Positions 1-64,000 of a stretch of DNA of 64,000 nucleotides are shown here, piece after piece. A program made the position numbers and the translations under genes. Below the pieces are notes generated by a model that was given only the letters and a program-made list of their open reading frames with translations, had not been told where the DNA came from and made no database searches. Where the stretch lies: NCBI RefSeq assembly GCF_001027925.1, contig NZ_LECT01000029.1:1-64000 (forward strand), given 5' to 3'. Origin of the DNA: Rhodopirellula islandica (GTDB taxonomy: Bacteria; Planctomycetota; Planctomycetia; Pirellulales; Pirellulaceae). Position 1 is the stretch's first letter, and the number at the start of each line of letters is the position of its first letter.

Positions 1-288
1 GGAGCGGAGCATCGCGGAGAATGGGGGGAAGAGGGTGCTGAGCTGGTGGTGATTGAGATGGAATCAAATGAAGTTGACTGATGTGGTCATTGGTGCAGCG
101 ATCGAAGTTCATCGCCGGCTTGGTCTCATTTGGGTTTGATGAAATTGGATGTTGGCATGTTCATCAATTTTCACGAAGCAAAGTTGATCGACGGCTTGCA
201 TCGCATCGTCAACCGCTACAGCGGACCCAAACCAGATTGATCGGTGCCCTCTCTCCGCGAGGCTCCGCTCCTCCGCCTCTCCGCGTTT
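1..288. repeat. Direct repeat unit, copy 1 (carries GxxExxY remnant)
   Basis: Bases 1-288 recur at 470-752 with the same order and near identity over the first 170 bases. The unit ends at 251-288 in a purine/pyrimidine-skewed sequence (key part CTCCGCTCCTCCGCCTCTCC). Its reverse complement begins the next unit at 453-489, so each unit is bounded by inverted terminal sequences. The left terminus of this copy is cut off by the window edge. The internal gene is broken (separate entry). Confidence 0.8.
68..240 (+). pseudogene. GxxExxY-family protein remnant, internally deleted, copy 1
   Basis: An ATG at 68 opens a 23-codon frame reading MKLTDVVIGAAIEVHRRLG and then stops at 137-139. This matches the usual N-terminus of GxxExxY proteins (PF13366), where the motif is G-A-A-I-E-V-H. 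In another frame, bases 139-240 encode the family's usual C-terminus (INFHEAKLIDGLHRIVN). The middle of a normal protein of roughly 125 residues is missing, so the two ends are joined out of frame. The family's role is unknown; some members are treated as PD-(D/E)xK-like. No intact copy is present in the window. Confidence 0.7.
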
Positions 289-469
289 AGAATGGCCCGC
301 TGATTTGGAAGGTGGTCATTGCGTGATCGTTAACGGATGACGATTCGGCCCAGTCGCCCCGATGCAAACATTGCCGTCTTTCCAAAGGGTGGGTTGGGAT
401 CTTTGACGGCCGATCCATGGGAACGTGGTGTGATTGATTGATGCGAAGATTGAAACGCGGAGTGGCGGA

Positions 470-752
470 GGAGCGGAGCATCGCGGAGAATGGGGGGAAG
501 AGGGTGCTGAGCTGGTGGTGATTGAGATGGAATCAAATGAAGTTGACTGATGTGGTCATTGGTGCAGCGATCGAAGTTCATCGCCGGCTTGGTCTCATTT
601 GGGTTTGATGAAATTGGATGTTGGCATGTTCATCAATTTTCGCAAAGCCAAAATGATTGACGGCCAGCATCGTCAAACGCCACGGCGGATCCAAACCAGG
701 TTGATCGCTGACCTCTCTCCGCGAAGCTCCGCTCCTCCGCCTCTCCGCGTTT
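470..752. repeat. Direct repeat unit, copy 2, with inverted termini
   Basis: This is the second copy of the 1-288 unit, offset by 469 bases. Its left terminus (453-489) is the reverse complement of its right terminus (715-752), with only a few mismatches over about 37 bases. The termini resemble terminal inverted repeats around a small gene cassette. A unique spacer of about 165 bp (289-452) separates the two units. Confidence 0.75.
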
Positions 753-754
753 AA
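537..754 (+). pseudogene. GxxExxY-family protein remnant, copy 2
   Basis: The same broken gene as at 68-240: ATG at 537, MKLTDVVIGAAIEVHRRLG, stop at 606-608. The C-terminal piece follows from about 608 out of frame (INFRKAKMIDGQHR). That piece has diverged more than in copy 1: the HRIVN tail is lost and the frame runs into the terminal repeat, stopping at about 754. Both copies carry the same internal deletion, so the deletion came before the duplication. Confidence 0.65.
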
Positions 755-937
755 TATGTTTCACAAGGTCTGGTGCAGAGGCGGCGTCGTAGCTGTGTGG
801 ATGAGGTTGAGTTTGCGGGTTGTTTGGGAGGGACTGCCACCACTCTTGAGGCATGTTCAGGTTGAGCGGGTCTTGTTGTCGTCGAAATCAAACTGATGCC
901 GATGAAGCGTGTGACCCCTACGAAAGGAACCACCGGA

Positions 938-2875
938 ATGTGCAAAATGACCCGCTCAACCCCTGTCTGTTTGTCAACCTGTTCACGTCGCTTGCGACGA
1001 AGCATCCTGCGGGGGTTGGTCGTGGGATGCTTGACGTTCGCGGCGCCGGTGGCGATTCAGGCGGAGGACATTGAGGTCGTGAATCTGAATAACACCGGGA
1101 CCGGTTCACTTCGCGAAGCGATTTCCAATGCGACCGCTGGCGACCGGATTGTGTTCAACATCCCCGGTGGCGGAACGATCGCGTTGGGAAGCGATCTGCC
1201 CGAGATCACGGACAACGTCTCGTTCACCAATCAGAATGTGGCCGCAGTGATCATCGATCGCGCTGGCAACGGGCCCATTTCAGTGACGGGCGGCACCATT
1301 GATTTTGGCGAGCTGCAAATTGCCGCGGGCGGATTGTCGCCTGACATCGAGATGTCCGCCGCGGCCACCTTGATCGGAAACGCAGATCAAATCACTGCCA
1401 ACATCCAAGCGGCAGGGACGATCGCGCCGGGCGACAGCAGTGCCGCGGGCAGCGTCGGGGAGTTGATCATCAATGGGGACTTGGACGCGACGGATGCAAC
1501 GCTCCAGGTCGATGTGAATGGTGCCGGATCGCCAAACGATTTGGTGCGAGTCATTGGGAACGGGACCGTGACCGATGCGACGTTGACGCCCAACTTTGTT
1601 GGTTCCAACTATTCCATCGGAGACACCTTCACAGTGTTCAGTGCGACGGGTGGTTTGGCTGGAGCGTTGACCAATCCAGCGGAGGTGTTTCAGTTGTCTT
1701 CGAATCCATTCCTGGAAGCGATCATCAACTCGAACCCAAATGATCTGACGTTGTTGATTCAGGACAATGGGGAATCCTTCACCTCGGTGCTGGACGGCTG
1801 CGGGCAGCTGGGGGCCGTGACGGAGATCGATCGCCTGAGGACGGCAGGAACCGTGACTCAGATGTCTGCGATTGGCAACCTGCGCAGCAGTTCCTCGCTG
1901 GGAGTCAGTCAAGCGGTGGGGCAATTGGCGGGGGCGATCTACCCGTCATTGGTGGATGCAGAGATCAACGAAGTTCACAACAGCTTGAGCGGGATTCGTG
2001 ACCGAGTGCTGTTGCAACAAACGGACCTCGATTCGAGCGGTCATTGGTCGCCGTGGGTTCGTGGCTATGGGATGACGCTGGACACCAGCGTCGAGGGTTG
2101 CATGGCGGAAGGCTATCGCCGAAAGGTGGGCGGGATTGAGCTGGGGACGGGGTATCTGGCCGCGTCGGGTTTGGGAGCGCATGGCTTTGCACAACTGGGG
2201 GCTGCCGACACGGACATGAATACGCTCGGCCAAGGCGCGGACACGGATTCGTATCGCTTTGGTGGAACGGTGCAGTACGTCGGCGAATGGTTGTATGGCT
2301 ATGGTGCTGGCGGGTATGGGTTCCAAGACCATTCGATCCATCGTGGGATGTCGTCTCTGGAACCCGGGACTTCCGCCGACGGCGAATCGGACGGAACGGC
2401 TCAGTTCGGGGCGGTTGAGATTGGAACGGTTCACCGTGGCCAAAATTGGTTGTGGTTGTCGTTTGTTTCGCTGCAGGGTGTGCAAGCGGACGCGGACGGC
2501 GAAACGGAAACGGGGGACTCTGAGTTCGTTCTGACATCCAGCGATGTGGATGGTGAATCGCTGCGGAGCATGGTGGGAGTTTCGTTGGCGGGAACCAACC
2601 AAACCGGGCTTGGCCCAGCCACCACGCAGCTTCGTTTCGGGTGGTTGCACGAGTTCTTGGATGACCAGCAATCGGGGATCCATGAGGTGCAAGCCGTCGC
2701 GCCCACCGAATTCTTGGTGCAAAGTGCCAACACGGGACGCGATTGGTTGTCGATCGGCACGCAACTGGATTGGGGCTTTGTGCTCGGCGGTCAGTTCACG
2801 CTGGCTTACCAAGGCAACCTGAACAGTGACTCCACGTTCCAAAGCGGCATGGTTGGAACACGCTGGATTTGGTGA
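938..2875 (+). CDS. Autotransporter-like outer-membrane protein
   Basis: Predicted secreted protein of 645 residues. Start 938 is preferred over the upstream in-frame ATG at 896 because AAAGGAA lies about 9 bases before it. An arginine-rich n-region and hydrophobic core end near AIQA (about residue 42). Residues 45-130 (TGTGSLREAISNATAGD) resemble the start of beta-helical passenger domains. From about residue 367 (WSPWVRGYG) to the end are alternating aromatic/glycine strands typical of a 280-residue autotransporter beta-barrel, and the protein ends GTRWIW with the terminal aromatic of an outer-membrane signal. Family knowledge suggests self-display at the cell surface; the ligand is unknown. 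No operon partner is visible. Confidence 0.7.
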   Translation: MCKMTRSTPVCLSTCSRRLRRSILRGLVVGCLTFAAPVAIQAEDIEVVNLNNTGTGSLREAISNATAGDRIVFNIPGGGTIALGSDLPEITDNVSFTNQNVAAVIIDRAGNGPISVTGGTIDFGELQIAAGGLSPDIEMSAAATLIGNADQITANIQAAGTIAPGDSSAAGSVGELIINGDLDATDATLQVDVNGAGSPNDLVRVIGNGTVTDATLTPNFVGSNYSIGDTFTVFSATGGLAGALTNPAEVFQLSSNPFLEAIINSNPNDLTLLIQDNGESFTSVLDGCGQLGAVTEIDRLRTAGTVTQMSAIGNLRSSSSLGVSQAVGQLAGAIYPSLVDAEINEVHNSLSGIRDRVLLQQTDLDSSGHWSPWVRGYGMTLDTSVEGCMAEGYRRKVGGIELGTGYLAASGLGAHGFAQLGAADTDMNTLGQGADTDSYRFGGTVQYVGEWLYGYGAGGYGFQDHSIHRGMSSLEPGTSADGESDGTAQFGAVEIGTVHRGQNWLWLSFVSLQGVQADADGETETGDSEFVLTSSDVDGESLRSMVGVSLAGTNQTGLGPATTQLRFGWLHEFLDDQQSGIHEVQAVAPTEFLVQSANTGRDWLSIGTQLDWGFVLGGQFTLAYQGNLNSDSTFQSGMVGTRWIW

Positions 2876-3018
2876 GGTGGCTGGCTGACGCGTCGGGTTT
2901 TCATTCGACGGTCTTGGAAGACCATCGTACGGAATTGCGAGCCGGGGATCTCGCGGCGATGGGCGGCAAACAACTGTCGTCGCTCCGCGACTTGGGGACT
3001 TGTGCCGTTGGCTGATGA

Positions 3019-3039
3019 CCTTGGGTTGAAAACCCAAGG
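3019..3039. repeat. Short palindromic repeat, CCTTGGGTT family
   Basis: Perfect 9-base arms CCTTGGGTT/AACCCAAGG around a 3-base centre. Further copies lie at 3822-3841 (variant CCTCGGGTT), 40519-40538 and 40671-40690, always in non-coding DNA. Confidence 0.75.
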
Positions 3040-3156
3040 CTTCCGGCTTCCGTCGCTCCGCGACTTTGTGTGTGTTCGGGTGTCACGCCCCTTGCTCAAC
3101 CAGCCGCGGAGCGGCGACAGGTGGGGAGGGATGCGATGGGGGATCGATTGAAAAAG

Positions 3157-3180
3157 TGAAATTGACAATTGTCAATTTCA
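3157..3180. repeat. Perfect 24-bp palindrome
   Basis: The arms TGAAATTGACAA and TTGTCAATTTCA meet with no spacer. The central GACAATTGTC recurs at 3842-3851. It is AT-rich compared with its surroundings, so it may be an operator or a hairpin. No gene start lies directly beside it. Confidence 0.6.
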
Positions 3181-3314
3181 AAATCTGGGCGGGGGAGGTG
3201 TTGGCGGGCCCGGCGTCGGGCATGCCGAATCGGCCTCGCTGACGCGTCGGGTTTACATTCGACGGGCTTGAAAGCTTGGCGTTCTTTGCCCCGGACGGGG
3301 CCGTCGTTGGGGGA

Positions 3315-3445
3315 CTAGTGGTCTGTCAGGACTTGTTTTTAGGGTAGTGGACGAGGCCACGAGTCCTGAACCGGCGTCAAATCCAAGGACTCGTGGCCTC
3401 GTCCACTACGATCAACCCTAACTTTTAACTTTGACGGACCACTAG
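3315..3445. mobile_element. 131-bp palindromic MITE, family A, copy 1
   Basis: The element runs from CTAG at 3315-3318 to CTAG at 3442-3445. The ends TGGTCTGTCA and TGACGGACCA are inverted repeats. Inside, a second long stem (arm includes GTGGACGAGGCCACGAGTCC) surrounds a loop of about 18 bases. The same 131-bp element occurs in reverse orientation at 34063-34193. There is no coding capacity, so it would need a transposase supplied in trans. Confidence 0.85.
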
Positions 3446-3484
3446 GTTGCTCGGTCTTTTGAGACATCACAATCGCTTCGCGGT

Positions 3485-3832
3485 TTGCACCGTCATGCTC
3501 GCGACCAATGGCTGCGTGCCGCCCAATCGATTCCGCTAAACATCGCTGAGGGCAACGGCAAACGAAGCCTGAAGGATCGTGCCCGGTTTCTCGACATCGC
3601 ACGCGGGTCCGCCTTGGAGTGCGCCGCCATCCAAGACATGCTGCTGAGGACCAACGGAATCAAAGTTCAAGACGATGTCGCGATGAAAGGGATGTTCTAT
3701 GGGATCGTCGCGATCCTGACCCGAACGGCGATGAAATTCGATGGTGTCGCGGAGTCCGGCGTGGAGTACCATGCTGATATCGATTACGAGCACCGCTTCG
3801 CTGAGCACGAGTACGACGGGACCTCGGGTTGA
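3485..3832 (+). CDS. Four-helix-bundle (23S rRNA IVP-type) protein, 5'-truncated
   Basis: The frame encodes DQWLRAAQSIPLNIAEGNG and ARGSALECAAIQD, the core signature of the four-helix-bundle family PF05635, first known from intervening sequences of 23S rRNA. The function is unknown. Full members are usually 115-130 residues with about 30 residues before this core. Here the frame can only be opened from 3446, because the terminal TAG of the MITE at 3443-3445 is in frame. The only near-start codon is TTG at 3485. The natural N-terminus is therefore missing and the gene is probably not functional. Confidence 0.6.
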   Translation: MHRHARDQWLRAAQSIPLNIAEGNGKRSLKDRARFLDIARGSALECAAIQDMLLRTNGIKVQDDVAMKGMFYGIVAILTRTAMKFDGVAESGVEYHADIDYEHRFAEHEYDGTSG

Positions 3833-3841
3833 AACCCGAGG
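3822..3841. repeat. Short palindromic repeat, CCTTGGGTT family variant
   Basis: Arms CCTCGGGTT/AACCCGAGG. The T-to-C change in one arm is matched by the compensating change in the other, so pairing is conserved. It overlaps the last codons of the four-helix-bundle frame. Confidence 0.65.
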
Positions 3842-4508
3842 CTGACAATTGTCACCGCTCCGCAGTTGTTGGCTCCCACCCCAAAACACACACCCAGTCG
3901 CGAAGCGACGACAGTTGTTTGCCGCTCCGTCGCCGGGCAATCCCCCGTTTCCGATCCCCGTGCGATGGTTTTCAAAGCCGATCAACCACACCCGTTTTAT
4001 CATGACGGCACTCCCATCGGTCCACCCCCAAGCCCCGGCGGGTCGACAGAGCGAGATCGTCTCTGTCACCCCTTCGGGGTTTTGTATTTGTGTGGACATT
4101 CTGGTCCGGGGCCTGACGGCCCCGGCAACGGCTGTGTCGACCCTTCGGGCCTTGTTGAGTGGAACCCAAGGTGAGTGCCGCCATGCAGAGTCAGTGGCTC
4201 CGTTGCGATCCGGCCTACGAAGCATCGGACGTACGGTGCCGGACGTACGGTGCCATCCACTCAAGGTCCGCGTCGAACTCATTTGGGCCCGGGCGGGCCT
4301 TGGATTGGGACGGGCACTGAAAAAGATGGCTGACACCAACAGCGAAGATTGTGTTGCTCCTTCGGGACTGGAGCCGCCAGCCAGTCGTGGGTGCAATGAC
4401 CGACTGGAAGCCTATCCCACAGACAGCTCACGCGTCTTGCTTCAAATCAATGAGGTATAGCAAGGAATGACAAATCCCTTGAAGAGAGTGATACAAGGTA
4501 GCCCCCCG
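3842..4508. other. Repeat-rich intergenic region without a recognisable gene
   Basis: A long open frame on the plus strand (3849-4460) has no recognisable domain and runs through repeats, so I do not call it. Visible here are a tandem repeat of GGACGTACGGTGCC at about 4227-4254 and a segment (CTGGAAGCCTATCCCACAGA, about 4408) that recurs at about 4959. Confidence 0.5.
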
Positions 4509-4640
4509 ATGCGTCGAGCTGTGCTTGTGTCCATGCTGCTTTCAATGTCTGCCGTCGGAATCCTATTCAGCGAGGACATTTACGCTGCGTATGCCTTCAT
4601 TCGGTTCTTCCTGGTTCCACCGGTTCCCGTTGCTCCGTAG
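4509..4640 (+). CDS. Possible 43-residue hydrophobic peptide
   Basis: ATG at 4509 opens a 43-codon frame with a basic start (MRRAVLVSMLLSMSAVGILF) followed by a second hydrophobic run (AYAFIRFFLVPPVPVAP). It looks like a signal peptide or a small membrane peptide. No family is recognised and no good ribosome-binding site is visible. It lies in repeat-rich DNA, so it may instead be the 5' remnant of a lost gene. Confidence 0.3.
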   Translation: MRRAVLVSMLLSMSAVGILFSEDIYAAYAFIRFFLVPPVPVAP

Positions 4641-4670
4641 CGGACTGGTCGAAACATTTCCCAAACCCGG

Positions 4671-4850
4671 TAAGCGGGTCGGCAGGAATGATCGGGTAGA
4701 ACCTCACGTAGGCGAGTCTCTCTAAGACTCGCAAATGACAGCGTCTCGGAGAGACTCTGCTACGTGATCAAGCCCAATGACTCCCGCTCACGTGCTTATC
4801 GCCCAAACGGCTCACGTGGTGATGCTCGATCATTGCTGCCAACCTGTTTA
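4671..4850. mobile_element. Palindromic element, family B, copy 1 (180 bp)
   Basis: The left end reads TAAGCGGGTCGGCAGGAATG. The right end is the reverse complement of TAAACAGGTTGGCAGCAATG, giving inverted termini of about 25 bases. The same termini bound an element at 24571-24699 and half an element at 27671-27723. This copy has gained an internal palindrome at 4704-4767. Confidence 0.7.
4704..4767. repeat. Nested 64-bp palindrome inside family B copy 1
   Basis: The outer arms TCACGTAG/CTACGTGA and inner arms GAGTCTCTC/GAGAGACTC form a long imperfect hairpin. Family B copy 2 has no matching sequence here, so this looks like a separate small element inserted into copy 1. Confidence 0.6.
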
Positions 4851-4986
4851 GCGAGTTGCGAGGTTGGTCCCACATCGGACCCACGAATTGCCGAGTTTCC
4901 GAAACCAGGATGAGCAGTGGGATCAGCTTTTAGCTTGTCGTGGATCCAATGACAGGCTGGAAGCCTATCCCACAGAGACAAGGGGG

Positions 4987-7900
4987 TCATTGCGAATCGC
5001 CGGAGGGCACGACGTGGATGGTCCAATACACTTCTTCTTCAAACGCTTCGCCATCTTCGGCCTGGATCCGCAATTGCAGTTGCAATTGATCGACCGGTGT
5101 CAGCGTTGCCAGATTCAATCGCAGGCGTGAGGAGCCTGATTCTCCAGGAACGCCGTTCACCTGCACCGATTCGGGTATCAACGTTTCCGTGCCTATCTGC
5201 GGGGCTTCCGTTTCCGCCGTGCCGGGGAGGTATTGATCCGATCCGTAAGCCTTGCTCCACAAATAGTCCCACTGGACGATTGAAACGCAGTCTTCTTCCA
5301 AAACGGATTCCGCGTCCACCGGGAAGTTCAAATCAAGCTCCAACCCGCCGGCCACCACACGAGCGTCGGTGATCATCTTCGGTGGCGTGCCGGTGTAGCG
5401 AAGTCGCTGGACCCCACCGTCCTCCAACCCGAACCGACCGCCCCCGTTCCAGCCTTGCAAACCAGTCGCGTAGACCTGGCCGTCGTGCGGGTTGACGCGA
5501 CCACGCATGATTCCCGTCGAGAAATCAAACGGCAGCTTCACGATCGCGGCTTGCGAAATTTCACCCACTTCCTGAATCATCATCATCGACATCCAACCTT
5601 TGCCGAAACTGGTATGAAGCAGATGGTTCGACAGCGGGCCAAAACGCTCATCGTCCACCCAAATCTCGCCTCCGGAGGAATTGTCAAACGCTTGTGGCAT
5701 CCACACCAAAGGCTGCTCAAACGTTTCCGGAGCGACCACCTTTTGGATGTCGATCTTGCCACCATCGGGTTCCCATTTGTTCGGTATTGAATAAGTCGGG
5801 ACCCAACCATGAAAGGTGCCTGGTTTGGCGATGGAAACCTTCGACGCGGGAGTCCACTGGCCTTGGTTGTCGCTGACGGTGATCCGTCCGTCTGGCAACG
5901 TGCCCAAACCATTGGGGGTTCGAAAACCGGTGCAAACGACTTCACGCTCTTTGCCATCCTTGGACACTCGCCACACCGCACCGGGCAAAGCAAAGTCGGC
6001 GCCGTGCCCGCTTTTGGCGTAGTAGAAGTTTCCCTCAGGATCCGTTTGCAGATCAAAGTTGAAGGCGTGGAAGTTGGTGGAGACATCCGAGTCGGCACTG
6101 AAACTCTCGTAGAAATCCGCTTCGGCATTCCCGTCGGAATCGTGCAGACGCACCAAGCGATCTTTGCAGGTCACGAACACGTCGCCATCGACAACCTTCA
6201 CACCAAACGGTTCATACAGCCCAGCCGCATAGCGTTTCCATCGAAGTTCGTCGAGAGTTTCATCGATGCCCGAAACAATCCAAATGTCGCCACCGTGCAT
6301 CGCGATCGCCATCCGACCATCCTCGAAGAAGTCGAGGGCCGTGGTGCGGAACCAAGTGTTCCAGGGAGTCGAATCGGGGCGAGTCAGCGTGTCGAGCGCG
6401 TACCCCTCTTGTTCCAAACCCAAAGTGCCGACGGTCGTGATTTCCCCCGGCCATTGCTGGGGAGCTGGTCCCGACGACGGACGCTGAATCAGCGACGACA
6501 AATCGGCAACAGGTTGATTCCGAGCCTCCTCAGACAAAGTTTGAAATGCCACGAGTTCGCCATCCGTTTCCCCGACTCCAACGGTGACACGCACGCTCCG
6601 CGCGGACTGATCCGCCGGGATGGTTAGCTTCAGGCGTTGCTCAGTGGCACGCTCCCACGACACATCACTGTTCTTCCCGGAAACACTGGTCTGCCCGGAA
6701 ACACTGGCTGCGATGAACGCTTGGTTCGTTGATTCGGAGTTCTGGAGCGAGGCGATGCCAGTCGCCTGGTCCACTTTCCAATCGTTCGCGTCGGCCGGTC
6801 CCTTCCCGACCGACAACACAAGTGAGTCCCCCGGCCCGATCCATAGTTCACGCGCAAGCGTTCGCGAATCGATCACCACCGCTCGCTCCAAGATATCTCG
6901 CCCATCAATTTGATAGCTCAGCACCACCTCATCGCCGAGCAGGTGATACCCCCGATAGTCCATCCACGTTTGCGGCAACGGACCACGAGGCAAGCAATCT
7001 TCGCGAGAATAGTCCAGTTCCCCGTCATGCCCCCACTTCCATCCCGCCAACCCGGCAACCGGATCCCCATCTGGATTCGCAGTTCCTTCGCCGCGGGGAC
7101 GTTGGTGCTGCGTTTCACTGAGATCCAAAAAGCCGCCCGTCCAAACGTCTGCCAGATCCATGGTGTGCAGGTTGTAAGACACGGTCAGGTCGCCCAGCGG
7201 CAAAGTCAGAACGCTGGGGTAATCTCGACGCAGTTGTGAACCAAGTGCCAACCCAAAGTCTCGTTGCTGGATCTCAAAACGCTTGCCATCCTCGGTCCCT
7301 TTCGGCAGCGTTTGCAAGTAAGTGTCGCTGATCGGCTCGTAACCCGGGTTTTGATCCTTCATCAACGTTTCGCGGATGTAGTGAACGACCTGATAGCGTT
7401 GGTGCGGGGTCAAGTAGGGCATCGGTCCCATCAGACCGTTGCCCTTGGTCAACGTCATGAACATTTTGTAGGGGTCAGCACCAAACTTCAGCTCTTGCGC
7501 ACTGAAGGCTCGTGCGGTTGGCAGCGCCGCTTGCTGGCCATTGGTTCCATGGCAATTTGCACAATCGCCTTCATACAACAGGCGTCCTTCGTCGATGTCT
7601 CGCGACCGCAGCGAACGAAGGATGCCAGCGTGGTCCAGGTTCACGGAGTCATCCTTGACGAGCAACTGCTCAGGCGATGGCCGCAACATCTTTTCCGCCA
7701 CCTCACCACCGCTCGCGACGGTCATCACGTACTGAAGCAAATCCAAGAAGTCACGCTGTGATTTGATCGACTTCATCAACCCAGCCGGCATCATGGATTG
7801 TTCGTCCTTCTTCATCACTTCGATCTCGTCGCGAGCCAAAGTGAAATCCTTCTCCGGTGTTTGCCCCAACCGCATCGTGATCGAATCGTCATCCTGGCCC

Positions 7901-8340
7901 ACCAACATTCCTTTGAACACTTCCCCGTCCATGGTCAGCACCGTGTAGGTCTCGTACCCTTTTCGAATGCGTTTGGAAGGTCGCAGCAACGCATCCACCA
8001 GATCGACGCTGGTGAGCTCGATTCCAATACTCGCCAGAGGCGGACCGAGAAGCGAATCGCTGGTCCCGTCGCCATGACAACTCACACAATTGGCGGCGGA
8101 CTTGAAATACACCAATGCACCCCGCTTGGCGTCGCCACGACGGCGTGCTTGCAGCGCCAAATCAAGCGGATCAGCCTCCTGGAGTTGCGTTTCCAGTGGA
8201 ACCGCTTGACGCAGCGTCGTTGTCGGTGGTGCAGAGAGTCCCGTCGAAATGCTCAACAAGACACAGAGGATGCCAACGCATCCACGAAACGGGAAACGTT
8301 GGCAAGCGACGACGACGGACAGATCCATGAGGTTACCCAA
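4987..8340 (-). CDS. Secreted PVC-type haem-binding protein with two cytochrome c motifs and a beta-propeller
   Basis: Predicted periplasmic protein of 1117 residues with a signal peptide (cleavage near GLSA, about residue 37; a second possible start is Met5). The first haem motif CVSCH is at residues 85-89, followed by the planctomycete haem-domain signature LLRPSKRIRKGYETY. The second motif CANCH is near residue 258. A DUF6797-like middle region precedes a C-terminal beta-propeller of the sorbosone-dehydrogenase type (about 650-1000, GLYEPFGVKVVDGDVFVTCK). Relatives are thought to oxidise sugars or alcohols and pass electrons to c haems; the substrate here is unknown. It is the last gene of a minus-strand run starting with the CE15 esterase. 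Confidence 0.8.
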   Translation of the reverse strand: MGNLMDLSVVVACQRFPFRGCVGILCVLLSISTGLSAPPTTTLRQAVPLETQLQEADPLDLALQARRRGDAKRGALVYFKSAANCVSCHGDGTSDSLLGPPLASIGIELTSVDLVDALLRPSKRIRKGYETYTVLTMDGEVFKGMLVGQDDDSITMRLGQTPEKDFTLARDEIEVMKKDEQSMMPAGLMKSIKSQRDFLDLLQYVMTVASGGEVAEKMLRPSPEQLLVKDDSVNLDHAGILRSLRSRDIDEGRLLYEGDCANCHGTNGQQAALPTARAFSAQELKFGADPYKMFMTLTKGNGLMGPMPYLTPHQRYQVVHYIRETLMKDQNPGYEPISDTYLQTLPKGTEDGKRFEIQQRDFGLALGSQLRRDYPSVLTLPLGDLTVSYNLHTMDLADVWTGGFLDLSETQHQRPRGEGTANPDGDPVAGLAGWKWGHDGELDYSREDCLPRGPLPQTWMDYRGYHLLGDEVVLSYQIDGRDILERAVVIDSRTLARELWIGPGDSLVLSVGKGPADANDWKVDQATGIASLQNSESTNQAFIAASVSGQTSVSGKNSDVSWERATEQRLKLTIPADQSARSVRVTVGVGETDGELVAFQTLSEEARNQPVADLSSLIQRPSSGPAPQQWPGEITTVGTLGLEQEGYALDTLTRPDSTPWNTWFRTTALDFFEDGRMAIAMHGGDIWIVSGIDETLDELRWKRYAAGLYEPFGVKVVDGDVFVTCKDRLVRLHDSDGNAEADFYESFSADSDVSTNFHAFNFDLQTDPEGNFYYAKSGHGADFALPGAVWRVSKDGKEREVVCTGFRTPNGLGTLPDGRITVSDNQGQWTPASKVSIAKPGTFHGWVPTYSIPNKWEPDGGKIDIQKVVAPETFEQPLVWMPQAFDNSSGGEIWVDDERFGPLSNHLLHTSFGKGWMSMMMIQEVGEISQAAIVKLPFDFSTGIMRGRVNPHDGQVYATGLQGWNGGGRFGLEDGGVQRLRYTGTPPKMITDARVVAGGLELDLNFPVDAESVLEEDCVSIVQWDYLWSKAYGSDQYLPGTAETEAPQIGTETLIPESVQVNGVPGESGSSRLRLNLATLTPVDQLQLQLRIQAEDGEAFEEEVYWTIHVVPSGDSQ

Positions 8341-8422
8341 CGGTGATTCACCGTTTCAACACGAGTGATTGCAAGTCAACTGGGACGAGAACGATTGCAC
8401 CGAAGGATAGTCGGAGACGAAA

Positions 8423-9235
8423 TCAGTTCAGCAGTTTCTCAACCAGCGGCACAATGTCGGCTTCATAGGTGAAGCCGGCTGTTTCGCCAACATCGGAGAA
8501 CTGCTTGGCCAATTTCCCTTCCGCGTCAAACACCAACACAGCGGGAATCGATCCGATGCCGATGGCCTCAAACACTTCGTCGCTGGGTGTTTGGACGATG
8601 AAGTTGTCGAATTTCGCCTCGACACTCGTTAGGAACTCCGTGACCTTTGGCTCATAGGATTCTGGCGGCCGACTCTTGCGTCCGTCGAAGTCCACATTGG
8701 CACCGATGGCAACCACCTTGTCGCCAAACCGTTTTTGCATGGCCACCAAGTTGGGAAACTCTTTCAAGCAAGGCCCACAGGCCAGCGACCAGACATCCAA
8801 CACAGTCACCTTGCCGCTTTTTGCTGCCGTTTCGCGAACCTTGTCCCAAGCCGCGTATTCAATCGCGACCTTTTTCGAAGAAGCCACCAAGTTGGTGGAG
8901 GTATCGCCGGTTGGCTCGCTGACGCTGGATGATTCAGCGGACGAACCGAGATCCAAATCATCCGGCAAACTCATGCCACCTTCGCCAGGATTGTTTCGCT
9001 TGACGGGCGCTTCCGGCAAATCCCCCTCGGGCAACGCAAAACCACCCGGTGTTTTCAAATTGGGTCGAGCCGATTCCCGGGGGGACGCTTCCTCCACCAC
9101 TTCGACCTCCGTTGTTTCCGTTGAAACCTCTGGGGCTTCAGGAGTCGGCGAAGATGAAGAACCACAACCACCCACCATCATCACGGCAGGCAACAAGGCA
9201 TAGCGGATAGAACGCGAAAACGACAATCGATCCAT
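8423..9235 (-). CDS. TlpA-like thioredoxin-fold lipoprotein
   Basis: Start 9235 gives a 270-residue protein with a clear lipoprotein signal (MMVGGC, lipidated Cys near residue 23). An upstream extension would run into the helicase gene. After a low-complexity Pro/Glu/Ser linker comes a thioredoxin fold with the active site VWSLACGPCLKEF, a CxxC motif of the TlpA/ResA type. Predicted role: membrane-anchored thiol-disulfide reduction in the periplasm, possibly keeping haem-site cysteines reduced before c-type cytochrome assembly. The adjacent c-type haem protein fits that idea, but the link is inference. Confidence 0.8.
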   Translation of the reverse strand: MDRLSFSRSIRYALLPAVMMVGGCGSSSSPTPEAPEVSTETTEVEVVEEASPRESARPNLKTPGGFALPEGDLPEAPVKRNNPGEGGMSLPDDLDLGSSAESSSVSEPTGDTSTNLVASSKKVAIEYAAWDKVRETAAKSGKVTVLDVWSLACGPCLKEFPNLVAMQKRFGDKVVAIGANVDFDGRKSRPPESYEPKVTEFLTSVEAKFDNFIVQTPSDEVFEAIGIGSIPAVLVFDAEGKLAKQFSDVGETAGFTYEADIVPLVEKLLN

Positions 9236-9306
9236 CGTTGAACTCGGCAAAGGGAAACGAACGAACAACCAACCTCTACGGTAACAAATTGTCGAAAGCT
9301 TGGCAC

Positions 9307-11799
9307 TCAGCGACGTTTCATTCCGTTGAAACTGGCCGTTGCTGACAAGGGGTCCTCTGGCCAATCGTGCTTGGGGTAGCGACGTCGAAGCTCTTTGCGA
9401 ATTTCGCCATAAGTCGTGGCCCAAAAACTAGCTAGGTCGTTGGTGATCTGTTGCGGACGCCCGTTTGGCCCCAGCAAGTGCAACTGCAACGGCACACGGC
9501 CACGCAAAATCCGTGGTGTCTCCGGCCACCCAAAACACAACTGAATTTTGACTTCGATCCACGGCGGTTTGCCTTCCACGTAGTGAACAGGGACCTTCCG
9601 TCCGCCCGGCAACTGGACTTCCTCCGGCGTTTCCGCTTGCACCATTTGCCAAGCCGGGTAGCCAATCTTCCCAAGGACGTGATCAGCCCAAGGAGCGGTC
9701 TTCAACTCCTTCAAACTTGATCGACTGACGCACAGCTCACGCAACAATTCCAACTGCATCTTCTCGCTGACCGCCGGAACTTGCTCATCGACTTCCGCGA
9801 CCATCCCAATCCGGTGCAGCAACTTCTGAAATTTCTCGCCAGCAATGGGCAACCGCGTCTTCAGATTCTCAAACAGAATCGACGCGGTTTCCGCATCGCA
9901 AGGAACCTTGGCAGGAGTCTCCCGAAGCACCAAGTCCCCGTACCGAACCTGCCGGCGACATTGAACGGCCGATCGGCCTTCGTCCCAGGATTGAACCTCC
10001 ACCGTTTCCACCTGCTCAGCATCCAACCAGTCTTCTCGAATCGCCACGGCGGCGCGCACGCGAGATTCAGTGCCTCCTCCATCCACGTCGTAACAAAGCA
10101 CCAATTCTTCGCTGGATATTTCTCCCAGCATTCGCTTCAGACCGACCACGCCGCGACCACCCACCATCCTGCCACGATCCGGTGCGTCCGTACGGCGCAA
10201 AACGACTCGATCGGGATAGGCCGCCAGCAACGCACAAGCGACCGCCGTCTCGCGATCACATTCCATCGCGTCGGCACGCGTTTCCGGCGCACCACTTGGC
10301 AAGTTCTTCTTGATCGTCTCCGCAATCAAACGAATGGATTTGATCGTGGATGACGGAATCGATCGCGGCACTCGGTTGTTTTCAATCGCATCAACCTTTT
10401 CGGCCAACGTCATTGCTGCGATGCCTTCCATCGGATCCCGTTCGCTCATCAACGCGGCCAACACGGCCACGGAAGCCTTCGGCAACACGCCCACTGCCTC
10501 CGTTGCCAGCCGAGCGATCCGAGGATGCAGCGGCAAACCCGCCATGACTTTCCCACGCTCAGTGATCCGTCCGCCGCGTCCGATCGCGCCCAGCATCCGC
10601 AACAACGCTTGAGCGGAGTCCACCGCGTGCTCTGGAGGCGGGGTCAGACAACGCATTGCAAACAAATCCGTTTCCCCGTGGCTGGCCAACATCAAGACCA
10701 TGTCACTGAGATCGGCTCTCAAAATTTCAGGCACGTCGTATTCGTCTCGTGATCGTTGGGCAGCTTGGCTCCACAACCGATAGGCATCCCCAGGGGCAGT
10801 CCGACCGGCACGTCCCGAACGTTGATCGGCGGATGCCAGCGAGATCGACGTGGTCTCCAACCGAGTCAATCCTCGGCGAGAATCGAAACGGGGGACCTTG
10901 GCCAACCCAGAATCCACCACCGCCGTCACGCCATCCACCGTGACAGACGTCTCAGCAATGTTGGTCGACAACACGATCTTTCGAAACTTCGATGGCCGAA
11001 TCGCTTCGTCTTGTTGTTTAGGCGAAAGCGATCCGTGCAGCACGACAACGCGAGCATCACCGGCTAGGTTCGCTCGTTCCAATTCTGTCTGAACCCGCCG
11101 AATTTCACCCACCCCCGGCAAGAACACCAGCACGTGGCCGTCGCTGCTTTGAACCGCGTCCCGTATGGGCTCAACGATCCGTCGTTCGATTCGTTCCCCC
11201 GGTTGATCTTTGCCGTGATGAATTGCAACTGGGTAGGCGCGTCCCTCGCAGCGAAGCGACACCGCGTTTTCTGAGTTCTCTTGATTCAGAAAGGCAACGA
11301 TTGGTTCCGTTTCCATGGTCGCTGACATGACCACCAAACCCAAGTCATCTCGCAACTCAGACCGCAATCGATGCGACATCGCGAGCGCCAGATCCAATTC
11401 CAACGTCCGCTCGTGGAATTCATCCAGCACGACGCAGGCAACGTTCTCAAGCAGCGGATCGGATTGCATCCGCCTCAAAAACATCCCCGTGGTCATGAAC
11501 ACGACTCGCGTCGCTGCTGATTCGCGGCGGTCCAAGCGAACGTGATAACCAATCGTTTCCCCTACCGACTCGTTGCGCGAGCGCGCAACCCAGTCCGCAA
11601 CGGAACGCGCCGCCAATCGTCTGGGCTGGATCACCCAAATTTGACCGGAGATTCCATTGTCTTCCAGGCTCTGCAAAACGGCGGGAGGTACCCCGGTTGT
11701 TTTGCCTGCCCCCGGTGGCGCCTTCAGCACCACCGCTTTGCCGCCGCCGACCGCCTGTCGCAGCGACGTGAGTACCTCTTCGATCGGAAGTCGCGTCAT
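9307..11799 (-). CDS. hrpB: ATP-dependent helicase HrpB
   Basis: An 830-residue DEAH/RHA-type helicase. Visible motifs in order: Walker A APPGAGKTT, DEFHERTLELDLA (motif II), SATMETEPI (III), STNIAETSVTVDG (V) and QRSGRAGRT (VI). These are followed by the HrpB-specific C-terminal domain with the final segment KHDWPEDP. Length and order match bacterial HrpB, a helicase of uncertain RNA-related role. Start 11799 is chosen because its ATG overlaps the upstream esterase stop as ATGA, indicating translational coupling. The longer in-frame start at 11850 would overlap the esterase by 54 bases. Confidence 0.92.
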   Translation of the reverse strand: MTRLPIEEVLTSLRQAVGGGKAVVLKAPPGAGKTTGVPPAVLQSLEDNGISGQIWVIQPRRLAARSVADWVARSRNESVGETIGYHVRLDRRESAATRVVFMTTGMFLRRMQSDPLLENVACVVLDEFHERTLELDLALAMSHRLRSELRDDLGLVVMSATMETEPIVAFLNQENSENAVSLRCEGRAYPVAIHHGKDQPGERIERRIVEPIRDAVQSSDGHVLVFLPGVGEIRRVQTELERANLAGDARVVVLHGSLSPKQQDEAIRPSKFRKIVLSTNIAETSVTVDGVTAVVDSGLAKVPRFDSRRGLTRLETTSISLASADQRSGRAGRTAPGDAYRLWSQAAQRSRDEYDVPEILRADLSDMVLMLASHGETDLFAMRCLTPPPEHAVDSAQALLRMLGAIGRGGRITERGKVMAGLPLHPRIARLATEAVGVLPKASVAVLAALMSERDPMEGIAAMTLAEKVDAIENNRVPRSIPSSTIKSIRLIAETIKKNLPSGAPETRADAMECDRETAVACALLAAYPDRVVLRRTDAPDRGRMVGGRGVVGLKRMLGEISSEELVLCYDVDGGGTESRVRAAVAIREDWLDAEQVETVEVQSWDEGRSAVQCRRQVRYGDLVLRETPAKVPCDAETASILFENLKTRLPIAGEKFQKLLHRIGMVAEVDEQVPAVSEKMQLELLRELCVSRSSLKELKTAPWADHVLGKIGYPAWQMVQAETPEEVQLPGGRKVPVHYVEGKPPWIEVKIQLCFGWPETPRILRGRVPLQLHLLGPNGRPQQITNDLASFWATTYGEIRKELRRRYPKHDWPEDPLSATASFNGMKRR

Positions 11800-13142
11800 G
11801 GAGACTTGGATTGCAACGCCCGATCCCCCAAATCCAAGTAACATTCCCAATCGTAATCGGCCAAGTCGTGCTTGCCCTCACGAAGGTGATACTGCATTGG
11901 CCCGGCGTTCAGGACGGATTGCTCAGTCAGCATCGACGCGTCCCGAACCACTTTGGCGTCTTCCGCCGGCATCCCTAACAACTCGTACACCGGCGCGGCG
12001 GCTTGCCACGCCAGGAACTCGCCTTTGGGGTCCGCCCACTCGTCTTCCGTCGCACTGCCCACTGCGATTGCGCGTGGTGCTGACAAGGCGATCAATTGAT
12101 GTTGGTCCACTGGCGATGCAGATTCGTTCTCGTTGTACTGAAGGTACGCGTCGCAGAACCAATGGGGAAAAGATGTGTTGATGCGTCCCACGGTTTCCCC
12201 GATGGCACGTCGGGAAATCGCCGCCCCGCCACAGCCCGAATCATTGCTGATCACCATCCCAAAACGGGGATCTGTCGCCCCCGCCCACAAGGAAGTCTTG
12301 CCGAGCCGGGAATGCCCGAGCACTCCCACTTGAGCGGCGTCGACATTCAGCGATTCAGTCTGTTCAATCGCATCCAAAACGCACGACAGCCCGTACGCCC
12401 AACCCGCGATGCTGCCGGGGCGATGCTCTTCCGGCAGCGAAGCGATGAATGCCGGCATCAAGCCGTGCACGCCATTTTTGAAACCATCGTCGAAATCAGG
12501 ATCAATGTCCCCGTAATAGACCGTGATCATCGCGTAGCCTCGATCCGTGATCATGCTCGATGGCCAACGACTCGACGCCACACCGCGTCCCTTTTCAATC
12601 GCCTTGTTCCCATCGGTTGAGCCATCGCGTCGATCGCGAACCCAACTCGTCGGGATGCGGAGCTTCGGATCCTCATCGACGGTGTGGTTGCCTTGGAAAT
12701 TCAAACCCAAAATCGCCGGCACGGGAGTGGCTGACTGGGGCACATCGGCCAGCACCTGAACCACCAACGGTGCGATTTCGCTGGAGGCTTCCAAGGGAAG
12801 AATCGAAACATCCAACTCGTGCCGCGTCACCCCTGGTCGGAAGTCCTTGTCGCTTCGAACCAGCTTCACTTGAATTCGGCGATGGTCCGGCATGATGCCA
12901 AACACGTGTTCCTCAAACAAACGCAACGTTTCAGCGCGTCGCTTCCCCCACTCCTCCGCCGTCGTCACGGAATCGCCGTTTTGAAATGCCAGCGCTGGCG
13001 GCAACTCGTAGGATGGAATCTTGGACTCATCGTAGTTCGGAACAAACTTCTTGGTTTGAGCCTGTGAGTCACCGGCCGCAGCAATCGTCATCAGGAACAA
13101 CGTCCCCGCCAAAAAGAAAACGCGTTGAATTCGAGCGTGCAT
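11796..13142 (-). CDS. CE15-like glucuronoyl esterase (alpha/beta hydrolase), secreted
   Basis: A 448-residue protein with a signal peptide (MHARIQRVFFLAGTLFLM, cleavage near SQA). The nucleophile elbow GHSRLGK, followed by LWAGATDPRF, NDSGCGGAA and FPHWFC, is typical of bacterial CE15 esterases. A C-terminal GKHDLADYDW supplies the likely catalytic His. Family members cut the ester between lignin alcohols and 4-O-methyl-glucuronic acid on xylan. In a marine planctomycete the natural substrate may be an algal uronic-acid ester, which is inference. Start 13142 is preferred over 13166 because the signal peptide begins there and GAGGCGAAG precedes it. Confidence 0.78.
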   Translation of the reverse strand: MHARIQRVFFLAGTLFLMTIAAAGDSQAQTKKFVPNYDESKIPSYELPPALAFQNGDSVTTAEEWGKRRAETLRLFEEHVFGIMPDHRRIQVKLVRSDKDFRPGVTRHELDVSILPLEASSEIAPLVVQVLADVPQSATPVPAILGLNFQGNHTVDEDPKLRIPTSWVRDRRDGSTDGNKAIEKGRGVASSRWPSSMITDRGYAMITVYYGDIDPDFDDGFKNGVHGLMPAFIASLPEEHRPGSIAGWAYGLSCVLDAIEQTESLNVDAAQVGVLGHSRLGKTSLWAGATDPRFGMVISNDSGCGGAAISRRAIGETVGRINTSFPHWFCDAYLQYNENESASPVDQHQLIALSAPRAIAVGSATEDEWADPKGEFLAWQAAAPVYELLGMPAEDAKVVRDASMLTEQSVLNAGPMQYHLREGKHDLADYDWECYLDLGDRALQSKSP

Positions 13143-13220
13143 CTTCGCCTCGTCTAAATAGGTCATGAAAGTGATTCACGCTGCTTGTCAGGCCAGCAGC
13201 GTTTGCGGCAAAACTCGGAT

Positions 13221-14009
13221 TCAATCCAAGGAATAAATCTGCAGATCATCCACCACCACATTGCGTTTGATCGCCAACCGCAACAAACGCTTGGTAGGAT
13301 GAGCGATCCCTTCACTGGCGAACGAAGCCACTTCTTCACCGTCAATGGAAACCGTCATCGTGTCGCCCTTCACTTCAGCCGCGATCTGATACCACTTGCC
13401 GGTTTCCAGTTGATGAGGAACACGCTTCGTTTTCGTTTTCAGTTTGGCTTGTAGATCACGAGAGGCCTTGCCCGCCTTCCGAATCTCCCTGGTTTCCAAA
13501 TCCATCACGCCGGTTTTCAGATCGGTAATTTCAACGGACTTGACGCCAACGGTCACACGAAACAAGTGCCCTGCCCAGACCTCTTTGTACTGCAGATCGG
13601 CAAAGTTGAGGCCCAAGGAGTCCTTCTCGTTTTCGAGCATGAATTTCATCTCGACTCGGCCATCGCGAAAGTCCATGGGCTGGGTCACGGAGACACCGTG
13701 GTCGGCGGTCTCGTGAATGAAGATGCGCATCGCGCCTTCCTTCAAATCCACTTGCTTGTGACCGTTTGCTCTGGATTTGCTGTTCGTCTTCCATCCGTTT
13801 CCAACTTCGTCGGTTTGTTCCTGCGACTCGCTGCGTTCAAAGCGGTCCTCGAAAATCAGCTTGCCCGTTTTGGCGTCTTCCGCCAATGCAGAATTGCCGG
13901 TGACAACCAACGCCAAGGACGCCCAGCAAATACTCTTCACCGAAGATTCGCGAAGGCGACGGGCCCTGCAACGCGGGATCGATGGCGTCGCAAACGGGGA
14001 GTGGAACAT
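13221..14009 (-). CDS. Secreted LamG/DUF1080-like protein
   Basis: A 262-residue protein whose signal peptide ends near NSALA. The body (GKLIFEDRFER ... GNGW ... DFRDGRVEMKFML ... GHLFRVTVGVKSVEITD ... GKWYQIAAEVKGDTMTVSIDG) has the alternating strands of a concanavalin-A-like jelly roll, close to the DUF1080/3-keto-disaccharide hydrolase group common in planctomycetes. It ends at VVDDLQIYSLD. No catalytic residue can be assigned from sequence alone. It precedes the CE15 esterase on the same strand with a 78-bp gap, and its divergent neighbour is a sulfatase, which suggests polysaccharide use. Start 14009 is chosen over 14168 because it directly precedes the signal peptide. Confidence 0.65.
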   Translation of the reverse strand: MFHSPFATPSIPRCRARRLRESSVKSICWASLALVVTGNSALAEDAKTGKLIFEDRFERSESQEQTDEVGNGWKTNSKSRANGHKQVDLKEGAMRIFIHETADHGVSVTQPMDFRDGRVEMKFMLENEKDSLGLNFADLQYKEVWAGHLFRVTVGVKSVEITDLKTGVMDLETREIRKAGKASRDLQAKLKTKTKRVPHQLETGKWYQIAAEVKGDTMTVSIDGEEVASFASEGIAHPTKRLLRLAIKRNVVVDDLQIYSLD

Positions 14010-14257
14010 AAAACGCTCGTTCAAACGGGTGGGGATAGTGGTGGGCTGGCGTTTGGCACGCGGTGGCGAGTGGGGCATCGGAAACCGTTTCCTCGTTCCT
14101 ACGCGTTCACCAAAATGCTTCGACGGAGTATAGCTGAGTGATTCGCCGGCTGTGCAATCCACCGTCATGGTTCCAAACCAGCTATCTTTGGCAGGAACCG
14201 TCTTTCAAAAGACTTTTGCGGCCTGCCTCCCCACCTGAATCCCCACCACCCCATTTC

Positions 14258-15751
14258 ATGCAACGCATCCCCAAAATTCACTCCGTTTGCCTCACGCTGA
14301 TCGCCATTTGCATGCTCGGTCGTCCAGCCATCGCCGACGATCGACCGAACGTTGTCTGGATCATTCCCGATGACATGTCGGCCCACTTTTCTTGCTACGG
14401 CGAGACCGCCATCGAGACGCCCCACGTCGATTCGTTGGCTCGGACTGGCGTGCAGTTCAACCATGCGTACGTGACCGCACCGGTCTGCTCAACGTGTCGT
14501 TCCGCCTTCATCACCGGAATGTACCAAACCTCCATCGGTGCTCATCACCATCGCAGCGGACGCGGTACCGAGAAGATCCATCTTCCGGACGACGTGACGA
14601 TGGTTCCAAAGCTGTTTCAAGACGCGGGGTACCACACCTCGATCACCGGTTGGCCGCTCAACGGACGCCTCGGCAAGACGGACTACAACTTTGAATGGAA
14701 CAAATCCATCTACGACTCCGCTGACTGGACGGACCGCAAACCCGACCAACCATTCTTCGCTCAAATCCAAACGCAAGGCGGAAAACTTCGTGGGAAAGAC
14801 ACCAAGGGGTGGAACAAAGTGGCGGCCTCTGCTCGCCAATTGTTCGGTGAGTCGACGCCCATCGAATCAGTGGTGCTGCCGCCGTATTACCCCGATCATC
14901 CCGACATCGTTCGTGACTGGGCGGCCTACCTCGATTCCGTTCGCATGACCGATGCGATGGTCGGCGAAGTGGTTGCGAGACTGGAAGAACAGGGCGTTCG
15001 CGAAAACACCTTGATCCTGTTCATGACCGACCATGGAATCAGCCACGGCCGAGGCAAGCAGTTTTTGTACGACGAAGGCTTGCACGTGCCGCTGATCCTG
15101 AACGGCCCCGGCATCGAACCTGGCACCACGCGAGACGATTTGGTCGAACACATTGACATCGCAGCACTGTCGCTGGCCGCAGCGGGGATCGAGATTCCCG
15201 AATCCATGCAAGCTCGCAACATTCTCGGGGCGGACTACCAACCGCGGGATTCTGTCTTCGCCGCTCGTGATCGATGCGACGAAACAGTGGATCACATCCG
15301 GTCGGTTCGAACCGATCGATTCAAGTACATCCGCAACTTCTTGCCCAATCGCCCGTATCTGCAACCGTGTGCGTACAAGGACGCCAAGGCGATTTTAATC
15401 GCGCTTCGTGAATGCCATGCCGCCGACACGTTGGACGACAATCAATCTCTCATCTTTCGCGACATCCGCCCGGAAGAGGAATTGTACGACCTGTCCAGCG
15501 ACCCGCACGAACTGCACAACTTGGCCGCCGATCCGAAACACCAAACAACGTTGGTTGCCTTGCGAGAAAAGCTGAACGACTGGATGGCGGAGACAAACGA
15601 TCAAGGCCGAACGCCGGAGTCAAAGACGCAATACGAAAGCGATATGAAGGTCTACCTCGACACGCTTCGCATTCGCTCAACCCCCGAGCATCTGAACACC
15701 GTCCAGCGAAACATCCAGTGGATGAAGACCATGGCCGCCGAAGGCAAATGA
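14258..15751 (+). CDS. Secreted sulfatase (alkaline-phosphatase superfamily, family S1)
   Basis: A 497-residue enzyme with a signal peptide (cut near PAIA) followed directly by RPNVVWIIPDDMS, the metal-binding aspartates of sulfatases. The formylglycine site reads CSTCR (Cys77 to Arg81); the usual Pro two residues after the Cys is replaced by Thr. Other signatures are TGYHTS-like DAGYHTSITG, MTDHG and the C-terminal EELYDLSSDPHELHNLA, closest to the heparan N-sulfatase/SGSH-like branch. It needs the formylglycine-generating system, which is not in this window. It is divergent from the LamG-like gene. Start 14258 is placed at the signal peptide; 14138 would add a non-signal leader. Confidence 0.88.
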   Translation: MQRIPKIHSVCLTLIAICMLGRPAIADDRPNVVWIIPDDMSAHFSCYGETAIETPHVDSLARTGVQFNHAYVTAPVCSTCRSAFITGMYQTSIGAHHHRSGRGTEKIHLPDDVTMVPKLFQDAGYHTSITGWPLNGRLGKTDYNFEWNKSIYDSADWTDRKPDQPFFAQIQTQGGKLRGKDTKGWNKVAASARQLFGESTPIESVVLPPYYPDHPDIVRDWAAYLDSVRMTDAMVGEVVARLEEQGVRENTLILFMTDHGISHGRGKQFLYDEGLHVPLILNGPGIEPGTTRDDLVEHIDIAALSLAAAGIEIPESMQARNILGADYQPRDSVFAARDRCDETVDHIRSVRTDRFKYIRNFLPNRPYLQPCAYKDAKAILIALRECHAADTLDDNQSLIFRDIRPEEELYDLSSDPHELHNLAADPKHQTTLVALREKLNDWMAETNDQGRTPESKTQYESDMKVYLDTLRIRSTPEHLNTVQRNIQWMKTMAAEGK

Positions 15752-16234
15752 TTCCACCAGCAACAACGAATGGAAACCCGAAGCGTCAGCGGGGCACCGC
15801 ACAGCATCCCCACGCCGGCCCCATCCGGGGCGACCTTGTTTGTTCCCGCCACCGGTCTCGGGGCTTCCGCCCCGAGCTAACGACGGCGGCCCCTCCGGGG
15901 CGATGCCAGGAATCCCGACGCGTCGCGGCTTGTTGAGTTGGTCGTCAACGACGTTGAAACGCATGTAGAATGGGCACTCTTGCCCGTCCGAGTTGCGGAT
16001 GTCGGCCAAGAGTGGCCAACCCACGGTAAAACCGAATGGAAACCCGACGCGTCAGCGAGGCTGGCACTGAATCCGACGTGTCGGCGACGACCGCGGGGCA
16101 TCATCACCGGCACCTCCCAAACCAAACGAACCGGGAGTGCGCATCTTTCCCCATGTGAAATTTGCGCACTTTTTAGGGGAAACCCCCATTTTGAGACTGC
16201 ACAATGTGACGACAACCGCTAACCTGGGGGGACA
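15752..16234. other. Intergenic region with repeat fragments
   Basis: No supportable gene. It contains REP half-sites (ACCCGACGCGTCAGCGAGG at about 16043 and a mutated copy at about 15776). An imperfect inverted sequence around 15972-16022 pairs GGGCACTCTTGCC with GGCCAAGAGTGGCC. The promoter of the following toxin-antitoxin pair should lie in its last 60 bases. Confidence 0.45.
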
Positions 16235-16246
16235 AAGGAGACTCCA

Positions 16247-16453
16247 ATGAACGAAACAATGAACACCTCCGCAAAGTTTGCGGCTCGCGACACCATTGAC
16301 AGTCTGCCCGATGGCGCAAGCTGGGACGAAGTGCTGTATCGCTTGTACATCCGACAAAAGATCGAGTCTGGTCTCGCCACGGCTGAATCCGCCCGATTGG
16401 TAGGCACCGAAACTGTCCGCGAACAATGGAATCAAACTCGCAATGCAAGTTAG
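16247..16453 (+). CDS. Antitoxin of RelE/ParE-type module
   Basis: A 68-residue protein with AAGGAG six bases before the ATG, one of the best ribosome-binding sites in the window. The core DTIDSLPDGASWDEVLYRLYIRQKIESGLA is a pattern common in small antitoxins found upstream of RelE/ParE toxins. It has no obvious DNA-binding helix at its N-terminus, so autoregulation is uncertain. The next gene starts 11 bases before its stop, the usual coupled antitoxin-toxin layout. Confidence 0.8.
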   Translation: MNETMNTSAKFAARDTIDSLPDGASWDEVLYRLYIRQKIESGLATAESARLVGTETVREQWNQTRNAS

Positions 16454-16739
16454 TTGGACCGAGTACGCGGTTTCGGACTTGATGGCGATTCGCGACTACA
16501 TCGGTCGAGACTGCGACAAGTTCGCGGACTTGATCTTCGAACGCATCGTCGAGCAAACCGAGCGTCTGTTGGAATCCCCTGACGCAGGGTCCATCGTGCC
16601 TGAGTTCGGTCGCGCGGACGTCTCCGAGATCCAAGTCAACTCCTATCGAGTCGTTCACCAAGTGTTCGACGATGAGGTTCGGGTTCTGACGGTGTCGCAT
16701 GCGACCGCCCCCTGTGCCATGCACGTTGGCGATCTCTAG
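16443..16739 (+). CDS. RelE/ParE-family toxin
   Basis: A 98-residue protein with the ParE/RelE fold pattern: MQVSWTEYAVSDLMAIRDYIG at the start, a long helix (LIFERIVEQTERLLESP), then PEFGR and the strand NSYRVVHQVFDDEVRVLTVSHA. RelE relatives cut mRNA on the ribosome and ParE relatives poison gyrase; sequence alone does not separate them here. It overlaps the antitoxin gene by 11 bases and is complete in length. Confidence 0.85.
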   Translation: MQVSWTEYAVSDLMAIRDYIGRDCDKFADLIFERIVEQTERLLESPDAGSIVPEFGRADVSEIQVNSYRVVHQVFDDEVRVLTVSHATAPCAMHVGDL

Positions 16740-16916
16740 CCAGTGAACGCCATGCTTCAGCGACTCATCCGCCGAGGCGTGTTGGAATTGGATTCCTGCA
16801 ATTTGATTGATGGACCAGCAAACGCGAGCAAGGCAACGACGCTGCTTTCCCTGAATGCGACGCTGAGCAGCTAAAACTGGCGGATTCAATACCGTTCAAA
16901 ACCATCCGCGGCTGTT

Positions 16917-18638
16917 CTATTCCAAGCGTCGATACCGCTTGGAAAACACCAGCATCGTGACCATCCACCAGCCTCCCAGAAACAAGGGGGCTGCCTCCGG
17001 GAACGCGATGGATGCGAACGCCATCCCGATGAAGCCCATCCCCAGAAGCGCGCTGCCGCCCCACATGTGTCCCGCAATGGCGATGAAGGCGAACCCGCTC
17101 ATGATGCACGCCATCACCATCACGCCGGAGTGATCCAGGTAGCCGCTGATCCACAGCAGATTGATGCTGGACAACGCGACGAGGTAGCCCAGCCACACCG
17201 ACCAAACCGGGCGTTCCGCCGACACTCGCGGCAACCACAGCCCGTCGCGTGCGCGGCCAATCACCCATGCAATCCCGACCAACATTGCCACCCGCGGGAC
17301 AAAGTAGCCCCAAAACGCGGGCGCACTCCATGCCGCCAAGTCGTGCGGTGTGTCGAGATAAATCCACTTCATGACCACAAACATCGCGACGTGAGTGGCC
17401 AACACCACGTAGCCAATCCGGCGGAGAGCCAATCCCCAATTCTGGAAAGCATGCAGGTGCTGATCCCGTGCCAGCTCTCGCGACATTCGATGCACCAAAC
17501 CATCTGGCGCAGCAAGCGGTGTGTCACCTTCCAAGATCCGATCCAGATCATCGGCCAAATCGTCAGCGGATCGATAACGTTCGCTCGGGACAAACGCCAT
17601 CGCTCGTTCGATCACGTGATCCAAGTCCACCAATTCGGACAAACGTGGCATGCCGCCCGGCCAAGCCAGTCGCAGCGAAGGGGGTTCGTCGGACAACACG
17701 CGGGAAAGCACTTCCGCTGTCGAATCACCACGATGGGGAGGTGCCCCTGTCAACATCGCGAAAAGAATTCCCCCCAAGGCGTACACATCCACGGCGTCGG
17801 TGAGGTCCCCCGACCCGCGAGCCTGTTCGGGACTCATGAAGTGGGGCGTTCCGAGGACCTGCCCGTTGCGAGTCAACTCCGGCGCATCGCGATGAAACTT
17901 GGCCAATCCAAAGTCGACAATCTTCGGAACACCCTCGTCCAACAACACATTCTCGGGCTTCAGATCGCGGTGGATGATCCCGCGGGAGTGTGCGTAGGCC
18001 ACTCCGCGACAGATGTCACGCACCAAAGTGACGGTCTGCATCACGCACGCCTTCAGCTCCGCCTTGGCCAGCCCCTCTGCATTCCAGCAGGCCCGCCTTT
18101 CATCGACTTGCATCTGCAACGAATCGCCGTTGACCATTGGCATCACGAAGTAGTCGATCCCTCGCCAACATCCGATGCTGTGAATGGCCAAAATGTTCGG
18201 ATGGGAAAGCGACGCCGCCGCTTCGCTTTCCACGCGAAAACGCACCCGCATTTCGTCGTTGGCCAGGACACCGTCCCCAATCAGCTTGATCGCGACCACA
18301 CGCCGGAGTGAATCCTGCTTGGCTTCGTAGACCACCCCCATTCCGCCGCGAGCGACCTCTCGCACGAGTCGAAACTCACCGATCATCTGACCAACCAACG
18401 ACACGGGTTCAGGCTCTTCACTGCCCAACCAGCGGTGGTTTCGGAAAAAGTCTTTCAGATCGTCAGCGTGTTCTGGATGTCGCTGCAGGTACTCGTGAGG
18501 ATCCGGTCGTTCGCCTTCCTCTTCGCGCAACAGAATTTCTGCCAACACGGAATCCAGGCTCGAAGGCGAATCGGAATCGTTCACAAGATCTTCAATGCAA
18601 GAAAAATGGCCGAAAAACGCCATGCGTTTCCCGGCCAT
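16917..18638 (-). CDS. Membrane Ser/Thr protein kinase
   Basis: A 573-residue protein. An N-terminal segment (PDPHEYLQRHPEHADDLKDFF) typical of planctomycete kinases precedes a full Hanks-type domain of about 260 residues: Gly loop ARGGMGVVYEA, catalytic lysine VVAIKLI, HRDLKPENVLLD, DFGLAKF and FMSPEQARG. The C-terminal third has about six hydrophobic segments (IGYVVLATHVAMFVVMKWIY onward) and no recognisable extracellular sensor, so the stimulus is unknown. It stands alone. The start may be 18638 or the next Met at 18623; neither has a good ribosome-binding site. Confidence 0.9.
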   Translation of the reverse strand: MAGKRMAFFGHFSCIEDLVNDSDSPSSLDSVLAEILLREEEGERPDPHEYLQRHPEHADDLKDFFRNHRWLGSEEPEPVSLVGQMIGEFRLVREVARGGMGVVYEAKQDSLRRVVAIKLIGDGVLANDEMRVRFRVESEAAASLSHPNILAIHSIGCWRGIDYFVMPMVNGDSLQMQVDERRACWNAEGLAKAELKACVMQTVTLVRDICRGVAYAHSRGIIHRDLKPENVLLDEGVPKIVDFGLAKFHRDAPELTRNGQVLGTPHFMSPEQARGSGDLTDAVDVYALGGILFAMLTGAPPHRGDSTAEVLSRVLSDEPPSLRLAWPGGMPRLSELVDLDHVIERAMAFVPSERYRSADDLADDLDRILEGDTPLAAPDGLVHRMSRELARDQHLHAFQNWGLALRRIGYVVLATHVAMFVVMKWIYLDTPHDLAAWSAPAFWGYFVPRVAMLVGIAWVIGRARDGLWLPRVSAERPVWSVWLGYLVALSSINLLWISGYLDHSGVMVMACIMSGFAFIAIAGHMWGGSALLGMGFIGMAFASIAFPEAAPLFLGGWWMVTMLVFSKRYRRLE

Positions 18639-18729
18639 TGTAGCTTGAGTCCACGGCAGTCGCCCAATGCATCCTCACATCGCAGGCAACTTCCAACCGC
18701 TGTGTCCTGACGCGTTTCTCGTGGCCCGG

Positions 18730-20166
18730 TCAGGCAATCAACTCGTGAATCACTTCCCCACCGAACTGCGACAGTTGTTTGTAGCGTCCGCCGTGGAAAT
18801 ACGTGAGTTTGTTGTCATCCAACCCCAACAAGTTCAGCATGGTCACGTGCACGTCACGAATCGGGTGAACACACTCAACTGCTTTGGCACCGATCTCATC
18901 GGTCGCCCCCACGACGGCTCCTCGACGGGTGCCACCGCCCGCGAACCACATCGTCATCGCATCGATGTTGTGATCCCGTCCCAACGCGGTCACGCCACCC
19001 CGATAATTGTTGTCGGGGGTACGTCCAAACTCACCCGTCCAAACGACCAATGTGTCATCCAACATCCCGCGCTGTTTCAAATCTTTGATCAACGCCGCGA
19101 TCGGCTTGTCGACACTCTTGATTCGAGCCGCGTGCCCTCGTTCCAAGTAGTCATGGCTGTCCCATCCCCCCGAGAAGATCTGCACGAAGCGAACGCCTTC
19201 TTCGACCATTCGGCGAGCCATCAAGCATTGCTTGCCAAACGCGGCGGTTTCCGGATCATCCAGGCCATAGGAATCCAAAACATGTTGTGGTTCAGTTTGC
19301 AAATCGATCAAGTTGGGAACCGAGGTTTGCATGCGGAACGCCAGTTCATAACTTTCCATCCGTGCGGCGAGTTCTCCCGCGTTGGGATGCTGCTTCAGCG
19401 AACTGGATTGCAAGTGATCTTGGTTGAGTCCAGCCAATTCATCGAGCATTCGTCGCTGGTGCTGGCGGGTGCGGTAGTCACCTGGCTTCAGATCCAGGAT
19501 CGGCGAGCCTTGGGCACGTAGGGTGGTGCCTTGGTAATAGGCAGGCAAAAAACCATTGGACCAGTTCGCGCTACCAGCCTGTGGCATCGCGAGTTCCGTC
19601 ATCACGACAAAACCAGGCAAGTTCTGATTCTCGCTGCCCAAACCATAGGTCGCCCACGCTCCGACGGCAGGGTCACCGCCCAGCCGACTGCCAGTGTTCA
19701 TGTGCAGCAACGCCTCGGGGTGATTCAACGACTCCGCTTGGCAACCGCGATAGACACACAGTTCGTCCGCGACTTCTGGGTCCGCTAAATGGACAAACTG
19801 ATCACACATGTCCAATCCAGATTGGCCGACTTTGCGTGATTTGAACGGGCTGCCGACGTAGAAACGTTTTCCGGTGGCCAAACCCTCCGTGCGTTTTGAT
19901 TCGGTCACATGCAACCGATCCAATTCTGGCTTGGGATCAAACGTGTCCATCTGCCCAGGGCCACCCTCCATGAAGAGCATGATGACCGCCTTGGCCTTCG
20001 GCGGAATCATCGGCTTCTTCGGAGCCAACGGCGAAGCACCTGCACTGGAGCTGGAAGCGTCCACGTTGTCGGCAGCCAATTGTGACGTCAAGGCAAGCGA
20101 ACCAAGCGACGCACCAAGGCCACAAAAGAAATTGCGACGCTGCAACATTTGCCACGAAGACTGCAT
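18730..20166 (-). CDS. DUF1501 protein with Tat-type signal
   Basis: A 478-residue protein. The N-terminus (MLQRRNFFCGLGASLGSLAL) is a twin-arginine-like signal. The body has FMEGGPGQMDTFDPKP, QIFSGGWDSHDY, VVWTGEFGRTP and GRDHN, the conserved blocks of DUF1501, a sulfatase/phosphatase-fold family abundant in planctomycetes. These genes normally sit next to a DUF1549/DUF1553 cytochrome partner, and none is present here. The start may be 20166 or 20148 (Met7). Two palindromes lie 70-120 bp upstream. Confidence 0.85.
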   Translation of the reverse strand: MQSSWQMLQRRNFFCGLGASLGSLALTSQLAADNVDASSSSAGASPLAPKKPMIPPKAKAVIMLFMEGGPGQMDTFDPKPELDRLHVTESKRTEGLATGKRFYVGSPFKSRKVGQSGLDMCDQFVHLADPEVADELCVYRGCQAESLNHPEALLHMNTGSRLGGDPAVGAWATYGLGSENQNLPGFVVMTELAMPQAGSANWSNGFLPAYYQGTTLRAQGSPILDLKPGDYRTRQHQRRMLDELAGLNQDHLQSSSLKQHPNAGELAARMESYELAFRMQTSVPNLIDLQTEPQHVLDSYGLDDPETAAFGKQCLMARRMVEEGVRFVQIFSGGWDSHDYLERGHAARIKSVDKPIAALIKDLKQRGMLDDTLVVWTGEFGRTPDNNYRGGVTALGRDHNIDAMTMWFAGGGTRRGAVVGATDEIGAKAVECVHPIRDVHVTMLNLLGLDDNKLTYFHGGRYKQLSQFGGEVIHELIA

Positions 20167-20234
20167 GGGAATTCATCTCGAATGAGGAAGGCGGGGGATT
20201 CTGCGGAACACCCTATTCTAGCCGACCCCCTTTC

Positions 20235-20247
20235 GATTCGTCGAATC
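20235..20247. promoter_or_regulatory. 13-bp palindrome upstream of the DUF1501 gene
   Basis: The palindrome GATTCGTCGAATC has 6-base arms around one base, 69 bp before the DUF1501 start at 20166. It has the size of an operator half-pair. No known regulator is assigned. Confidence 0.35.
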
Positions 20248-20270
20248 TATAGGGGACCTTTCGACCAATC

Positions 20271-20286
20271 CGGCTCAATTGAGCCG
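20271..20286. terminator. 16-bp perfect palindrome after the 1084-residue gene
   Basis: CGGCTCAATTGAGCCG lies 14 bases past the stop of the minus-strand gene ending at 20300 and before the next gene on that strand. It could be a terminator stem, though it lacks a T-run and has no loop, or a dimer-binding operator. Confidence 0.3.
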
Positions 20287-20299
20287 CGTCTTCTATAGA

Positions 20300-23200
20300 T
20301 CAGGGTTGCGCGTCAAAGGAATGGTTGATCACTCGATTCCCGTCTTGCTCAATGGCACGCAACCACATTCGTGTGCCCACCAATTGACCGCCCATTGGCC
20401 AGTCAATGTTGCGTTCGACGGTCTCACGAGGTGGCAGCACCAACACCCGTCGCTCGTACTGACGCTCTCGGCCGGCAAACAACAGGCAGTCGAAATTGGT
20501 CAGCCGATTGGTGTGATTCACCATCTCGATTTTGACTCGCAACCGACCTCCCTGATCGTCATCGATCAAGCGAGTGCTGACCCGGATGTCAAATCCGTCC
20601 GGGCCGATGCTCATGGTCCGATGAACTCGAATCAAGGTCGGAGGCAACGTTTCAAAACGAAAGTCCAGTGGCAGTTGGTACGCACCGATCGTGGCATTGT
20701 TCTCCAGTGTCACGCCAAAATCGACCTGATTGGATTCCTTGGGAAGCAAGTTCCAGGGTTTCAGACCCGCGTCCAAACGCCAAGAATCCGGAGCCACCAT
20801 GGCCAGCTCGCCAGACAACGACTGCTTGATCGGATTCCGGAACCGGACGCCCAGAGGTTGCTGAAGTCCCAGCAATGAATCAATCCGAGTTCGATCGAGA
20901 CGGACGGACATTCGAAAGTCGGCAAGTGATTGATCGATCCCGACGTAGAATTTGGGCACGCGATCGACGACCAAACGGTGCACGCGGCGTCCCTCATGTT
21001 GAATCACTTCAACTGGTTTGCGACGTCCCCAGACATCCACTTCATAAACGTTTTCCCCCAAGTACAGATGCTCGAGGTTTGGCGAGTCCGACCACACCAT
21101 CAGCACCGATTCTGTCTCACCTCGAAACACAATGTTGTCGCTATGGTTTTGCAATCGCAGTGATCCTGCATTGGTGCGATGCCCCAGCAGCAGACTGGTC
21201 GTTCGAAACGGGAGGAGCAGTTCATCCGGACGCCCGTCGCGGGTCAGGACCGCAGCGTCCTCCTCCATGGGTGCGCTCAAGAATGCCGCCCCCACCCTGT
21301 GGCCTCGTGTTGCGGCCATCCGAAGCACCAAGTCGCTGATCCGAGAATCGAGGTCGTATTTCCTTCGTGAGATGGGATTGATCGTCAACCAAGTGGCCGG
21401 AAGACGTGCCGCCGTCGCCCCACCCGCCATCACCGCCTCCTCGCGTGCTTTCACTTCGCGATCCAACATCGCGTCCATCTCCGCCGCCGTCAGTGGCGAC
21501 GGTGAGTGAAGATGCAACCCTCGCCAACTGTCGCCCACGGATTCAGGTCGGGTATCAACCCAGGACCACGCGATCATGGTCTGAATCGGCTGCCCGAACC
21601 CTTGCAAGCCCGTGGAGATTCGTTCCAACGTTTCAAGTATGTTGGATTGCCCCATGAAGCTCTGATCTTCATCGGCGCCCAATTGCCACAACCGAATTCG
21701 CGTCGTCATTCGATTCATAAGCGGTTCCAACTCGGGCCGCCACGCGGATTCATCTCGCAGCAGATTGGCCACCCGAGTGTCCGATTGCTCCCGCAGTTGG
21801 TAAGCCGGCAGACGCTCCTCCGGCGGTTGATCCAGCAATCCGATGGGTTGAATTCCAAGGTCACGCAAACGAAACGCAAGCATCGCTGCCGCATCGGCAT
21901 GATCACTTTCGTCGGGACCAAACCAGACCGGCAGCTTCGCCCATCCGATGCCTACCAGTTGCATCCACTTCGCCAATTCCCGTTCACGCAACTTGCCTTT
22001 TCGGTGCCGTTCCATGATCTCTTGGGGAACCGTCCATCCAAACGGGGTCGGATCGATGACGTCCGATTCCGATTGAAACGTCGCCAGAGACGGCAATCCA
22101 AGAATCGACTCTTGCGAGCGAGATGGATCGCCAAATTCGGCGGGATCATTCGTGATTCGCCCCAACACCACAAAGGAGGTTTCGTTTGCCAGGGACGCAC
22201 CGCGTTCGTTTTCCATCGAAGCCGCGATGCGATAGAAGCCAGGCTTGAGGTCACTCAGATCCCATCGGTACCGCAGGGAACTCGACCCATCCAGTTCCAC
22301 GCCTGCTTGGCTGGGCGAAGCACCGTCCGCCACCGATGAATCCTCATCGTCCTCCCCTTCACCAGGCCGTTCGGATTGCAGGCTCTCCTCCGCCTCGGCT
22401 TCTTCTGCAAGCAACCGCGCCGCTTCTTCGACCGGATCGATCGCTCGCGAGAACGTTCCGAGCGTTTTGCGTTCGTGATTGTACAACCTCAGTCGCAATC
22501 GAGTGTGCTCATTGGACAATCCCAACATCTCACTCATCACGACCACCGTCTGACCCGGCAAGTACACACCCAGGTCATGATCCGTCGCGATTTTCAACTG
22601 AGGGAATTGTCGAAACATCACGTTGTCAAAACCGACTTTTCCGGTGATGTCTTCCAGCCCATCCTCCCCGCCACCCACCATCAATCGAACGTACATGCGA
22701 TCCGATTTTCGCGGCGGCAACAGGTCCTTCAGCACCAACGTGGTCCAGTCCGTTGTTTTCGTGACGTGTTCCGTTTCACGAACTCCCAGTTCATTGCCTT
22801 CCGCATCTTGAAACACGACTTGTGCGAAGACGTGATCGTGAACCAGTCCCTCCGTCCGAACATCCACGCTGAACTGATATTGAAAGGTTGGGTTGGCTGG
22901 CAACGAAGGCGACTCGACTCGGGCCAGTCCACCATCCAGCCGAATCGTCAAGCAGCGGTCCACCAGCAAATCGGCCATCGACGGTGGCAACGGTGACAAC
23001 TCGGGATAGAGTCGCCGCAGTTTTTGCCAAGGCCGAAGGGCCGCCGTGTCCAGAGGCAAGACAGCCTTCTCAAGTTCCCGATCACGGGCCTCGATCTGAA
23101 TGCTGACGTAGTTGGGATACCCAGACCCGTCATAACGCAGCCAGTTGTCCGGCCAGCCGCCGAAATCCTTGTCGGAAGCTCGCGAAAAATCCCATCGGAA

Positions 23201-23554
23201 TCGCCTCAGTCCGGCTGGTCCGCGAGTCGATTCCACGCTGCTCCGCTCGATCAACGCTTCCCGCGGAATGCGTTCCCGTCTCTGCCGCTCATAGCGGGAC
23301 AGGTTCTGGGCATCCGCCTGGGGAAGTGCATTCCCCACCAACATCCAAACCAGAATGACACTCGCCAAGATCGTACGTGGCCAAGCGTCCCGGCAGACGG
23401 CCCCATTCGGCCCCCCAAGAAGCCATCCACTTGCGTCCTGCCCCCGTGCTATCCGCAAACCCACAACAAATCTGTGAAACACGCGACCCCGGCTCGATGT
23501 TTGCGACCGGAAGGCGTATTGTGAAGGGTCGAGTTGGATCAAGCGGTCCACCAT
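20300..23554 (-). CDS. Large secreted protein of unknown function
   Basis: From ATG 23554 the protein has 1084 residues; the signal-like core TILASVILVWMLVGNALPQADA lies about 80 residues in, so the true start may be a GTG or TTG nearer to it (about 23480-23440). An early jelly-roll-like region (QYQFSVDVRTEGL ... VGFDNVMFRQF) resembles carbohydrate-binding modules. A middle region rich in Glu/Ser (EEAEAEESLQSERPGEGEDDED) is probably a linker. The remainder (WSWVDTRPESVG; LYLGENVYEVDVWGRRKPV) may be glycoside-hydrolase-like, but no catalytic pair can be identified. It is divergent from the isomerase-like gene with only 32 bases between the chosen starts. Confidence 0.6.
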   Translation of the reverse strand: MVDRLIQLDPSQYAFRSQTSSRGRVFHRFVVGLRIARGQDASGWLLGGPNGAVCRDAWPRTILASVILVWMLVGNALPQADAQNLSRYERQRRERIPREALIERSSVESTRGPAGLRRFRWDFSRASDKDFGGWPDNWLRYDGSGYPNYVSIQIEARDRELEKAVLPLDTAALRPWQKLRRLYPELSPLPPSMADLLVDRCLTIRLDGGLARVESPSLPANPTFQYQFSVDVRTEGLVHDHVFAQVVFQDAEGNELGVRETEHVTKTTDWTTLVLKDLLPPRKSDRMYVRLMVGGGEDGLEDITGKVGFDNVMFRQFPQLKIATDHDLGVYLPGQTVVVMSEMLGLSNEHTRLRLRLYNHERKTLGTFSRAIDPVEEAARLLAEEAEAEESLQSERPGEGEDDEDSSVADGASPSQAGVELDGSSSLRYRWDLSDLKPGFYRIAASMENERGASLANETSFVVLGRITNDPAEFGDPSRSQESILGLPSLATFQSESDVIDPTPFGWTVPQEIMERHRKGKLRERELAKWMQLVGIGWAKLPVWFGPDESDHADAAAMLAFRLRDLGIQPIGLLDQPPEERLPAYQLREQSDTRVANLLRDESAWRPELEPLMNRMTTRIRLWQLGADEDQSFMGQSNILETLERISTGLQGFGQPIQTMIAWSWVDTRPESVGDSWRGLHLHSPSPLTAAEMDAMLDREVKAREEAVMAGGATAARLPATWLTINPISRRKYDLDSRISDLVLRMAATRGHRVGAAFLSAPMEEDAAVLTRDGRPDELLLPFRTTSLLLGHRTNAGSLRLQNHSDNIVFRGETESVLMVWSDSPNLEHLYLGENVYEVDVWGRRKPVEVIQHEGRRVHRLVVDRVPKFYVGIDQSLADFRMSVRLDRTRIDSLLGLQQPLGVRFRNPIKQSLSGELAMVAPDSWRLDAGLKPWNLLPKESNQVDFGVTLENNATIGAYQLPLDFRFETLPPTLIRVHRTMSIGPDGFDIRVSTRLIDDDQGGRLRVKIEMVNHTNRLTNFDCLLFAGRERQYERRVLVLPPRETVERNIDWPMGGQLVGTRMWLRAIEQDGNRVINHSFDAQP

Positions 23555-23586
23555 GACCTGGTTGCCTGCATCGGAGAACGAATCGA

Positions 23587-24573
23587 TTGGCTGAATTGAA
23601 ACTTGCCGTCCGGATGGACGCCATCCCGGGTACCGGCGCCTCTGCCACCGCACTGCGTAAGTCATTGACCATCGCAGCCTCGATGGGCGTTCGAAGTGTC
23701 GAACTGTGTGGTCGCACCCACGTGCCCGTATCTGATTTGTCGGACACTGGCGTACGGACCTTGCGGAAAATCCTGGACGATTTGAATTTGCGGATTGCAT
23801 CCATCCGGTTTCCAACCCGGTTTGGGTACGATGTGACGGACCATTTGGATGAGCGAGTCGACGCCACCAAATCGGCGATGAAAACGGCTTACCGCTTGGG
23901 AGCACCGTTGATCGTCAATCAAATCGGAACCGTTCCGCCGCGACCTCAAAACATTGACCAAGCTGTCAAAAAAGCAGGCAGCGCGCTGCTCCTCGATCCG
24001 TCCGCGAAAGCAGGCGAATCCGATTGGAGCAACGATTTGCCAGCCGACTTGGCGGCAGAACTCGCCAATTCAATCGCGGCCTCCCGAATCGGCAAAGCAA
24101 TCGCCGGCCAAGGTGTGGCGGGCAGCGACGCATCCCGGTGGGAAACATTGCGTGAAGTCATGGATGATCTGGGCCGCTATGGCGCCAAAGTGGGCTGTTT
24201 CTTGGCCGCTGAAACCGGAACCGAATCTGGCACCGACTTGGCTGCCCTGCTGGATGCGATCCCGGACAGCTTCATTCCAGTGGCCTTGAACCCGGGCCAG
24301 TTGATCATCAACCGATTCCGAGTGGACGAGGCCATCAACGCACTCGGTTCACGGATTTCAATCGTGCATGCCGTGGACGGTGTCTTGGACCTGGCCGCCG
24401 GTCGCGGGATGGCGGTCCCGGTCGGCGAAGGCACCGCGGACTTCCCTGCCTTGTTGGGGCAACTGGAAGACATTCCATTCCGCGGACCGATTGTCGTCGG
24501 CCGACCAGAAATGCGTCCAGAGACCGCCATCATGGAATTGCAGCAGAGCCTGGAATACTTGCGGAACCTCTAA
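23587..24573 (+). CDS. Sugar phosphate isomerase/epimerase-like TIM barrel
   Basis: A 328-residue protein of the xylose-isomerase-like TIM-barrel superfamily. Signs are the strand-helix rhythm with MGVRSVELCGRTH, RIASIRFPTRFGYD, GCFLAAETGTESG (a glutamate at the fourth barrel strand) and ISIVHAVDG. The usual ExD/H metal ligands are incomplete by eye, so the exact reaction is unknown. The start is uncertain: TTG at 23587 gives MAELKLAVRMD, while the first ATG is at 23614. The stop TAA (24571-24573) is the first three bases of a palindromic repeat element (separate entry). Confidence 0.7.
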   Translation: MAELKLAVRMDAIPGTGASATALRKSLTIAASMGVRSVELCGRTHVPVSDLSDTGVRTLRKILDDLNLRIASIRFPTRFGYDVTDHLDERVDATKSAMKTAYRLGAPLIVNQIGTVPPRPQNIDQAVKKAGSALLLDPSAKAGESDWSNDLPADLAAELANSIAASRIGKAIAGQGVAGSDASRWETLREVMDDLGRYGAKVGCFLAAETGTESGTDLAALLDAIPDSFIPVALNPGQLIINRFRVDEAINALGSRISIVHAVDGVLDLAAGRGMAVPVGEGTADFPALLGQLEDIPFRGPIVVGRPEMRPETAIMELQQSLEYLRNL

Positions 24574-24699
24574 GCAGGTCGGAAGGAATGATCGGGCATG
24601 ATCATGTGAGCCGTTTGGGCGTTCGCCCCGGTTGTACGTGGAAGCAACGACGCTTGCCGAAACAGTCCCAATGCCGAAAGACTCCTGCCGACCTGCTTA
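24571..24699. mobile_element. Palindromic element, family B, copy 2 (129 bp)
   Basis: The inverted ends TAAGCAGGTCGG (24571-24582) and CCGACCTGCTTA (24688-24699) are perfect over 12 bases and extend imperfectly. The left 48 bases match the reverse complement of 4800-4850. The terminal TAA serves as the stop codon of the preceding gene. Confidence 0.75.
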
Positions 24700-24845
24700 G
24701 AGCGGTTTCCCATAACGCGAAATTGAACATCGGCCGGCCGATTGGCCGATCAAGCACCGCCTCGTGCTCCCGCGGCGGCTTGCCTGAGCCACTGCCGCGT
24801 CGCCAAGTCGTCTCATTCGGATGGAGCCCCCCTCCCATGGCGGGC

Positions 24846-26135
24846 TTAGAACCCGAGTTGCTCGGAAGATTCGCGTTCGATTTCGGTGCGGTCGTACATC
24901 GCTTGAATCAGATCCATGTCGCACTGCCGCTGTTCCACCTTCCGACGGGCGAACATCCGAGCTTGTGTGTTGATCATCACCTCCGGCGGCAACAGCGATG
25001 TCTGACCAAACAGCCGCGCGTAGTTGACGTAACTGGGCACGTTGCTGGTCACAAACCCGTACAACATGCTGCAGACACCGATCACCTTGCCGGTGAAAAT
25101 CCCGGTGTTGATGGCTGATTTGGAATAGTCGCCCATGATGCAGCCCAGAAATTGCATTCCAGAGGCCATCTTTCGATCGCCATACTCGATGTTGATTTTG
25201 CCGTAGGTGTTTTTCAGGTCACTGTTGCAGGTCCCCGCACCGAGGTTGATCCAACTGCCCAAGTAACTGTGCCCGAGGAATCCGTGGTGCTGCTTGTTCG
25301 TGTAGGCTTCGATCACGGACGCTTCGACTTCGCCGCCGATCTTGACCGTGTGTCCAAGTGCGACGCCGTCTTTGATCGCCGAGTGTTCCAGCACCCGTGT
25401 GCTGTGTCCTGCGTGCAGCGGGCCTTCTAAGAAACAGAACGGACCGACCTGAACGTTTTCATCGAGAACAATCGGACCACCCGACGTATGAATCGATGCG
25501 AATTCTCCGATCTTCACTCCGGGGCGAACAAACACACCGTCCTCACGCTGCGTGTAGTCACCATGTTCGATGCGGTAGTTGACCGAATCGTTCATCGCTG
25601 CCATGTGACCGGCAACCACTTCATGAGGCCACTGAAACGCTTTCAATGACGATCGCGAACTCACGTTTTGATGGGCGATCTGTTGCAGCCTCTCCAACGG
25701 ACTGAGTCCGACTTCCGACTTGGACGACTTCGCAATGTCACCCGCCGTGATGAATGCAGCCAACAACTCAAACTCGTTTCCATTGTCGGTGCCAATCACG
25801 GCCGCGGTCTGGCCGGCTTGGATCAACTGCTTCAGCGTTTCATAGGTCTGCACCGAGGGAATCAATCGAGCGTTGACGAGCAACACCTCTTCGTCCGCAG
25901 CAATTTCCTTGGCGGGTGATTGAAGCCCGTGATCCGCCTCTTGAATGGGCAACAAGTACTCACGAATCAACCCTTGAATCTCACAAGCCTTGCCGCCGCT
26001 TGAATTTTCTTTCGCAAGTGTCTTCAGCCAATCGATCAATCGAAAACTTGCACAGGTGATCGCGTAGGCGGGGCGAGCGTGAACAATCGGGCAGAGCTGT
26101 TCCACGCGAGTATCTTCGAAGCAGAGAATTTGCAT
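24846..26135 (-). CDS. GlmU-like sugar nucleotidyltransferase (PF13562 type)
   Basis: A 429-residue protein. The N-terminus MQILCFEDTRVEQLCPIVHARPAYAITC matches the NTP-transferase domain of the PF13562 group, which lacks the classic GxGTRM loop. The C-terminal half is a left-handed beta-helix of hexapeptide repeats (VRPGVKIGEFASIHTSGGPI, SVIEAYTNKQHHGFLGHSYLG, NLGAGTCNSDLKNTYG) like the acetyltransferase half of GlmU. Likely role: making or modifying an activated sugar. The substrate is not visible from the sequence. It is convergent with the isomerase-like gene and divergent from the next plus-strand gene. Confidence 0.8.
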   Translation of the reverse strand: MQILCFEDTRVEQLCPIVHARPAYAITCASFRLIDWLKTLAKENSSGGKACEIQGLIREYLLPIQEADHGLQSPAKEIAADEEVLLVNARLIPSVQTYETLKQLIQAGQTAAVIGTDNGNEFELLAAFITAGDIAKSSKSEVGLSPLERLQQIAHQNVSSRSSLKAFQWPHEVVAGHMAAMNDSVNYRIEHGDYTQREDGVFVRPGVKIGEFASIHTSGGPIVLDENVQVGPFCFLEGPLHAGHSTRVLEHSAIKDGVALGHTVKIGGEVEASVIEAYTNKQHHGFLGHSYLGSWINLGAGTCNSDLKNTYGKINIEYGDRKMASGMQFLGCIMGDYSKSAINTGIFTGKVIGVCSMLYGFVTSNVPSYVNYARLFGQTSLLPPEVMINTQARMFARRKVEQRQCDMDLIQAMYDRTEIERESSEQLGF

Positions 26136-26363
26136 GAGCGGGACAAGGCGTGCGGAAAGCGGAAGATCAGACGAGCGTTTGGTTCCGAGTCCGAAACCGG
26201 TTGCAACGATTAGGGAGTTTACCGGGCTTCAGGATCGAGGTCGCGGGGACAACTCGTGGCAAATCTATTGGTCGCGTGGGGTGGACGAAACTAAAGTGAA
26301 GTGAAGCACATCGCGATGCCCACCGTCGGACCCAAACAGGAAAATTCCCAAGTTTGTTTTCCA

Positions 26364-27617
26364 ATGCAAGCATCCCTCACACGCCAAGGCCATCGTTTGC
26401 CCCATTCGCCAAAGCTCTCTCGACGACGCAAACTGCGACGAACGATCTTGGCGTCCGCTTGGATGGCATTGAACACCTCCTCTTCCACCACAGCGGCCGC
26501 TGAACCCGCCGATGTTGACCACAGTGCGAACGTCGACTGGATGCAGACAGACTGGGCTGCCGACGCAGAACTGAGTTCACGCCCCTCGGCGGAAGAGATT
26601 GCAAAGATTGATCGGCGTCTGGCACAGCTCGAATCCGATTCAGCGGTGATCCGCCGAATGACGTCGGACCGGCTGTTCTCGCAAGCGATCCACGGCGGCG
26701 ATGAAGTTCGCCGCGCGGTGCTGTCGCGTCTGCGTAGCCTGCGTGTCTCGCTGTCATTGGACGTTCGCCAAGCCGCTGATCAATTGAACCAACGCATCCG
26801 TTTGGCGGCTCATCAGCGAGCCATTGAATCATTGGCTCGTTCGCCCTGGGAAGACCTGGCAACCAACCCTGCACATGAACTGAATCGCGAACTCGACCAG
26901 TGGTGGCAGCATTTTTCCGAGCGTGCCGGTGACGACACCGATTCGATCCGGCAATTTCAACAGGTCGCCAAATCGGCGGGGCCGGATTGGCAATGGCATC
27001 CGGCACTCCACCGTTCGACACCGCTCATTCAGTCCGCCTGCGATCAATGGGCCTGTCTGTTGGGGATCTGCGTTCCCGATTGTGGAATCCGGTACGTTCC
27101 CGCATCCAACACACTGAAACGCCACCTGCTGAAAGATTGTTCTCGCATCTGCCGCGGGCAAACGGCAGGCGATCGCGTTGTCGGGCGACTGATTGAATCC
27201 ACTTTGCAACGCAATCCCTATGGCTGGTCGCTGGAAACTCGATTGTCCATCGGTTTGACTCATCAACGCACTGAATTGGTCCAAGGATTGTGCGAGCAAA
27301 TTTGGAACTCGCCCAATGCAAGACCTCGTGACATTGCCTTGTCACTGCTGGCCGCCGATCTCGTGCACCACCCATCACGACAGGATCACCTGAATTCGCT
27401 CTTGGACGATCGTCGCGTGATCACCGTCCTTCCGGGACAAGCTCACTTTGGCGTTGGAGAAACCAACTGGCCTCGGTCGATCGTTGTGCCCCGAGTTTGT
27501 GACGTGGCTCAATACTTGCTTTGGAAGGACCAAGGCATCGACGCACGCCAGCAGGGCATGACCGCGATCCAAGCCGACCCCATTTGGGGAACTCGGTTGG
27601 AATCCATCGGTCGCTGA
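26364..27617 (+). CDS. Exported protein of unknown function
   Basis: A 417-residue product from ATG 26364; in-frame starts at 26301 (GTG) and 26316 also exist. A basic stretch SRRRKLRRTILASAWMAL followed by TTAAAEPAD looks like a signal peptide. The rest is mainly helical with many Arg/Leu (RRLAQLESDSAVIRRMTSD, VLSRLRSLRVSLSL, ALSLLAADLVHHPSRQDHL), which suggests repeat-like helices, but I recognise no family. It lies alone between a divergent nucleotidyltransferase and a convergent membrane protein. Confidence 0.55.
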   Translation: MQASLTRQGHRLPHSPKLSRRRKLRRTILASAWMALNTSSSTTAAAEPADVDHSANVDWMQTDWAADAELSSRPSAEEIAKIDRRLAQLESDSAVIRRMTSDRLFSQAIHGGDEVRRAVLSRLRSLRVSLSLDVRQAADQLNQRIRLAAHQRAIESLARSPWEDLATNPAHELNRELDQWWQHFSERAGDDTDSIRQFQQVAKSAGPDWQWHPALHRSTPLIQSACDQWACLLGICVPDCGIRYVPASNTLKRHLLKDCSRICRGQTAGDRVVGRLIESTLQRNPYGWSLETRLSIGLTHQRTELVQGLCEQIWNSPNARPRDIALSLLAADLVHHPSRQDHLNSLLDDRRVITVLPGQAHFGVGETNWPRSIVVPRVCDVAQYLLWKDQGIDARQQGMTAIQADPIWGTRLESIGR

Positions 27618-27670
27618 TCCGAAACTCGCGACCCGACCAAACAACATCGTGAGAGCCAGCGATCCAACAG

Positions 27671-27723
27671 CCCGTGAACGCCTAACGGCTCACGTCCCCG
27701 AAGACTCCTGCATGCCTGCTCAA
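27671..27723. mobile_element. Palindromic element, family B, copy 3 (half element)
   Basis: On the minus strand it begins TTGAGCAGGCATGCAGGAGT and continues to a GTGAGCCGTT block, matching one half of copies 1 and 2. Its outermost TGA (complement of 27720-27722) is the stop codon of the adjoining minus-strand gene. The other half is missing. Confidence 0.6.
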
Positions 27724-28262
27724 TAGCTCGGCGGCGCGTCAGCGCGAAGCTCTTCGAGCCGCTGTTGTTGATGCCAAAGAATACTGTCAACAAGCACGCT
27801 ACCGTCTTCGTTGTAAGAATCTTCTTGCTTGCTCATTTCAGCGACCTTGGCCTCCAACCGTTCGACTTGCGTTTTCCATTGAGCAAACGCGTCGCGGTGG
27901 TCCGGTTTCAAGCGAGTTTGCTCGATCCAAAGACGGCGTTGCCGGTCCGCAATGAAGGCTGCATCCTCTTGCTTGGCGGCCGCCAGATACGCTTCGTTGC
28001 GTTGCTTTCGCATTCGAAAGTCCTCGTCGGTCGGAGCCGAATGCGAGGTGCTGGTCACAGGGACCACGGCGTTGCGGGCCGGCGAAGCGCTGACCCAAGA
28101 GACGGTGCTCCGAACCAGCACAATGCAGCCTGCGATCGATCCGATCGACAGGACTGCGAAGATAGCCAACTTGCCAATCCAACTCGACTTGGCAGGTTTC
28201 TTGAGTGCTTTCCGAAGAGGTTCTTCGGGAAGCGGACGTTGATCGGGAGATGAGGAGTTCAT
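27720..28262 (-). CDS. Small single-pass membrane protein, unknown function
   Basis: A 180-residue protein. After a Pro/Lys-rich cytoplasmic start (SSPDQRPLPEEPLRKALKK) there is one transmembrane helix (IGKLAIFAVLSIGSIAGCIVLV), then a charged, probably coiled-coil region (RMRKQRNEAYLAAAKQEDAA; QVERLEAKVAEMSKQED). It ends ADAPPSY with a TGA formed by the family B repeat. It lies 74 bp downstream of the Tad-like operon on the same strand, so it may belong to it; no family is recognised. Confidence 0.55.
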   Translation of the reverse strand: MNSSSPDQRPLPEEPLRKALKKPAKSSWIGKLAIFAVLSIGSIAGCIVLVRSTVSWVSASPARNAVVPVTSTSHSAPTDEDFRMRKQRNEAYLAAAKQEDAAFIADRQRRLWIEQTRLKPDHRDAFAQWKTQVERLEAKVAEMSKQEDSYNEDGSVLVDSILWHQQQRLEELRADAPPSY

Positions 28263-28336
28263 GTCATACTCTAGGTCACAAGTTGTGACGATGATCTCAA
28301 TTTCCCTCGCGAAGGAACTTTTCCTTGCGACGAGTC

Positions 28337-29644
28337 TCAATCGGTCAAAATTGTCGGCAGGTTATTGGCGATTTCTTCAAACGCCTCCACCAGTTCGTCA
28401 CCGGAATCGGCATGGTAGTGCTTCCCCAGTCCCGTCACGGCAACCTCTTGCATCGTCGCTTGGTTCGCTCCACTTCCGAACGTGACCGTTTGAATGTTGA
28501 GATTCTCTGAACTCATCAAGTTGCGGGCGATCGTGTTGGGAGCCGTCCCGTAGTTGTGAATGCCATCGGTCATCACCACCATTGTCTTCGAAGCGTAGGG
28601 ACGAGCGTTCTGGTGCGTGAAAGATGTTGCACCTGAGGTCATGCCGTTGCCGATCCCGGTAGAACCACTGGGCCCGAGCCGGGCAACGGTCGCACGAACC
28701 GCATCAAAGTCATCCAACAACCAACAATCCAAACTGCCGTGACTGTTGTAGCTGGCAATCGAAACCTGTTCGTTCTGAGGTGTTTGATCGAGGACTTGCA
28801 AGAAGGCGTCAACGGCCATCACCAAATCTTCCCAAGGCGTGTTGGGGGCAGGTCCCAGACCAAAGAATTCTTCCCATGCATAATCGTACAGGTCTTCTTC
28901 GTCATACCCGCGGTTGTAACTCACCCGGCGAATGTAGTCCGGTTGTCCGTTGCGATAACGCCACTCCAAATCAACGATGCCTTCGTCTTCGGCCGCAATC
29001 AAACTGTCTTCTGCCCACGGATCTGATCCGTCAGGCCAGTCATAGGTCTTCCAATCCATCGAACCACTGCGGTCGAGCACCAAGCTGATGTCCCGGTCAA
29101 CTTGCATTGCGACGGCGGAAGTCACCGGGCGAAAGTCACTGATTGAAAAGGTGTTTGGGAAAATGAACGGCACAGGTCCCATCAACGATTCCCCAGTCCG
29201 CTTGCCGGTCACGCGGACGGAGCTGACGGCCACCATGTTGGCGGACACATCACCGGTCGGAACCTTTGTGAACTGGAACCGACCCGTGCGGCCATCGGCT
29301 TGTGCCGACACGCCAAATTCAAATTCATTGGCTCCGTCGTTTGTGTTCAGCTGATAGGGTTCGCCGGCCACTTCATTCATTGCAGCGGTCAAACGAGCAG
29401 CCTCTTTTGCCGCCTCAACCGTTTGCTCTTCACTGAAGGCACGTCCGCCTGCCCGAGCGGCGGCGTCGGTCGCAATCGCCAATTCCGTCTTCACCAACTG
29501 CATCTGTGCCAAGTTGATACAGAAGGCAGCCAGCAGAGCCAGCATCGGCAACACGAAGGCCATCAAAACAGTGATGCCGCCGCGACGTGTTGCGTCGCCT
29601 CGCGTCATCGTGAATCGCATGGGAACGGGGGAAACGGACATCAT
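28337..29644 (-). CDS. TadG-like protein with vWA domain
   Basis: A 435-residue protein. The N-terminal pseudopilin-type segment (RRGGITVLMAFVLPMLALLAAFCINLAQMQLV) matches TadE/TadG. After it, a von Willebrand A domain begins at ISLVLDRSGSMDW, whose DxSxS is the metal-binding motif, with later TGIGNGMTSG and VVMTDG. TadG proteins help assemble or anchor Flp/Tad pili, and in planctomycetes these genes are common without a full tad locus. It is third in a minus-strand run with two TadE-type genes (72-bp gap). Confidence 0.83.
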   Translation of the reverse strand: MMSVSPVPMRFTMTRGDATRRGGITVLMAFVLPMLALLAAFCINLAQMQLVKTELAIATDAAARAGGRAFSEEQTVEAAKEAARLTAAMNEVAGEPYQLNTNDGANEFEFGVSAQADGRTGRFQFTKVPTGDVSANMVAVSSVRVTGKRTGESLMGPVPFIFPNTFSISDFRPVTSAVAMQVDRDISLVLDRSGSMDWKTYDWPDGSDPWAEDSLIAAEDEGIVDLEWRYRNGQPDYIRRVSYNRGYDEEDLYDYAWEEFFGLGPAPNTPWEDLVMAVDAFLQVLDQTPQNEQVSIASYNSHGSLDCWLLDDFDAVRATVARLGPSGSTGIGNGMTSGATSFTHQNARPYASKTMVVMTDGIHNYGTAPNTIARNLMSSENLNIQTVTFGSGANQATMQEVAVTGLGKHYHADSGDELVEAFEEIANNLPTILTD

Positions 29645-29716
29645 TGAAACTCCAAAACGAAACGTTGGATTGGTTAATCGAAAAAGGATCCCCCCGGACC
29701 GTTCTTCATTCTTGAA

Positions 29717-30229
29717 TCAGTTGACTTGAAAAAAGCCGTTGTATCGTTCGGTCTGCATCGTGGCCGAAGATGTCAATCGAAGATTGCCCAAGAACATGGG
29801 AGTGAACAATGCCACGTCATCCAAGTCGATGCTGACTGTCACTGTGACCTCTTCGGTGTCGTCATCGATTTCGGTGCAATCGACCTCATACCCGCCGCTG
29901 AACAAAGACTGCATGATCAACTCGGCTTCATTGACGGCTTCGTCCGCGGTTGCTCCGGGCACAATCGCCGTGCGAGCCGCGTAGTAGGCCGCGTCTTGGG
30001 CGAGGTTCCGTGCCATGTTCATGCGAGCCAGTTCCATGCACATGAAGATGGTCAGCAACAGCAAATTGCTGACGATGGCAAACTCCACCAACGTGGCGCC
30101 GACTCGCTTGACCGACCGAGCAGCCGGACGACGACAAGGCCGAACGGATGGACGCGGAACGATTCCGTTGCGACGACGTCTGCGAACGCTCTGGGCTTGG
30201 TTTGAAATGGACTTCGATGGATAGATCAT
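29717..30229 (-). CDS. TadE-like pseudopilin
   Basis: A 170-residue protein. A basic leader (RRRRNGIVPRPSVRPCRRPAARSVKR) precedes the TadE signature GATLVEFAIVSNLLLLTIFMCMELARMNMARNLAQDAAYYAAR, with the conserved Glu at position 5 of the mature segment, as needed by type IV prepilin-like peptidases. A short beta-rich C-terminal domain follows (EEVTVTVSIDLDDV). It starts 11 bases after the stop of the first TadE gene, suggesting one transcript. Confidence 0.82.
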   Translation of the reverse strand: MIYPSKSISNQAQSVRRRRRNGIVPRPSVRPCRRPAARSVKRVGATLVEFAIVSNLLLLTIFMCMELARMNMARNLAQDAAYYAARTAIVPGATADEAVNEAELIMQSLFSGGYEVDCTEIDDDTEEVTVTVSIDLDDVALFTPMFLGNLRLTSSATMQTERYNGFFQVN

Positions 30230-30240
30230 GGTGGCGATGC

Positions 30241-30726
30241 CTAGTCTTGATTCCTGAATTCTTTTCGCATCGTGATTCGATGCGTGATATCCAGGTCGTT
30301 GTACAAACCAGCCGGAGCATACAAGTTGCCGGCAGCGGGAACGGTGACCACAATCGTGACGTGTTCCAACGTGTCAGCCGTGCTGAACGTGCTGTTTTCC
30401 AGAGTGACTGCGTTGCCTTCATAGCTGACCCCTCGTTCGTCCAAGATTTCATGCACACGGGCAATCGCAGCTTGATCCGTTCCGCCCCGGTTGATTCCAC
30501 GCCGAGCGCCTTCATAAGCAGCAATGGCAACGGTTTCCTTCAAAAAGAAGATGGAGCACAAGTCCACCGTCGCGAACGTGAACGTCAACAAGACCGGCAG
30601 GCAAAAAGCGATCTCAGCCGTCGCGGTTCCGCGACGTGGTTGATTCAGGTTGCCTCCGGAACGCGCCCGGCCGGCTGTGAAAAAGCCGGGTCGCGTTCGC
30701 TTGGAGGCGTGATTGACAGGATTCAT
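30241..30726 (-). CDS. TadE-like pseudopilin, first gene of the operon
   Basis: A 161-residue protein. The conserved segment RRGTATAEIAFCLPVLLTFTFATVDLCSIFFLKETVAIAAYEGAR fits the TadE family, with the Glu near the start of the hydrophobic stretch. The C-terminal part (VTIVVTVPAAGNLYAP) is a small beta domain. It is followed closely by a second TadE gene and a TadG gene. Its likely processing enzyme is the prepilin peptidase encoded divergently at 31010. Confidence 0.8.
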   Translation of the reverse strand: MNPVNHASKRTRPGFFTAGRARSGGNLNQPRRGTATAEIAFCLPVLLTFTFATVDLCSIFFLKETVAIAAYEGARRGINRGGTDQAAIARVHEILDERGVSYEGNAVTLENSTFSTADTLEHVTIVVTVPAAGNLYAPAGLYNDLDITHRITMRKEFRNQD

Positions 30727-30802
30727 GATGCGGGGACCAAAGGCGTTGGCGGCCAGTGAAAAGTCGGGTGACGAATCTTGTTGCTCTGGAAAGTTGAGCT
30801 TT

Positions 30803-30850
30803 GGGAAGACAGTCGGGCCGAAAAGGTTGATCAGGTCAGGGAAGACAGTC
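30803..30850. promoter_or_regulatory. Direct repeat upstream of the Tad-like operon
   Basis: GGGAAGACAGTC occurs at 30803-30814 and again at 30839-30850, 36 bases apart on the same strand, 77-124 bp before the first TadE start. Spacing near 3.5 helical turns could suit a regulator, but no factor is known. Confidence 0.35.
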
Positions 30851-30873
30851 AGGTTGGTAGCTTCGTAGGGAAT

Positions 30874-30890
30874 GGTTCTCGAGAAGAACC
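30874..30890. promoter_or_regulatory. Palindrome between Tad-like operon and prepilin peptidase
   Basis: The arms GGTTCT/AGAACC flank CGAGA, forming a 17-bp inverted repeat in the divergent intergenic region (30727-31009). It is about 120 bp before the peptidase ATG. The rest of this gap contains no gene. Confidence 0.4.
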
Positions 30891-31009
30891 TCTAACGAAA
30901 ACCTAGCTCTGAAAATTCACCTGGGCGTGAAAAATCTTTCAAAACCTTCTAACCTCTGCGCCAGGCCGCGTTTTGTGTGCCGCTTCCTGCAACCGACAGC
31001 AAAGTCCGC

Positions 31010-32443
31010 ATGATTGATCTGACCTTTCCCGCACCTGTCATTGATTCGATGGCAACCACGCTGATTGAAACGCAGGCCCTGGTTCAAATTGCGCCATCGA
31101 TCGGCATGCTGGCAGAGATCACGCCGATTTGGTTGGCGGGTTGGCTCACGGCGTGGTTGGCACTTTCTCCCACGACCCAGACGGCGATTCTGGCGTTGCT
31201 TGGGATCCTCGGCGGTGCCTTGGCCAACCACATCATTCCAACTTGGTGCTGGTACCCCCGTCCGATTTCGCCATGGGTTGATCGAGGCCGCTGGCCGTTG
31301 CTGCCCGAATTCGAATCCATTTCGCGAACCCTTCCCGCTCGAACCTGGGCGGATCGCATCCCCGTCTTGGGTTGGTTCCGCTTGCGGCGAGAAGCCGAGA
31401 TGTTTGGACGCTGGTTCTGGGTCCGGCCGATTCTGATCGAACTTTCACTCGCGGCCACCCTGCCGTTCATGCATCGCGCCTACTTGGCGGGGCAACTGCT
31501 GCCGACCGGAGTCACACCCGCCACGGTGGCTGCCTGCACGGACTGGATGGCATTGCTGTTTTTCTTGCACGCAGCGTTCTTGGTTTGGTTGGTCGCAGCG
31601 ACATTCATCGACTTCGACGAACGCACCATTCCCGATCTGCTGACGATCCCGGGCACGATCGTGGCCATCGGCTTGGGAACCCTCACACCGTTCGCTTTTT
31701 TGCCCGGCTTGGTGGTCAACAATTCCGTGGAAGGCATCGCGCCCGTCTTGGCCAACCATCCGTTTGGGCTCTCACCGTTCTGGACCAGCCCTCGTGGATT
31801 GATGACCGGTTTGGCGATTTGGGCAGTCTGGTGCTTCGCTTTGGCTGACCGACGCTTTTATCTACGCCGCGGATGGTCCAAGGCGTGGGGTTACTTTTGG
31901 TTTGGACTGACCCGCCACAACTCGTGGAAATTTTTGGTTGCCATGTGGCTGGTGGGTTCTGCCCTGATCGTCGTGACTTACTCCACCAGCCCGATCGGTT
32001 GGATGGGCATGATGACCTCGCTGACCGGATTGGCGGTGGGCGGCGGGATCGTCTGGATCGTGCGATTGGTCTGCGGTTGGGCCATTCAAATGGAAGCGAT
32101 GGGTTTCGGCGACGTCACGTTGATGGCGATGATCGGTGCGTTGATCGGTTGGCAAGGCAGCATCCTCGCATTCTTTCTGTCCCCCATCGCCGCCTTGGTG
32201 ATCGTGTTGGTGGTGTTTGTTCTGACTCGTGATCCGCGAACGCCGTTTGGCCCCTACTTGTGTCTGGGAACCCTGTTGGTCGTTTGGTACTGGGACGACG
32301 TCTACAACGCTCGGTTCCGGACCACGTTGCTGCTGATGGGCGACGTCTTGCTTTGGATGGCGGTCGCCATGCCGCCGATCCTCGCATCCATGATGTGGAT
32401 CACCCGCAAGATACGCTTGCAAGTGTTACCGGATGCGGACTGA
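31010..32443 (+). CDS. Prepilin peptidase, A24 family (PilD/CpaA-like)
   Basis: A 477-residue multi-pass membrane protein with about ten hydrophobic segments. The two catalytic aspartates of A24 peptidases are visible in FIDFDERTIPDLLTIPG and in GFGDVTLMAMIGAL (the GxGD motif). The N-terminal IPVLGWFRLRR block matches the PilD cytoplasmic region, but its zinc-binding cysteines are absent. Predicted to cut leaders of type IV/Tad prepilins, the likely substrates being the divergent TadE/TadG-like proteins. Start 31010 (MIDLTFP) is preferred over 30977. Confidence 0.85.
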   Translation: MIDLTFPAPVIDSMATTLIETQALVQIAPSIGMLAEITPIWLAGWLTAWLALSPTTQTAILALLGILGGALANHIIPTWCWYPRPISPWVDRGRWPLLPEFESISRTLPARTWADRIPVLGWFRLRREAEMFGRWFWVRPILIELSLAATLPFMHRAYLAGQLLPTGVTPATVAACTDWMALLFFLHAAFLVWLVAATFIDFDERTIPDLLTIPGTIVAIGLGTLTPFAFLPGLVVNNSVEGIAPVLANHPFGLSPFWTSPRGLMTGLAIWAVWCFALADRRFYLRRGWSKAWGYFWFGLTRHNSWKFLVAMWLVGSALIVVTYSTSPIGWMGMMTSLTGLAVGGGIVWIVRLVCGWAIQMEAMGFGDVTLMAMIGALIGWQGSILAFFLSPIAALVIVLVVFVLTRDPRTPFGPYLCLGTLLVVWYWDDVYNARFRTTLLLMGDVLLWMAVAMPPILASMMWITRKIRLQVLPDAD

Positions 32444-32696
32444 GACAAGGCGTTTGGACTCATTCACCTCCTTCGCGGGCGTGGTCGGTTGATTGAATGC
32501 GTTTCGCAGATTTCGCGATCAGCCGATGGGCGATCGCCCACGACCGCCCACGGTCACCGGAGACGAACCGGACGCGATCGCGTTCCGGATGATCAACTCA
32601 ACAGCCTGCTACGGGGGGCTTCCACTCGCTGCTGAATCGGCACTTCCAACCCGCACGACCTCTTGATTGAGTGGAAATGAGTTCGGGCCAGTCCAG

Positions 32697-32942
32697 TCAA
32701 AACAGCAGCATCAAGAAACCACCGACGAAGGCCGCCAACACCACCCACACGGTGATGTGCCAAAGTGGTCTTCCCCCAGCCCAAACGTTTCGGCTGGTCG
32801 AATCGGGGAACTCGCGAGCCAGAAAGTCTTCGTAGTCGTCCTCGTCCCACTCGTCGGAGTGCTCTTCCCCTTCGCTGGCGTCATCGTCGAATTCATCGTC
32901 GTCGCTCGATTGCCAGGAATCATTGTCCCAATGGTTCGTCAT
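32697..32942 (-). CDS. Small acidic tail-anchored membrane protein
   Basis: From ATG 32942 it encodes 81 residues; ATG 32978 would add 12. The N-terminal half is very acidic (WQSSDDDEFDDDASEGEEHS), and the C-terminus is one hydrophobic helix (WHITVWVVLAAFVGGFLMLLF) with only the stop after it, a tail-anchor layout. It is divergent from moaA. I recognise no family. Confidence 0.5.
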   Translation of the reverse strand: MTNHWDNDSWQSSDDDEFDDDASEGEEHSDEWDEDDYEDFLAREFPDSTSRNVWAGGRPLWHITVWVVLAAFVGGFLMLLF

Positions 32943-33055
32943 GGAAGGTCGGTGTTGGGGGGGCGAATTCACGTTCATCAGCGTTGGCGGCACCGGTCGC
33001 CGCTTCGCTCGTCTGTCGCATCGCATCATGGAGGCGGGGCGGTTACCCTACCAAC

Positions 33056-34066
33056 ATGACTGATCCCATTGCATTGGTCGATCGCTTTGGTCGACGCCAC
33101 GATAGCCTTCGCATCAGTATCACGGATCGTTGCAACATCCGCTGTTTTTACTGCATGCCCGAACACGACGCGGCGTTTCTGCCTCGCAGCGGCGTGTTGA
33201 CGTTCGAAGAAATCGAGCGATTGGCTGGGCTGATGGTTCATCGCTGCGGCGTGCGGGACATCCGGATCACGGGCGGAGAACCTCTGGTCCGACGCGACTG
33301 TGTCGAATTGACTGCGATGCTGGCCCAAATCGAAGGCTTGGAAGACCTGTCGATGACCACCAACGGCATGTTGCTTCGCGAGCATGCGGCTGATTTGCGT
33401 GCGGCAGGATTGCAGCGACTGAACATTTCGCTGGACACACTCGACGAAGCCACCTTTGCCAAAATCACTCGTCGCCCTGGCGTCGACCGAGTCATCGAAG
33501 GAATCGATGCCGCCATCGAGGCCGGGTTTGAATCGATCAAACTCAACGCGTTGGCCATCCGTGGGATCAGCGAATCGGAACTGGTTGGCTTGGTCCGTTT
33601 TGCGATCGGAAGAGGGGTCACCTTGCGTTTCATCGAGTTCATGCCGCTCGACAGCGACCGGGCTTGGCAATCCGCCGACGTGCTGTCCGGAGACGCCTGC
33701 CTGCGATTGCTGAGCGAAGCGTTTGGCGAAGTCACTCCCACGGGCCGTCAAAATCAGTCGGCCCCCGCAGAAACGTTCCACCTTGCTTGTGATGGCCGCG
33801 AAGGCACGATCGGAATCATCCGCTCCGTGACCCAGCCGTTTTGTGGCGATTGCAACCGTTTGCGATTGACCGCCGACGGTGGGCTGAGAAATTGTTTGTT
33901 CGCTCAAAACGAGACACCGCTGCGAGATGCCATGCGAAGCGGGTGCGACGACGACGCGCTGATACAAAAGCTCCAACAGTGTGTGGGCGAGAAACGCGCC
34001 GCTCACGGCATCGACTCGGACAATTTCCGCCCTCCCGATCGTCCCATGCATGCGATTGGTGGCTAG
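33056..34066 (+). CDS. moaA: GTP 3',8-cyclase MoaA
   Basis: A 336-residue radical SAM enzyme that converts GTP to 3',8-cyclo-7,8-dihydro-GTP, the first step of molybdopterin synthesis. The N-terminal iron-sulfur site is C26-x3-C30-x2-C33 (CNIRCFYC); the C-terminal cluster is FCGDCNRLRLTADGGLRNC. GGEPLVR is the SAM-binding glycine motif. The protein ends PMHAIGG, as MoaA proteins usually do, and its TAG stop is part of the CTAG end of a MITE. A molybdopterin-dependent oxidoreductase gene occurs at 56.1 kb. Confidence 0.95.
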   Translation: MTDPIALVDRFGRRHDSLRISITDRCNIRCFYCMPEHDAAFLPRSGVLTFEEIERLAGLMVHRCGVRDIRITGGEPLVRRDCVELTAMLAQIEGLEDLSMTTNGMLLREHAADLRAAGLQRLNISLDTLDEATFAKITRRPGVDRVIEGIDAAIEAGFESIKLNALAIRGISESELVGLVRFAIGRGVTLRFIEFMPLDSDRAWQSADVLSGDACLRLLSEAFGEVTPTGRQNQSAPAETFHLACDGREGTIGIIRSVTQPFCGDCNRLRLTADGGLRNCLFAQNETPLRDAMRSGCDDDALIQKLQQCVGEKRAAHGIDSDNFRPPDRPMHAIGG

Positions 34067-34193
34067 TGGTCTATTACTGCTAAAAGTTAGGGTTGACCGC
34101 AGTGGACGAGGCCACGAGTCCTTGGATTTGACGCCAGTTCAGGACTCGTGGCCTCGTCCACTACCCTAAAAACAAGTCCTGACAGACCACTAG
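34063..34193. mobile_element. 131-bp palindromic MITE, family A, copy 2
   Basis: Same length as the copy at 3315-3445 but inverted, with most bases identical. It is bounded by CTAG at 34063-34066 and 34190-34193. The first CTAG supplies the TAG stop of moaA. The long internal stem would form a strong hairpin in the moaA transcript directly after the stop. Confidence 0.88.
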
Positions 34194-34340
34194 CCGCACG
34201 CGGCGGATGTCATGAAAACGAACGAGCCCGTGACACGTTGAACACGGGTGTTGGGCGAGCGCTGAAACAATCCGCCCGACAATCATCGCTCAACGTACAA
34301 ACAGGACGCCGTTGGCCCCCCGCGTTCCGAATTCGTTCGC

Positions 34341-34346
34341 TATAAT
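34341..34346 (+). promoter_or_regulatory. -10 box of a probable leaderless promoter
   Basis: A perfect TATAAT is followed by seven bases and then the ATG of the SpoIIM-like gene at 34354. With normal spacing, transcription would begin at the A of the ATG, giving a leaderless mRNA. No good -35 box stands 17 bases upstream. Confidence 0.5.
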
Positions 34347-34353
34347 CGCTCGC

Positions 34354-35457
34354 ATGAACATCGCCAATCTGCTCGACAAACGACGATCGAACTGGGGCGA
34401 ATTGGAACGTCTTTGCGAGGCCATGGAAGTTCGAGGACGAACAGACAAGGCTGGGCCTCAATACAAAGGTGCCGCTGGCATCGTTCGTTTTGCAACGCTG
34501 TATCGCGGCGCATGTGCGGACTTGGCTTTGGCCGATGCGTACCAATTGCCTCCCGCTACGGTGACCTACCTGCACCGGCTCGTCGCGCGCTCACACAACC
34601 AGCTTTATCGAGCCGGCAAATTTGAACCCACCGGTTGGTTCGACATGATTTTTCGCGTCGCGCCACGCGAGATCTATGGCGATGCCTGCGTCCGCGTCGC
34701 CACCATCGTGTTCTTCGGTTTGTTCGCGCTGTCGATGTACTTGGGCTACCAACAAACCCTGTTCCCCGATTTTGCCAACGTCGTAGTTGGCGAAGCAGGC
34801 CTGGAACAGATGGAAGAGATGTACGAAATGGAACTGGTCGGCAGCCTCGACCACTACATCAGCATGTCCAGCTTCTACATCATGCACAACACTGGGATTG
34901 GGCTGAAATGTTTCGCCTATGGAATCCTGATCGTGCCGTGCCTTTACATCTTGTCGAGCAACGCCGTGACGCTGGGCACCGTGTTTGGCTACATGGCTCG
35001 TGAGGACGTCGCCAGTCGCGACAATTTCTTTGAGTTCGTCACTGCACACGGTCCATTTGAGTTGACAGCGATCGCCTTGTCCGCCGCCGCGGGACTGCGT
35101 CTGGGGATGGGACTGTTCGCCACCGGAGGCTTGAGCCGAATCGACTCGGTTCGTCGATCAGCAGTGCGAGCCGTTCCAGTCATTTCCGCCGCAGCCGTCT
35201 TGTTCGTGCTCGCCGCCTTCACCGAAGGTTTTATCTCCCCCAGCCCACTGGCATACACCTTCAAGGCGGGATGGTCGGTGATGTCTTCCAGCATGATCAG
35301 CTTCTACTTCGTCGTCCTCGGCTTCCCTGGAAATCGCCAACATCGAACCGGCGGACGCCCCATCGATACTATCTGGAATGACGAGTCCACTGAAACTTCC
35401 GAGTCCAACACGCTAGCCAACCTCAGTGGCGGGAGCTCGAGCGTCCGTGCAGCTTGA
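34354..35457 (+). CDS. SpoIIM-family (DUF95) membrane protein
   Basis: A 367-residue protein. A soluble N-terminal helical segment (LDKRRSNWGELERLCEAME) is followed by about six transmembrane helices with FEFVTAHGPFELTAIALSAAAGLRLGMGLF, the conserved block of the SpoIIM/DUF95 family. Outside spore formers these proteins travel with DUF4129, DUF4350 and MoxR genes, as here, in a membrane complex of unknown role. It is first in a five-gene operon; the next gene overlaps it by 32 bases. Confidence 0.8.
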   Translation: MNIANLLDKRRSNWGELERLCEAMEVRGRTDKAGPQYKGAAGIVRFATLYRGACADLALADAYQLPPATVTYLHRLVARSHNQLYRAGKFEPTGWFDMIFRVAPREIYGDACVRVATIVFFGLFALSMYLGYQQTLFPDFANVVVGEAGLEQMEEMYEMELVGSLDHYISMSSFYIMHNTGIGLKCFAYGILIVPCLYILSSNAVTLGTVFGYMAREDVASRDNFFEFVTAHGPFELTAIALSAAAGLRLGMGLFATGGLSRIDSVRRSAVRAVPVISAAAVLFVLAAFTEGFISPSPLAYTFKAGWSVMSSSMISFYFVVLGFPGNRQHRTGGRPIDTIWNDESTETSESNTLANLSGGSSSVRAA

Positions 35458-36523
35458 TCGCACCCACATCGCTATCCGAGTCCGGTCGCTGTCGGAAATC
35501 GGTGACCTGGCCCTGTTGATGCTTCGCCGCTATCCGGTTGCGGTCACGCGAGCCTTTTTTGCAGGCGCGGCGCCGTGGATCGTGATCAACGCGATCCTGC
35601 TGTCTTTCTTGCCGATGCGCATCGCGGCGGACGAATTTTTCACCGATGACTCGCTGTCGGATTTGATTCGCTACGCCAGTTGGATGAGCGTTCTGGTTGT
35701 CCTTCAAACTCCCTTGGCCGGCGCCTTTTCGACGTTCTATCTAGGCCAGGCCGTCTTTGAACAAAAACCGACTTTGCGACACACGTTCGCGGAAGTCTGG
35801 AAACTTCGCTGGCCCCTGCTTTGGATTCTTGGTGTCAAACGGCTCGCGATCCCCACCACGTTGCTGCTGGCGTTCCGAATTGGCACCGACTCAGACATCT
35901 TCCTCGACTTTGTCTTGCCTTGGCTGATCGTCATCTTGGCGGCCATCATCCGCTCCAATCGCCCCTTTGTTCCCGAAATGATCGTCCTGGAACGCTGCCC
36001 GCTTCGTTCGCGATCGTCCAACGTCATCACGCTGGCGCGACGATCCAAGGGATTGCACGGACCGATGTCCAGCGAACTGGGAGGCCGATTCCTCACCGTT
36101 GCCGGCACCTCGCTCGTTTTGACTTGCTCGGTTTACTATTCCATGATCTGGGTGCGCGGCATCGCCACCTCCAACTGGTCGACGGATTTCATTGCGATGG
36201 TCGTCTTCCTTCCGTTGGCATTGTGGATCATCGCGGCCTTCACCGTCGTCGTTCGCTTGCTCGGCTACCTGGACGCTCGCATCCGATTGGAAGGCTGGGA
36301 AGTGGAACTGGCGATCCGAGCCGAAGCCATTCGTCAATTCGGTGAAGATGCCATGACCGGACAATCTGGCTCGTCGCGACCACGCCTTGCCCGGGCGGGA
36401 TCGCGACTCAGGCGTCCCACTGTCACGCCCCCACCCAACCAGGCAACCGAAGAAGCCATCCTGGTCGAAGAGTCTGATTCGGACGTGCAAACGACTCCGG
36501 TTGAGATCGAGGTCCGCCCATGA
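35426..36523 (+). CDS. Multi-pass membrane protein of the MoxR-linked operon
   Basis: A 365-residue protein with about six hydrophobic segments (AFFAGAAPWIVINAILLSF; LPWLIVILAAIIR; IAMVVFLPLALWIIAAFTVVV) and a basic, proline-rich cytoplasmic C-terminal tail (SSRPRLARAGSRLRRPTVTP). It overlaps the SpoIIM-like gene by 32 bases and ends in an ATGA overlap with the next gene. I recognise no named family; its position suggests the same membrane assembly. Confidence 0.6.
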   Translation: MAGARASVQLDRTHIAIRVRSLSEIGDLALLMLRRYPVAVTRAFFAGAAPWIVINAILLSFLPMRIAADEFFTDDSLSDLIRYASWMSVLVVLQTPLAGAFSTFYLGQAVFEQKPTLRHTFAEVWKLRWPLLWILGVKRLAIPTTLLLAFRIGTDSDIFLDFVLPWLIVILAAIIRSNRPFVPEMIVLERCPLRSRSSNVITLARRSKGLHGPMSSELGGRFLTVAGTSLVLTCSVYYSMIWVRGIATSNWSTDFIAMVVFLPLALWIIAAFTVVVRLLGYLDARIRLEGWEVELAIRAEAIRQFGEDAMTGQSGSSRPRLARAGSRLRRPTVTPPPNQATEEAILVEESDSDVQTTPVEIEVRP

Positions 36524-37404
36524 ACGACCTCTGCCCTGCCGCGGCGACTCCCAGACCGCTTGGCCAACACAGCCGTTCGCGTCTGGGGCCGTTTGGTTCC
36601 GTGCGAGCCCTTTGGTTCAGCTGCGTGTTGCCCTGCATTTGCTTCAGCGTTTGCACGCCAGCCTTGTCAGCAGAATCGACCACCGAATCCGCGCGGGTCT
36701 CGCCCGTCAGTGACTCGGTTTGGTACGACGACGACACTGGCGAACTGGTTCCCGTCGAAGTTCAAGACCAACAAACCGACACGGAGAATCGCGGCAGTCG
36801 TTGGACCGCCGTGACGTCCAACAAGTCCACTGCGGCGACTCCCGCTCCTGCGACCACCACCAGTTTTCCGTTTGCTCAACTGTTTGGTTGGTTGATGTTG
36901 GGTGGTCTGCTGGTCGGATTGGTCTCGATGTTGGCGTGGGTGTTCGCCAACAGTGACTTTGACTTCCACCACGGAAGCGTCGAGCAATCGCTTCTGGAAG
37001 GAGACCGCGTTGATCGCCAAACCCGTCAACGCATGGAACATTTGCCCGAGGCGTTGCGAGACACGACGGTCAACCCACGTTCCGAAGCCGAACGGTTGAT
37101 GCGCGAGGGCCAGTTCAACGAAGCCATCATCTACCTTTACGGGCATCAACTGTTGTTGCTCGATCGAGTCCACTGGTTGCGATTGGCTCGAGGGAAAACG
37201 AACAGCCGCTACGTGCGTGAAGCCAAACGCTCTCAACCCGACACGGGAAGTCGATTGCAGCATACCGTTGCCGCTTTTGAACGTGCCTACTTTGGCCGGC
37301 ATGAATTGTCGCAATCCGAATTCGAACGCCTCTGGCAAACCAACGCGGCGCTGGAACAAGCGATCCAATCCGCCGACTCCGCTCGACAACCGGGGGCAGC
37401 ATGA
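36520..37404 (+). CDS. DUF4129-domain membrane protein
   Basis: A 294-residue protein with a signal-anchor start, a periplasmic linker, one transmembrane helix (LFGWLMLGGLLVGLVSMLAWVFA, about residue 115), and then the cytoplasmic DUF4129 domain: AERLMREGQFNEAIIYLYGHQLLLLDRVHWLRLARGKTNSRYVRE and ending FERLWQTNAALEQ. The start ATG overlaps the previous stop as ATGA. DUF4129 proteins are regular partners of MoxR ATPases; the biochemical role is unknown. Confidence 0.8.
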   Translation: MNDLCPAAATPRPLGQHSRSRLGPFGSVRALWFSCVLPCICFSVCTPALSAESTTESARVSPVSDSVWYDDDTGELVPVEVQDQQTDTENRGSRWTAVTSNKSTAATPAPATTTSFPFAQLFGWLMLGGLLVGLVSMLAWVFANSDFDFHHGSVEQSLLEGDRVDRQTRQRMEHLPEALRDTTVNPRSEAERLMREGQFNEAIIYLYGHQLLLLDRVHWLRLARGKTNSRYVREAKRSQPDTGSRLQHTVAAFERAYFGRHELSQSEFERLWQTNAALEQAIQSADSARQPGAA

Positions 37405-39083
37405 ACATCGCCCTCCTGACCGCACGTCAGAACCATCTTGAGTTCCCGTTCAACGTTGGCCCCAGGTCGACTCGTCGGCTTGCTGTCTCATGGCTGGTCC
37501 TGTGCACCCTGCTGTTGTCCGGGTGCAGCCGCCTGGACACGACCTACGGAAAATCCGACGGGGCGAAGGGCAAACAAAGTCTCAACGGCTTCGGTGCCCT
37601 GCGAGAATCACTCACACGGGAGCTGGACCCAACCGAACGCTCAAAATTGGGGGACGCCTGGCAAGACGCGGAACTGCGGGCTCGCAACCTGACTCGACTG
37701 TCTTCTCGCGCCAATCAACACGACGCCATCGTTTGGATCCCGACCGCTTGGCCACCCGCCAACCCTGCCGAAGTGACGGACTGGATGACGAAGTGGCTTC
37801 GAAACGGCAACCGCACGATTGTCTATGTCGTCCCCGACGAAGGCAGCACGGAAGCCTACTGGCGAGAAGCCTCGCAGGTGGCCCCTCCCGCACAACGCCT
37901 GGAATACCGTCGCCGCTTGGCACAACAGATCAATTTGCGTTTGCTCCAGGATGCGCGACGCGAGGACGTGACGGTCGGAAAACTGTTCACCGCTCGTGGC
38001 CTCCCGGCACGGCAAACCATTGATGATCGCCGGATCGCCTCCTACGATCTGCATCCCTTTGATCCCGCACGCAAACCGGTCGTGACCACCTTGACTCCAA
38101 TCGGCCAACCGACCGCGACAGTCGCGGACGACGATGCCAACGAAGAGGAATCGGCTGGCGTCCCAGCAGAACTCATCGAAACGGAACCAAGCGAATCAGA
38201 ACTCGACCAACTCTTCTCGGACGAAGACTCCGCCGACGGGGACGAAGCGACCGACGCGCCGCAGGCCCCCGATAAGCAGGCCGCTGATCAGCAGTTCACA
38301 GTGCAGCAGGCGGAGGAGGATGATCCGACGGATTCAACCGAGAACGACCGTCCGTCGCTCTTGTTCGAACCGCTCGACAAGGCCGAGGACGTCACGATCT
38401 TGGCCCGAATCACACACCCGAAATGGAAAGATTCGCGAATCCTGGTTGTCGCAGGCGGAGGCTTGCTCACGAATTTCGCGATGACGGATCAGCCCGCTTT
38501 GGAAATGGCCGATCGTCTTCGCAACGAAATCCTGGCGACCGCCAAGGTCGGGCCGGACGAACGAGTCAGCTTGGGTTTCTTGTCCACCGATGACATGTGG
38601 GTCCCCATTTCAGACGCGGAACCAGGCGCCCCTTCTCAAACCGGGATGGAATTGCTGACGACTTGGCCGATCAGTCTGATCACGATTCACGCGTTGTTCC
38701 TGGGTGTGGTGATGTGCCTGATGCTGTTGCCCACCTTCGGCCGAGCCCGGCAAGTTGTCTATCACCGTTCCACCCACTTCGGAAACCACCTCACGGCCAT
38801 GGCCGTTTTGATGCGTCGCGCCGGTGGGATGGACTTTGCCAAGGAAAAGATCAACCATTACATGCGAGTCGTTCGCGGTGAACCGGATTTGTTTGTGGTT
38901 GCGAGCCCGCCGCCCGCCGCCGTTCCCGAGACACCCTCGCCTGATCCCCCGAAATCGACCGATCAGTCCCCACCGGACACGTCCCCGGAATCTGATTTGA
39001 CCGAGGCTGAAGCCCTCGCAACCCCTGTTGCACCGTCACCTGACCCGCCAAGTCCTCACGAGCCCGTTGAGAAGTCGCCTTGA
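37401..39083 (+). CDS. DUF4350-domain lipoprotein/membrane protein
   Basis: A 560-residue protein. The start has a lipobox-like LLLSGCSRLD. DAIVWIPTAWPPANPAEVTDWMTKWLRNGNRTIVYVVPDEG fits the DUF4350 domain (an ABC-transporter-associated GATase-like fold). A long acidic linker (about 250-310) separates this from the second half, which ends in one transmembrane helix (ISLITIHALFLGVVMCLMLLP) and a Pro/Ser-rich tail. It overlaps neighbours by ATGA at the start and TTGA at the end, indicating coupled translation. Confidence 0.75.
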   Translation: MNIALLTARQNHLEFPFNVGPRSTRRLAVSWLVLCTLLLSGCSRLDTTYGKSDGAKGKQSLNGFGALRESLTRELDPTERSKLGDAWQDAELRARNLTRLSSRANQHDAIVWIPTAWPPANPAEVTDWMTKWLRNGNRTIVYVVPDEGSTEAYWREASQVAPPAQRLEYRRRLAQQINLRLLQDARREDVTVGKLFTARGLPARQTIDDRRIASYDLHPFDPARKPVVTTLTPIGQPTATVADDDANEEESAGVPAELIETEPSESELDQLFSDEDSADGDEATDAPQAPDKQAADQQFTVQQAEEDDPTDSTENDRPSLLFEPLDKAEDVTILARITHPKWKDSRILVVAGGGLLTNFAMTDQPALEMADRLRNEILATAKVGPDERVSLGFLSTDDMWVPISDAEPGAPSQTGMELLTTWPISLITIHALFLGVVMCLMLLPTFGRARQVVYHRSTHFGNHLTAMAVLMRRAGGMDFAKEKINHYMRVVRGEPDLFVVASPPPAAVPETPSPDPPKSTDQSPPDTSPESDLTEAEALATPVAPSPDPPSPHEPVEKSP

Positions 39084-40168
39084 ACGATCCTTCCTTGCCG
39101 CCCATCTTGCCCGAAGACAACTCCGGTCCCGACAACCCCGGCGGCGCCCACTCCGCGTCGCCCCAACCCGGTTCTGCTGCATTGGCTTCGGAAGCTCCGC
39201 CGGTCTCCCCCGAATTCGCCAAGATCAAGGAGCTCTTTGAGTTGATCCAGGCCGAAGTCGGCAAGCTGTACGTTGGACAAGACGAGCTGGTGCTGGGCAC
39301 GTTGACCGCGCTGTTCTCCGGGGGGCACGTGTTGATTGAATCGGTTCCCGGCCTCGGCAAAACGCTGTTTGTCCGGACGCTGGGCCGCATCCTCGGATGC
39401 GAATTTGGACGCATCCAATTCACCGCCGACTTGATGCCCTCGGACATCACCGGTGCTCCCATCTTCGACATGCAGAAGAGCGAGTTTCGTTTTCGCGCCG
39501 GCCCTGTGTTCACCCAGTTGCTGTTGGCCGATGAAATCAACCGGTCGCCAGCCAAGACTCACGCGGCGCTGCTCGAGATCATGCAGGAGTACCGGGTCAC
39601 GATTGATGGGACCAGCCACCCGGTGCCGAAACCGTTTCTCGTTTTAGCGACCCAAAACCCACTGGAAAGCGAAGGCACGTACAACCTGCCCGAGGCCCAA
39701 CTCGACCGCTTCATGTTCAAACTGATGGTCGACTACCCATCCGCCGCCGAAGAAGCCGAAATTTTGAAAATGCATTCGCTGCAAGTCGACTTTGGGCAGC
39801 GATTGGAAGCGGAAATCCAACCGATCACCAACCCGGAGATCGTCCAAAAGGTGATCGCGACGTGCAGTCAAGTTCGGGTCGAAGATCGCTTGGTCGAGTA
39901 CATCAACTCGCTGATTCGATCGACGCGGACCTGGCCCGCATTCCACATCGGTGCGTCCCCACGAGCCGGAATTGCACTGATGCAATCTGCACGGACGATC
40001 GCCGCCTTCGCCGGCCGCGATTTCGCGGTGCCAGACGACGTGATTGAGATCATTCTGCCCGTTTTGCGGCACCGAGTCTCGTTGACCGCGGAGGCCGAAA
40101 TTGAGGGTCGCAGCGTTGATGAGGAATTGCGGGCCATGATTCGGGGAATCGAAGTCCCACGGAACTGA
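39080..40168 (+). CDS. MoxR-family AAA ATPase
   Basis: A 362-residue AAA+ ATPase. Walker A is ESVPGLGKTLFVRTLG, Walker B LLADEINRSPAKTHAALLEIMQE, and sensor 1 ATQNPLESEGTYNLPEAQLDRFM. A proline-rich leader of about 50 residues precedes the core. MoxR proteins act as chaperone-like remodelers together with vWA or DUF58 partners. No DUF58 gene follows here; a tRNA comes next. The start is TTG at 39080, overlapping the previous stop as TTGA. Confidence 0.92.
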   Translation: MNDPSLPPILPEDNSGPDNPGGAHSASPQPGSAALASEAPPVSPEFAKIKELFELIQAEVGKLYVGQDELVLGTLTALFSGGHVLIESVPGLGKTLFVRTLGRILGCEFGRIQFTADLMPSDITGAPIFDMQKSEFRFRAGPVFTQLLLADEINRSPAKTHAALLEIMQEYRVTIDGTSHPVPKPFLVLATQNPLESEGTYNLPEAQLDRFMFKLMVDYPSAAEEAEILKMHSLQVDFGQRLEAEIQPITNPEIVQKVIATCSQVRVEDRLVEYINSLIRSTRTWPAFHIGASPRAGIALMQSARTIAAFAGRDFAVPDDVIEIILPVLRHRVSLTAEAEIEGRSVDEELRAMIRGIEVPRN

Positions 40169-40265
40169 AAGTTGGCCATTCCCCCTTGCGAGAAATCCAA
40201 CCAGCCGATATTTTCACGCCCACGCGAGCGACGCGAAAGCGATTCGCCGCTCAACAATTCAAGAC

Positions 40266-40339
<74 letters not shown>

Positions 40340-40346
40340 CTCAAGA

Positions 40347-40382
40347 AGCCGTGTTCAGCCATCCGCTGACACGGCTTTTTTT
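40347..40382 (+). terminator. Rho-independent terminator after tRNA-Arg
   Basis: The stem AGCCGTGT/ACACGGCT (40347-40354 and 40369-40376) with an inner CAGC/GCTG pairing is followed by seven T residues ending at 40382. It is eight bases downstream of the tRNA, a normal terminator position. Confidence 0.9.
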
Positions 40383-40518
40383 GTGCGCCTGCAAAGCAAC
40401 TTTGCGGCCTCCAAGTTTCCCCACCGGGATCCCATGGAAGGTTCTTCCCAAACACGTCCCTTCAATGCATCCTGCGCCACCCGGCGAGCAAGAACCGCGA
40501 AGCGGTGACATCTCTCAG

Positions 40519-40538
40519 CCTTGGGTTTCAACCCAAGG
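40519..40538. repeat. Short palindromic repeat, CCTTGGGTT family
   Basis: Perfect arms CCTTGGGTT/AACCCAAGG separated by two bases, as at 3019-3039. Confidence 0.7.
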
Positions 40539-40670
40539 TTGGCCAGATCAACAACGCAAACAAGCCGCGGAGCGGCGGCAGAGAAGCCTCGAAAAGATGT
40601 TGTTGCTCAATAGCTTCCACCCCAGCTGTCGTCGCTCCGCGACTGGGTGGTTTGTTTCGACTCCTGGGGA

Positions 40671-40690
40671 CCTTGGGTTAAAACCCAAGG
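40671..40690. repeat. Short palindromic repeat, CCTTGGGTT family
   Basis: Perfect arms CCTTGGGTT/AACCCAAGG separated by two bases. It lies 130 bases from the previous copy, with a GTCGCTCCGCGAC motif between them. Confidence 0.7.
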
Positions 40691-40791
40691 CTCATCGGCT
40701 GCCGTCACTCCGTGACTGTTGAACGTGCACCTTGCTCGGTCGAACGCCGAGGTATTGAGAGCGGTCACCATGGTGGCTGGCACCATCCCGC

Positions 40792-41142
40792 GCCGCGATC
40801 AATAACACAATCAAGCCGCGGAGCGGCGACAGAGAAGCATGAAGAATCTGCGGCAGATCCCCAACCGCGACTAGGCAAACGAAATAGCCACGTTCACTGT
40901 TTAGCCACGTCTCTACCTGGTGGCTGGTAGGACACCCACGCTTGAGTTGCTAGACTGTGATTTGCGCACAACCGCATATCAGTCATTCACACAGGAGCGA
41001 ACGGCATGGAACTCTTCGACACTTTGACCAGACTTGCTTCCCGACTCGAATCACAACGAGAACTGTTGGGGACCGAAGAGGCAACGAAGAATGCAGTTAT
41101 CATGCCCATCATCAATGCATTGGGCTACAACGTATTCGACCC
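40792..41142. repeat. Tandem duplication, unit 1 left end (351 bp)
   Basis: This segment matches 42350-42700 without any insertion or deletion (constant offset of 1558 bases) and with scattered substitutions. It covers the 5' region and the first 46 codons of the nuclease-like gene. Unit 1 continues to 42349, where the second unit begins at once. Confidence 0.85.
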
Positions 41143-42097
41143 GACTGAAGTCATCCCTGAGTTCACCGCTGATGTCGGCGTCAAGAAGGGCGAGAAGGTC
41201 GACTATGCGATCGTCCTGAATGGGGCGCCGACGATTTTGATTGAATGCAAAGGGATCAACACCAAACTTGACTTCAAGCACGCATCCCAACTCTACCGCT
41301 ACTTCGGTGTGACCGCGGCTCGGTTTGCAGTACTCACCAACGGACAGCATCTCTGGTTCTATACCGACCTTGATTCTCCAAACCAAATGGATTCGAAGGC
41401 ATTTTTCAAGTTTGATTTGAACGACTTTGATTCACGCGATGTCGCGGAATTGAGTAAGTTTGGCAAGTCCGTCTTTAACCTGGAAAACATCCTTGCAAAC
41501 GCTACCGAGCTTAAATTCACTCAGCAACTCGGCGCTGTCTTGGCCACCGAGGTGGAATCGCCCAGTGATGAATTGGTGAAACATCTGACCTCCAAAATCT
41601 ACGACGGTCGATTCACCTCAACAGTTTGCGACCAATTCCGTCCCCTGGTGAAGTCCGCTTTTCGAGACTTCATTAACGATCGACTCAGTAGTCGACTCAA
41701 ATCGGCATTGCAGGGGGTCGACTCTGAGGTCGAAGTCGGAACATCTGAAGTTGATGCAGAACAGCGAGATGACGGTATCATCACAACAGCGGAAGAAATT
41801 GAGGGATTTCATATCGTCCGCGCAATACTCGCAAAGCATATCCCGATCAAACGAGTGGTAATGCGAGATACGAAAAGCTACTGCGGGGTGTTGCTGGATG
41901 ACAACAACAGGAAGCCCATATGCCGGCTGCATTTTAACGGTGGACAAAAGTACCTTGGGACATTCGACGTAGAGAAAAAGGAAAATCGAAATCCAATTGA
42001 TCACTTGGAATCAATTTATTCCTTCGAGCAGCAACTCATTGATTCCGTGAACGCATACGATGGCAACCTGGAAGCCGGTGAACCTGTCTCAGAATGA
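41006..42097 (+). CDS. Stand-alone type I restriction HsdR-N-like nuclease
   Basis: A 363-residue protein with AGGAG nine bases before the ATG. The N-terminal 150 residues match the HsdR N-terminal PD-(D/E)xK domain: ATKNAVIMPIINALGYNVFDP, GEKVDYAIVLNGAPTILIECKG (catalytic D and E-x-K) and AVLTNGQHLWFYTDL. There is no helicase part and no HsdM/HsdS gene nearby, so this is not a complete restriction system. A C-terminal domain (IKRVVMRDTKSYCGVLLDDNNRKPICRLHFN) is shared by such stand-alone proteins. Possible roles are defence or DNA turnover. A broken copy lies at 42564. Confidence 0.8.
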   Translation: MELFDTLTRLASRLESQRELLGTEEATKNAVIMPIINALGYNVFDPTEVIPEFTADVGVKKGEKVDYAIVLNGAPTILIECKGINTKLDFKHASQLYRYFGVTAARFAVLTNGQHLWFYTDLDSPNQMDSKAFFKFDLNDFDSRDVAELSKFGKSVFNLENILANATELKFTQQLGAVLATEVESPSDELVKHLTSKIYDGRFTSTVCDQFRPLVKSAFRDFINDRLSSRLKSALQGVDSEVEVGTSEVDAEQRDDGIITTAEEIEGFHIVRAILAKHIPIKRVVMRDTKSYCGVLLDDNNRKPICRLHFNGGQKYLGTFDVEKKENRNPIDHLESIYSFEQQLIDSVNAYDGNLEAGEPVSE

Positions 42098-42145
42098 ATG
42101 GATTGCCTGCAATCCAAGCCGCACTTCAGCGGCGGAAGGTTCGTT

Positions 42146-42349
42146 TCACAGTTCGATGATTTCATTGTCGGCGACCAACCAGGTTCGGTCCCCGTTCTGG
42201 GGCTGGACGACATGGGTTCCGGTGAACTCGCCGATGGCTGGAAAGACGAGACATCCAGACGATTACCAGAAACACGGCAACTTCCCAAACGAATCCCGTC
42301 CTGAGCCAATTCGGATCGCGGGATGCAATTGACCGCACAACCACAGGTC
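42146..42349 (-). pseudogene. 3' fragment of the pdeM-like phosphoesterase gene
   Basis: This 204-bp segment corresponds to 44655-44858, the last 68 codons of the intact phosphoesterase gene on the same strand (offset 2509, no indels), with moderate divergence. The TGA stop is kept. It breaks off exactly where the second copy of the 40792 repeat begins at 42350. Confidence 0.85.
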
Positions 42350-42700
42350 GCCGCGATCAATAGCACAATCAAGCCGCGGAGCGGCGACAGAGAATCATGA
42401 AAAATCTGCGGCAGATCCCCAACCGCGACAAGGTGAACGAAATAGCCACATTCACTGTTTAGCCACGTCTCTACATGGTGGCCTGTAGGACACCCACGCT
42501 TAAGTTGCTCGACACTAATTTGCGAACAAACGCATCTCAGTCATTCACACCGGAGCGAACGGCACGGAACTCTTCGACACTTTGACCAGACTTGCTTCCC
42601 GACTCGAATCACAAAGAGAACTGTTGGGGACCGAAGAGGCAACGAAGAATGCAGTCATCATGCCCATCATCAATGCGTTGGGCTACGACGTATTCGAACC
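42350..42700. repeat. Tandem duplication, unit 2 left end (351 bp)
   Basis: The second copy of 40792-41142, joined directly to the phosphoesterase fragment. This is the junction expected for a tandem duplication of a segment that ran from 40792 into the phosphoesterase gene. Confidence 0.85.
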
Positions 42701-42707
42701 ACAGCGT
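42564..42707 (+). pseudogene. 5' fragment of the HsdR-N-like gene without start codon
   Basis: Codons 1-46 of the gene at 41006 are recognisable (ELFDTLTRLASRLESQ ... GYDVFEP), but the start has become ACG at 42564 and the ribosome-binding AGGAG has become CGGAG. After about 42707 the similarity ends in unrelated sequence. Confidence 0.8.
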
Positions 42708-42858
42708 TTTTCGCTTCATAACGACCGGCGAGTGGAGACACTCACCTGCAGTTGGTTCCGTATCACGTTTGTCGGGAATTGTCGAAGGCTCGCACTTTTT
42801 TCAGTCACAAATGATGCAACATGATCAGAACAGTGAAAACAAACTTGTGAGGATCAAC

Positions 42859-43161
42859 ATGACTGAAACGAAAAAGAAGCAGATTCTGAAACCAGAACAC
42901 GTCGTCCGAAACGGAGCCGTTGCCGCTTCGATTTGGAAACGACAAGCCCCGAGCGGATTCGAGTACTTTGACTATTCGATTAGCCGAAGCTGGAAGTCGA
43001 AGGGCACCGGACGAGAAGCCTATTCGCCGAACTTTTTTGCTCGTTGCAAAGACGATTTGCTGAACACGATTGAAGCGGCAACGCAGTGGATTGATGAGCA
43101 ATCGGATGAGCCGAGCAAGGTAGACGCGAAGAGCGCTGAGGCAAATCACCAGCTTTACTAG
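42859..43161 (+). CDS. Small protein of a planctomycete-type conserved family
   Basis: A 100-residue protein from ATG 42859, with GAGGA seven bases upstream. VVRNGAVAASIWKRQAPSGFEYFDYSISRSWKS ... SPNFFARCKDDLLNTIEAATQWIDEQ resembles the pattern (R-x-G-x-V-x-A-x-I-W ... S-F-x-x-x-D-L-L) of small unnamed proteins often seen near mobile or plasmid genes. The function is unknown. It lies inside the second unit of the tandem duplication and is absent from the first. Confidence 0.65.
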   Translation: MTETKKKQILKPEHVVRNGAVAASIWKRQAPSGFEYFDYSISRSWKSKGTGREAYSPNFFARCKDDLLNTIEAATQWIDEQSDEPSKVDAKSAEANHQLY

Positions 43162-43212
43162 GTTTTCGGTACGGCCAGCGACTCGAAGAATTGCTGGCGG
43201 CTTGCCTCTCAC

Positions 43213-43233
43213 CTGTGTTACAATGTAACACAG
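43213..43233. promoter_or_regulatory. Operator-like palindrome before the ParD-like gene
   Basis: Perfect 10-base arms (CTGTGTTACA and TGTAACACAG) around one A, 18 bases before the antitoxin start. Ribbon-helix-helix antitoxins such as ParD repress their own operon by binding such sites, so this is the likely autoregulatory operator. Confidence 0.7.
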
Positions 43234-43250
43234 CCCGCAAAAAGGAAGAA

Positions 43251-43523
43251 ATGATGCGAGAAACCATGTCCCTATCACTGACGCCCGAACAATCATCGTT
43301 TGTCGAGTCGTGTGTTGGTACTGGCCGATTTCAGTCGGCGAGTGAAGTCGTTCGTGCTGGTCTAAGGCTACTCGCGGATCAAGAAGCGATCAGGCTTGCC
43401 GAGCTTGAAGCGGTTAAAAATCTGGTTCAAGCCGGAGCCGATTCCATTGATCGTGGTGAACTGCTTGACTCGACTGAATTCTTCTCGTCTCTTCGCGAAA
43501 AGTACTCGGCTTCGGGCGGCTAA
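43251..43523 (+). CDS. ParD-like ribbon-helix-helix antitoxin
   Basis: A 90-residue protein (an alternative start is the next ATG at 43254) with AAGGAAG just upstream. MSLSLTPEQSSFVESCVGTGRFQSASEVVRAGLRLLADQEA is the typical ParD/CopG ribbon-helix-helix fold with the S-A-S-E-V-V-R-x-G-L signature. The C-terminal part (LDSTEFFSSLREKY) should wrap the toxin. The toxin gene follows nine bases later. Confidence 0.9.
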   Translation: MMRETMSLSLTPEQSSFVESCVGTGRFQSASEVVRAGLRLLADQEAIRLAELEAVKNLVQAGADSIDRGELLDSTEFFSSLREKYSASGG

Positions 43524-43532
43524 GCCATCGGC

Positions 43533-43859
43533 ATGAAAATTCAACTTTCAAAGGCTGCCGCAAACGACATTCATGAAATTGAAACGTACACGCTGTCGAA
43601 TTTTGGCACGTCGCAAACGCTCGACTTTCTAGGAAAGCTCGAAGACGCTCTGACGCTAATCTCGACGCAGTCGGCAATGGGAACGCTTCGTCCAGAATTT
43701 GATCCGCCAAATCACCAGTTTCGATACCAAGCGATTTTGAGAAGCTTTATCGTGGTTTACGAGGAGCATGAAGAGAGTCTTCTTGTCGCTCAAATCATCC
43801 ACGGATCTCGAAATCTACTTTCGGAGCTTCTGCGCGAAAGCGGTGATGAGACTGAATGA
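43533..43859 (+). CDS. ParE-like toxin
   Basis: A 108-residue protein of the ParE/RelE fold: MKIQLSKAAANDIHEIETYTLSNFG, GKLEDALTLISTQSAMGTLRPEF, and the C-terminal strand YQAILRSFIVVYEEHEESLLVAQIIHGSRNL. ParE toxins inhibit DNA gyrase and are held in check by ParD. Together with the preceding gene and operator it forms a complete module. Confidence 0.9.
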   Translation: MKIQLSKAAANDIHEIETYTLSNFGTSQTLDFLGKLEDALTLISTQSAMGTLRPEFDPPNHQFRYQAILRSFIVVYEEHEESLLVAQIIHGSRNLLSELLRESGDETE

Positions 43860-43875
43860 GTTTTGGCACTTACTT

Positions 43876-44115
43876 TTACAGTGAGGGCAACGCGCCGTTG
43901 CTTCCAAACCACCGCTTATGCTCGTCATCTGTTAGTCGAGTGAAGTGGTCGATCAGAACAATCATCCGGTACTTTTCAAAAAGCCTCGATCCTTCATTCT
44001 TTGCCAGTCGGTATTGGCGGACGGTCAATGGGGGTGAGCTTCCAATCGCCTCGTTCTCAAACGCTTCTTGACCCCTGAAATCGAGACGCTCCCAGGCCGC
44101 GAGAGATGCTGACAC
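43876..44115 (-). CDS. Possible small protein, unknown
   Basis: A 79-residue frame starting with GTG at 44115. Segments such as LTVRQYRLAKNEGSRLFEKYRMIVLIDHFTRLTDDEHKRWFG have the composition of a real protein rather than a shadow frame, but no family is recognised. It faces the parA fragment start, whose ATG is only one base away, so it may be a gene fragment joined at that breakpoint. Confidence 0.3.
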   Translation of the reverse strand: MSASLAAWERLDFRGQEAFENEAIGSSPPLTVRQYRLAKNEGSRLFEKYRMIVLIDHFTRLTDDEHKRWFGSNGALPSL

Positions 44116-44238
44116 ATGATAATTGCACTTGTAAATTCAAAAGGTGGCGTCGGAAAATCGACGTTGGCCGGAAATCTCGCCGGATGGCTCCACAGCCACG
44201 GTCACCGAGTTGTTCTCGCCGACTGCGAACGTCCCGAT
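44116..44238 (+). pseudogene. ParA-type ATPase N-terminal fragment
   Basis: ATG at 44116 begins MIIALVNSKGGVGKSTLAGN, with the deviant Walker A box KGGVGKST of ParA/MinD ATPases, and continues HSHGHRVVLADCERPD. Similarity then stops at about 44238, after some 40 of the usual 200 or more residues. The rest of the gene is replaced by a reversed transposase fragment. Confidence 0.8.
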
Positions 44239-44466
44239 CGATCAGCACCAGCCAGTCCACCGATGGTCGATAACTCAGCAGACGACACACCAACGATCGA
44301 CTGCGCCGGATGATCTGAACCGGGACCATCAGCACCCGATCACGGAACGTGGTGAAGTCCATGCCGATCAGTTTGCTTTTGATCGCCGCTTGCTCCTCCT
44401 TCTGTTTCGCTGTTCCGCTCGGCTTGATCATCAGGCCCGACCAGACCTTCAGCAACCTATCGCGAC
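44235..44466 (-). pseudogene. Transposase C-terminal fragment (IS1380-like)
   Basis: On the minus strand the frame reads LLKVWSGLMIKPSG ... AAIKSKLIGMDFTTFRDRVLMVPVQIIRRSRSLVCRLLS ... WLVLI, which resembles the C-terminal end of IS1380/IS4-group transposases (a helical stretch ending I-x-R-S-x-R-x-L). No catalytic DDE part remains. It interrupts the parA fragment. Family assignment is from memory of the pattern only. Confidence 0.45.
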
Positions 44467-44624
44467 TCGTCGGCCTTTCATCACTTACGTCACTTGATTT
44501 GGACCGCAGCAAAGTGACCGAGGAAGGATTGAAGCTCGTCGCAAAGCTGAGAAACCTGGAGTCACTCTCGCCAGACGCATGTTCCATTACAGACTCGGGC
44601 CTTGTCGCGTTGACGGGACTAAAG
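44457..44624 (+). pseudogene. Leucine-rich-repeat protein fragment
   Basis: About 56 codons encode repeats of the planctomycete LRR type: LSSLTSLDLDRSKVTEEGLK, LVAKLRNLESLSPDACSITDSG and LVALTGLK. There is no start, and the frame ends in the flank of the phosphoesterase gene. It is another gene piece in the same mosaic. Confidence 0.6.
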
Positions 44625-44654
44625 CCTATGCCACTTGAATCAGGGCCTTCTTGT

Positions 44655-45317
44655 TCACACTTCGATGATTTCGTTGTCGGCAACCAACCAAGTCCGATCG
44701 TCTTTCTCGGGCTGGACGACGTGGGTTCCGGTGAACTCGCCGATGGCCGGAAAGACGAGACATCCAGACGAGTACCAGAAACACGGCAGCTTCCCAAACG
44801 AATCGCGTCCTGAGCCGATTCGGATCGCGGGATGCAAATGACCGCACAACCACAGGTCGGCTCCATCTGGCACCGGACCAGGATGGTGCCCCAACGCAAG
44901 TTGCCCCATCCGCTCTCCTTCCTCGACGGTTCGAATCGGCCAGGTGCCGGGTAGATTCCCGACGTGTGCATCGTGATTGCCTCGGACCAGCAGGAACTCC
45001 ACGGATGGGTGCTCGGCAAAAAACGATTCGACGGCGGCGACGGTTTCGGTCGTGAGCGATGATCTCGCGTGGAACAAGTCCCCAAGAATCACGAGGCGAG
45101 AAGCACTCGTGTCCGCCAGCAAACGCGAGATGGTTTGCAAGGTTTCAACACTGCTTCCCAGTGGCACCGGAAGTCCATGACGACGAAACGTTGCGTCCTT
45201 TCCCAGATGCGGATCGGCGACAAACAGCGTGTCATGTTCTGGGCAAAACGCGGCCCGCGACGCGAAAAGTTGCCACTCGGTGCCGGCCAAATTCGTGATG
45301 ATTGATCCCGACGTCAT
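44655..45317 (-). CDS. pdeM: Ligase-associated phosphoesterase PdeM
   Basis: A 220-residue calcineurin-like metallophosphoesterase. Metal ligands are visible in FVADPHLGKDATFRRHG, ILGDLFHARSS, LLVRGNHDAHVG, LGHHPGP and LCGHLHPA. This is the pattern of the ligase-associated DNA damage response endonuclease PdeM. Its ATG overlaps the helicase stop as ATGA, so both are translated together. A 3' fragment of this gene is duplicated at 42146. Confidence 0.9.
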   Translation of the reverse strand: MTSGSIITNLAGTEWQLFASRAAFCPEHDTLFVADPHLGKDATFRRHGLPVPLGSSVETLQTISRLLADTSASRLVILGDLFHARSSLTTETVAAVESFFAEHPSVEFLLVRGNHDAHVGNLPGTWPIRTVEEGERMGQLALGHHPGPVPDGADLWLCGHLHPAIRIGSGRDSFGKLPCFWYSSGCLVFPAIGEFTGTHVVQPEKDDRTWLVADNEIIEV

Positions 45318-47917
45318 GGCTTGCCCGCCGCCAGTTCCAAGTCAGCTTGCATTCTTCGAATTCGATCTGCCAAAGTTTCGCTGCTGACCCGTTCCCGCAA
45401 TTTGTCGACCAACAGCCCGAACGCCAACGGAGTCACACGTTTCGGTTCGTTGAGAAGGATGCGGCTCGCCTGAATGCGTTGCAACGCCAACCGCATCCGC
45501 GAAGATTCCAGTTGCTGTTCCAGCACTTCCCGGCGACTCTGTTCCAAAAGCATGTTGTTCGGATCGTACTGACAGAAAACATCAAAGAACAAATTGCTGC
45601 TGGCTTGCAAATGCCCGGCACTTTTTCGCCGACCGGGCAGACCAGGGTGAATCAAACCGGCAACGCGTGCGATCTGACGAAACTGACGCTTTGCCATCTC
45701 GGTCGAGTTCATGCTTTTCAAAATCTCTTCGACCAAGTCACCGGTGGCGAACACCCCAGCGGTCACCGCCTGTTCGACCTCGATTGGCGTGGGTGACTGC
45801 AACACGATGCCGTGGTCATTGCAGCCAATGGAAAACGTCTGCGTCCGTCGTTGCGACATGCGATACGCAAACAGCGCCGCCAAGCCTTCGTGAACGAGAC
45901 GGCCTTCAAACGGATACAAAAACACGTGATGCCCGCCGCGAGTCTTGACCTTTTCCATCAACAGTTCATCGCTGCGAGGCAGCGTGCTCCACTCAGCCTG
46001 CAATTCCAGCAACGGTTTGAGCGACTTCATTTCTCGACCGACGAAGGTCCCCTCGGAAGCCTGCTCGATTCGTCTCCGGAGTCCGTCGCTCAGTTCACTC
46101 GAGAGCGGCATGCGTGCGCCCATCCAACGCGGCACCGTGTCTGGTTTTCCCTTGGCCCGACGCACGTACGCTGCGTTGTCTTTGACACGCACCAATTCCA
46201 CCAAGCGGCCCGCGAACAGAAACTTGTTGCCGGGTTTCAGTTTTGAAAGGAAACTCTCCTCCGCGCTTCCAAGCGTCTTTCCTTTCAGATACTTCACCTG
46301 CATCGATGCATCGGCGACGATCGTGCCGATGTTCATGCGGTGATTGGTGATCGTCCGTCGCTGAGTCACTTGGAATCGCTCGTCGACGACTTCGACGCGG
46401 TGGTAGTCCGGGTAGGCTTCCAGTGACTCGCCCCCGCGAACGACGAAGTCCAAAACCCATTGCCACTCCGGATCGGTCAGTGATTGATACGCGTGAGCCA
46501 TGCGAACCTCTTCTAGCAGAGCGTCCTGGGTGAAGCCTCCGCCGATCGCGATCGTCACGACATGTTGAGCGAGCACATCGAGCGGTTTGTCCAACATTGG
46601 CCGAGCCTCCAAGCGACCACTGCGAATGGCGTCTTGGGCAGCCGCCAACTCGATCAGTTCAATCGCATTGGTGGGAACAAACACCAGCCTGCTCGTCGCG
46701 TCAGGCTGATGCCCACTTCGGCCCGCCCGTTGCAACAATCTCGCGGCCCCTTTGGGACTGCCGATTTGAACCACTAAATCCACGGCGGTGAAATCCACCC
46801 CCAGGTCCAAACTGCTGGTGCAAACCACCGCACGCAGCTTCCCTGCACGCAAGCCGTCCTCGACCCATCGGCGGACGGACATGTCGAGCGAACCATGATG
46901 GATCGCGATCTGCCCCGCCCACTCGGGTTTCTGCTTCAACAGATGCTGATACCAGATCTCGGTTTGCGAACGAGTGTTGGTGAAAACCAACGCACTTTGG
47001 ACGGACTCCAACAACTGCACGACCTGTGGAACCATTTTGGTGCCGAGATGCCCTGACCAGGGAAATCGATCCATTTTTTCCGGAATGATGGACTCCACTT
47101 TGATCTTCTTGTTTTTGTGCCCTTCCACCACTTTGACTCGGTCGGCCGGAGTGTCTCCCATCAAGGCCTGACACGCCTGAGCCAAATTGCCGAGGGTCGC
47201 CGACACACCCCAGATCCGCAGATCGGGATTGAGCGAACGAAGCCGCGACAGTGCTAACTCGGTTTGAATGCCACGCTTCGTGCCCAGCAACTCGTGCCAT
47301 TCGTCGACGATCACACATTCCAATTGCGACAACTGAGCCAGAAGTTTCTCATGCGTCAGCATCAACGAAAGACTTTCCGGCGTCGTGACGAGTGCCGTTG
47401 GAAGCTTCTTCAGTTGCCGCTGCTTCGCACTCTGTTTGCTGTCGCCCGTTCTGGATTCAAGGGTCCACGGCAGCCCCAGCGCATCAAGCGGTGCGCGGAG
47501 TGACTTCTCAGTGTCACCGGCCAGCGCACGCAGCGGCGTGATCCACAGGACACGAACCGGCGGACTTCGCTTCGGATTCCATTTCGACCTGTCAGGGTTC
47601 TCCTGCAGCCATTTCAGGATCGGCCCCATCCAAACGCCCAGTGTCTTTCCCGTCCCCGTCGCGGAGTGCAACAACCCGCTGTAGCCATCGCGATAACTCC
47701 GCCAAACTGTTCGTTGAAACGCGAATGGTTTCCAACCAATTGACGCGAAGTAGCGGTCAATTGTCTGAGTGGGTGTCTCGGGCACGAGCTTAAGAGAGTT
47801 GTTCAAAGGATCCGATTGGCGGCTTGGGTTGTTCGTCAGCGATTTGCGGCCCCAGCAAAATGAACCGCAGCGGTCGTCCGTCGACAACGCAATCTGTGTG
47901 CCACAGAGCGAAGTCAT
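45314..47917 (-). CDS. Ligase-associated Lhr-like DEXH helicase
   Basis: An 867-residue superfamily 2 helicase from ATG 47917. Motifs: FQRTVWRSYRDGYSGLLHSATGTGKTLGVW (Q and Walker A), VIVDEWHELLGTKRG (DEWH), WGVSATLGN, then LVFTNTRSQTEIWYQ and LQRAGRSGHQPDA. Such helicases pair with PdeM, an ATP-dependent ligase and an MBL exonuclease in DNA repair clusters. The similarity expected for the family begins near ETPTQTIDRYFASIGW, so the real start may be the GTG at about 47785. Confidence 0.92.
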   Translation of the reverse strand: MTSLCGTQIALSTDDRCGSFCWGRKSLTNNPSRQSDPLNNSLKLVPETPTQTIDRYFASIGWKPFAFQRTVWRSYRDGYSGLLHSATGTGKTLGVWMGPILKWLQENPDRSKWNPKRSPPVRVLWITPLRALAGDTEKSLRAPLDALGLPWTLESRTGDSKQSAKQRQLKKLPTALVTTPESLSLMLTHEKLLAQLSQLECVIVDEWHELLGTKRGIQTELALSRLRSLNPDLRIWGVSATLGNLAQACQALMGDTPADRVKVVEGHKNKKIKVESIIPEKMDRFPWSGHLGTKMVPQVVQLLESVQSALVFTNTRSQTEIWYQHLLKQKPEWAGQIAIHHGSLDMSVRRWVEDGLRAGKLRAVVCTSSLDLGVDFTAVDLVVQIGSPKGAARLLQRAGRSGHQPDATSRLVFVPTNAIELIELAAAQDAIRSGRLEARPMLDKPLDVLAQHVVTIAIGGGFTQDALLEEVRMAHAYQSLTDPEWQWVLDFVVRGGESLEAYPDYHRVEVVDERFQVTQRRTITNHRMNIGTIVADASMQVKYLKGKTLGSAEESFLSKLKPGNKFLFAGRLVELVRVKDNAAYVRRAKGKPDTVPRWMGARMPLSSELSDGLRRRIEQASEGTFVGREMKSLKPLLELQAEWSTLPRSDELLMEKVKTRGGHHVFLYPFEGRLVHEGLAALFAYRMSQRRTQTFSIGCNDHGIVLQSPTPIEVEQAVTAGVFATGDLVEEILKSMNSTEMAKRQFRQIARVAGLIHPGLPGRRKSAGHLQASSNLFFDVFCQYDPNNMLLEQSRREVLEQQLESSRMRLALQRIQASRILLNEPKRVTPLAFGLLVDKLRERVSSETLADRIRRMQADLELAAGKP

Positions 47918-47923
47918 CCTCCC

Positions 47924-47987
47924 AACCCGACGCGTCAGCGAGGGACTCACCACCGAGCAGCACGGTCCCTCGCTCACACGTCGGGTT
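47924..47987. repeat. REP hairpin 1
   Basis: The left arm (core CGACGCGTCAGCGAGGGAC) and right arm (GTCCCTCGCTCACACGTCG) pair along about 21 bases with few mismatches, around an 18-base loop CACCACCGAGCAGCAC. It lies directly upstream of the helicase start. Confidence 0.8.
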
Positions 47988-48085
47988 GGGAATGCCAGCG
48001 AGCTCCCCTCATCCGCCGTGAAATGCAGCCGTCGAAATGAGTGGCTGATTGCCTTGGTACAATTGCATGCGTCTCATCATCACAA

Positions 48086-48108
48086 CCCGACGCGTCAGCG
48101 AGGGACTC
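48086..48108. repeat. REP left arm interrupted by the RAYT gene
   Basis: Only the left arm of the hairpin (CCCGACGCGTCAGCGAGG...) is present; instead of the loop, the transposase gene begins a few bases later. Confidence 0.75.
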
Positions 48109-48114
48109 CTCGAG

Positions 48115-48609
48115 ATGGTTCACAATGTGTCCATGCAAGATCCGTTTGCATTCTTCATCACTTGGCCAACCTATGGCACCTGGCTTCCGGGCAACGATCG
48201 CGGATGGGTCGAGTATCACCATGGGTGGCAATTGCCCAATCGAAATCTCGAGTCAATGTGCACGACACAGATGAAGGAGAAGCAGTGCCTGCTCAATCCA
48301 GGTGATCGAGAAATTGTTGTCGCTCAAGTGACAGAAACTTGCCAAATGCGAGACTGGACGATGCACGCGGTTGATTGCCGATCCAATCATGCACACATCG
48401 TGGTCAGCGCAACCAAGACAGCCCCCAAAAAGATTCGCAAGGATATCAAAGCATGGTGTACACGAAGGCTGAAAGAAAGGTCGAATCCACATCGCACCAA
48501 CTGGTGGGCCGAGAGAGGAAGTATCCGATACATCTGGAACGAAGACTCACTCGCGAGAGTCGTGATGTACGTCACTGAAGCACAGGATCGAAAGGGACTG
48601 GAACGATAG
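48115..48609 (+). CDS. REP-associated tyrosine transposase (RAYT)
   Basis: A 164-residue protein of the Y1 transposase (IS200-like, RAYT) family. It begins QDPFAFFITWPTYGTWLPGNDRG, has the HUH metal motif in DCRSNHAHIVVSATK (H-A-H), and the likely catalytic tyrosine in LARVVMYVTEAQDRKG. RAYTs bind and nick REP hairpins, and this gene lies between REP arms with more copies downstream. Start 48115 gives MVHNVSMQDP; Met at 48133 is an alternative. The gene is intact and full length. Confidence 0.87.
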   Translation: MVHNVSMQDPFAFFITWPTYGTWLPGNDRGWVEYHHGWQLPNRNLESMCTTQMKEKQCLLNPGDREIVVAQVTETCQMRDWTMHAVDCRSNHAHIVVSATKTAPKKIRKDIKAWCTRRLKERSNPHRTNWWAERGSIRYIWNEDSLARVVMYVTEAQDRKGLER

Positions 48610-48611
48610 CT

Positions 48612-48670
48612 ACTCGACGCGTGAGGGACTCACCACCGAGCCGCATGGTCCCTCGCTCAAGCGTCGGGTT
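48612..48670. repeat. REP hairpin on the right of the RAYT gene
   Basis: A slightly shortened left arm (CGACGCGTGAGGGAC), the loop CACCACCGAGCCGCAT, and the right arm GTCCCTCGCTCAAGCGTCG follow the RAYT stop by two bases. Confidence 0.75.
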
Positions 48671-49303
48671 GCGAATGTCACCAAGCTCACGTCATCCGCC
48701 GTGAAATGCAGCCGTCGAAATGAGTGGCCGATTGCCTTGGTACAATTGCATGCGTCTCATCATCACATCCCGACGCGTCAGCGAGGGACTCACCACCGAG
48801 CAGCACGGTCCCTCGCTCACGCGTCGGGTTAGGAATGCCAGCGAGCTCCCCTCATCCGCCGTGAAATGCAACCGTCGAAATGAGTGGCCGATTGCCTTGG
48901 TACAATTGCATGCGTCTCATCATCACATCCCGACGCGTCAGCGAGGGACTCACCACCGAGCCGTCGCATGGTCCCTCGCTCACGCGTCGGGAATGTCAGC
49001 GAGCTCCCCTCATACGCCGTGAAATGCAACCGTCGAAATGAGTGGCCGATTGCCTTGGTACAATTGCATGCGTCTCATCATCACAACCCGACGCGTCAGC
49101 GAGGGACTCACCACCGAGCCGCATGGTCCCTCGCTCACGCGTCGGGATTGCCAGCGAGCTCCCCTCATCCGCCGTGAAATGCAGCCGTCGAAATGAGTGG
49201 CCGATTGCCTTGGTACAATTGCATGCGTCTCATCATCACAACCCGACGCGTCAGCGAGGGACTCACCACCGAGCAGCACGGTCCCTCGCTCACGCGTCGG
49301 GTT
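48671..49303. repeat. Array of about four REP units with 155-160 bp period
   Basis: Hairpins at 48769-48830, 48929-48990, 49086-49147 and 49241-49303 alternate with a conserved spacer of about 95 bases (including GTCGAAATGAGTGGCCGATT and GGTACAATTGCATGCGTCTC). The same spacer precedes the RAYT gene (about 48000-48082). Unit lengths are 160, 157 and 155. The repeat ends 15 bases before the stop of the ligase gene. Open frames through this array encode repeated peptides such as PTRRVSEGLTTEQ and are not genes. Confidence 0.88.
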
Positions 49304-49317
49304 GGGATATACATTCG

Positions 49318-51039
49318 TCAGCGGAGCAATTCGAGTAGCTCGCTCAGATGGTTCGCATCAGCCGCCTGTTTGTCGTGACGCCAACGTTGGATCCGTGGAA
49401 ACCGAGTCGCGATGCCGCTTTTGTGTCGTGAACTGCGCTGCAGCCCCTCGAACGCGAGCTCCATCACCAGTTCCGGCGACACACTGCGAACCGGACCAAA
49501 GGATTCGTTGGTGTGAGTGCGAACGAAGCGATCGACCTTCCGAATCTCCGCATCAGTCAATCCGCTGTAAGCCTTTGCGAACGGCACCAACTTCTCATCG
49601 TCCCACAACGCAAACGTGTAGTCCGTGTACAGACTCGCACGCCTGCCGTGTCCCTTTTGTGCATAAATCAAAACGGCATCGATCGTGTACGGTTGGACCT
49701 TCCACTTCCACCAGGTTCCACGAACACGTCCGGTGTCGTAGACCGATTGCTTGTGCTTCAGCATCAACCCTTCCGCGTTCTGCTGGCGACTGGATTCGCG
49801 GATTGTTCGCCAGGTGTCCCACGATGATCCATCGATCAACTTCGTCGCACAGAGGTGCGGGTGCTCGATCGATCGCAACAGGGACTCGAGTCGCTCGCGA
49901 CGATCGCTGAACGGGAGTGAGCGTAGATCGCGACCGCTTTCTTCCAGCAGATCAAAGGCATGAAAGACAACCGGAACTTCCGTCAAGAGTTTCTTGCCAA
50001 CGGTTTTCCGCCCGATCCGTCGTTGCAGTGCAGCAAACGGAAGCACTTCCCCGTCGCCTTTCGCCGCGAGAATCTCTCCGTCCAACACCGTCCCGTTTGG
50101 CAAACATGCGGCAGCAGCTTCAATCTCCGGCCAACGATTCTCCATCAAGTCTTCTCCGCGTGACCAAACGAAGGTTTCGCCCTCTCGTCGGATCACCTGA
50201 CCGCGAATACCGTCCCACTTCCATTCCGCAACGTAGTCCGAGGCGTCGCCCAGCGGTTCCGGCCCCTGCTCATTGTCGAGTGCATGAGCCAAACAAAACG
50301 GGTACGGCTGGCTGAGTCGCGTGTCGTTCGTGTCAGGGTCGATCAGTTGTTGAAAGAACTCAACCGACGGTTTCCAATTTCCCATCAGACGGTGTGCAAT
50401 CACATCAGCGGGAATGTCAAAGCGATCCGCGATCGCGCGTGTCACCAAACGCTTGCTGACTCCCACGCGAAATGCCCCGGTGATCAACTTCATGACCACA
50501 AAGCGAACTTGAACGGGCGTCTGCCGCCAAATCGCCAGAATCTCTGTCCTCTGTTCGTCCTCTTCCATGTTGCGAAGCGGCAACAGCCGCTGCGTGACCC
50601 AGGTCGCGAGACTTTGCTCGAGAGGAGCCTCACCACCACCGCTTTCGAGGACAATGGACGCAGATGAAACCGTCATGGACAGAGCGGATTCATTTTGCTC
50701 GCTTTCTCTCGAATCGCCGAACGGATGATCGTCGCTGGATCCCGCACGTTCGCGTTCCGTATTCACCGGAACCACCAATGCAAGGGTCTCTGCCAAGTCC
50801 CCAACCGCGTGATACGACTCCTCGAACAACCAGCTCGGAATGCCAGCTTGTTCCGCAGCCCAAACTCGCAACAGCTTCGTTGGCACGAGTTGCCGAAGCT
50901 TGTTCCCGGAAAGGAAATGGATCGCCCAGGCGGCATCCAACCCATCCACGTCACCCAAGTAGGCAGACATGGCCGCGATCTTTTCGTTGGTCTTCGTCGT
51001 TGAATCCAACGTGTTGTAGAGCTGTGCGAAACGGATCAT
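49318..51039 (-). CDS. ATP-dependent DNA ligase (ligase-associated cluster)
   Basis: A 573-residue ligase. The adenylation motif is in EWKWDGIRGQVIRR (nucleophilic Lys in K-W-D-G), with later motifs VLDGEILA, FHAFDLLEE, EGLMLKHKQSVYDTGRVRGTWWKWK and FALWDDEKLVPFAKAYSG. An N-terminal DNA-binding domain of about 230 residues precedes it, as in the LigB-like bacterial enzymes of this cluster. The ATG overlaps the exonuclease stop (51036-51039). Confidence 0.92.
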   Translation of the reverse strand: MIRFAQLYNTLDSTTKTNEKIAAMSAYLGDVDGLDAAWAIHFLSGNKLRQLVPTKLLRVWAAEQAGIPSWLFEESYHAVGDLAETLALVVPVNTERERAGSSDDHPFGDSRESEQNESALSMTVSSASIVLESGGGEAPLEQSLATWVTQRLLPLRNMEEDEQRTEILAIWRQTPVQVRFVVMKLITGAFRVGVSKRLVTRAIADRFDIPADVIAHRLMGNWKPSVEFFQQLIDPDTNDTRLSQPYPFCLAHALDNEQGPEPLGDASDYVAEWKWDGIRGQVIRREGETFVWSRGEDLMENRWPEIEAAAACLPNGTVLDGEILAAKGDGEVLPFAALQRRIGRKTVGKKLLTEVPVVFHAFDLLEESGRDLRSLPFSDRRERLESLLRSIEHPHLCATKLIDGSSWDTWRTIRESSRQQNAEGLMLKHKQSVYDTGRVRGTWWKWKVQPYTIDAVLIYAQKGHGRRASLYTDYTFALWDDEKLVPFAKAYSGLTDAEIRKVDRFVRTHTNESFGPVRSVSPELVMELAFEGLQRSSRHKSGIATRFPRIQRWRHDKQAADANHLSELLELLR

Positions 51040-52070
51040 GCTTCCGTCTCCGATTCAGCTGGACGCTCGGGAGTCTCTGCGTCTTCCTCGTTGTCGGAAC
51101 GAGTGGACGACTCCAGAACCTCCGCCTGACGGCCTTGCTCGTTGAGGTATCGAGCCACCACGGCGCTGTACCCGTGCGTGACCCAGACGTTTTCTGGATC
51201 GCAAGCCTCGATCGCTTGCATCAACGACGGCCAATCGACGTGGTCGCTGACGATGAACCCACGGTCCACGCTGCGACGTCGCCGGGCTCCGCGAACCGCC
51301 ATCCAGCCGCTGGCCATCGCCGTGCTGACGCGTCCAAACTTTCGCATCCACGGTGTCCCATGCGCACTTGGAACCGCGACCACCATCCCGCCCGACCAAT
51401 CATGCTTTCCATCGATCGAGCCCACGTGAGTGGTTTCCGGCATCGCGACGCCTGAATCCCGGTATGCCTGTGTCCCTTTTTCAACGGCCCCGTGCGTGTA
51501 GATCGGCCCAATGGAGGTGTCCAATCCGGCCAGCAGTCTTTGACTCTTGCCGACCGCGTAGCCATACAGCACACAACACTTGCCAGCGTCGCGACTCTCT
51601 CGCCACCACTGGTTGATCGCAGCCGTTGTCACCTCATCCGGCTGCCAGCGGTAGACCGGCAAACCGAATGTCGACTCGGTGACCATCAGGTGACATCGGA
51701 TCGGTTGCCAGCTTTCGCAGGTTGGATCGTCACCGAGTTTGTAATCGCCAGTGACCACTTCGACACGCCCTCGATATTCCAAGCGAACTTGGGCCGAACC
51801 CAGGATGTGTCCGGCAGGATGAAAACTGATGTTGACTCCGGCAATCGAAATGGACTCGCCGTAGTTCAAAAATTCGAACTCGGCATCATCGTTCATCCGC
51901 ATGCGCAACAGATGCTCGCTCGGCTTGGCCGACAAATACCGACGGCAGCCCCATCGAGCGTGGTCCGTGTGGGCGTGACTGACGACGGCACGGTCGACTG
52001 GGCGGTTGGGGTCAATGTAAAAGCCACCGCGTGCGCAATACAAACCGGTGGGAGTCGATTGCAGAATCAT
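51036..52070 (-). CDS. Ligase-associated DNA exonuclease (MBL fold)
   Basis: A 344-residue metallo-beta-lactamase-fold nuclease. The metal motif is VVSHAHTDHARWG, followed by VTGDYKLGDDPTCESW, VTESTFGLPVYRW and FIVSDHVDWPSL, as in the ligase-associated exonucleases related to SNM1/Artemis-type proteins. Starts and stops overlap both neighbours by ATGA, so ligase, exonuclease and UdgX-like genes are translationally coupled. Confidence 0.9.
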   Translation of the reverse strand: MILQSTPTGLYCARGGFYIDPNRPVDRAVVSHAHTDHARWGCRRYLSAKPSEHLLRMRMNDDAEFEFLNYGESISIAGVNISFHPAGHILGSAQVRLEYRGRVEVVTGDYKLGDDPTCESWQPIRCHLMVTESTFGLPVYRWQPDEVTTAAINQWWRESRDAGKCCVLYGYAVGKSQRLLAGLDTSIGPIYTHGAVEKGTQAYRDSGVAMPETTHVGSIDGKHDWSGGMVVAVPSAHGTPWMRKFGRVSTAMASGWMAVRGARRRRSVDRGFIVSDHVDWPSLMQAIEACDPENVWVTHGYSAVVARYLNEQGRQAEVLESSTRSDNEEDAETPERPAESETEA

Positions 52071-53497
52071 GAATGGCTCACCGCAACTCGCAGATCAGCG
52101 ACCAGTTGTTCTTGCATCTGGGCTCGCCGTGATTCATCAGGCATGCGCAGAACGGCTGCCGGATGCCACGTCGCAAACGTCTGGTCGCACCACTCCGTTT
52201 GCAGCCTCACTCCGCGTGATTTGGTAATTCTAAAATCGCGGCCGAACAACGCTTGAGATGGCGTCGCTCCCAAGCACACAATCACCTTGGGCGAGACCAC
52301 CGACAGTTCCGCTTCCAGCCAAGGCCGGCAAGCGTAGATTTCACGCGAGTTTGGCTTCTGATGCAGTCTCCGCTTGCCGCGCTGGGTGAACTTGAAGTGC
52401 TTGACCGTGTTGGTCACGTACACTTCGTCGCGATCGATGCCTGCCTGCGACAAGCATTCGTTGAGAAGTTGCCCAGCGGGACCGACGAACGGTTTGCCTT
52501 GAACGTCCTCCTGGTCACCGGGCTGCTCACCGATCACGACAATCCGGGCATCGGGATTGCCCTCACCAAAGACGGCTTGCGTTGCATCCTGACAGAGATC
52601 GCAAGCGGAACACTGGCTCACAGCAGCAGCAAGACTCGGCAGATTGATCTTGGCTGGCATGAAATGCGTTGCCGTCTGGCCGAATCCCTCATGAGTTTCG
52701 ATCATCTTTTCGACGCGAGTCGGTGCTTGCTCAAGCAATTCCGGAATCAGCTCCGCTTCGGGCAGCGTCGCCCAATGTCGCACTGGCATCTCACGCTTCA
52801 TCATCGCGACCTTGACGCGAGCCGGATTGAAGATCGATGCGTAGTAGGTCTTCCACAATTCTTCCAGCGAATCGTCACTGTCCACTTCGCTGGCGGGCAC
52901 ACCACGACCATATTGCAGAGAGGTTTGATCCCAAGACGCGGACTCATCCGGCGTGAAGATCGACCAACGCATGCCTTTGAAACGTCGTGCAAAAAACGGA
53001 GCCGCCAAACGCATGATCCGATGATCAGGTCGATGCCAAGCCACAAAGGTCTCGGGATCATTCACGACTTTGCGAAACCGCACGAACGCTTTCATCTTGT
53101 GAACGTCGCGCGTGACCGCCTTCTGCATTTGAGTCAGTTCGTAAACGTCGTCGTCAGTCGTGATCTTCAGCAGTTCCCGTTGCTCATGGAGGATTCGCCA
53201 CAGCGTTCGGTAGAGCAACGCCCAACGTCCGGCGTCGCGGTGACAGGCGACGTTCTCGGCGAGTCCTAGAAAGGAACGAGGTACGGTCATCGCGGAACTG
53301 GCAGAATCCGATTGCTGGTCCGTCGTCTTGCTAGGTGGCGTGCCGGAGTCTGAACCGCTGGGGACCTCCTCAAACAAACTCAATTGGTCCGGATCGGTTT
53401 GCCAGTGAACATCGACAGGGCGCGCGCCCATTGCGATCAGCCGCCTGGCTTCGTTCCGCCACTGTTTAAAAGTCTCAACGCAATTTGTTGGCAGCAT
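52067..53497 (-). CDS. DUF4130-UdgX fusion protein
   Basis: A 476-residue fusion. The first half contains the DUF4130 block (ELTQMQKAVTRDVHKMKAFVRFRKVV, VAWHRPDHRIMRLAAPFFARRFKGMRWSIFTP). The second half is a family-4-like uracil-DNA glycosylase of the UdgX type: iron-sulfur cysteines in CSACDLC, GEQPGDQEDVQGKPFVGPAG, and the UdgX-specific loop RGKRRLHQKP with the His that in characterised UdgX forms a covalent bond to the abasic sugar. It is followed by the coupled exonuclease gene. Confidence 0.9.
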   Translation of the reverse strand: MLPTNCVETFKQWRNEARRLIAMGARPVDVHWQTDPDQLSLFEEVPSGSDSGTPPSKTTDQQSDSASSAMTVPRSFLGLAENVACHRDAGRWALLYRTLWRILHEQRELLKITTDDDVYELTQMQKAVTRDVHKMKAFVRFRKVVNDPETFVAWHRPDHRIMRLAAPFFARRFKGMRWSIFTPDESASWDQTSLQYGRGVPASEVDSDDSLEELWKTYYASIFNPARVKVAMMKREMPVRHWATLPEAELIPELLEQAPTRVEKMIETHEGFGQTATHFMPAKINLPSLAAAVSQCSACDLCQDATQAVFGEGNPDARIVVIGEQPGDQEDVQGKPFVGPAGQLLNECLSQAGIDRDEVYVTNTVKHFKFTQRGKRRLHQKPNSREIYACRPWLEAELSVVSPKVIVCLGATPSQALFGRDFRITKSRGVRLQTEWCDQTFATWHPAAVLRMPDESRRAQMQEQLVADLRVAVSHS

Positions 53498-53503
53498 TCG
53501 AAG

Positions 53504-54757
53504 TCAAACCTCGCCTGAGATCGCCGACGCCGAGGCATCGAACAACAGCAACTGCGTCGTCGGCGGTTTGGCGCGTTCGCCGAGATCGAGCTTGTCCAAG
53601 CTGGCCAGACCAGGGTTGTGATCTGCCGTTTCAACGAACCATTTGGTTCGCTTCCATGCGACTCGCAACTTTCGCAGGTCAGCGATTCGCAAGCTTTGGA
53701 ACTTTCGAATCTTCAAGATGCGATCCACACTGCGGACACCAATGCCGGGAATGCGGAGCAGCTCCTCGCGACTGGCCCGATTCACGTCCACGGGAAAGAA
53801 GTGGCGATTTGCGATCGCCCACGCCAGTTTGGGGTCCATCTCCAGCGACAAGTTCGAGTCACCATCCGCAACGATTTCGCTGGCGTCGAAACCGTAAAAG
53901 CGCATCAGCCAATCGGCTTGGTACAAACGGTGTTCGCGAACCAGCGGCGGCGATTGACCAGGAAGTCGAGCATCGGCGTGCGGGATGGGACTGTAGGCCG
54001 AATAGTACACGCGGCGAAGTCGCTGGCCGGCGTAGAGCTCGGAAGCCGTCTTGAGAATCTCAAGATCGGGAGTCGGCGTCGCCCCGACGATCATTTGGGT
54101 GCTTTGACCGGCCGGCGCAAACCGTGGCGGTTTGAAACCCGACTTCTTTTCCTCTTTGTTCTCGTCGATCTTTTCGCGAATGCCACTCATCGTGTCGACA
54201 ATCTGCGGCTTCTTCTTTTCCGGTGCCAATTGCACCAAATCGCTTTCGGTTGGCAACTCGATGTTGACGCTCAAACGATCGGCCCACGCGCCTGCCTGAT
54301 CGATCAATCCCTGCGAAGCGTTGGGGATGGTCTTCAGATGGATGTAGCCGCCGAAATGTTGGTCGGTCCGAAGTCGACGAGCGACCTCGATCAATTGCTC
54401 CATTGTGTAGTCCGAGTTTTGGATGATGCCCGAACTCAGGAACAAACCCTCGATGTAGTTGCGTTTGTAAAATTCCATCGTCAACGAGACGACTTCGTCG
54501 ACAGTGAACCGAGCACGAGGCGTATCGCTGGAAATTCGGTTCACACAGTACTGACAATCGTAGATGCAGTAATTCGTGAGCAGAATTTTCAGCAGCGAAA
54601 CGCACCGACCGTCCGGCGTGTAGCTGTGGCAAATCCCCATCCCTTCCGTGCTGCCGATCTGACTGCCAGCGCGAGTCCCCTTGGATCCGCTGCTGGCGCA
54701 CGACGCATCGTATTTCGCCGCGTCAGCAAGGATTTCTAATTTGTCACGAACTTCCAT
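53504..54757 (-). CDS. Putative DNA modification/repair radical SAM protein
   Basis: A 417-residue radical SAM protein (TIGR03916-type). The cluster motif is ILLTNYCIYDCQYC (CxxxCxxC). Upstream is the family marker GICHSYTPDGRCVSLLK, and a helix-hairpin-helix follows near the C-terminus (REELLRIPGIGVRSVDRIL). It is encoded six bases before the UdgX gene; the two are near-constant neighbours in bacteria. The exact reaction is unknown. Start 54757 (MEVRDKLEILADAAKYD) fits the family; the frame also extends 46 codons upstream without similarity. Confidence 0.9.
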   Translation of the reverse strand: MEVRDKLEILADAAKYDASCASSGSKGTRAGSQIGSTEGMGICHSYTPDGRCVSLLKILLTNYCIYDCQYCVNRISSDTPRARFTVDEVVSLTMEFYKRNYIEGLFLSSGIIQNSDYTMEQLIEVARRLRTDQHFGGYIHLKTIPNASQGLIDQAGAWADRLSVNIELPTESDLVQLAPEKKKPQIVDTMSGIREKIDENKEEKKSGFKPPRFAPAGQSTQMIVGATPTPDLEILKTASELYAGQRLRRVYYSAYSPIPHADARLPGQSPPLVREHRLYQADWLMRFYGFDASEIVADGDSNLSLEMDPKLAWAIANRHFFPVDVNRASREELLRIPGIGVRSVDRILKIRKFQSLRIADLRKLRVAWKRTKWFVETADHNPGLASLDKLDLGERAKPPTTQLLLFDASASAISGEV

Positions 54758-55349
54758 CAACGACCGTTTGATTGCGGGAGAGACCAGAATTTGGATTGGT
54801 GGACCGCGCTTCAAAGACGAGTGGGAGCACAGGCGACTCCCACGAACGCGATACCTCAGTGTCCGCGGTTGCAAAGCCCATGCCGTTTCGAACATCGACC
54901 GCGGAAGGCAACTCCCGGCAACGGACAGAGGTCAACCAAGCGAACTGCTCGGAGCTGACGAGTGAACCCTCATTGATCATCAATGCGAAGAACCATGCAC
55001 CGTTGGAAACTGACGATTTCCTCCAAAGCCGTGCCGCATGGCATCATCCTGCCGAGCGAAAGCGATGATCGACTCCACGCAACCTGACACCTGGAAACAA
55101 TTGAACCGAATTACACGAGGAAGAATTAACAGCAATTCTCGAAATAGGATGAGCAACAAAGAAGGAGTGAAAATTGAGCAACCGAGACGGACACACGCCG
55201 TCCCATCCAGGTTCACAACCAACCACGGCAACGATCGATCGATGAGAACTGCAGATGCTCGAGAGATCGCCCGCCGGACGCAGTCGCGGTTGACGACGCG
55301 CACAATGTCCTGATGCCCGAAAGCGAACTCGAGTGCGATCAATCCATCC
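54758..55349. other. Intergenic region between the repair cluster and nth
   Basis: A 592-bp divergent gap. Open frames here lack recognisable domains. I looked for an SOS box of the CTGT-N8-ACAG or GAAC-N4-GTTC type and found none that is convincing. Confidence 0.45.
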
Positions 55350-56033
55350 GTGACACAGACGCCCAAACAACCACTGCCGCCGGAACAGATCGAGCAGGTA
55401 TTTCAGATCCTCGCTCGCGAGATGCCGGGTCGTGCCCCAGGGTCCATGGGACCGAAGGGCCAACCCAATCCGTTTCGCACCTGCATCTCTTGCATGCTGT
55501 CGGCCCAATCACGCGATGCCAACACGGCCGCCGCAACGAAGGCCTTGTTCCAATTGGCGCGAACGCCCAAGACAATGTTGAGACTCGACGACGAGCAGAT
55601 CTCTGCCGCCATCAAGCCGTGCGGGCTGTACAATGTCAAAACCAAAAACGTTCGCAAATTCTGCACAGCGTTGCTGGATGAATTCGGCGGAGTGGTTCCC
55701 AGCACCCGTCCGGAGCTGATGCAACTCCCCGGCATCGGTCGAAAGTGTGCCGACATCGTGCTGCAGTTCGCTTTCGGGATCGACACGATCGCGGTCGACA
55801 CACACGTTCATCGCGTTTGCAATCGGACCGGTATCGCGATTGGCAACAATGCCGAAAAGACTGCCGAAGCACTGAACGACGTGGCTCCCCCATGGGCTTT
55901 CGCGGAAGGGCACTTTTGGCTGATTCAGTTTGGCAAGCGAGTTTGCCTGTCACGGGCTCCCAAATGTGACACCTGCCCAATCAATGAATTCTGCCTGAAG
56001 CGGGCTGAAGATCGGCGAAGCGAACCCGAGTGA
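55350..56033 (+). CDS. nth: Endonuclease III
   Basis: A 227-residue bifunctional DNA glycosylase/AP lyase that removes oxidised pyrimidines. The helix-hairpin-helix LPGIGRKCADIVLQFAFGIDTIAVDTHVHRV contains the catalytic Lys (GRK) and Asp (VDTH). The iron-sulfur site is C-x6-C-x2-C-x5-C (CLSRAPKCDTCPINEFC). It is divergent from the repair cluster, so the 592-bp gap probably holds both promoters. Confidence 0.95.
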   Translation: MTQTPKQPLPPEQIEQVFQILAREMPGRAPGSMGPKGQPNPFRTCISCMLSAQSRDANTAAATKALFQLARTPKTMLRLDDEQISAAIKPCGLYNVKTKNVRKFCTALLDEFGGVVPSTRPELMQLPGIGRKCADIVLQFAFGIDTIAVDTHVHRVCNRTGIAIGNNAEKTAEALNDVAPPWAFAEGHFWLIQFGKRVCLSRAPKCDTCPINEFCLKRAEDRRSEPE

Positions 56034-56103
56034 GCCAAGCACCTCCGACAGTTTCCAATTGCTTGGCCGCAGTCGCTGAACATCGAGCAGACGTCCACGC
56101 CTA

Positions 56104-57150
56104 TCAATCCGACCCCGACGACTCGATCGCTTTCAAAACAAACGCCTTCTGATCCTCGACCAATGCGTCCAAGGAGGCCACATCGAGTTGAGTCTTCGAA
56201 TCAAACTTGGCAGTCAGCCTGGGCGTCGCACCGGAATCGAATTGGCAGAAGGTGGCACCGAAGAGTGAAGCCCCACGCAAATCGCACCCACGCAGGTCTG
56301 CCCCGGACAAGTCCGCGCCTTCGAGATCCGCGTCTGCCAGACAAGCCTCCCGAAGGTCGGCCCCCTGAAGATTCGCGTTGGAGAGGTTGGCATCTCGCAA
56401 CTCAGCCCGCTGAAGATTGCAGGACTGGAAATCCGCGTCCCGAAGCAACGCGTCAGTTGCTTTCAAACCCGACAAATCCCGGTGAGCCGCATGAATGCCG
56501 CGAAGGTCTTTCTCGCGGAAATCTCGCGACTCGATCACTCGCAATGCTTCTTGCTTGGTCAACGTCGATGCCATGTAGCGTTCCTCACGCCACGGGTCCG
56601 CACCGTTGTGATATCCAGCCTCGGATTCCCAGTACCCCAGACGCTCTTCTTTCAAGAACTCAATCCGGCGGATCCACTTCACGCTCTTGTAGAAGTACTT
56701 GCCCGGAACCACCATTCGCATCGGACCGCCGTTCTCCGTCGCCAGCGGTTTGCCTTCGGCTTGCAACGCGATGATCGGATCGAGTTCCAGCATTTCGCTG
56801 AGCGGTAGCGAGGTCGAATGATTGCGTTCACTCCGTGCGACAAACGAAACGAAGTTCGCCTCGTCGGTCCAGATCGGGGTTTCCGAATCGTGCAGCAAAT
56901 CTCGCAGACGAACGCCGGTGAACGACATCGCCGGTTTCGACCAACGCGTCACGCAGTGAACATCGATTTGCCGAGTCTCCTGCGGCATCGCTCGAATCTC
57001 GTCGAGCGAAAACGTCGGCGAACTCGCGACGCAGCCACAAAACTCGAGCGACCAAGGCGAATCGATCTCGCCCGGATGTCGTTCCCCCACAATGGGCCAA
57101 CGATCACCACGAACAAGCTGTTGATTGGGAGGAAGTGCGCTGTCAGTCAT
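56104..57150 (-). CDS. Molybdopterin-dependent oxidoreductase with pentapeptide-repeat tail
   Basis: A 348-residue protein. Residues 1-200 are a sulfite-oxidase-type molybdopterin domain (VHCVTRWSKPAMSFTGVRLRDLL, where Cys is the Mo ligand; GGPMRMVVPGKYFYKSVKWIRRIEFL). From about residue 215 come roughly 12 pentapeptide repeats (SCNLQRAELRDANLSNANLQ), a right-handed beta-helix. No signal peptide is visible, unlike most YedY/MsrP-type enzymes, so it may act in the cytoplasm. Start 57150 is the first Met before the domain; upstream codons run into the next gene. Confidence 0.8.
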   Translation of the reverse strand: MTDSALPPNQQLVRGDRWPIVGERHPGEIDSPWSLEFCGCVASSPTFSLDEIRAMPQETRQIDVHCVTRWSKPAMSFTGVRLRDLLHDSETPIWTDEANFVSFVARSERNHSTSLPLSEMLELDPIIALQAEGKPLATENGGPMRMVVPGKYFYKSVKWIRRIEFLKEERLGYWESEAGYHNGADPWREERYMASTLTKQEALRVIESRDFREKDLRGIHAAHRDLSGLKATDALLRDADFQSCNLQRAELRDANLSNANLQGADLREACLADADLEGADLSGADLRGCDLRGASLFGATFCQFDSGATPRLTAKFDSKTQLDVASLDALVEDQKAFVLKAIESSGSD

Positions 57151-57209
57151 GATCGCATCGTACACCCACGCCTGCTTTCGAGCGAGATCGACAAGGTCGT
57201 TTGACTCGA

Positions 57210-60200
57210 TCAATCCCGATACAGAACATGATTTCTCATGATCCAAAGTAGGTCTCTTCCTCGATTGATCCGTTCGATGAACTGTCCATCTGCTCCGTAC
57301 AGCAGGACACTGCCGTTTGAATCGACTCCATACCGAGAAAATATCTTGGCGTTGCCGTCATCGACCGCAATTGGGATTTGAAGCTCTCCCGCCCATGCGG
57401 CTCTGCTTTCAGGTCCTGAGATTCTGTTCCCGACGACGCCAACGACTTGAACCCCTTGATCACCATAAAACTGGTGCACCAGATTCGCTTCTTCGAAACT
57501 GTGTTTCGATCGTCCGAACACAATCAGACGAAAGTCCGCTTCTCCTGAAACAACATCGACCGGATCGCCGTTCAACCAATTCGTTGCGTTCAGTGGCTGG
57601 ATCGTTCCCGGAGCCTGTTGATACCGGGCTAGTTCATTGAGCTCAGTTTCCAACGCGGAGTGGACTTTGAGCTCAACGACTTCCCAGGGCGCCGCGGCAA
57701 CGTCAAACGACCGACTGGTTTGCCGCAACCGTTCACCAAAGCTCGATCTGAATTTGCCATTTGCCTCGAGAGCATATTGGGCTCCTTCAATCAGGCCATC
57801 AAAACGGACGGCCCCCTCTTGGTCGGTTTGCTTGGTCCGTATGGTCGTCGACATGTTGCTCCCGCGATTTGAGCGCGATGACACCTGAATTTTCAGCGAA
57901 GCCGGAACATCCACCAAAGCGTTGCCGTCCGAGTCGATGACAACGCCCTTCAAGCTTCCTTCGGGTGCCAGCACCATATCGAGATGTTTCGCCTCGTTTG
58001 GCAAAATCGTCACACGAGACAGTTTTTTAGTCGGATGAATCACATAGACCACCTGATTCCCTCGCGAACCACGAACGACAGCAAACTTTCCGTCGGCATC
58101 AGTCAGGATGGGCTTTTGCCGAAAACCCTGAAGGACGATGGCATTCGCAACGGGCTCGCCTGACTCAAGTAACACTCGCCCCTGAATCGGAGCAGACCGG
58201 TTCGCAGTGAACGTTTTCATTTGAACCGTCTCGTTCGCCCCAACATGGATTTCCCGCCTATCGTCCTCCGTCGCTTTCCACTGCCCCTGAATATCTTCGA
58301 TTTTCACCGAGTACTCGCCTTCCGCAACCTCACCCTCGTAGTAGCCATCCTTATCGGTGCGTAGGAGGTGCAGCTGCCGATGATTGCCGCCAAAAGTGAC
58401 TGTCATTTGTCCAACTCCATCGCCCGTCTCCGTATCAACCACTCGTCCTCGAACCGACCCCGTGCGATGAAGCGAGAACTCCATCGTTGGCTGGCTCGTG
58501 CGGTAAAAATACCAGGACCGGCTGACGAGCGTTGGGTGCTTGATCGAGATGTTCGAGTTGGCATCACGCAGTCGTGTCTCAACGATCCCGTCTTCGGGGA
58601 CATCACAAACGACCATGAATACGCCACCGATCTCATTGACCACCACTTCGATCTTCGCCTGATCGATTTTGTCTGAGTCCGTAGGACTCGTGACGACGAA
58701 CTTGACCGGATTCCCCTTCTCAATCACGGCGGTCAAAGGTGTTTCCGAAAGAGGAGTTTCCCAAACCGGCGTTTTGGCAAATTCGGGATGCACCAGCTGA
58801 ACGTCATAAATCCTGGCTTGCGAGATAGAAGGGATCTCCATACGGCCATTTTCGTCTGACGTTGGCACAGGCAAACCAAGTTGCTCCCAGACATCACGGT
58901 ACAGATACAGACTGGTCAATGTTTCGCCTTTCGACTGCAATTGATTCAGGACAGCCCCAGCCACCGGTTGCCCGTCTTCGTCGACCACATCAACAATTCC
59001 GATTGCTTCTGGCTGCAGTTCGAAATCCAGGTCGAGCAAATCAGCGTTCAACGGTGCCGAAAGGGAATTGCGATGAACACGTCGCGCTTGAATTGCATAG
59101 CCGCTCGCGTAGGAATAAATGGCCAGTGATTTCAAATCTGGGTTGGTGAGTGGAATGTCAGTGAATTCGAAACGCCCCTCCGCATCCGACGCATCCACCA
59201 AGCTCGCCACCTCACGTTGCTCGCTCAGTTGGTAGAAGGCAACCACCTTCGCTCTCTCAATTGGCCGGCCGAACTCATCTTTGACGAATCCCGAAAAGGC
59301 CGAAGTTTGCAACGGCTCTTCCACATCCTCGGTCGACTGGGTCGCGACCGATGCCTTGGCGGGAGATTCGCTGGAGCCCGTGACTTGAGGCTCAACCGCC
59401 TCAACCGGGATCGCCAATTGGCTCCCCATAGCCAACACCAATAGAACTCCAAGCCCGATTAGCGAACGACCTTTCCAAGTCATTGCTGTTGCCCGGATTC
59501 GATTCGCGTTCAGCAGCGATTGGATTCGTTGTTCGAGCTTCCATCGCGAGGTGAACAAGCCAACCGCTCCAAAGGGAACCATCGTTTGACGTTGGCGCTG
59601 GGTGATCTGCAATAGCGTCCGGCAATAGCTCGGCGCATCGCAATTCACGAGCACATGGTTGTCGCAAATCTCTTCACGAGCTTCTGCGAGACATCGGTTC
59701 AAACGATGAACCAACGGGTTCCACCAATGGATCGCCGATGCGAGGTGCTGAAGAAGCACGATCCACTGGTCGCGGCGTTTCACATGAGCCAGTTCATGAA
59801 TCAGAACTTGGCTCAAATCCGATGGCGAATCGTCCTGAACCATCTCACGAGGTAATACGACGACCGACTGGATCAACCGAGCGGCGATGGGAATCTCGAC
59901 TTGATCAGAAACCACCAAACGAACGGAATCGGGTCGGAGCCCAATACGTCCGCAGGCTTCGACGAAGCTTTCACGCACGCGATGGCTGGAGACAGGAGTG
60001 GATTTTCTCAGGATTTGACGCAATCGAACCAAGCCGACTAACACGCGAATCAATACGACGAGCGTGCCAAGCAACGACGCCGCGACCAGTGACGGAAACA
60101 CCGACCGCGCCGCACGCATGATCCGATCTTTAAGTGGGTTTGCTTGGACTGCAGACTCCGCAGACGTTCCGGTCGCGATCGCGGGCTGGATCGCCAGTGA

Positions 60201-60599
60201 AGTCGCGGGCAAATTGCTTTGCAACGTTATCGCATTTTCCTCCCACGAAACCTCGTCGTTCGGCGACCACTCCGCGTGACGCTCCATCGAATCAGGCACT
60301 TCCGTTTTGGCCGGCGTTTCCAACCGCAACGGCAAAAGCATGTTGATTTCGCCGCCCATCATCGTGTCGCGTTCGCTGACCAACAGCCCCGACAACGGGT
60401 TGCGAGAAGCGACTTGAGGCGTTCGCAACAGAGCGATCCAGGCTGGGCTGGCAAGGATCACCACCAATGCGGAAAGAAGCATCCCGTGCCGAGCGGTTGC
60501 AAACCGATGCATCAATCGATTGACGGTCAAAGCCGCAATCGAAACGAGACTGGCGAATACCACGCAACTGAGACCATAAGATGGAAGGTTCATCTTCAC
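57210..60599 (-). CDS. BlaR1/MecR1-like M56 sensor with carboxypeptidase-regulatory and thioredoxin-like domains
   Basis: A 1129-residue membrane protein. N-terminal transmembrane helices and the zinc motif QVLIHELAHVKRRDQW (about residue 268) mark the M56 metallopeptidase domain of BlaR1. A helix near 390 (LIGLGVLLVLAMGSQLAIP) leads to several periplasmic CarboxypepD_reg-like repeats (GFVKDEFGRPIERAKVVAFY; VDVVDEDGQPVAGAVL). The last 90 residues (QFYGDQGVQVVGVVGN, RYGVDSNGSVLLYGADGQFIERI) resemble a thioredoxin-fold end without a CxxC pair. Its ATG overlaps the blaI-like stop. It probably senses a ligand and cleaves the adjacent repressor. Confidence 0.85.
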   Translation of the reverse strand: MKMNLPSYGLSCVVFASLVSIAALTVNRLMHRFATARHGMLLSALVVILASPAWIALLRTPQVASRNPLSGLLVSERDTMMGGEINMLLPLRLETPAKTEVPDSMERHAEWSPNDEVSWEENAITLQSNLPATSLAIQPAIATGTSAESAVQANPLKDRIMRAARSVFPSLVAASLLGTLVVLIRVLVGLVRLRQILRKSTPVSSHRVRESFVEACGRIGLRPDSVRLVVSDQVEIPIAARLIQSVVVLPREMVQDDSPSDLSQVLIHELAHVKRRDQWIVLLQHLASAIHWWNPLVHRLNRCLAEAREEICDNHVLVNCDAPSYCRTLLQITQRQRQTMVPFGAVGLFTSRWKLEQRIQSLLNANRIRATAMTWKGRSLIGLGVLLVLAMGSQLAIPVEAVEPQVTGSSESPAKASVATQSTEDVEEPLQTSAFSGFVKDEFGRPIERAKVVAFYQLSEQREVASLVDASDAEGRFEFTDIPLTNPDLKSLAIYSYASGYAIQARRVHRNSLSAPLNADLLDLDFELQPEAIGIVDVVDEDGQPVAGAVLNQLQSKGETLTSLYLYRDVWEQLGLPVPTSDENGRMEIPSISQARIYDVQLVHPEFAKTPVWETPLSETPLTAVIEKGNPVKFVVTSPTDSDKIDQAKIEVVVNEIGGVFMVVCDVPEDGIVETRLRDANSNISIKHPTLVSRSWYFYRTSQPTMEFSLHRTGSVRGRVVDTETGDGVGQMTVTFGGNHRQLHLLRTDKDGYYEGEVAEGEYSVKIEDIQGQWKATEDDRREIHVGANETVQMKTFTANRSAPIQGRVLLESGEPVANAIVLQGFRQKPILTDADGKFAVVRGSRGNQVVYVIHPTKKLSRVTILPNEAKHLDMVLAPEGSLKGVVIDSDGNALVDVPASLKIQVSSRSNRGSNMSTTIRTKQTDQEGAVRFDGLIEGAQYALEANGKFRSSFGERLRQTSRSFDVAAAPWEVVELKVHSALETELNELARYQQAPGTIQPLNATNWLNGDPVDVVSGEADFRLIVFGRSKHSFEEANLVHQFYGDQGVQVVGVVGNRISGPESRAAWAGELQIPIAVDDGNAKIFSRYGVDSNGSVLLYGADGQFIERINRGRDLLWIMRNHVLYRD

Positions 60600-61039
60600 C
60601 GACCTCGCTTTTGGGTGGATTTTGACTTGGTCTTCTTCGGAGCACTCTCCTTCGCTTTTCCTGCTGCTTCGTCAATCATCGCCGTGATTCGCGTCGCCTC
60701 TTCCTCCGTGAGCCCGCGGTATTCGATCAACGCCGTCACCATGTCCTCCGGTGACCCCGCGAAGAATCGGTCCACCATTTGAGCGACCTTGACGCCCAAA
60801 GATCGCGTTTGGGGTTGAGCGGCGGAGTAAACAAACGTCCTTCCGCATTCCCGATGCTTTGCCCAACCCTTGGCCTCCAAACGCACGATTGTTGTTTGGA
60901 CTGTGTTGCGTGCGACGTGACGCCCGAGACCAGCAAGGTACTCTCGCACTTCACTGACGGTCGCTTCGCCGTGCTTCCAGAATATTTCCATGACCTCCCG
61001 CTGGGATTCAGTCAGCGGCGGCGGTGTGGACTTCGTCAT
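60596..61039 (-). CDS. BlaI/MecI-family repressor
   Basis: A 147-residue winged-helix regulator: LTESQREVMEIFWKHGEATVSEVREYLAGLGRHVARNTVQTTIVRLEAKGWAKHRECGRTFVYSA. The final third dimerises in relatives and ends in a lysine-rich tail. BlaI proteins repress their own operon until cut by the M56 partner, here translated from an overlapping ATGA. Start 61039 is chosen over the longer frame at 61147, which extends into the promoter region. Confidence 0.92.
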   Translation of the reverse strand: MTKSTPPPLTESQREVMEIFWKHGEATVSEVREYLAGLGRHVARNTVQTTIVRLEAKGWAKHRECGRTFVYSAAQPQTRSLGVKVAQMVDRFFAGSPEDMVTALIEYRGLTEEEATRITAMIDEAAGKAKESAPKKTKSKSTQKRGR

Positions 61040-61082
61040 TCGTTTCTCCTGGACCGAGGTTCTGCAGAACTTTTCTTCGACG

Positions 61083-61100
61083 ACACCCTGTAGGCAGGGT
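61083..61100. promoter_or_regulatory. Inverted repeat upstream of the BlaI-like gene
   Basis: The arms CACCCTG/CAGGGTG flank TAGG, 44 bases before the repressor ATG in the divergent gap between it and the 835-residue gene. This is a plausible operator for the BlaI-type regulator on both genes, though it lacks the classic TACA-N2-TGTA core. Confidence 0.4.
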
Positions 61101-61222
61101 GCCGACAAGCCGTAGGCAATACAAGCCGTTTTTATCCAGAAGGTCACAGCGTGCTATCTTGGGGGGGAATCAACTCGTCACGGGATTGTCGACGGACGTT
61201 CAGACTCAACGAGGAATTTGAA

Positions 61223-63730
61223 ATGACTTCATGGACACTCGCTGCGAAACGCTGGTCGTTCGCTGTTTTTCTGATGCTGGCCGTGGTCAGTTTGGATTCC
61301 GTCGGAGCAGACGAAAACGCGAACGAGCCCGGAACCGAAGTGCAGGTGTTCGAACTGCGAGTCGTCGACTTGGATGGCAATGTCGTCACCAACGCCAGCA
61401 TTGAAATCCGGTGCCGCCCCAGAATGGCAGCCACCGACATCGTCGTGGGTGCGTTTGAAAAGAAGGGCACTTACGGCGTCATGGTCAACGCGGATTCCGC
61501 TGGGGTTCTGCGTCTGCAGAGGAAGCAGTTCCCAAAGAACATTTCCTTTTCGATCGTGACGGAGGGTTTCGCTCCATATTGGCTCGAGTTGGATCAAAAC
61601 AAAAATGCCATGCCCGATTCGGCGACCGCCAAAATTGAGCCTGCTTGGGCGGTGGGTGGAGTGGTGCTCGACCCAGGAGGTCGCCCCATCGAGGGTGCGG
61701 AAGTTCATCCGAGTCTGCCGTTTCGCACGCCACCAACAGCGACGAGATCGTTGCATGTTGGCACCTCGATCAAAACAGACGCGAACGGGCGATGGCGGTA
61801 TGGACATGTCCCCACCTCCAAACGTGACGTGACGGTTGCGATCAACCATCCCCAATTTGGCCCATTGAGAACCAATCTCTCTCGCAGTGAGTTTGAATCG
61901 ACTGCGGAACAACCATCTGCGGGCAGTGTCACCTTGACCCAAGGGTTGACATTGGCCGGCTTTGTTCGCGATCCGGAAGGCAACCCGATTGAAGATGCGA
62001 CGGTCCGAACCAAGTTCCTCAATGAGCTCCGCGAGGTGAAGACGGACGAGTTCGGTCGCTATCAACTGACGGGATGTGAAGAGAGGCACTGCCGAGTCGT
62101 CGTGTTTGCCAAGGAACGTGCCTTGGAAATGAAAGAGGTGCATGTCCGTCCCGGAATGAAACCGGTCGACTTTGTCTTGCCTCCGGGTGGGCGTGTCAAA
62201 GTCCGCGTCGTGGATGCCGATGGAAACGGGTTGCCGAAGACCAGGATCTTCCTGCAACGTTGGCGCGGCCGAGTCGACTACTTTGAATTTGACCACGTCG
62301 ATTGCTACACCGACGAAAACGGCATCTGGGAGTGGAACGAAGCTCCACTCGATGTTTTCGAAGCGGACATCTGCCCACCAGGAGGCATGCAGTTGGTTCA
62401 GCAACCGATCGTTGCCGGTGATGCGGAACACCTGTTTCAACCTCCACCGCTGTTGGTGATCACCGGCCGGGTACTCGACGCAGAATCGGGCGAACCGATC
62501 ACCGGATTTCGAGTGACTCCGGGGCATCGCAATGACAACCCCAGCATTGGCTTCGACTGGTACAAGCGTGAGGCTTACACATCCAACTCGGCTGACTACC
62601 GAGTGGAATTCAATCGATCGGGCAGTGGCTACGTTGTTCGCATGGAAGCGGATGGGTACCGCGTGGCTCAATCACGCGATTTCCAGTTTGACGAAGGCGA
62701 CGTGACGTTTGACTTTCAAATGCAACCGGCTGAGAGCATCACCGGACAGATTGTTGACGCGAACGGGCAGCCCGCGGCTCATGCCGGCCTGGCAATTTCC
62801 AACCATGGAGCACAAATCTCGATCCAAGATGGCATGTTTCGAGATTCTTCCACTTACGCCACCCGATTGGCAGCCGATATCGATGGCCGATTCAGCCTGC
62901 CTGTCCGAGATGATCCCTTTCACGTGGTCGTGATTCATGATCAAGGCAACGCGTTCCTGTATTCGGAATCAATCCAAGCAGACGAACCAATTGAATTACG
63001 GCCTTGGTCATCCGTGCAAGGCACTTATCGAATCGGTGCAACGCCAGCAGTCAACACGCGACTGACCCTTTCCGGCGGCGAGTTTCGTTCGGATCACCGG
63101 AACACGGGTCGAGTCTACGCGACCGCGACCACGGTGACGGATGGACAGGGCCGGTATCGCCACGACCGCCTGTTTGACGGGCGTGGGTCTATCGGTCGCG
63201 AAATCATCATGATGGTCGACGACGGAGCCGAGGAAATCACCTCGACTCCACGCGTGCCATTCACCATCGAGGCCGGAGAGAACTTGGAACTGGATTTGGG
63301 TGGTTCCGGCCGTTCCGCGATCGGGCAATTGCAGGCTCCCCCAAACCATCGCGAACCGATCATTTGGAGCCTCGCCACGGTCCATGTCAACGTGCGTCTG
63401 ACGCCACCGACTCCGACCGTCAACCGCGCGAAGTTGCAGCAAAACCCAGCACAATGGGAAGCTTGGTTGCAGACAACACCGGGGTTGGACTATCTCGCCG
63501 CAGCGGAAGCGTATAACCGCGAAAGATCGAACGCGACTCGGTTTTTCGCAACGGTCGGCGCAGACGGTCTGTTCCGGATCGACGACATTCCTGCCGGCGA
63601 GTATGAACTGAGAGCGGATCTCGGGCAGAACCAAAACGGTTCCATCCGCGGCCATGCATTGTCGATTCCTTTGTCGGGTGAATCAGAATCCAGTGAACTG
63701 GTTGATTTAGGAATCATTCAACTCGAGTGA
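61223..63730 (+). CDS. Secreted multi-domain carboxypeptidase-regulatory-like protein
   Basis: An 835-residue protein with a signal peptide (SFAVFLMLAVVSLDSVGA) and GAGGA before the ATG. It consists of repeated Ig-like CarboxypepD_reg domains: VVLDPGGRPIEGAEVHPSL, FVRDPEGNPIEDATVRTKFL, RVVDADGNGLPKTRIFLQ, GRVLDAESGEPITGF, QIVDANGQPAAHAGLAI. There is no catalytic domain. It is divergent from the BlaI/M56 pair, whose sensor carries the same domain type, so the three may form one regulated unit. Confidence 0.8.
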   Translation: MTSWTLAAKRWSFAVFLMLAVVSLDSVGADENANEPGTEVQVFELRVVDLDGNVVTNASIEIRCRPRMAATDIVVGAFEKKGTYGVMVNADSAGVLRLQRKQFPKNISFSIVTEGFAPYWLELDQNKNAMPDSATAKIEPAWAVGGVVLDPGGRPIEGAEVHPSLPFRTPPTATRSLHVGTSIKTDANGRWRYGHVPTSKRDVTVAINHPQFGPLRTNLSRSEFESTAEQPSAGSVTLTQGLTLAGFVRDPEGNPIEDATVRTKFLNELREVKTDEFGRYQLTGCEERHCRVVVFAKERALEMKEVHVRPGMKPVDFVLPPGGRVKVRVVDADGNGLPKTRIFLQRWRGRVDYFEFDHVDCYTDENGIWEWNEAPLDVFEADICPPGGMQLVQQPIVAGDAEHLFQPPPLLVITGRVLDAESGEPITGFRVTPGHRNDNPSIGFDWYKREAYTSNSADYRVEFNRSGSGYVVRMEADGYRVAQSRDFQFDEGDVTFDFQMQPAESITGQIVDANGQPAAHAGLAISNHGAQISIQDGMFRDSSTYATRLAADIDGRFSLPVRDDPFHVVVIHDQGNAFLYSESIQADEPIELRPWSSVQGTYRIGATPAVNTRLTLSGGEFRSDHRNTGRVYATATTVTDGQGRYRHDRLFDGRGSIGREIIMMVDDGAEEITSTPRVPFTIEAGENLELDLGGSGRSAIGQLQAPPNHREPIIWSLATVHVNVRLTPPTPTVNRAKLQQNPAQWEAWLQTTPGLDYLAAAEAYNRERSNATRFFATVGADGLFRIDDIPAGEYELRADLGQNQNGSIRGHALSIPLSGESESSELVDLGIIQLE

Positions 63731-63805
63731 GGGAAGCGATCGCAACTCAGCGCACGCTCGACCAAAGTCTCATCACCTCCCGTCACGCTTCACCGTTCCG
63801 CGACC

Positions 63806-64000
63806 ATGAACTTGTTCGACAACGTTCCAACCAATCTGCCATCGGAACTCGTCGAGGTGTTGGCCGAGGGGCAATCGGTTCGCATTGAACGGATCGTCTC
63901 CACCGGACACACCACGGAACCGGGCACTTGGTACGACCAAGAACAAGACGAGTGGGTGGTGGTGCTCAAGGGCGAAGCCAAACTCAGCTTCGACGACGGC
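63806..64000 (+). CDS. Cupin-domain protein, 5' part (cut by window end)
   Basis: ATG at 63806 begins MNLFDNVPTNLPSELVEVL, then RIERIVSTGHTTEPGTWYDQEQDEWVVVLKGEAKLSFDDG. This is the first cupin motif pattern (PGTWYDQEQDEWVVVLKGEA), known from small single-domain cupins. The stop is beyond the window. Confidence 0.8.
   Translation, partial: MNLFDNVPTNLPSELVEVLAEGQSVRIERIVSTGHTTEPGTWYDQEQDEWVVVLKGEAKLSFDDG

Follow-up and report, generated by a model that had tools for sequence, protein, structure and literature searches.

The elements described here have several known counterparts. The IS630 / Tc1-mariner MITEs, of which RUP of pneumococcus is an example, are non-coding palindromic elements of about 100-130 bp that duplicate a TA, and a 1991 paper cited in PMC2170065 bears the title 'Preferential transposition of an IS630-associated composite transposon to TA in the 5'-CTAG-3' sequence'. 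The target duplicated by IS5 is YTAR, with CTAG in 15 of 24 listed sites (PMC5493358), and the 100-nt MITEPsy1 of Pseudomonas syringae duplicates CTAG or YTAA (PMC3189936). A 3'-UTR habit is ascribed to QMITE2 of Coxiella burnetii, and ERIC / RU-1 of enterobacteria are described as 127-bp palindromic, TA-duplicating and intergenic elements (PMC2759123, PMC2229807).

The two families found in Rhodopirellula islandica, A and B, resemble these counterparts, although A is not assigned to an element family. Family A duplicates CTAG as do IS5 and MITEPsy1, and family B has the TA duplication, size and palindromic non-coding build of the IS630 MITEs as well as ends in common with an IS630-type DDE_3 element. 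Family B is unlike the IS630 MITEs in its hundreds of ends, its stacking with family A and the roughly one third of its insertions outside genes that lie on stop codons. With ERIC / RU-1 it has in common the palindromic form, the TA duplication and the intergenic setting, although the fusions described there remove or add stops whereas A and B insert on the stop itself (PMC2759123, PMC2229807). One QMITE2 insertion extends a protein whereas with A and B the stop is kept, a comparison made by description. No report of MITEs on planctomycete stop codons was found in the open-licence papers searched.

Two element families and their targets

The window is the whole stretch of 64,000 nucleotides that was analysed, and its relevant features are as follows.

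3315..3445, minus strand: second family A MITE of the window, CTAG at both ends, intergenic, 39 nt from a called start and not at a stop
4671..4852, no strand assigned: longer family B variant, with 95% identity over 4673-4798 to another B element elsewhere, of 199 bp (L160)
23587..24573, plus strand: xylose-isomerase-like TIM-barrel gene (PF01261, E 6e-26), ending CTC TAA
24571..24699, plus strand: family B MITE at the isomerase-like gene (TA 24571-24572, 125-bp core 24573-24697, TA 24698-24699)
27676..27720, minus strand: putative 45-nt remnant, from a single end of a B element (best match 84% over 45 nt, E 1e-11)
27720..28262, minus strand: gene of unknown function with a TGA stop
33056..34066, plus strand: moaA (GTP 3',8-cyclase; TIGR02666, E 8e-119), ending GGC TAG
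34063..34193, plus strand: family A MITE at moaA (left CTAG duplication 34063-34066, 123-bp core 34067-34189, right CTAG 34190-34193)

Family A is a palindromic, non-autonomous mini-transposon (MITE) of 123 bp with a 4-bp CTAG target duplication, as judged from the best-scoring 40 of 134 candidates in the host genome (G000; 7.43 Mb, 55 contigs), fetched with their flanks and aligned. Its ends are TGGTCTGTCA with the CTAG duplications outside, and the core of the copy at moaA reads TGGTC..GACCA. A CTAG/CTAG pair flanks 21 of the 40 copies, and the two sides covary in the variants CTAC/CTAC (two copies) and GTAG/GTAG (one copy); since these vary jointly all four bases belong to the duplicated target, and a duplication of TA only is ruled out. 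The 4-bp YTAR/CTAG duplication, a trait of IS5-type MITEs, is thus present, and in contrast to the IS5-type elements no transposase with family A ends was found, the three PF01609 loci of the host genome (L198-L200) being without such ends on both sides at up to 3 mismatches. Family A also occurs in Rhodopirellula solitaria and Neorhodopirellula pilleata, where CTAG pairs flank 10 of 12 A-type copies. The elements with these ends and duplications measure 389-390 bp in R. solitaria (L202-L204, L211, L212, L236-L242) and 113 bp in N. pilleata (L201, L205, L208-L210). Some family A copies of the host lie within CTAG-rich short tandem repeats such as CTTCTAGCTTCTAG (flanks of L059, L074, L076, L091, L093).

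Family B is a non-autonomous MITE of 125 bp that duplicates TA, mostly at YTAR. A first sample, the best 40 of 341 candidates in the host genome, again fetched with flanks and aligned, revealed a small non-coding body with terminal inverted repeats, the 125-bp core being of equal length in 38 copies with a mean pairwise identity of 91%; in the copy at the isomerase-like gene it reads AGCAGG..CCTGCT. TA stands on both sides of 28 of the 40, at targets CTAG (10), CTAA (7), TTAG (5), TTAA (1) and others (5), so that 23 of 28 are YTAR. A 4-bp duplication was ruled out for this family, as the outer bases on the two sides disagree (CTAA against TTAG). The pattern of the inverted repeats matched 326 times in the host genome at up to 3 mismatches, and its reversed control gave no match there at the same threshold. 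From a listing of about 100 of these 326 matches a second sample of 60 places was taken, 50 with both ends and 10 without the second, and this sample contained a young subfamily, B2, of 15 copies of 123 bp with a mean pairwise identity of 98.8%.

The host genome has two DDE_3 transposase loci. In one (L001; E 6e-32) the transposase, whose reading frame has one in-frame stop, sits between two B-like ends, each 2/16 mismatches from those of family B, and in the other (L002) B-like ends are absent. The family B ends are therefore common to an IS630-type element of the same genome, and from this likeness of ends an IS630-type transposase would seem to mobilise family B.

Longer variants bounded by B ends, about 200-590 bp in size, also occur (L142, L143, L144, L160, L164, L165, L188 and window 4671-4852), and some of their end pairings may be chance neighbours. 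Copies of A and B abut at two places of the host genome, sharing the junction CTA/TTAG (C16:136199-136456, L106/L067; C25:38527-38784, L113/L078), and look as if the target duplication of one element had served as the insertion site of the other. At window 47914-49307 lie seven palindromic repeats, each about 78 nt long and spaced 155-160 nt except for one 523-nt gap, which had no relation to families A and B in a blastn scan.

Stop codons before and after insertion

The original prediction was that the elements form the stop codons of the genes they adjoin, in three cases. Two of these are positionally exact: the moaA stop is the TAG of the left CTAG duplication 34063-34066, and the TAA of the isomerase-like gene consists of the left duplication TA 24571-24572 and the first core base, the A at 24573. 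The third is much less secure, since the similarity covers 45 nt and no second end of the 27676-27720 remnant was found; the gene there has no match in NCBIfam or Pfam, and its TGA, with which it ends in 5/5 relatives examined, is an ancestral stop beside which the remnant lies.

Comparison with orthologues, a check that the original prediction had itself proposed, goes against the forming of stops in the exact cases also. Among the five closest of twelve relatives, all without the element, moaA ends at the same codon in 5/5 (GGC TAG in three, GGA TAG in one, GGC TGA in one), as does the isomerase-like gene in 5/5 (TAG in three, TAA and TGA in one each). In the sister genome (G002) the empty isomerase site is as predicted, CTC TAG followed by the bases found beyond the element in the window. 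Comparison with the same genome was extended to 26 further gene ends with an element at the stop, of which 22 were located. A B-type end is present in the sister genome at six of these, and the 16 without one all stop at the gene end (TAA/TAG in 12, TGA in four), with alignment at the identical codon in 14; in the other two, L086 and L111, the alignment ends too early. For L106 two places matched, and slightly further on a B-like end is present for L106 and for L118.

With the stop present in relatives and at unoccupied gene ends of the sister genome, creation of stops by the elements is rejected. Given that the stops pre-exist, A copies an existing TAG, and a TAG or TAA hit by B becomes TAA. 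Element ends that have mutated still yield stops, as in the TAG at L159. At one stop an A element in the host is matched by a B-type end in the sister genome (L073/L214), and at another a B2 copy by a B end that reads differently (L189/L235), possibly recurrent hits on one stop. A caution of wider use is that a stop codon lying within an element does not prove that the element made it.

Insertion sites against the background

Genes were called by an uncurated codon-usage finder trained on the host genome, and the sampled sequence, drawn from the surroundings of copies, amounts to 986,950 of 7,433,200 bases, so that meaning attaches only to ratios from one class of site to another; the samples are the best-scoring copies and not all copies. 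One of the 40 A rows was dropped before the rates were tabulated (L083, no TA in either duplication), as were 25 of the 90 B rows (nine from the first sample of 40 and 16 from the second sample of 50, four of them labelled as at a stop) and a further five of the remaining 65 that lay inside a called gene or had no gene on one side. Two A copies first labelled as within genes, L068 and L086, have one mutated duplication, and the intact one places both at a stop.

Outside genes, family A has its target TA within a stop codon in 11 of 39 insertions, compared with 21 of 221 CTAG sites of the background (Fisher p = 0.003), and family B in 21 of 60 insertions, compared with 66 of 686 YTAR sites of the background (p = 5e-7). 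About a third of the sampled insertions outside genes are thus exactly on a stop codon in both families, and the two B samples, taken differently, agree (13/40 and 13/50 at stops). Such an excess over target availability in two families unrelated in sequence argues against a chance coincidence of three cases, and in this respect the original prediction is supported. Insertions per available site were distributed as follows.

Family A, per CTAG site: stop 11/21; 1-60 nt past it 13/27; 61-150 nt 7/34; beyond 4/89; divergent regions 4/50
Family B, per YTAR site: stop 21/66; 1-60 nt past it 14/76; 61-150 nt 7/86; beyond 12/276; divergent regions 6/182

The rate at the stop does not differ from that 1-60 nt past it (p = 1.0 for A, 0.19 for B), which leaves little or no preference specific to stops, and positions more than 150 nt away and those in divergent regions take 5-9 times fewer insertions per site. 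When the choice among CTAG sites is made at random within the hit regions, 9.0 A insertions are expected at stops and 11 were observed (p = 0.038, nominal), and for B among YTAR sites 18.9 are expected and 21 observed (p = 0.22); measured against any TA the expectations fall to 6.0 and 16.2 (p = 0.006 and 0.027). The stop codon is therefore mostly one among several targets at gene ends. Of the target preference at stop codons that the original prediction had raised, what survives is a preference for CTAG (A) and YTAR (B) together with a 3'-end bias, and the data do not call for any preference for the stop codon itself.

At stops nine A copies are oriented with the gene and two against it, and after stops in tandem pairs two with and eight against; for B at stops the numbers are seven with and ten against. 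The A contrast, 9/11 at stops to 2/10 in tandem downstream positions (loci L058-L097), has p = 0.009, uncorrected for many looks.

Explaining the gathering at gene ends

The explanation that fits best, and that is very probably correct, is that two MITE families with different insertion chemistries share the target core TA in CTAG/YTAR, and that the surviving copies gather at gene ends where the stop is safe. The target TA begins TAG and TAA, and so insertion at CTAG or YTAR can land exactly on a stop codon. Family A, in duplicating the 4-bp CTAG, would on insertion into a C-preceded TAG leave an intact stop on both sides of the element; family B, in duplicating TA and having A as the outermost core base at both ends, would on insertion into TAG or TAA leave TA plus A, that is TAA. 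With ends that restore the stop, the stop codon is a target open to both families without harm to the gene. CTAG and YTAR are also present inside genes and almost no copies are there, so the survivors gather on stop codons and just downstream of them. Against this explanation stand the TGA beside the 27676-27720 remnant, which contains no TA, and the 5-9-fold lower rates beyond 150 nt and in divergent regions, which target and gene avoidance leave unexplained. The nominal excess at stops within hit regions (p = 0.038 for A; p = 0.006 and 0.027 for A and B against any TA) also counts against it, as do the fruitless search for a family A transposase, the uncurated gene calls and the sampling of best-scoring copies. 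The 3'-end excess may come from selection against insertions elsewhere, perhaps with a bias at the time of insertion.

This general bias of both families toward gene 3' ends may come from targeting or from selection. Transposases, or the local DNA state, might favour transcript 3' ends already at insertion, with CTAG/YTAR fixing only the exact base, a less likely proposal for which the near-identical B2 copies speak, as nine of 15 lie between the stop and 60 nt past it, where the background has 142 of 686 sites (p = 0.0012). The bias also persists for both families once the length of the intergenic region, the orientation of the genes and AT content enter one model (odds ratio 4.2, 1.7-14.8, for A and 2.9, 1.5-6.5, for B). 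Fast removal of harmful insertions would however give the same picture, and AT-richness is rejected as the driver of the bias, insertion sites being no AT-richer than other targets. Replication in other species is weak. In N. pilleata and R. solitaria one of 12 A-type copies found by pattern is at a stop, and of 20 regions in the genomes G005 and G006 13 gave both ends, two at a stop and three within 60 nt, and seven gave no pair of ends; these low counts at stops speak against the reading, and five of the 11 outside genes in this small sample, which partly overlaps the 12 copies, are at or up to 60 nt past a stop against five of 33 background sites (p = 0.09). The fuller form of the proposal, in which in this planctomycete lineage the ends of transcription units are where two transposition systems of unrelated origin place their new copies, with stop-safe element ends allowing a near-costless spread and the strong hairpin providing a gene boundary, is rather doubtful. 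Different elements on the same stop, as in the L073 and L189 comparisons with the sister genome, are what recurrent hits would give.

Positive selection, by which copies next to stops would be retained for a long hairpin that ends or protects transcripts, draws on the 3'-end bias and on very stable folds (-76.3 kcal/mol, z -10.8, for A; -58.4, z -4.7, for B), the part of the original hairpin-terminator idea that stands. It seems unlikely, since strong folding is expected of any MITE with inverted ends. Both elements fold strongly on both strands (-76.3 and -73.7 kcal/mol for A, -58.4 and -59.3 for B). The mark of an intrinsic terminator, a G+C-rich stem with a T run after it, was absent from the elements in a scan of 24400-34400, where none of nine terminator-like sites falls within an element and where such sites are fewer than in the shuffles (mean 12.1); orientation is also inconsistent. 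The gene calls are uncurated and three cases in the window are few, which is what chance or an artefact of gene calling would have in its favour, yet two families and the two B samples agree and the sister genome conserves the stop, making this highly improbable.

Overall the pattern is real and the core of its explanation, shared targets with ends that keep the stop, is ordinary. A short target motif that includes the first bases of TAG/TAA, combined with stop-preserving ends, would let such elements become numerous in a genome densely packed with genes. If the 3'-end bias does reflect targeting at the time of insertion, these families may offer a simple natural system for studying the way in which transposases locate the ends of genes.
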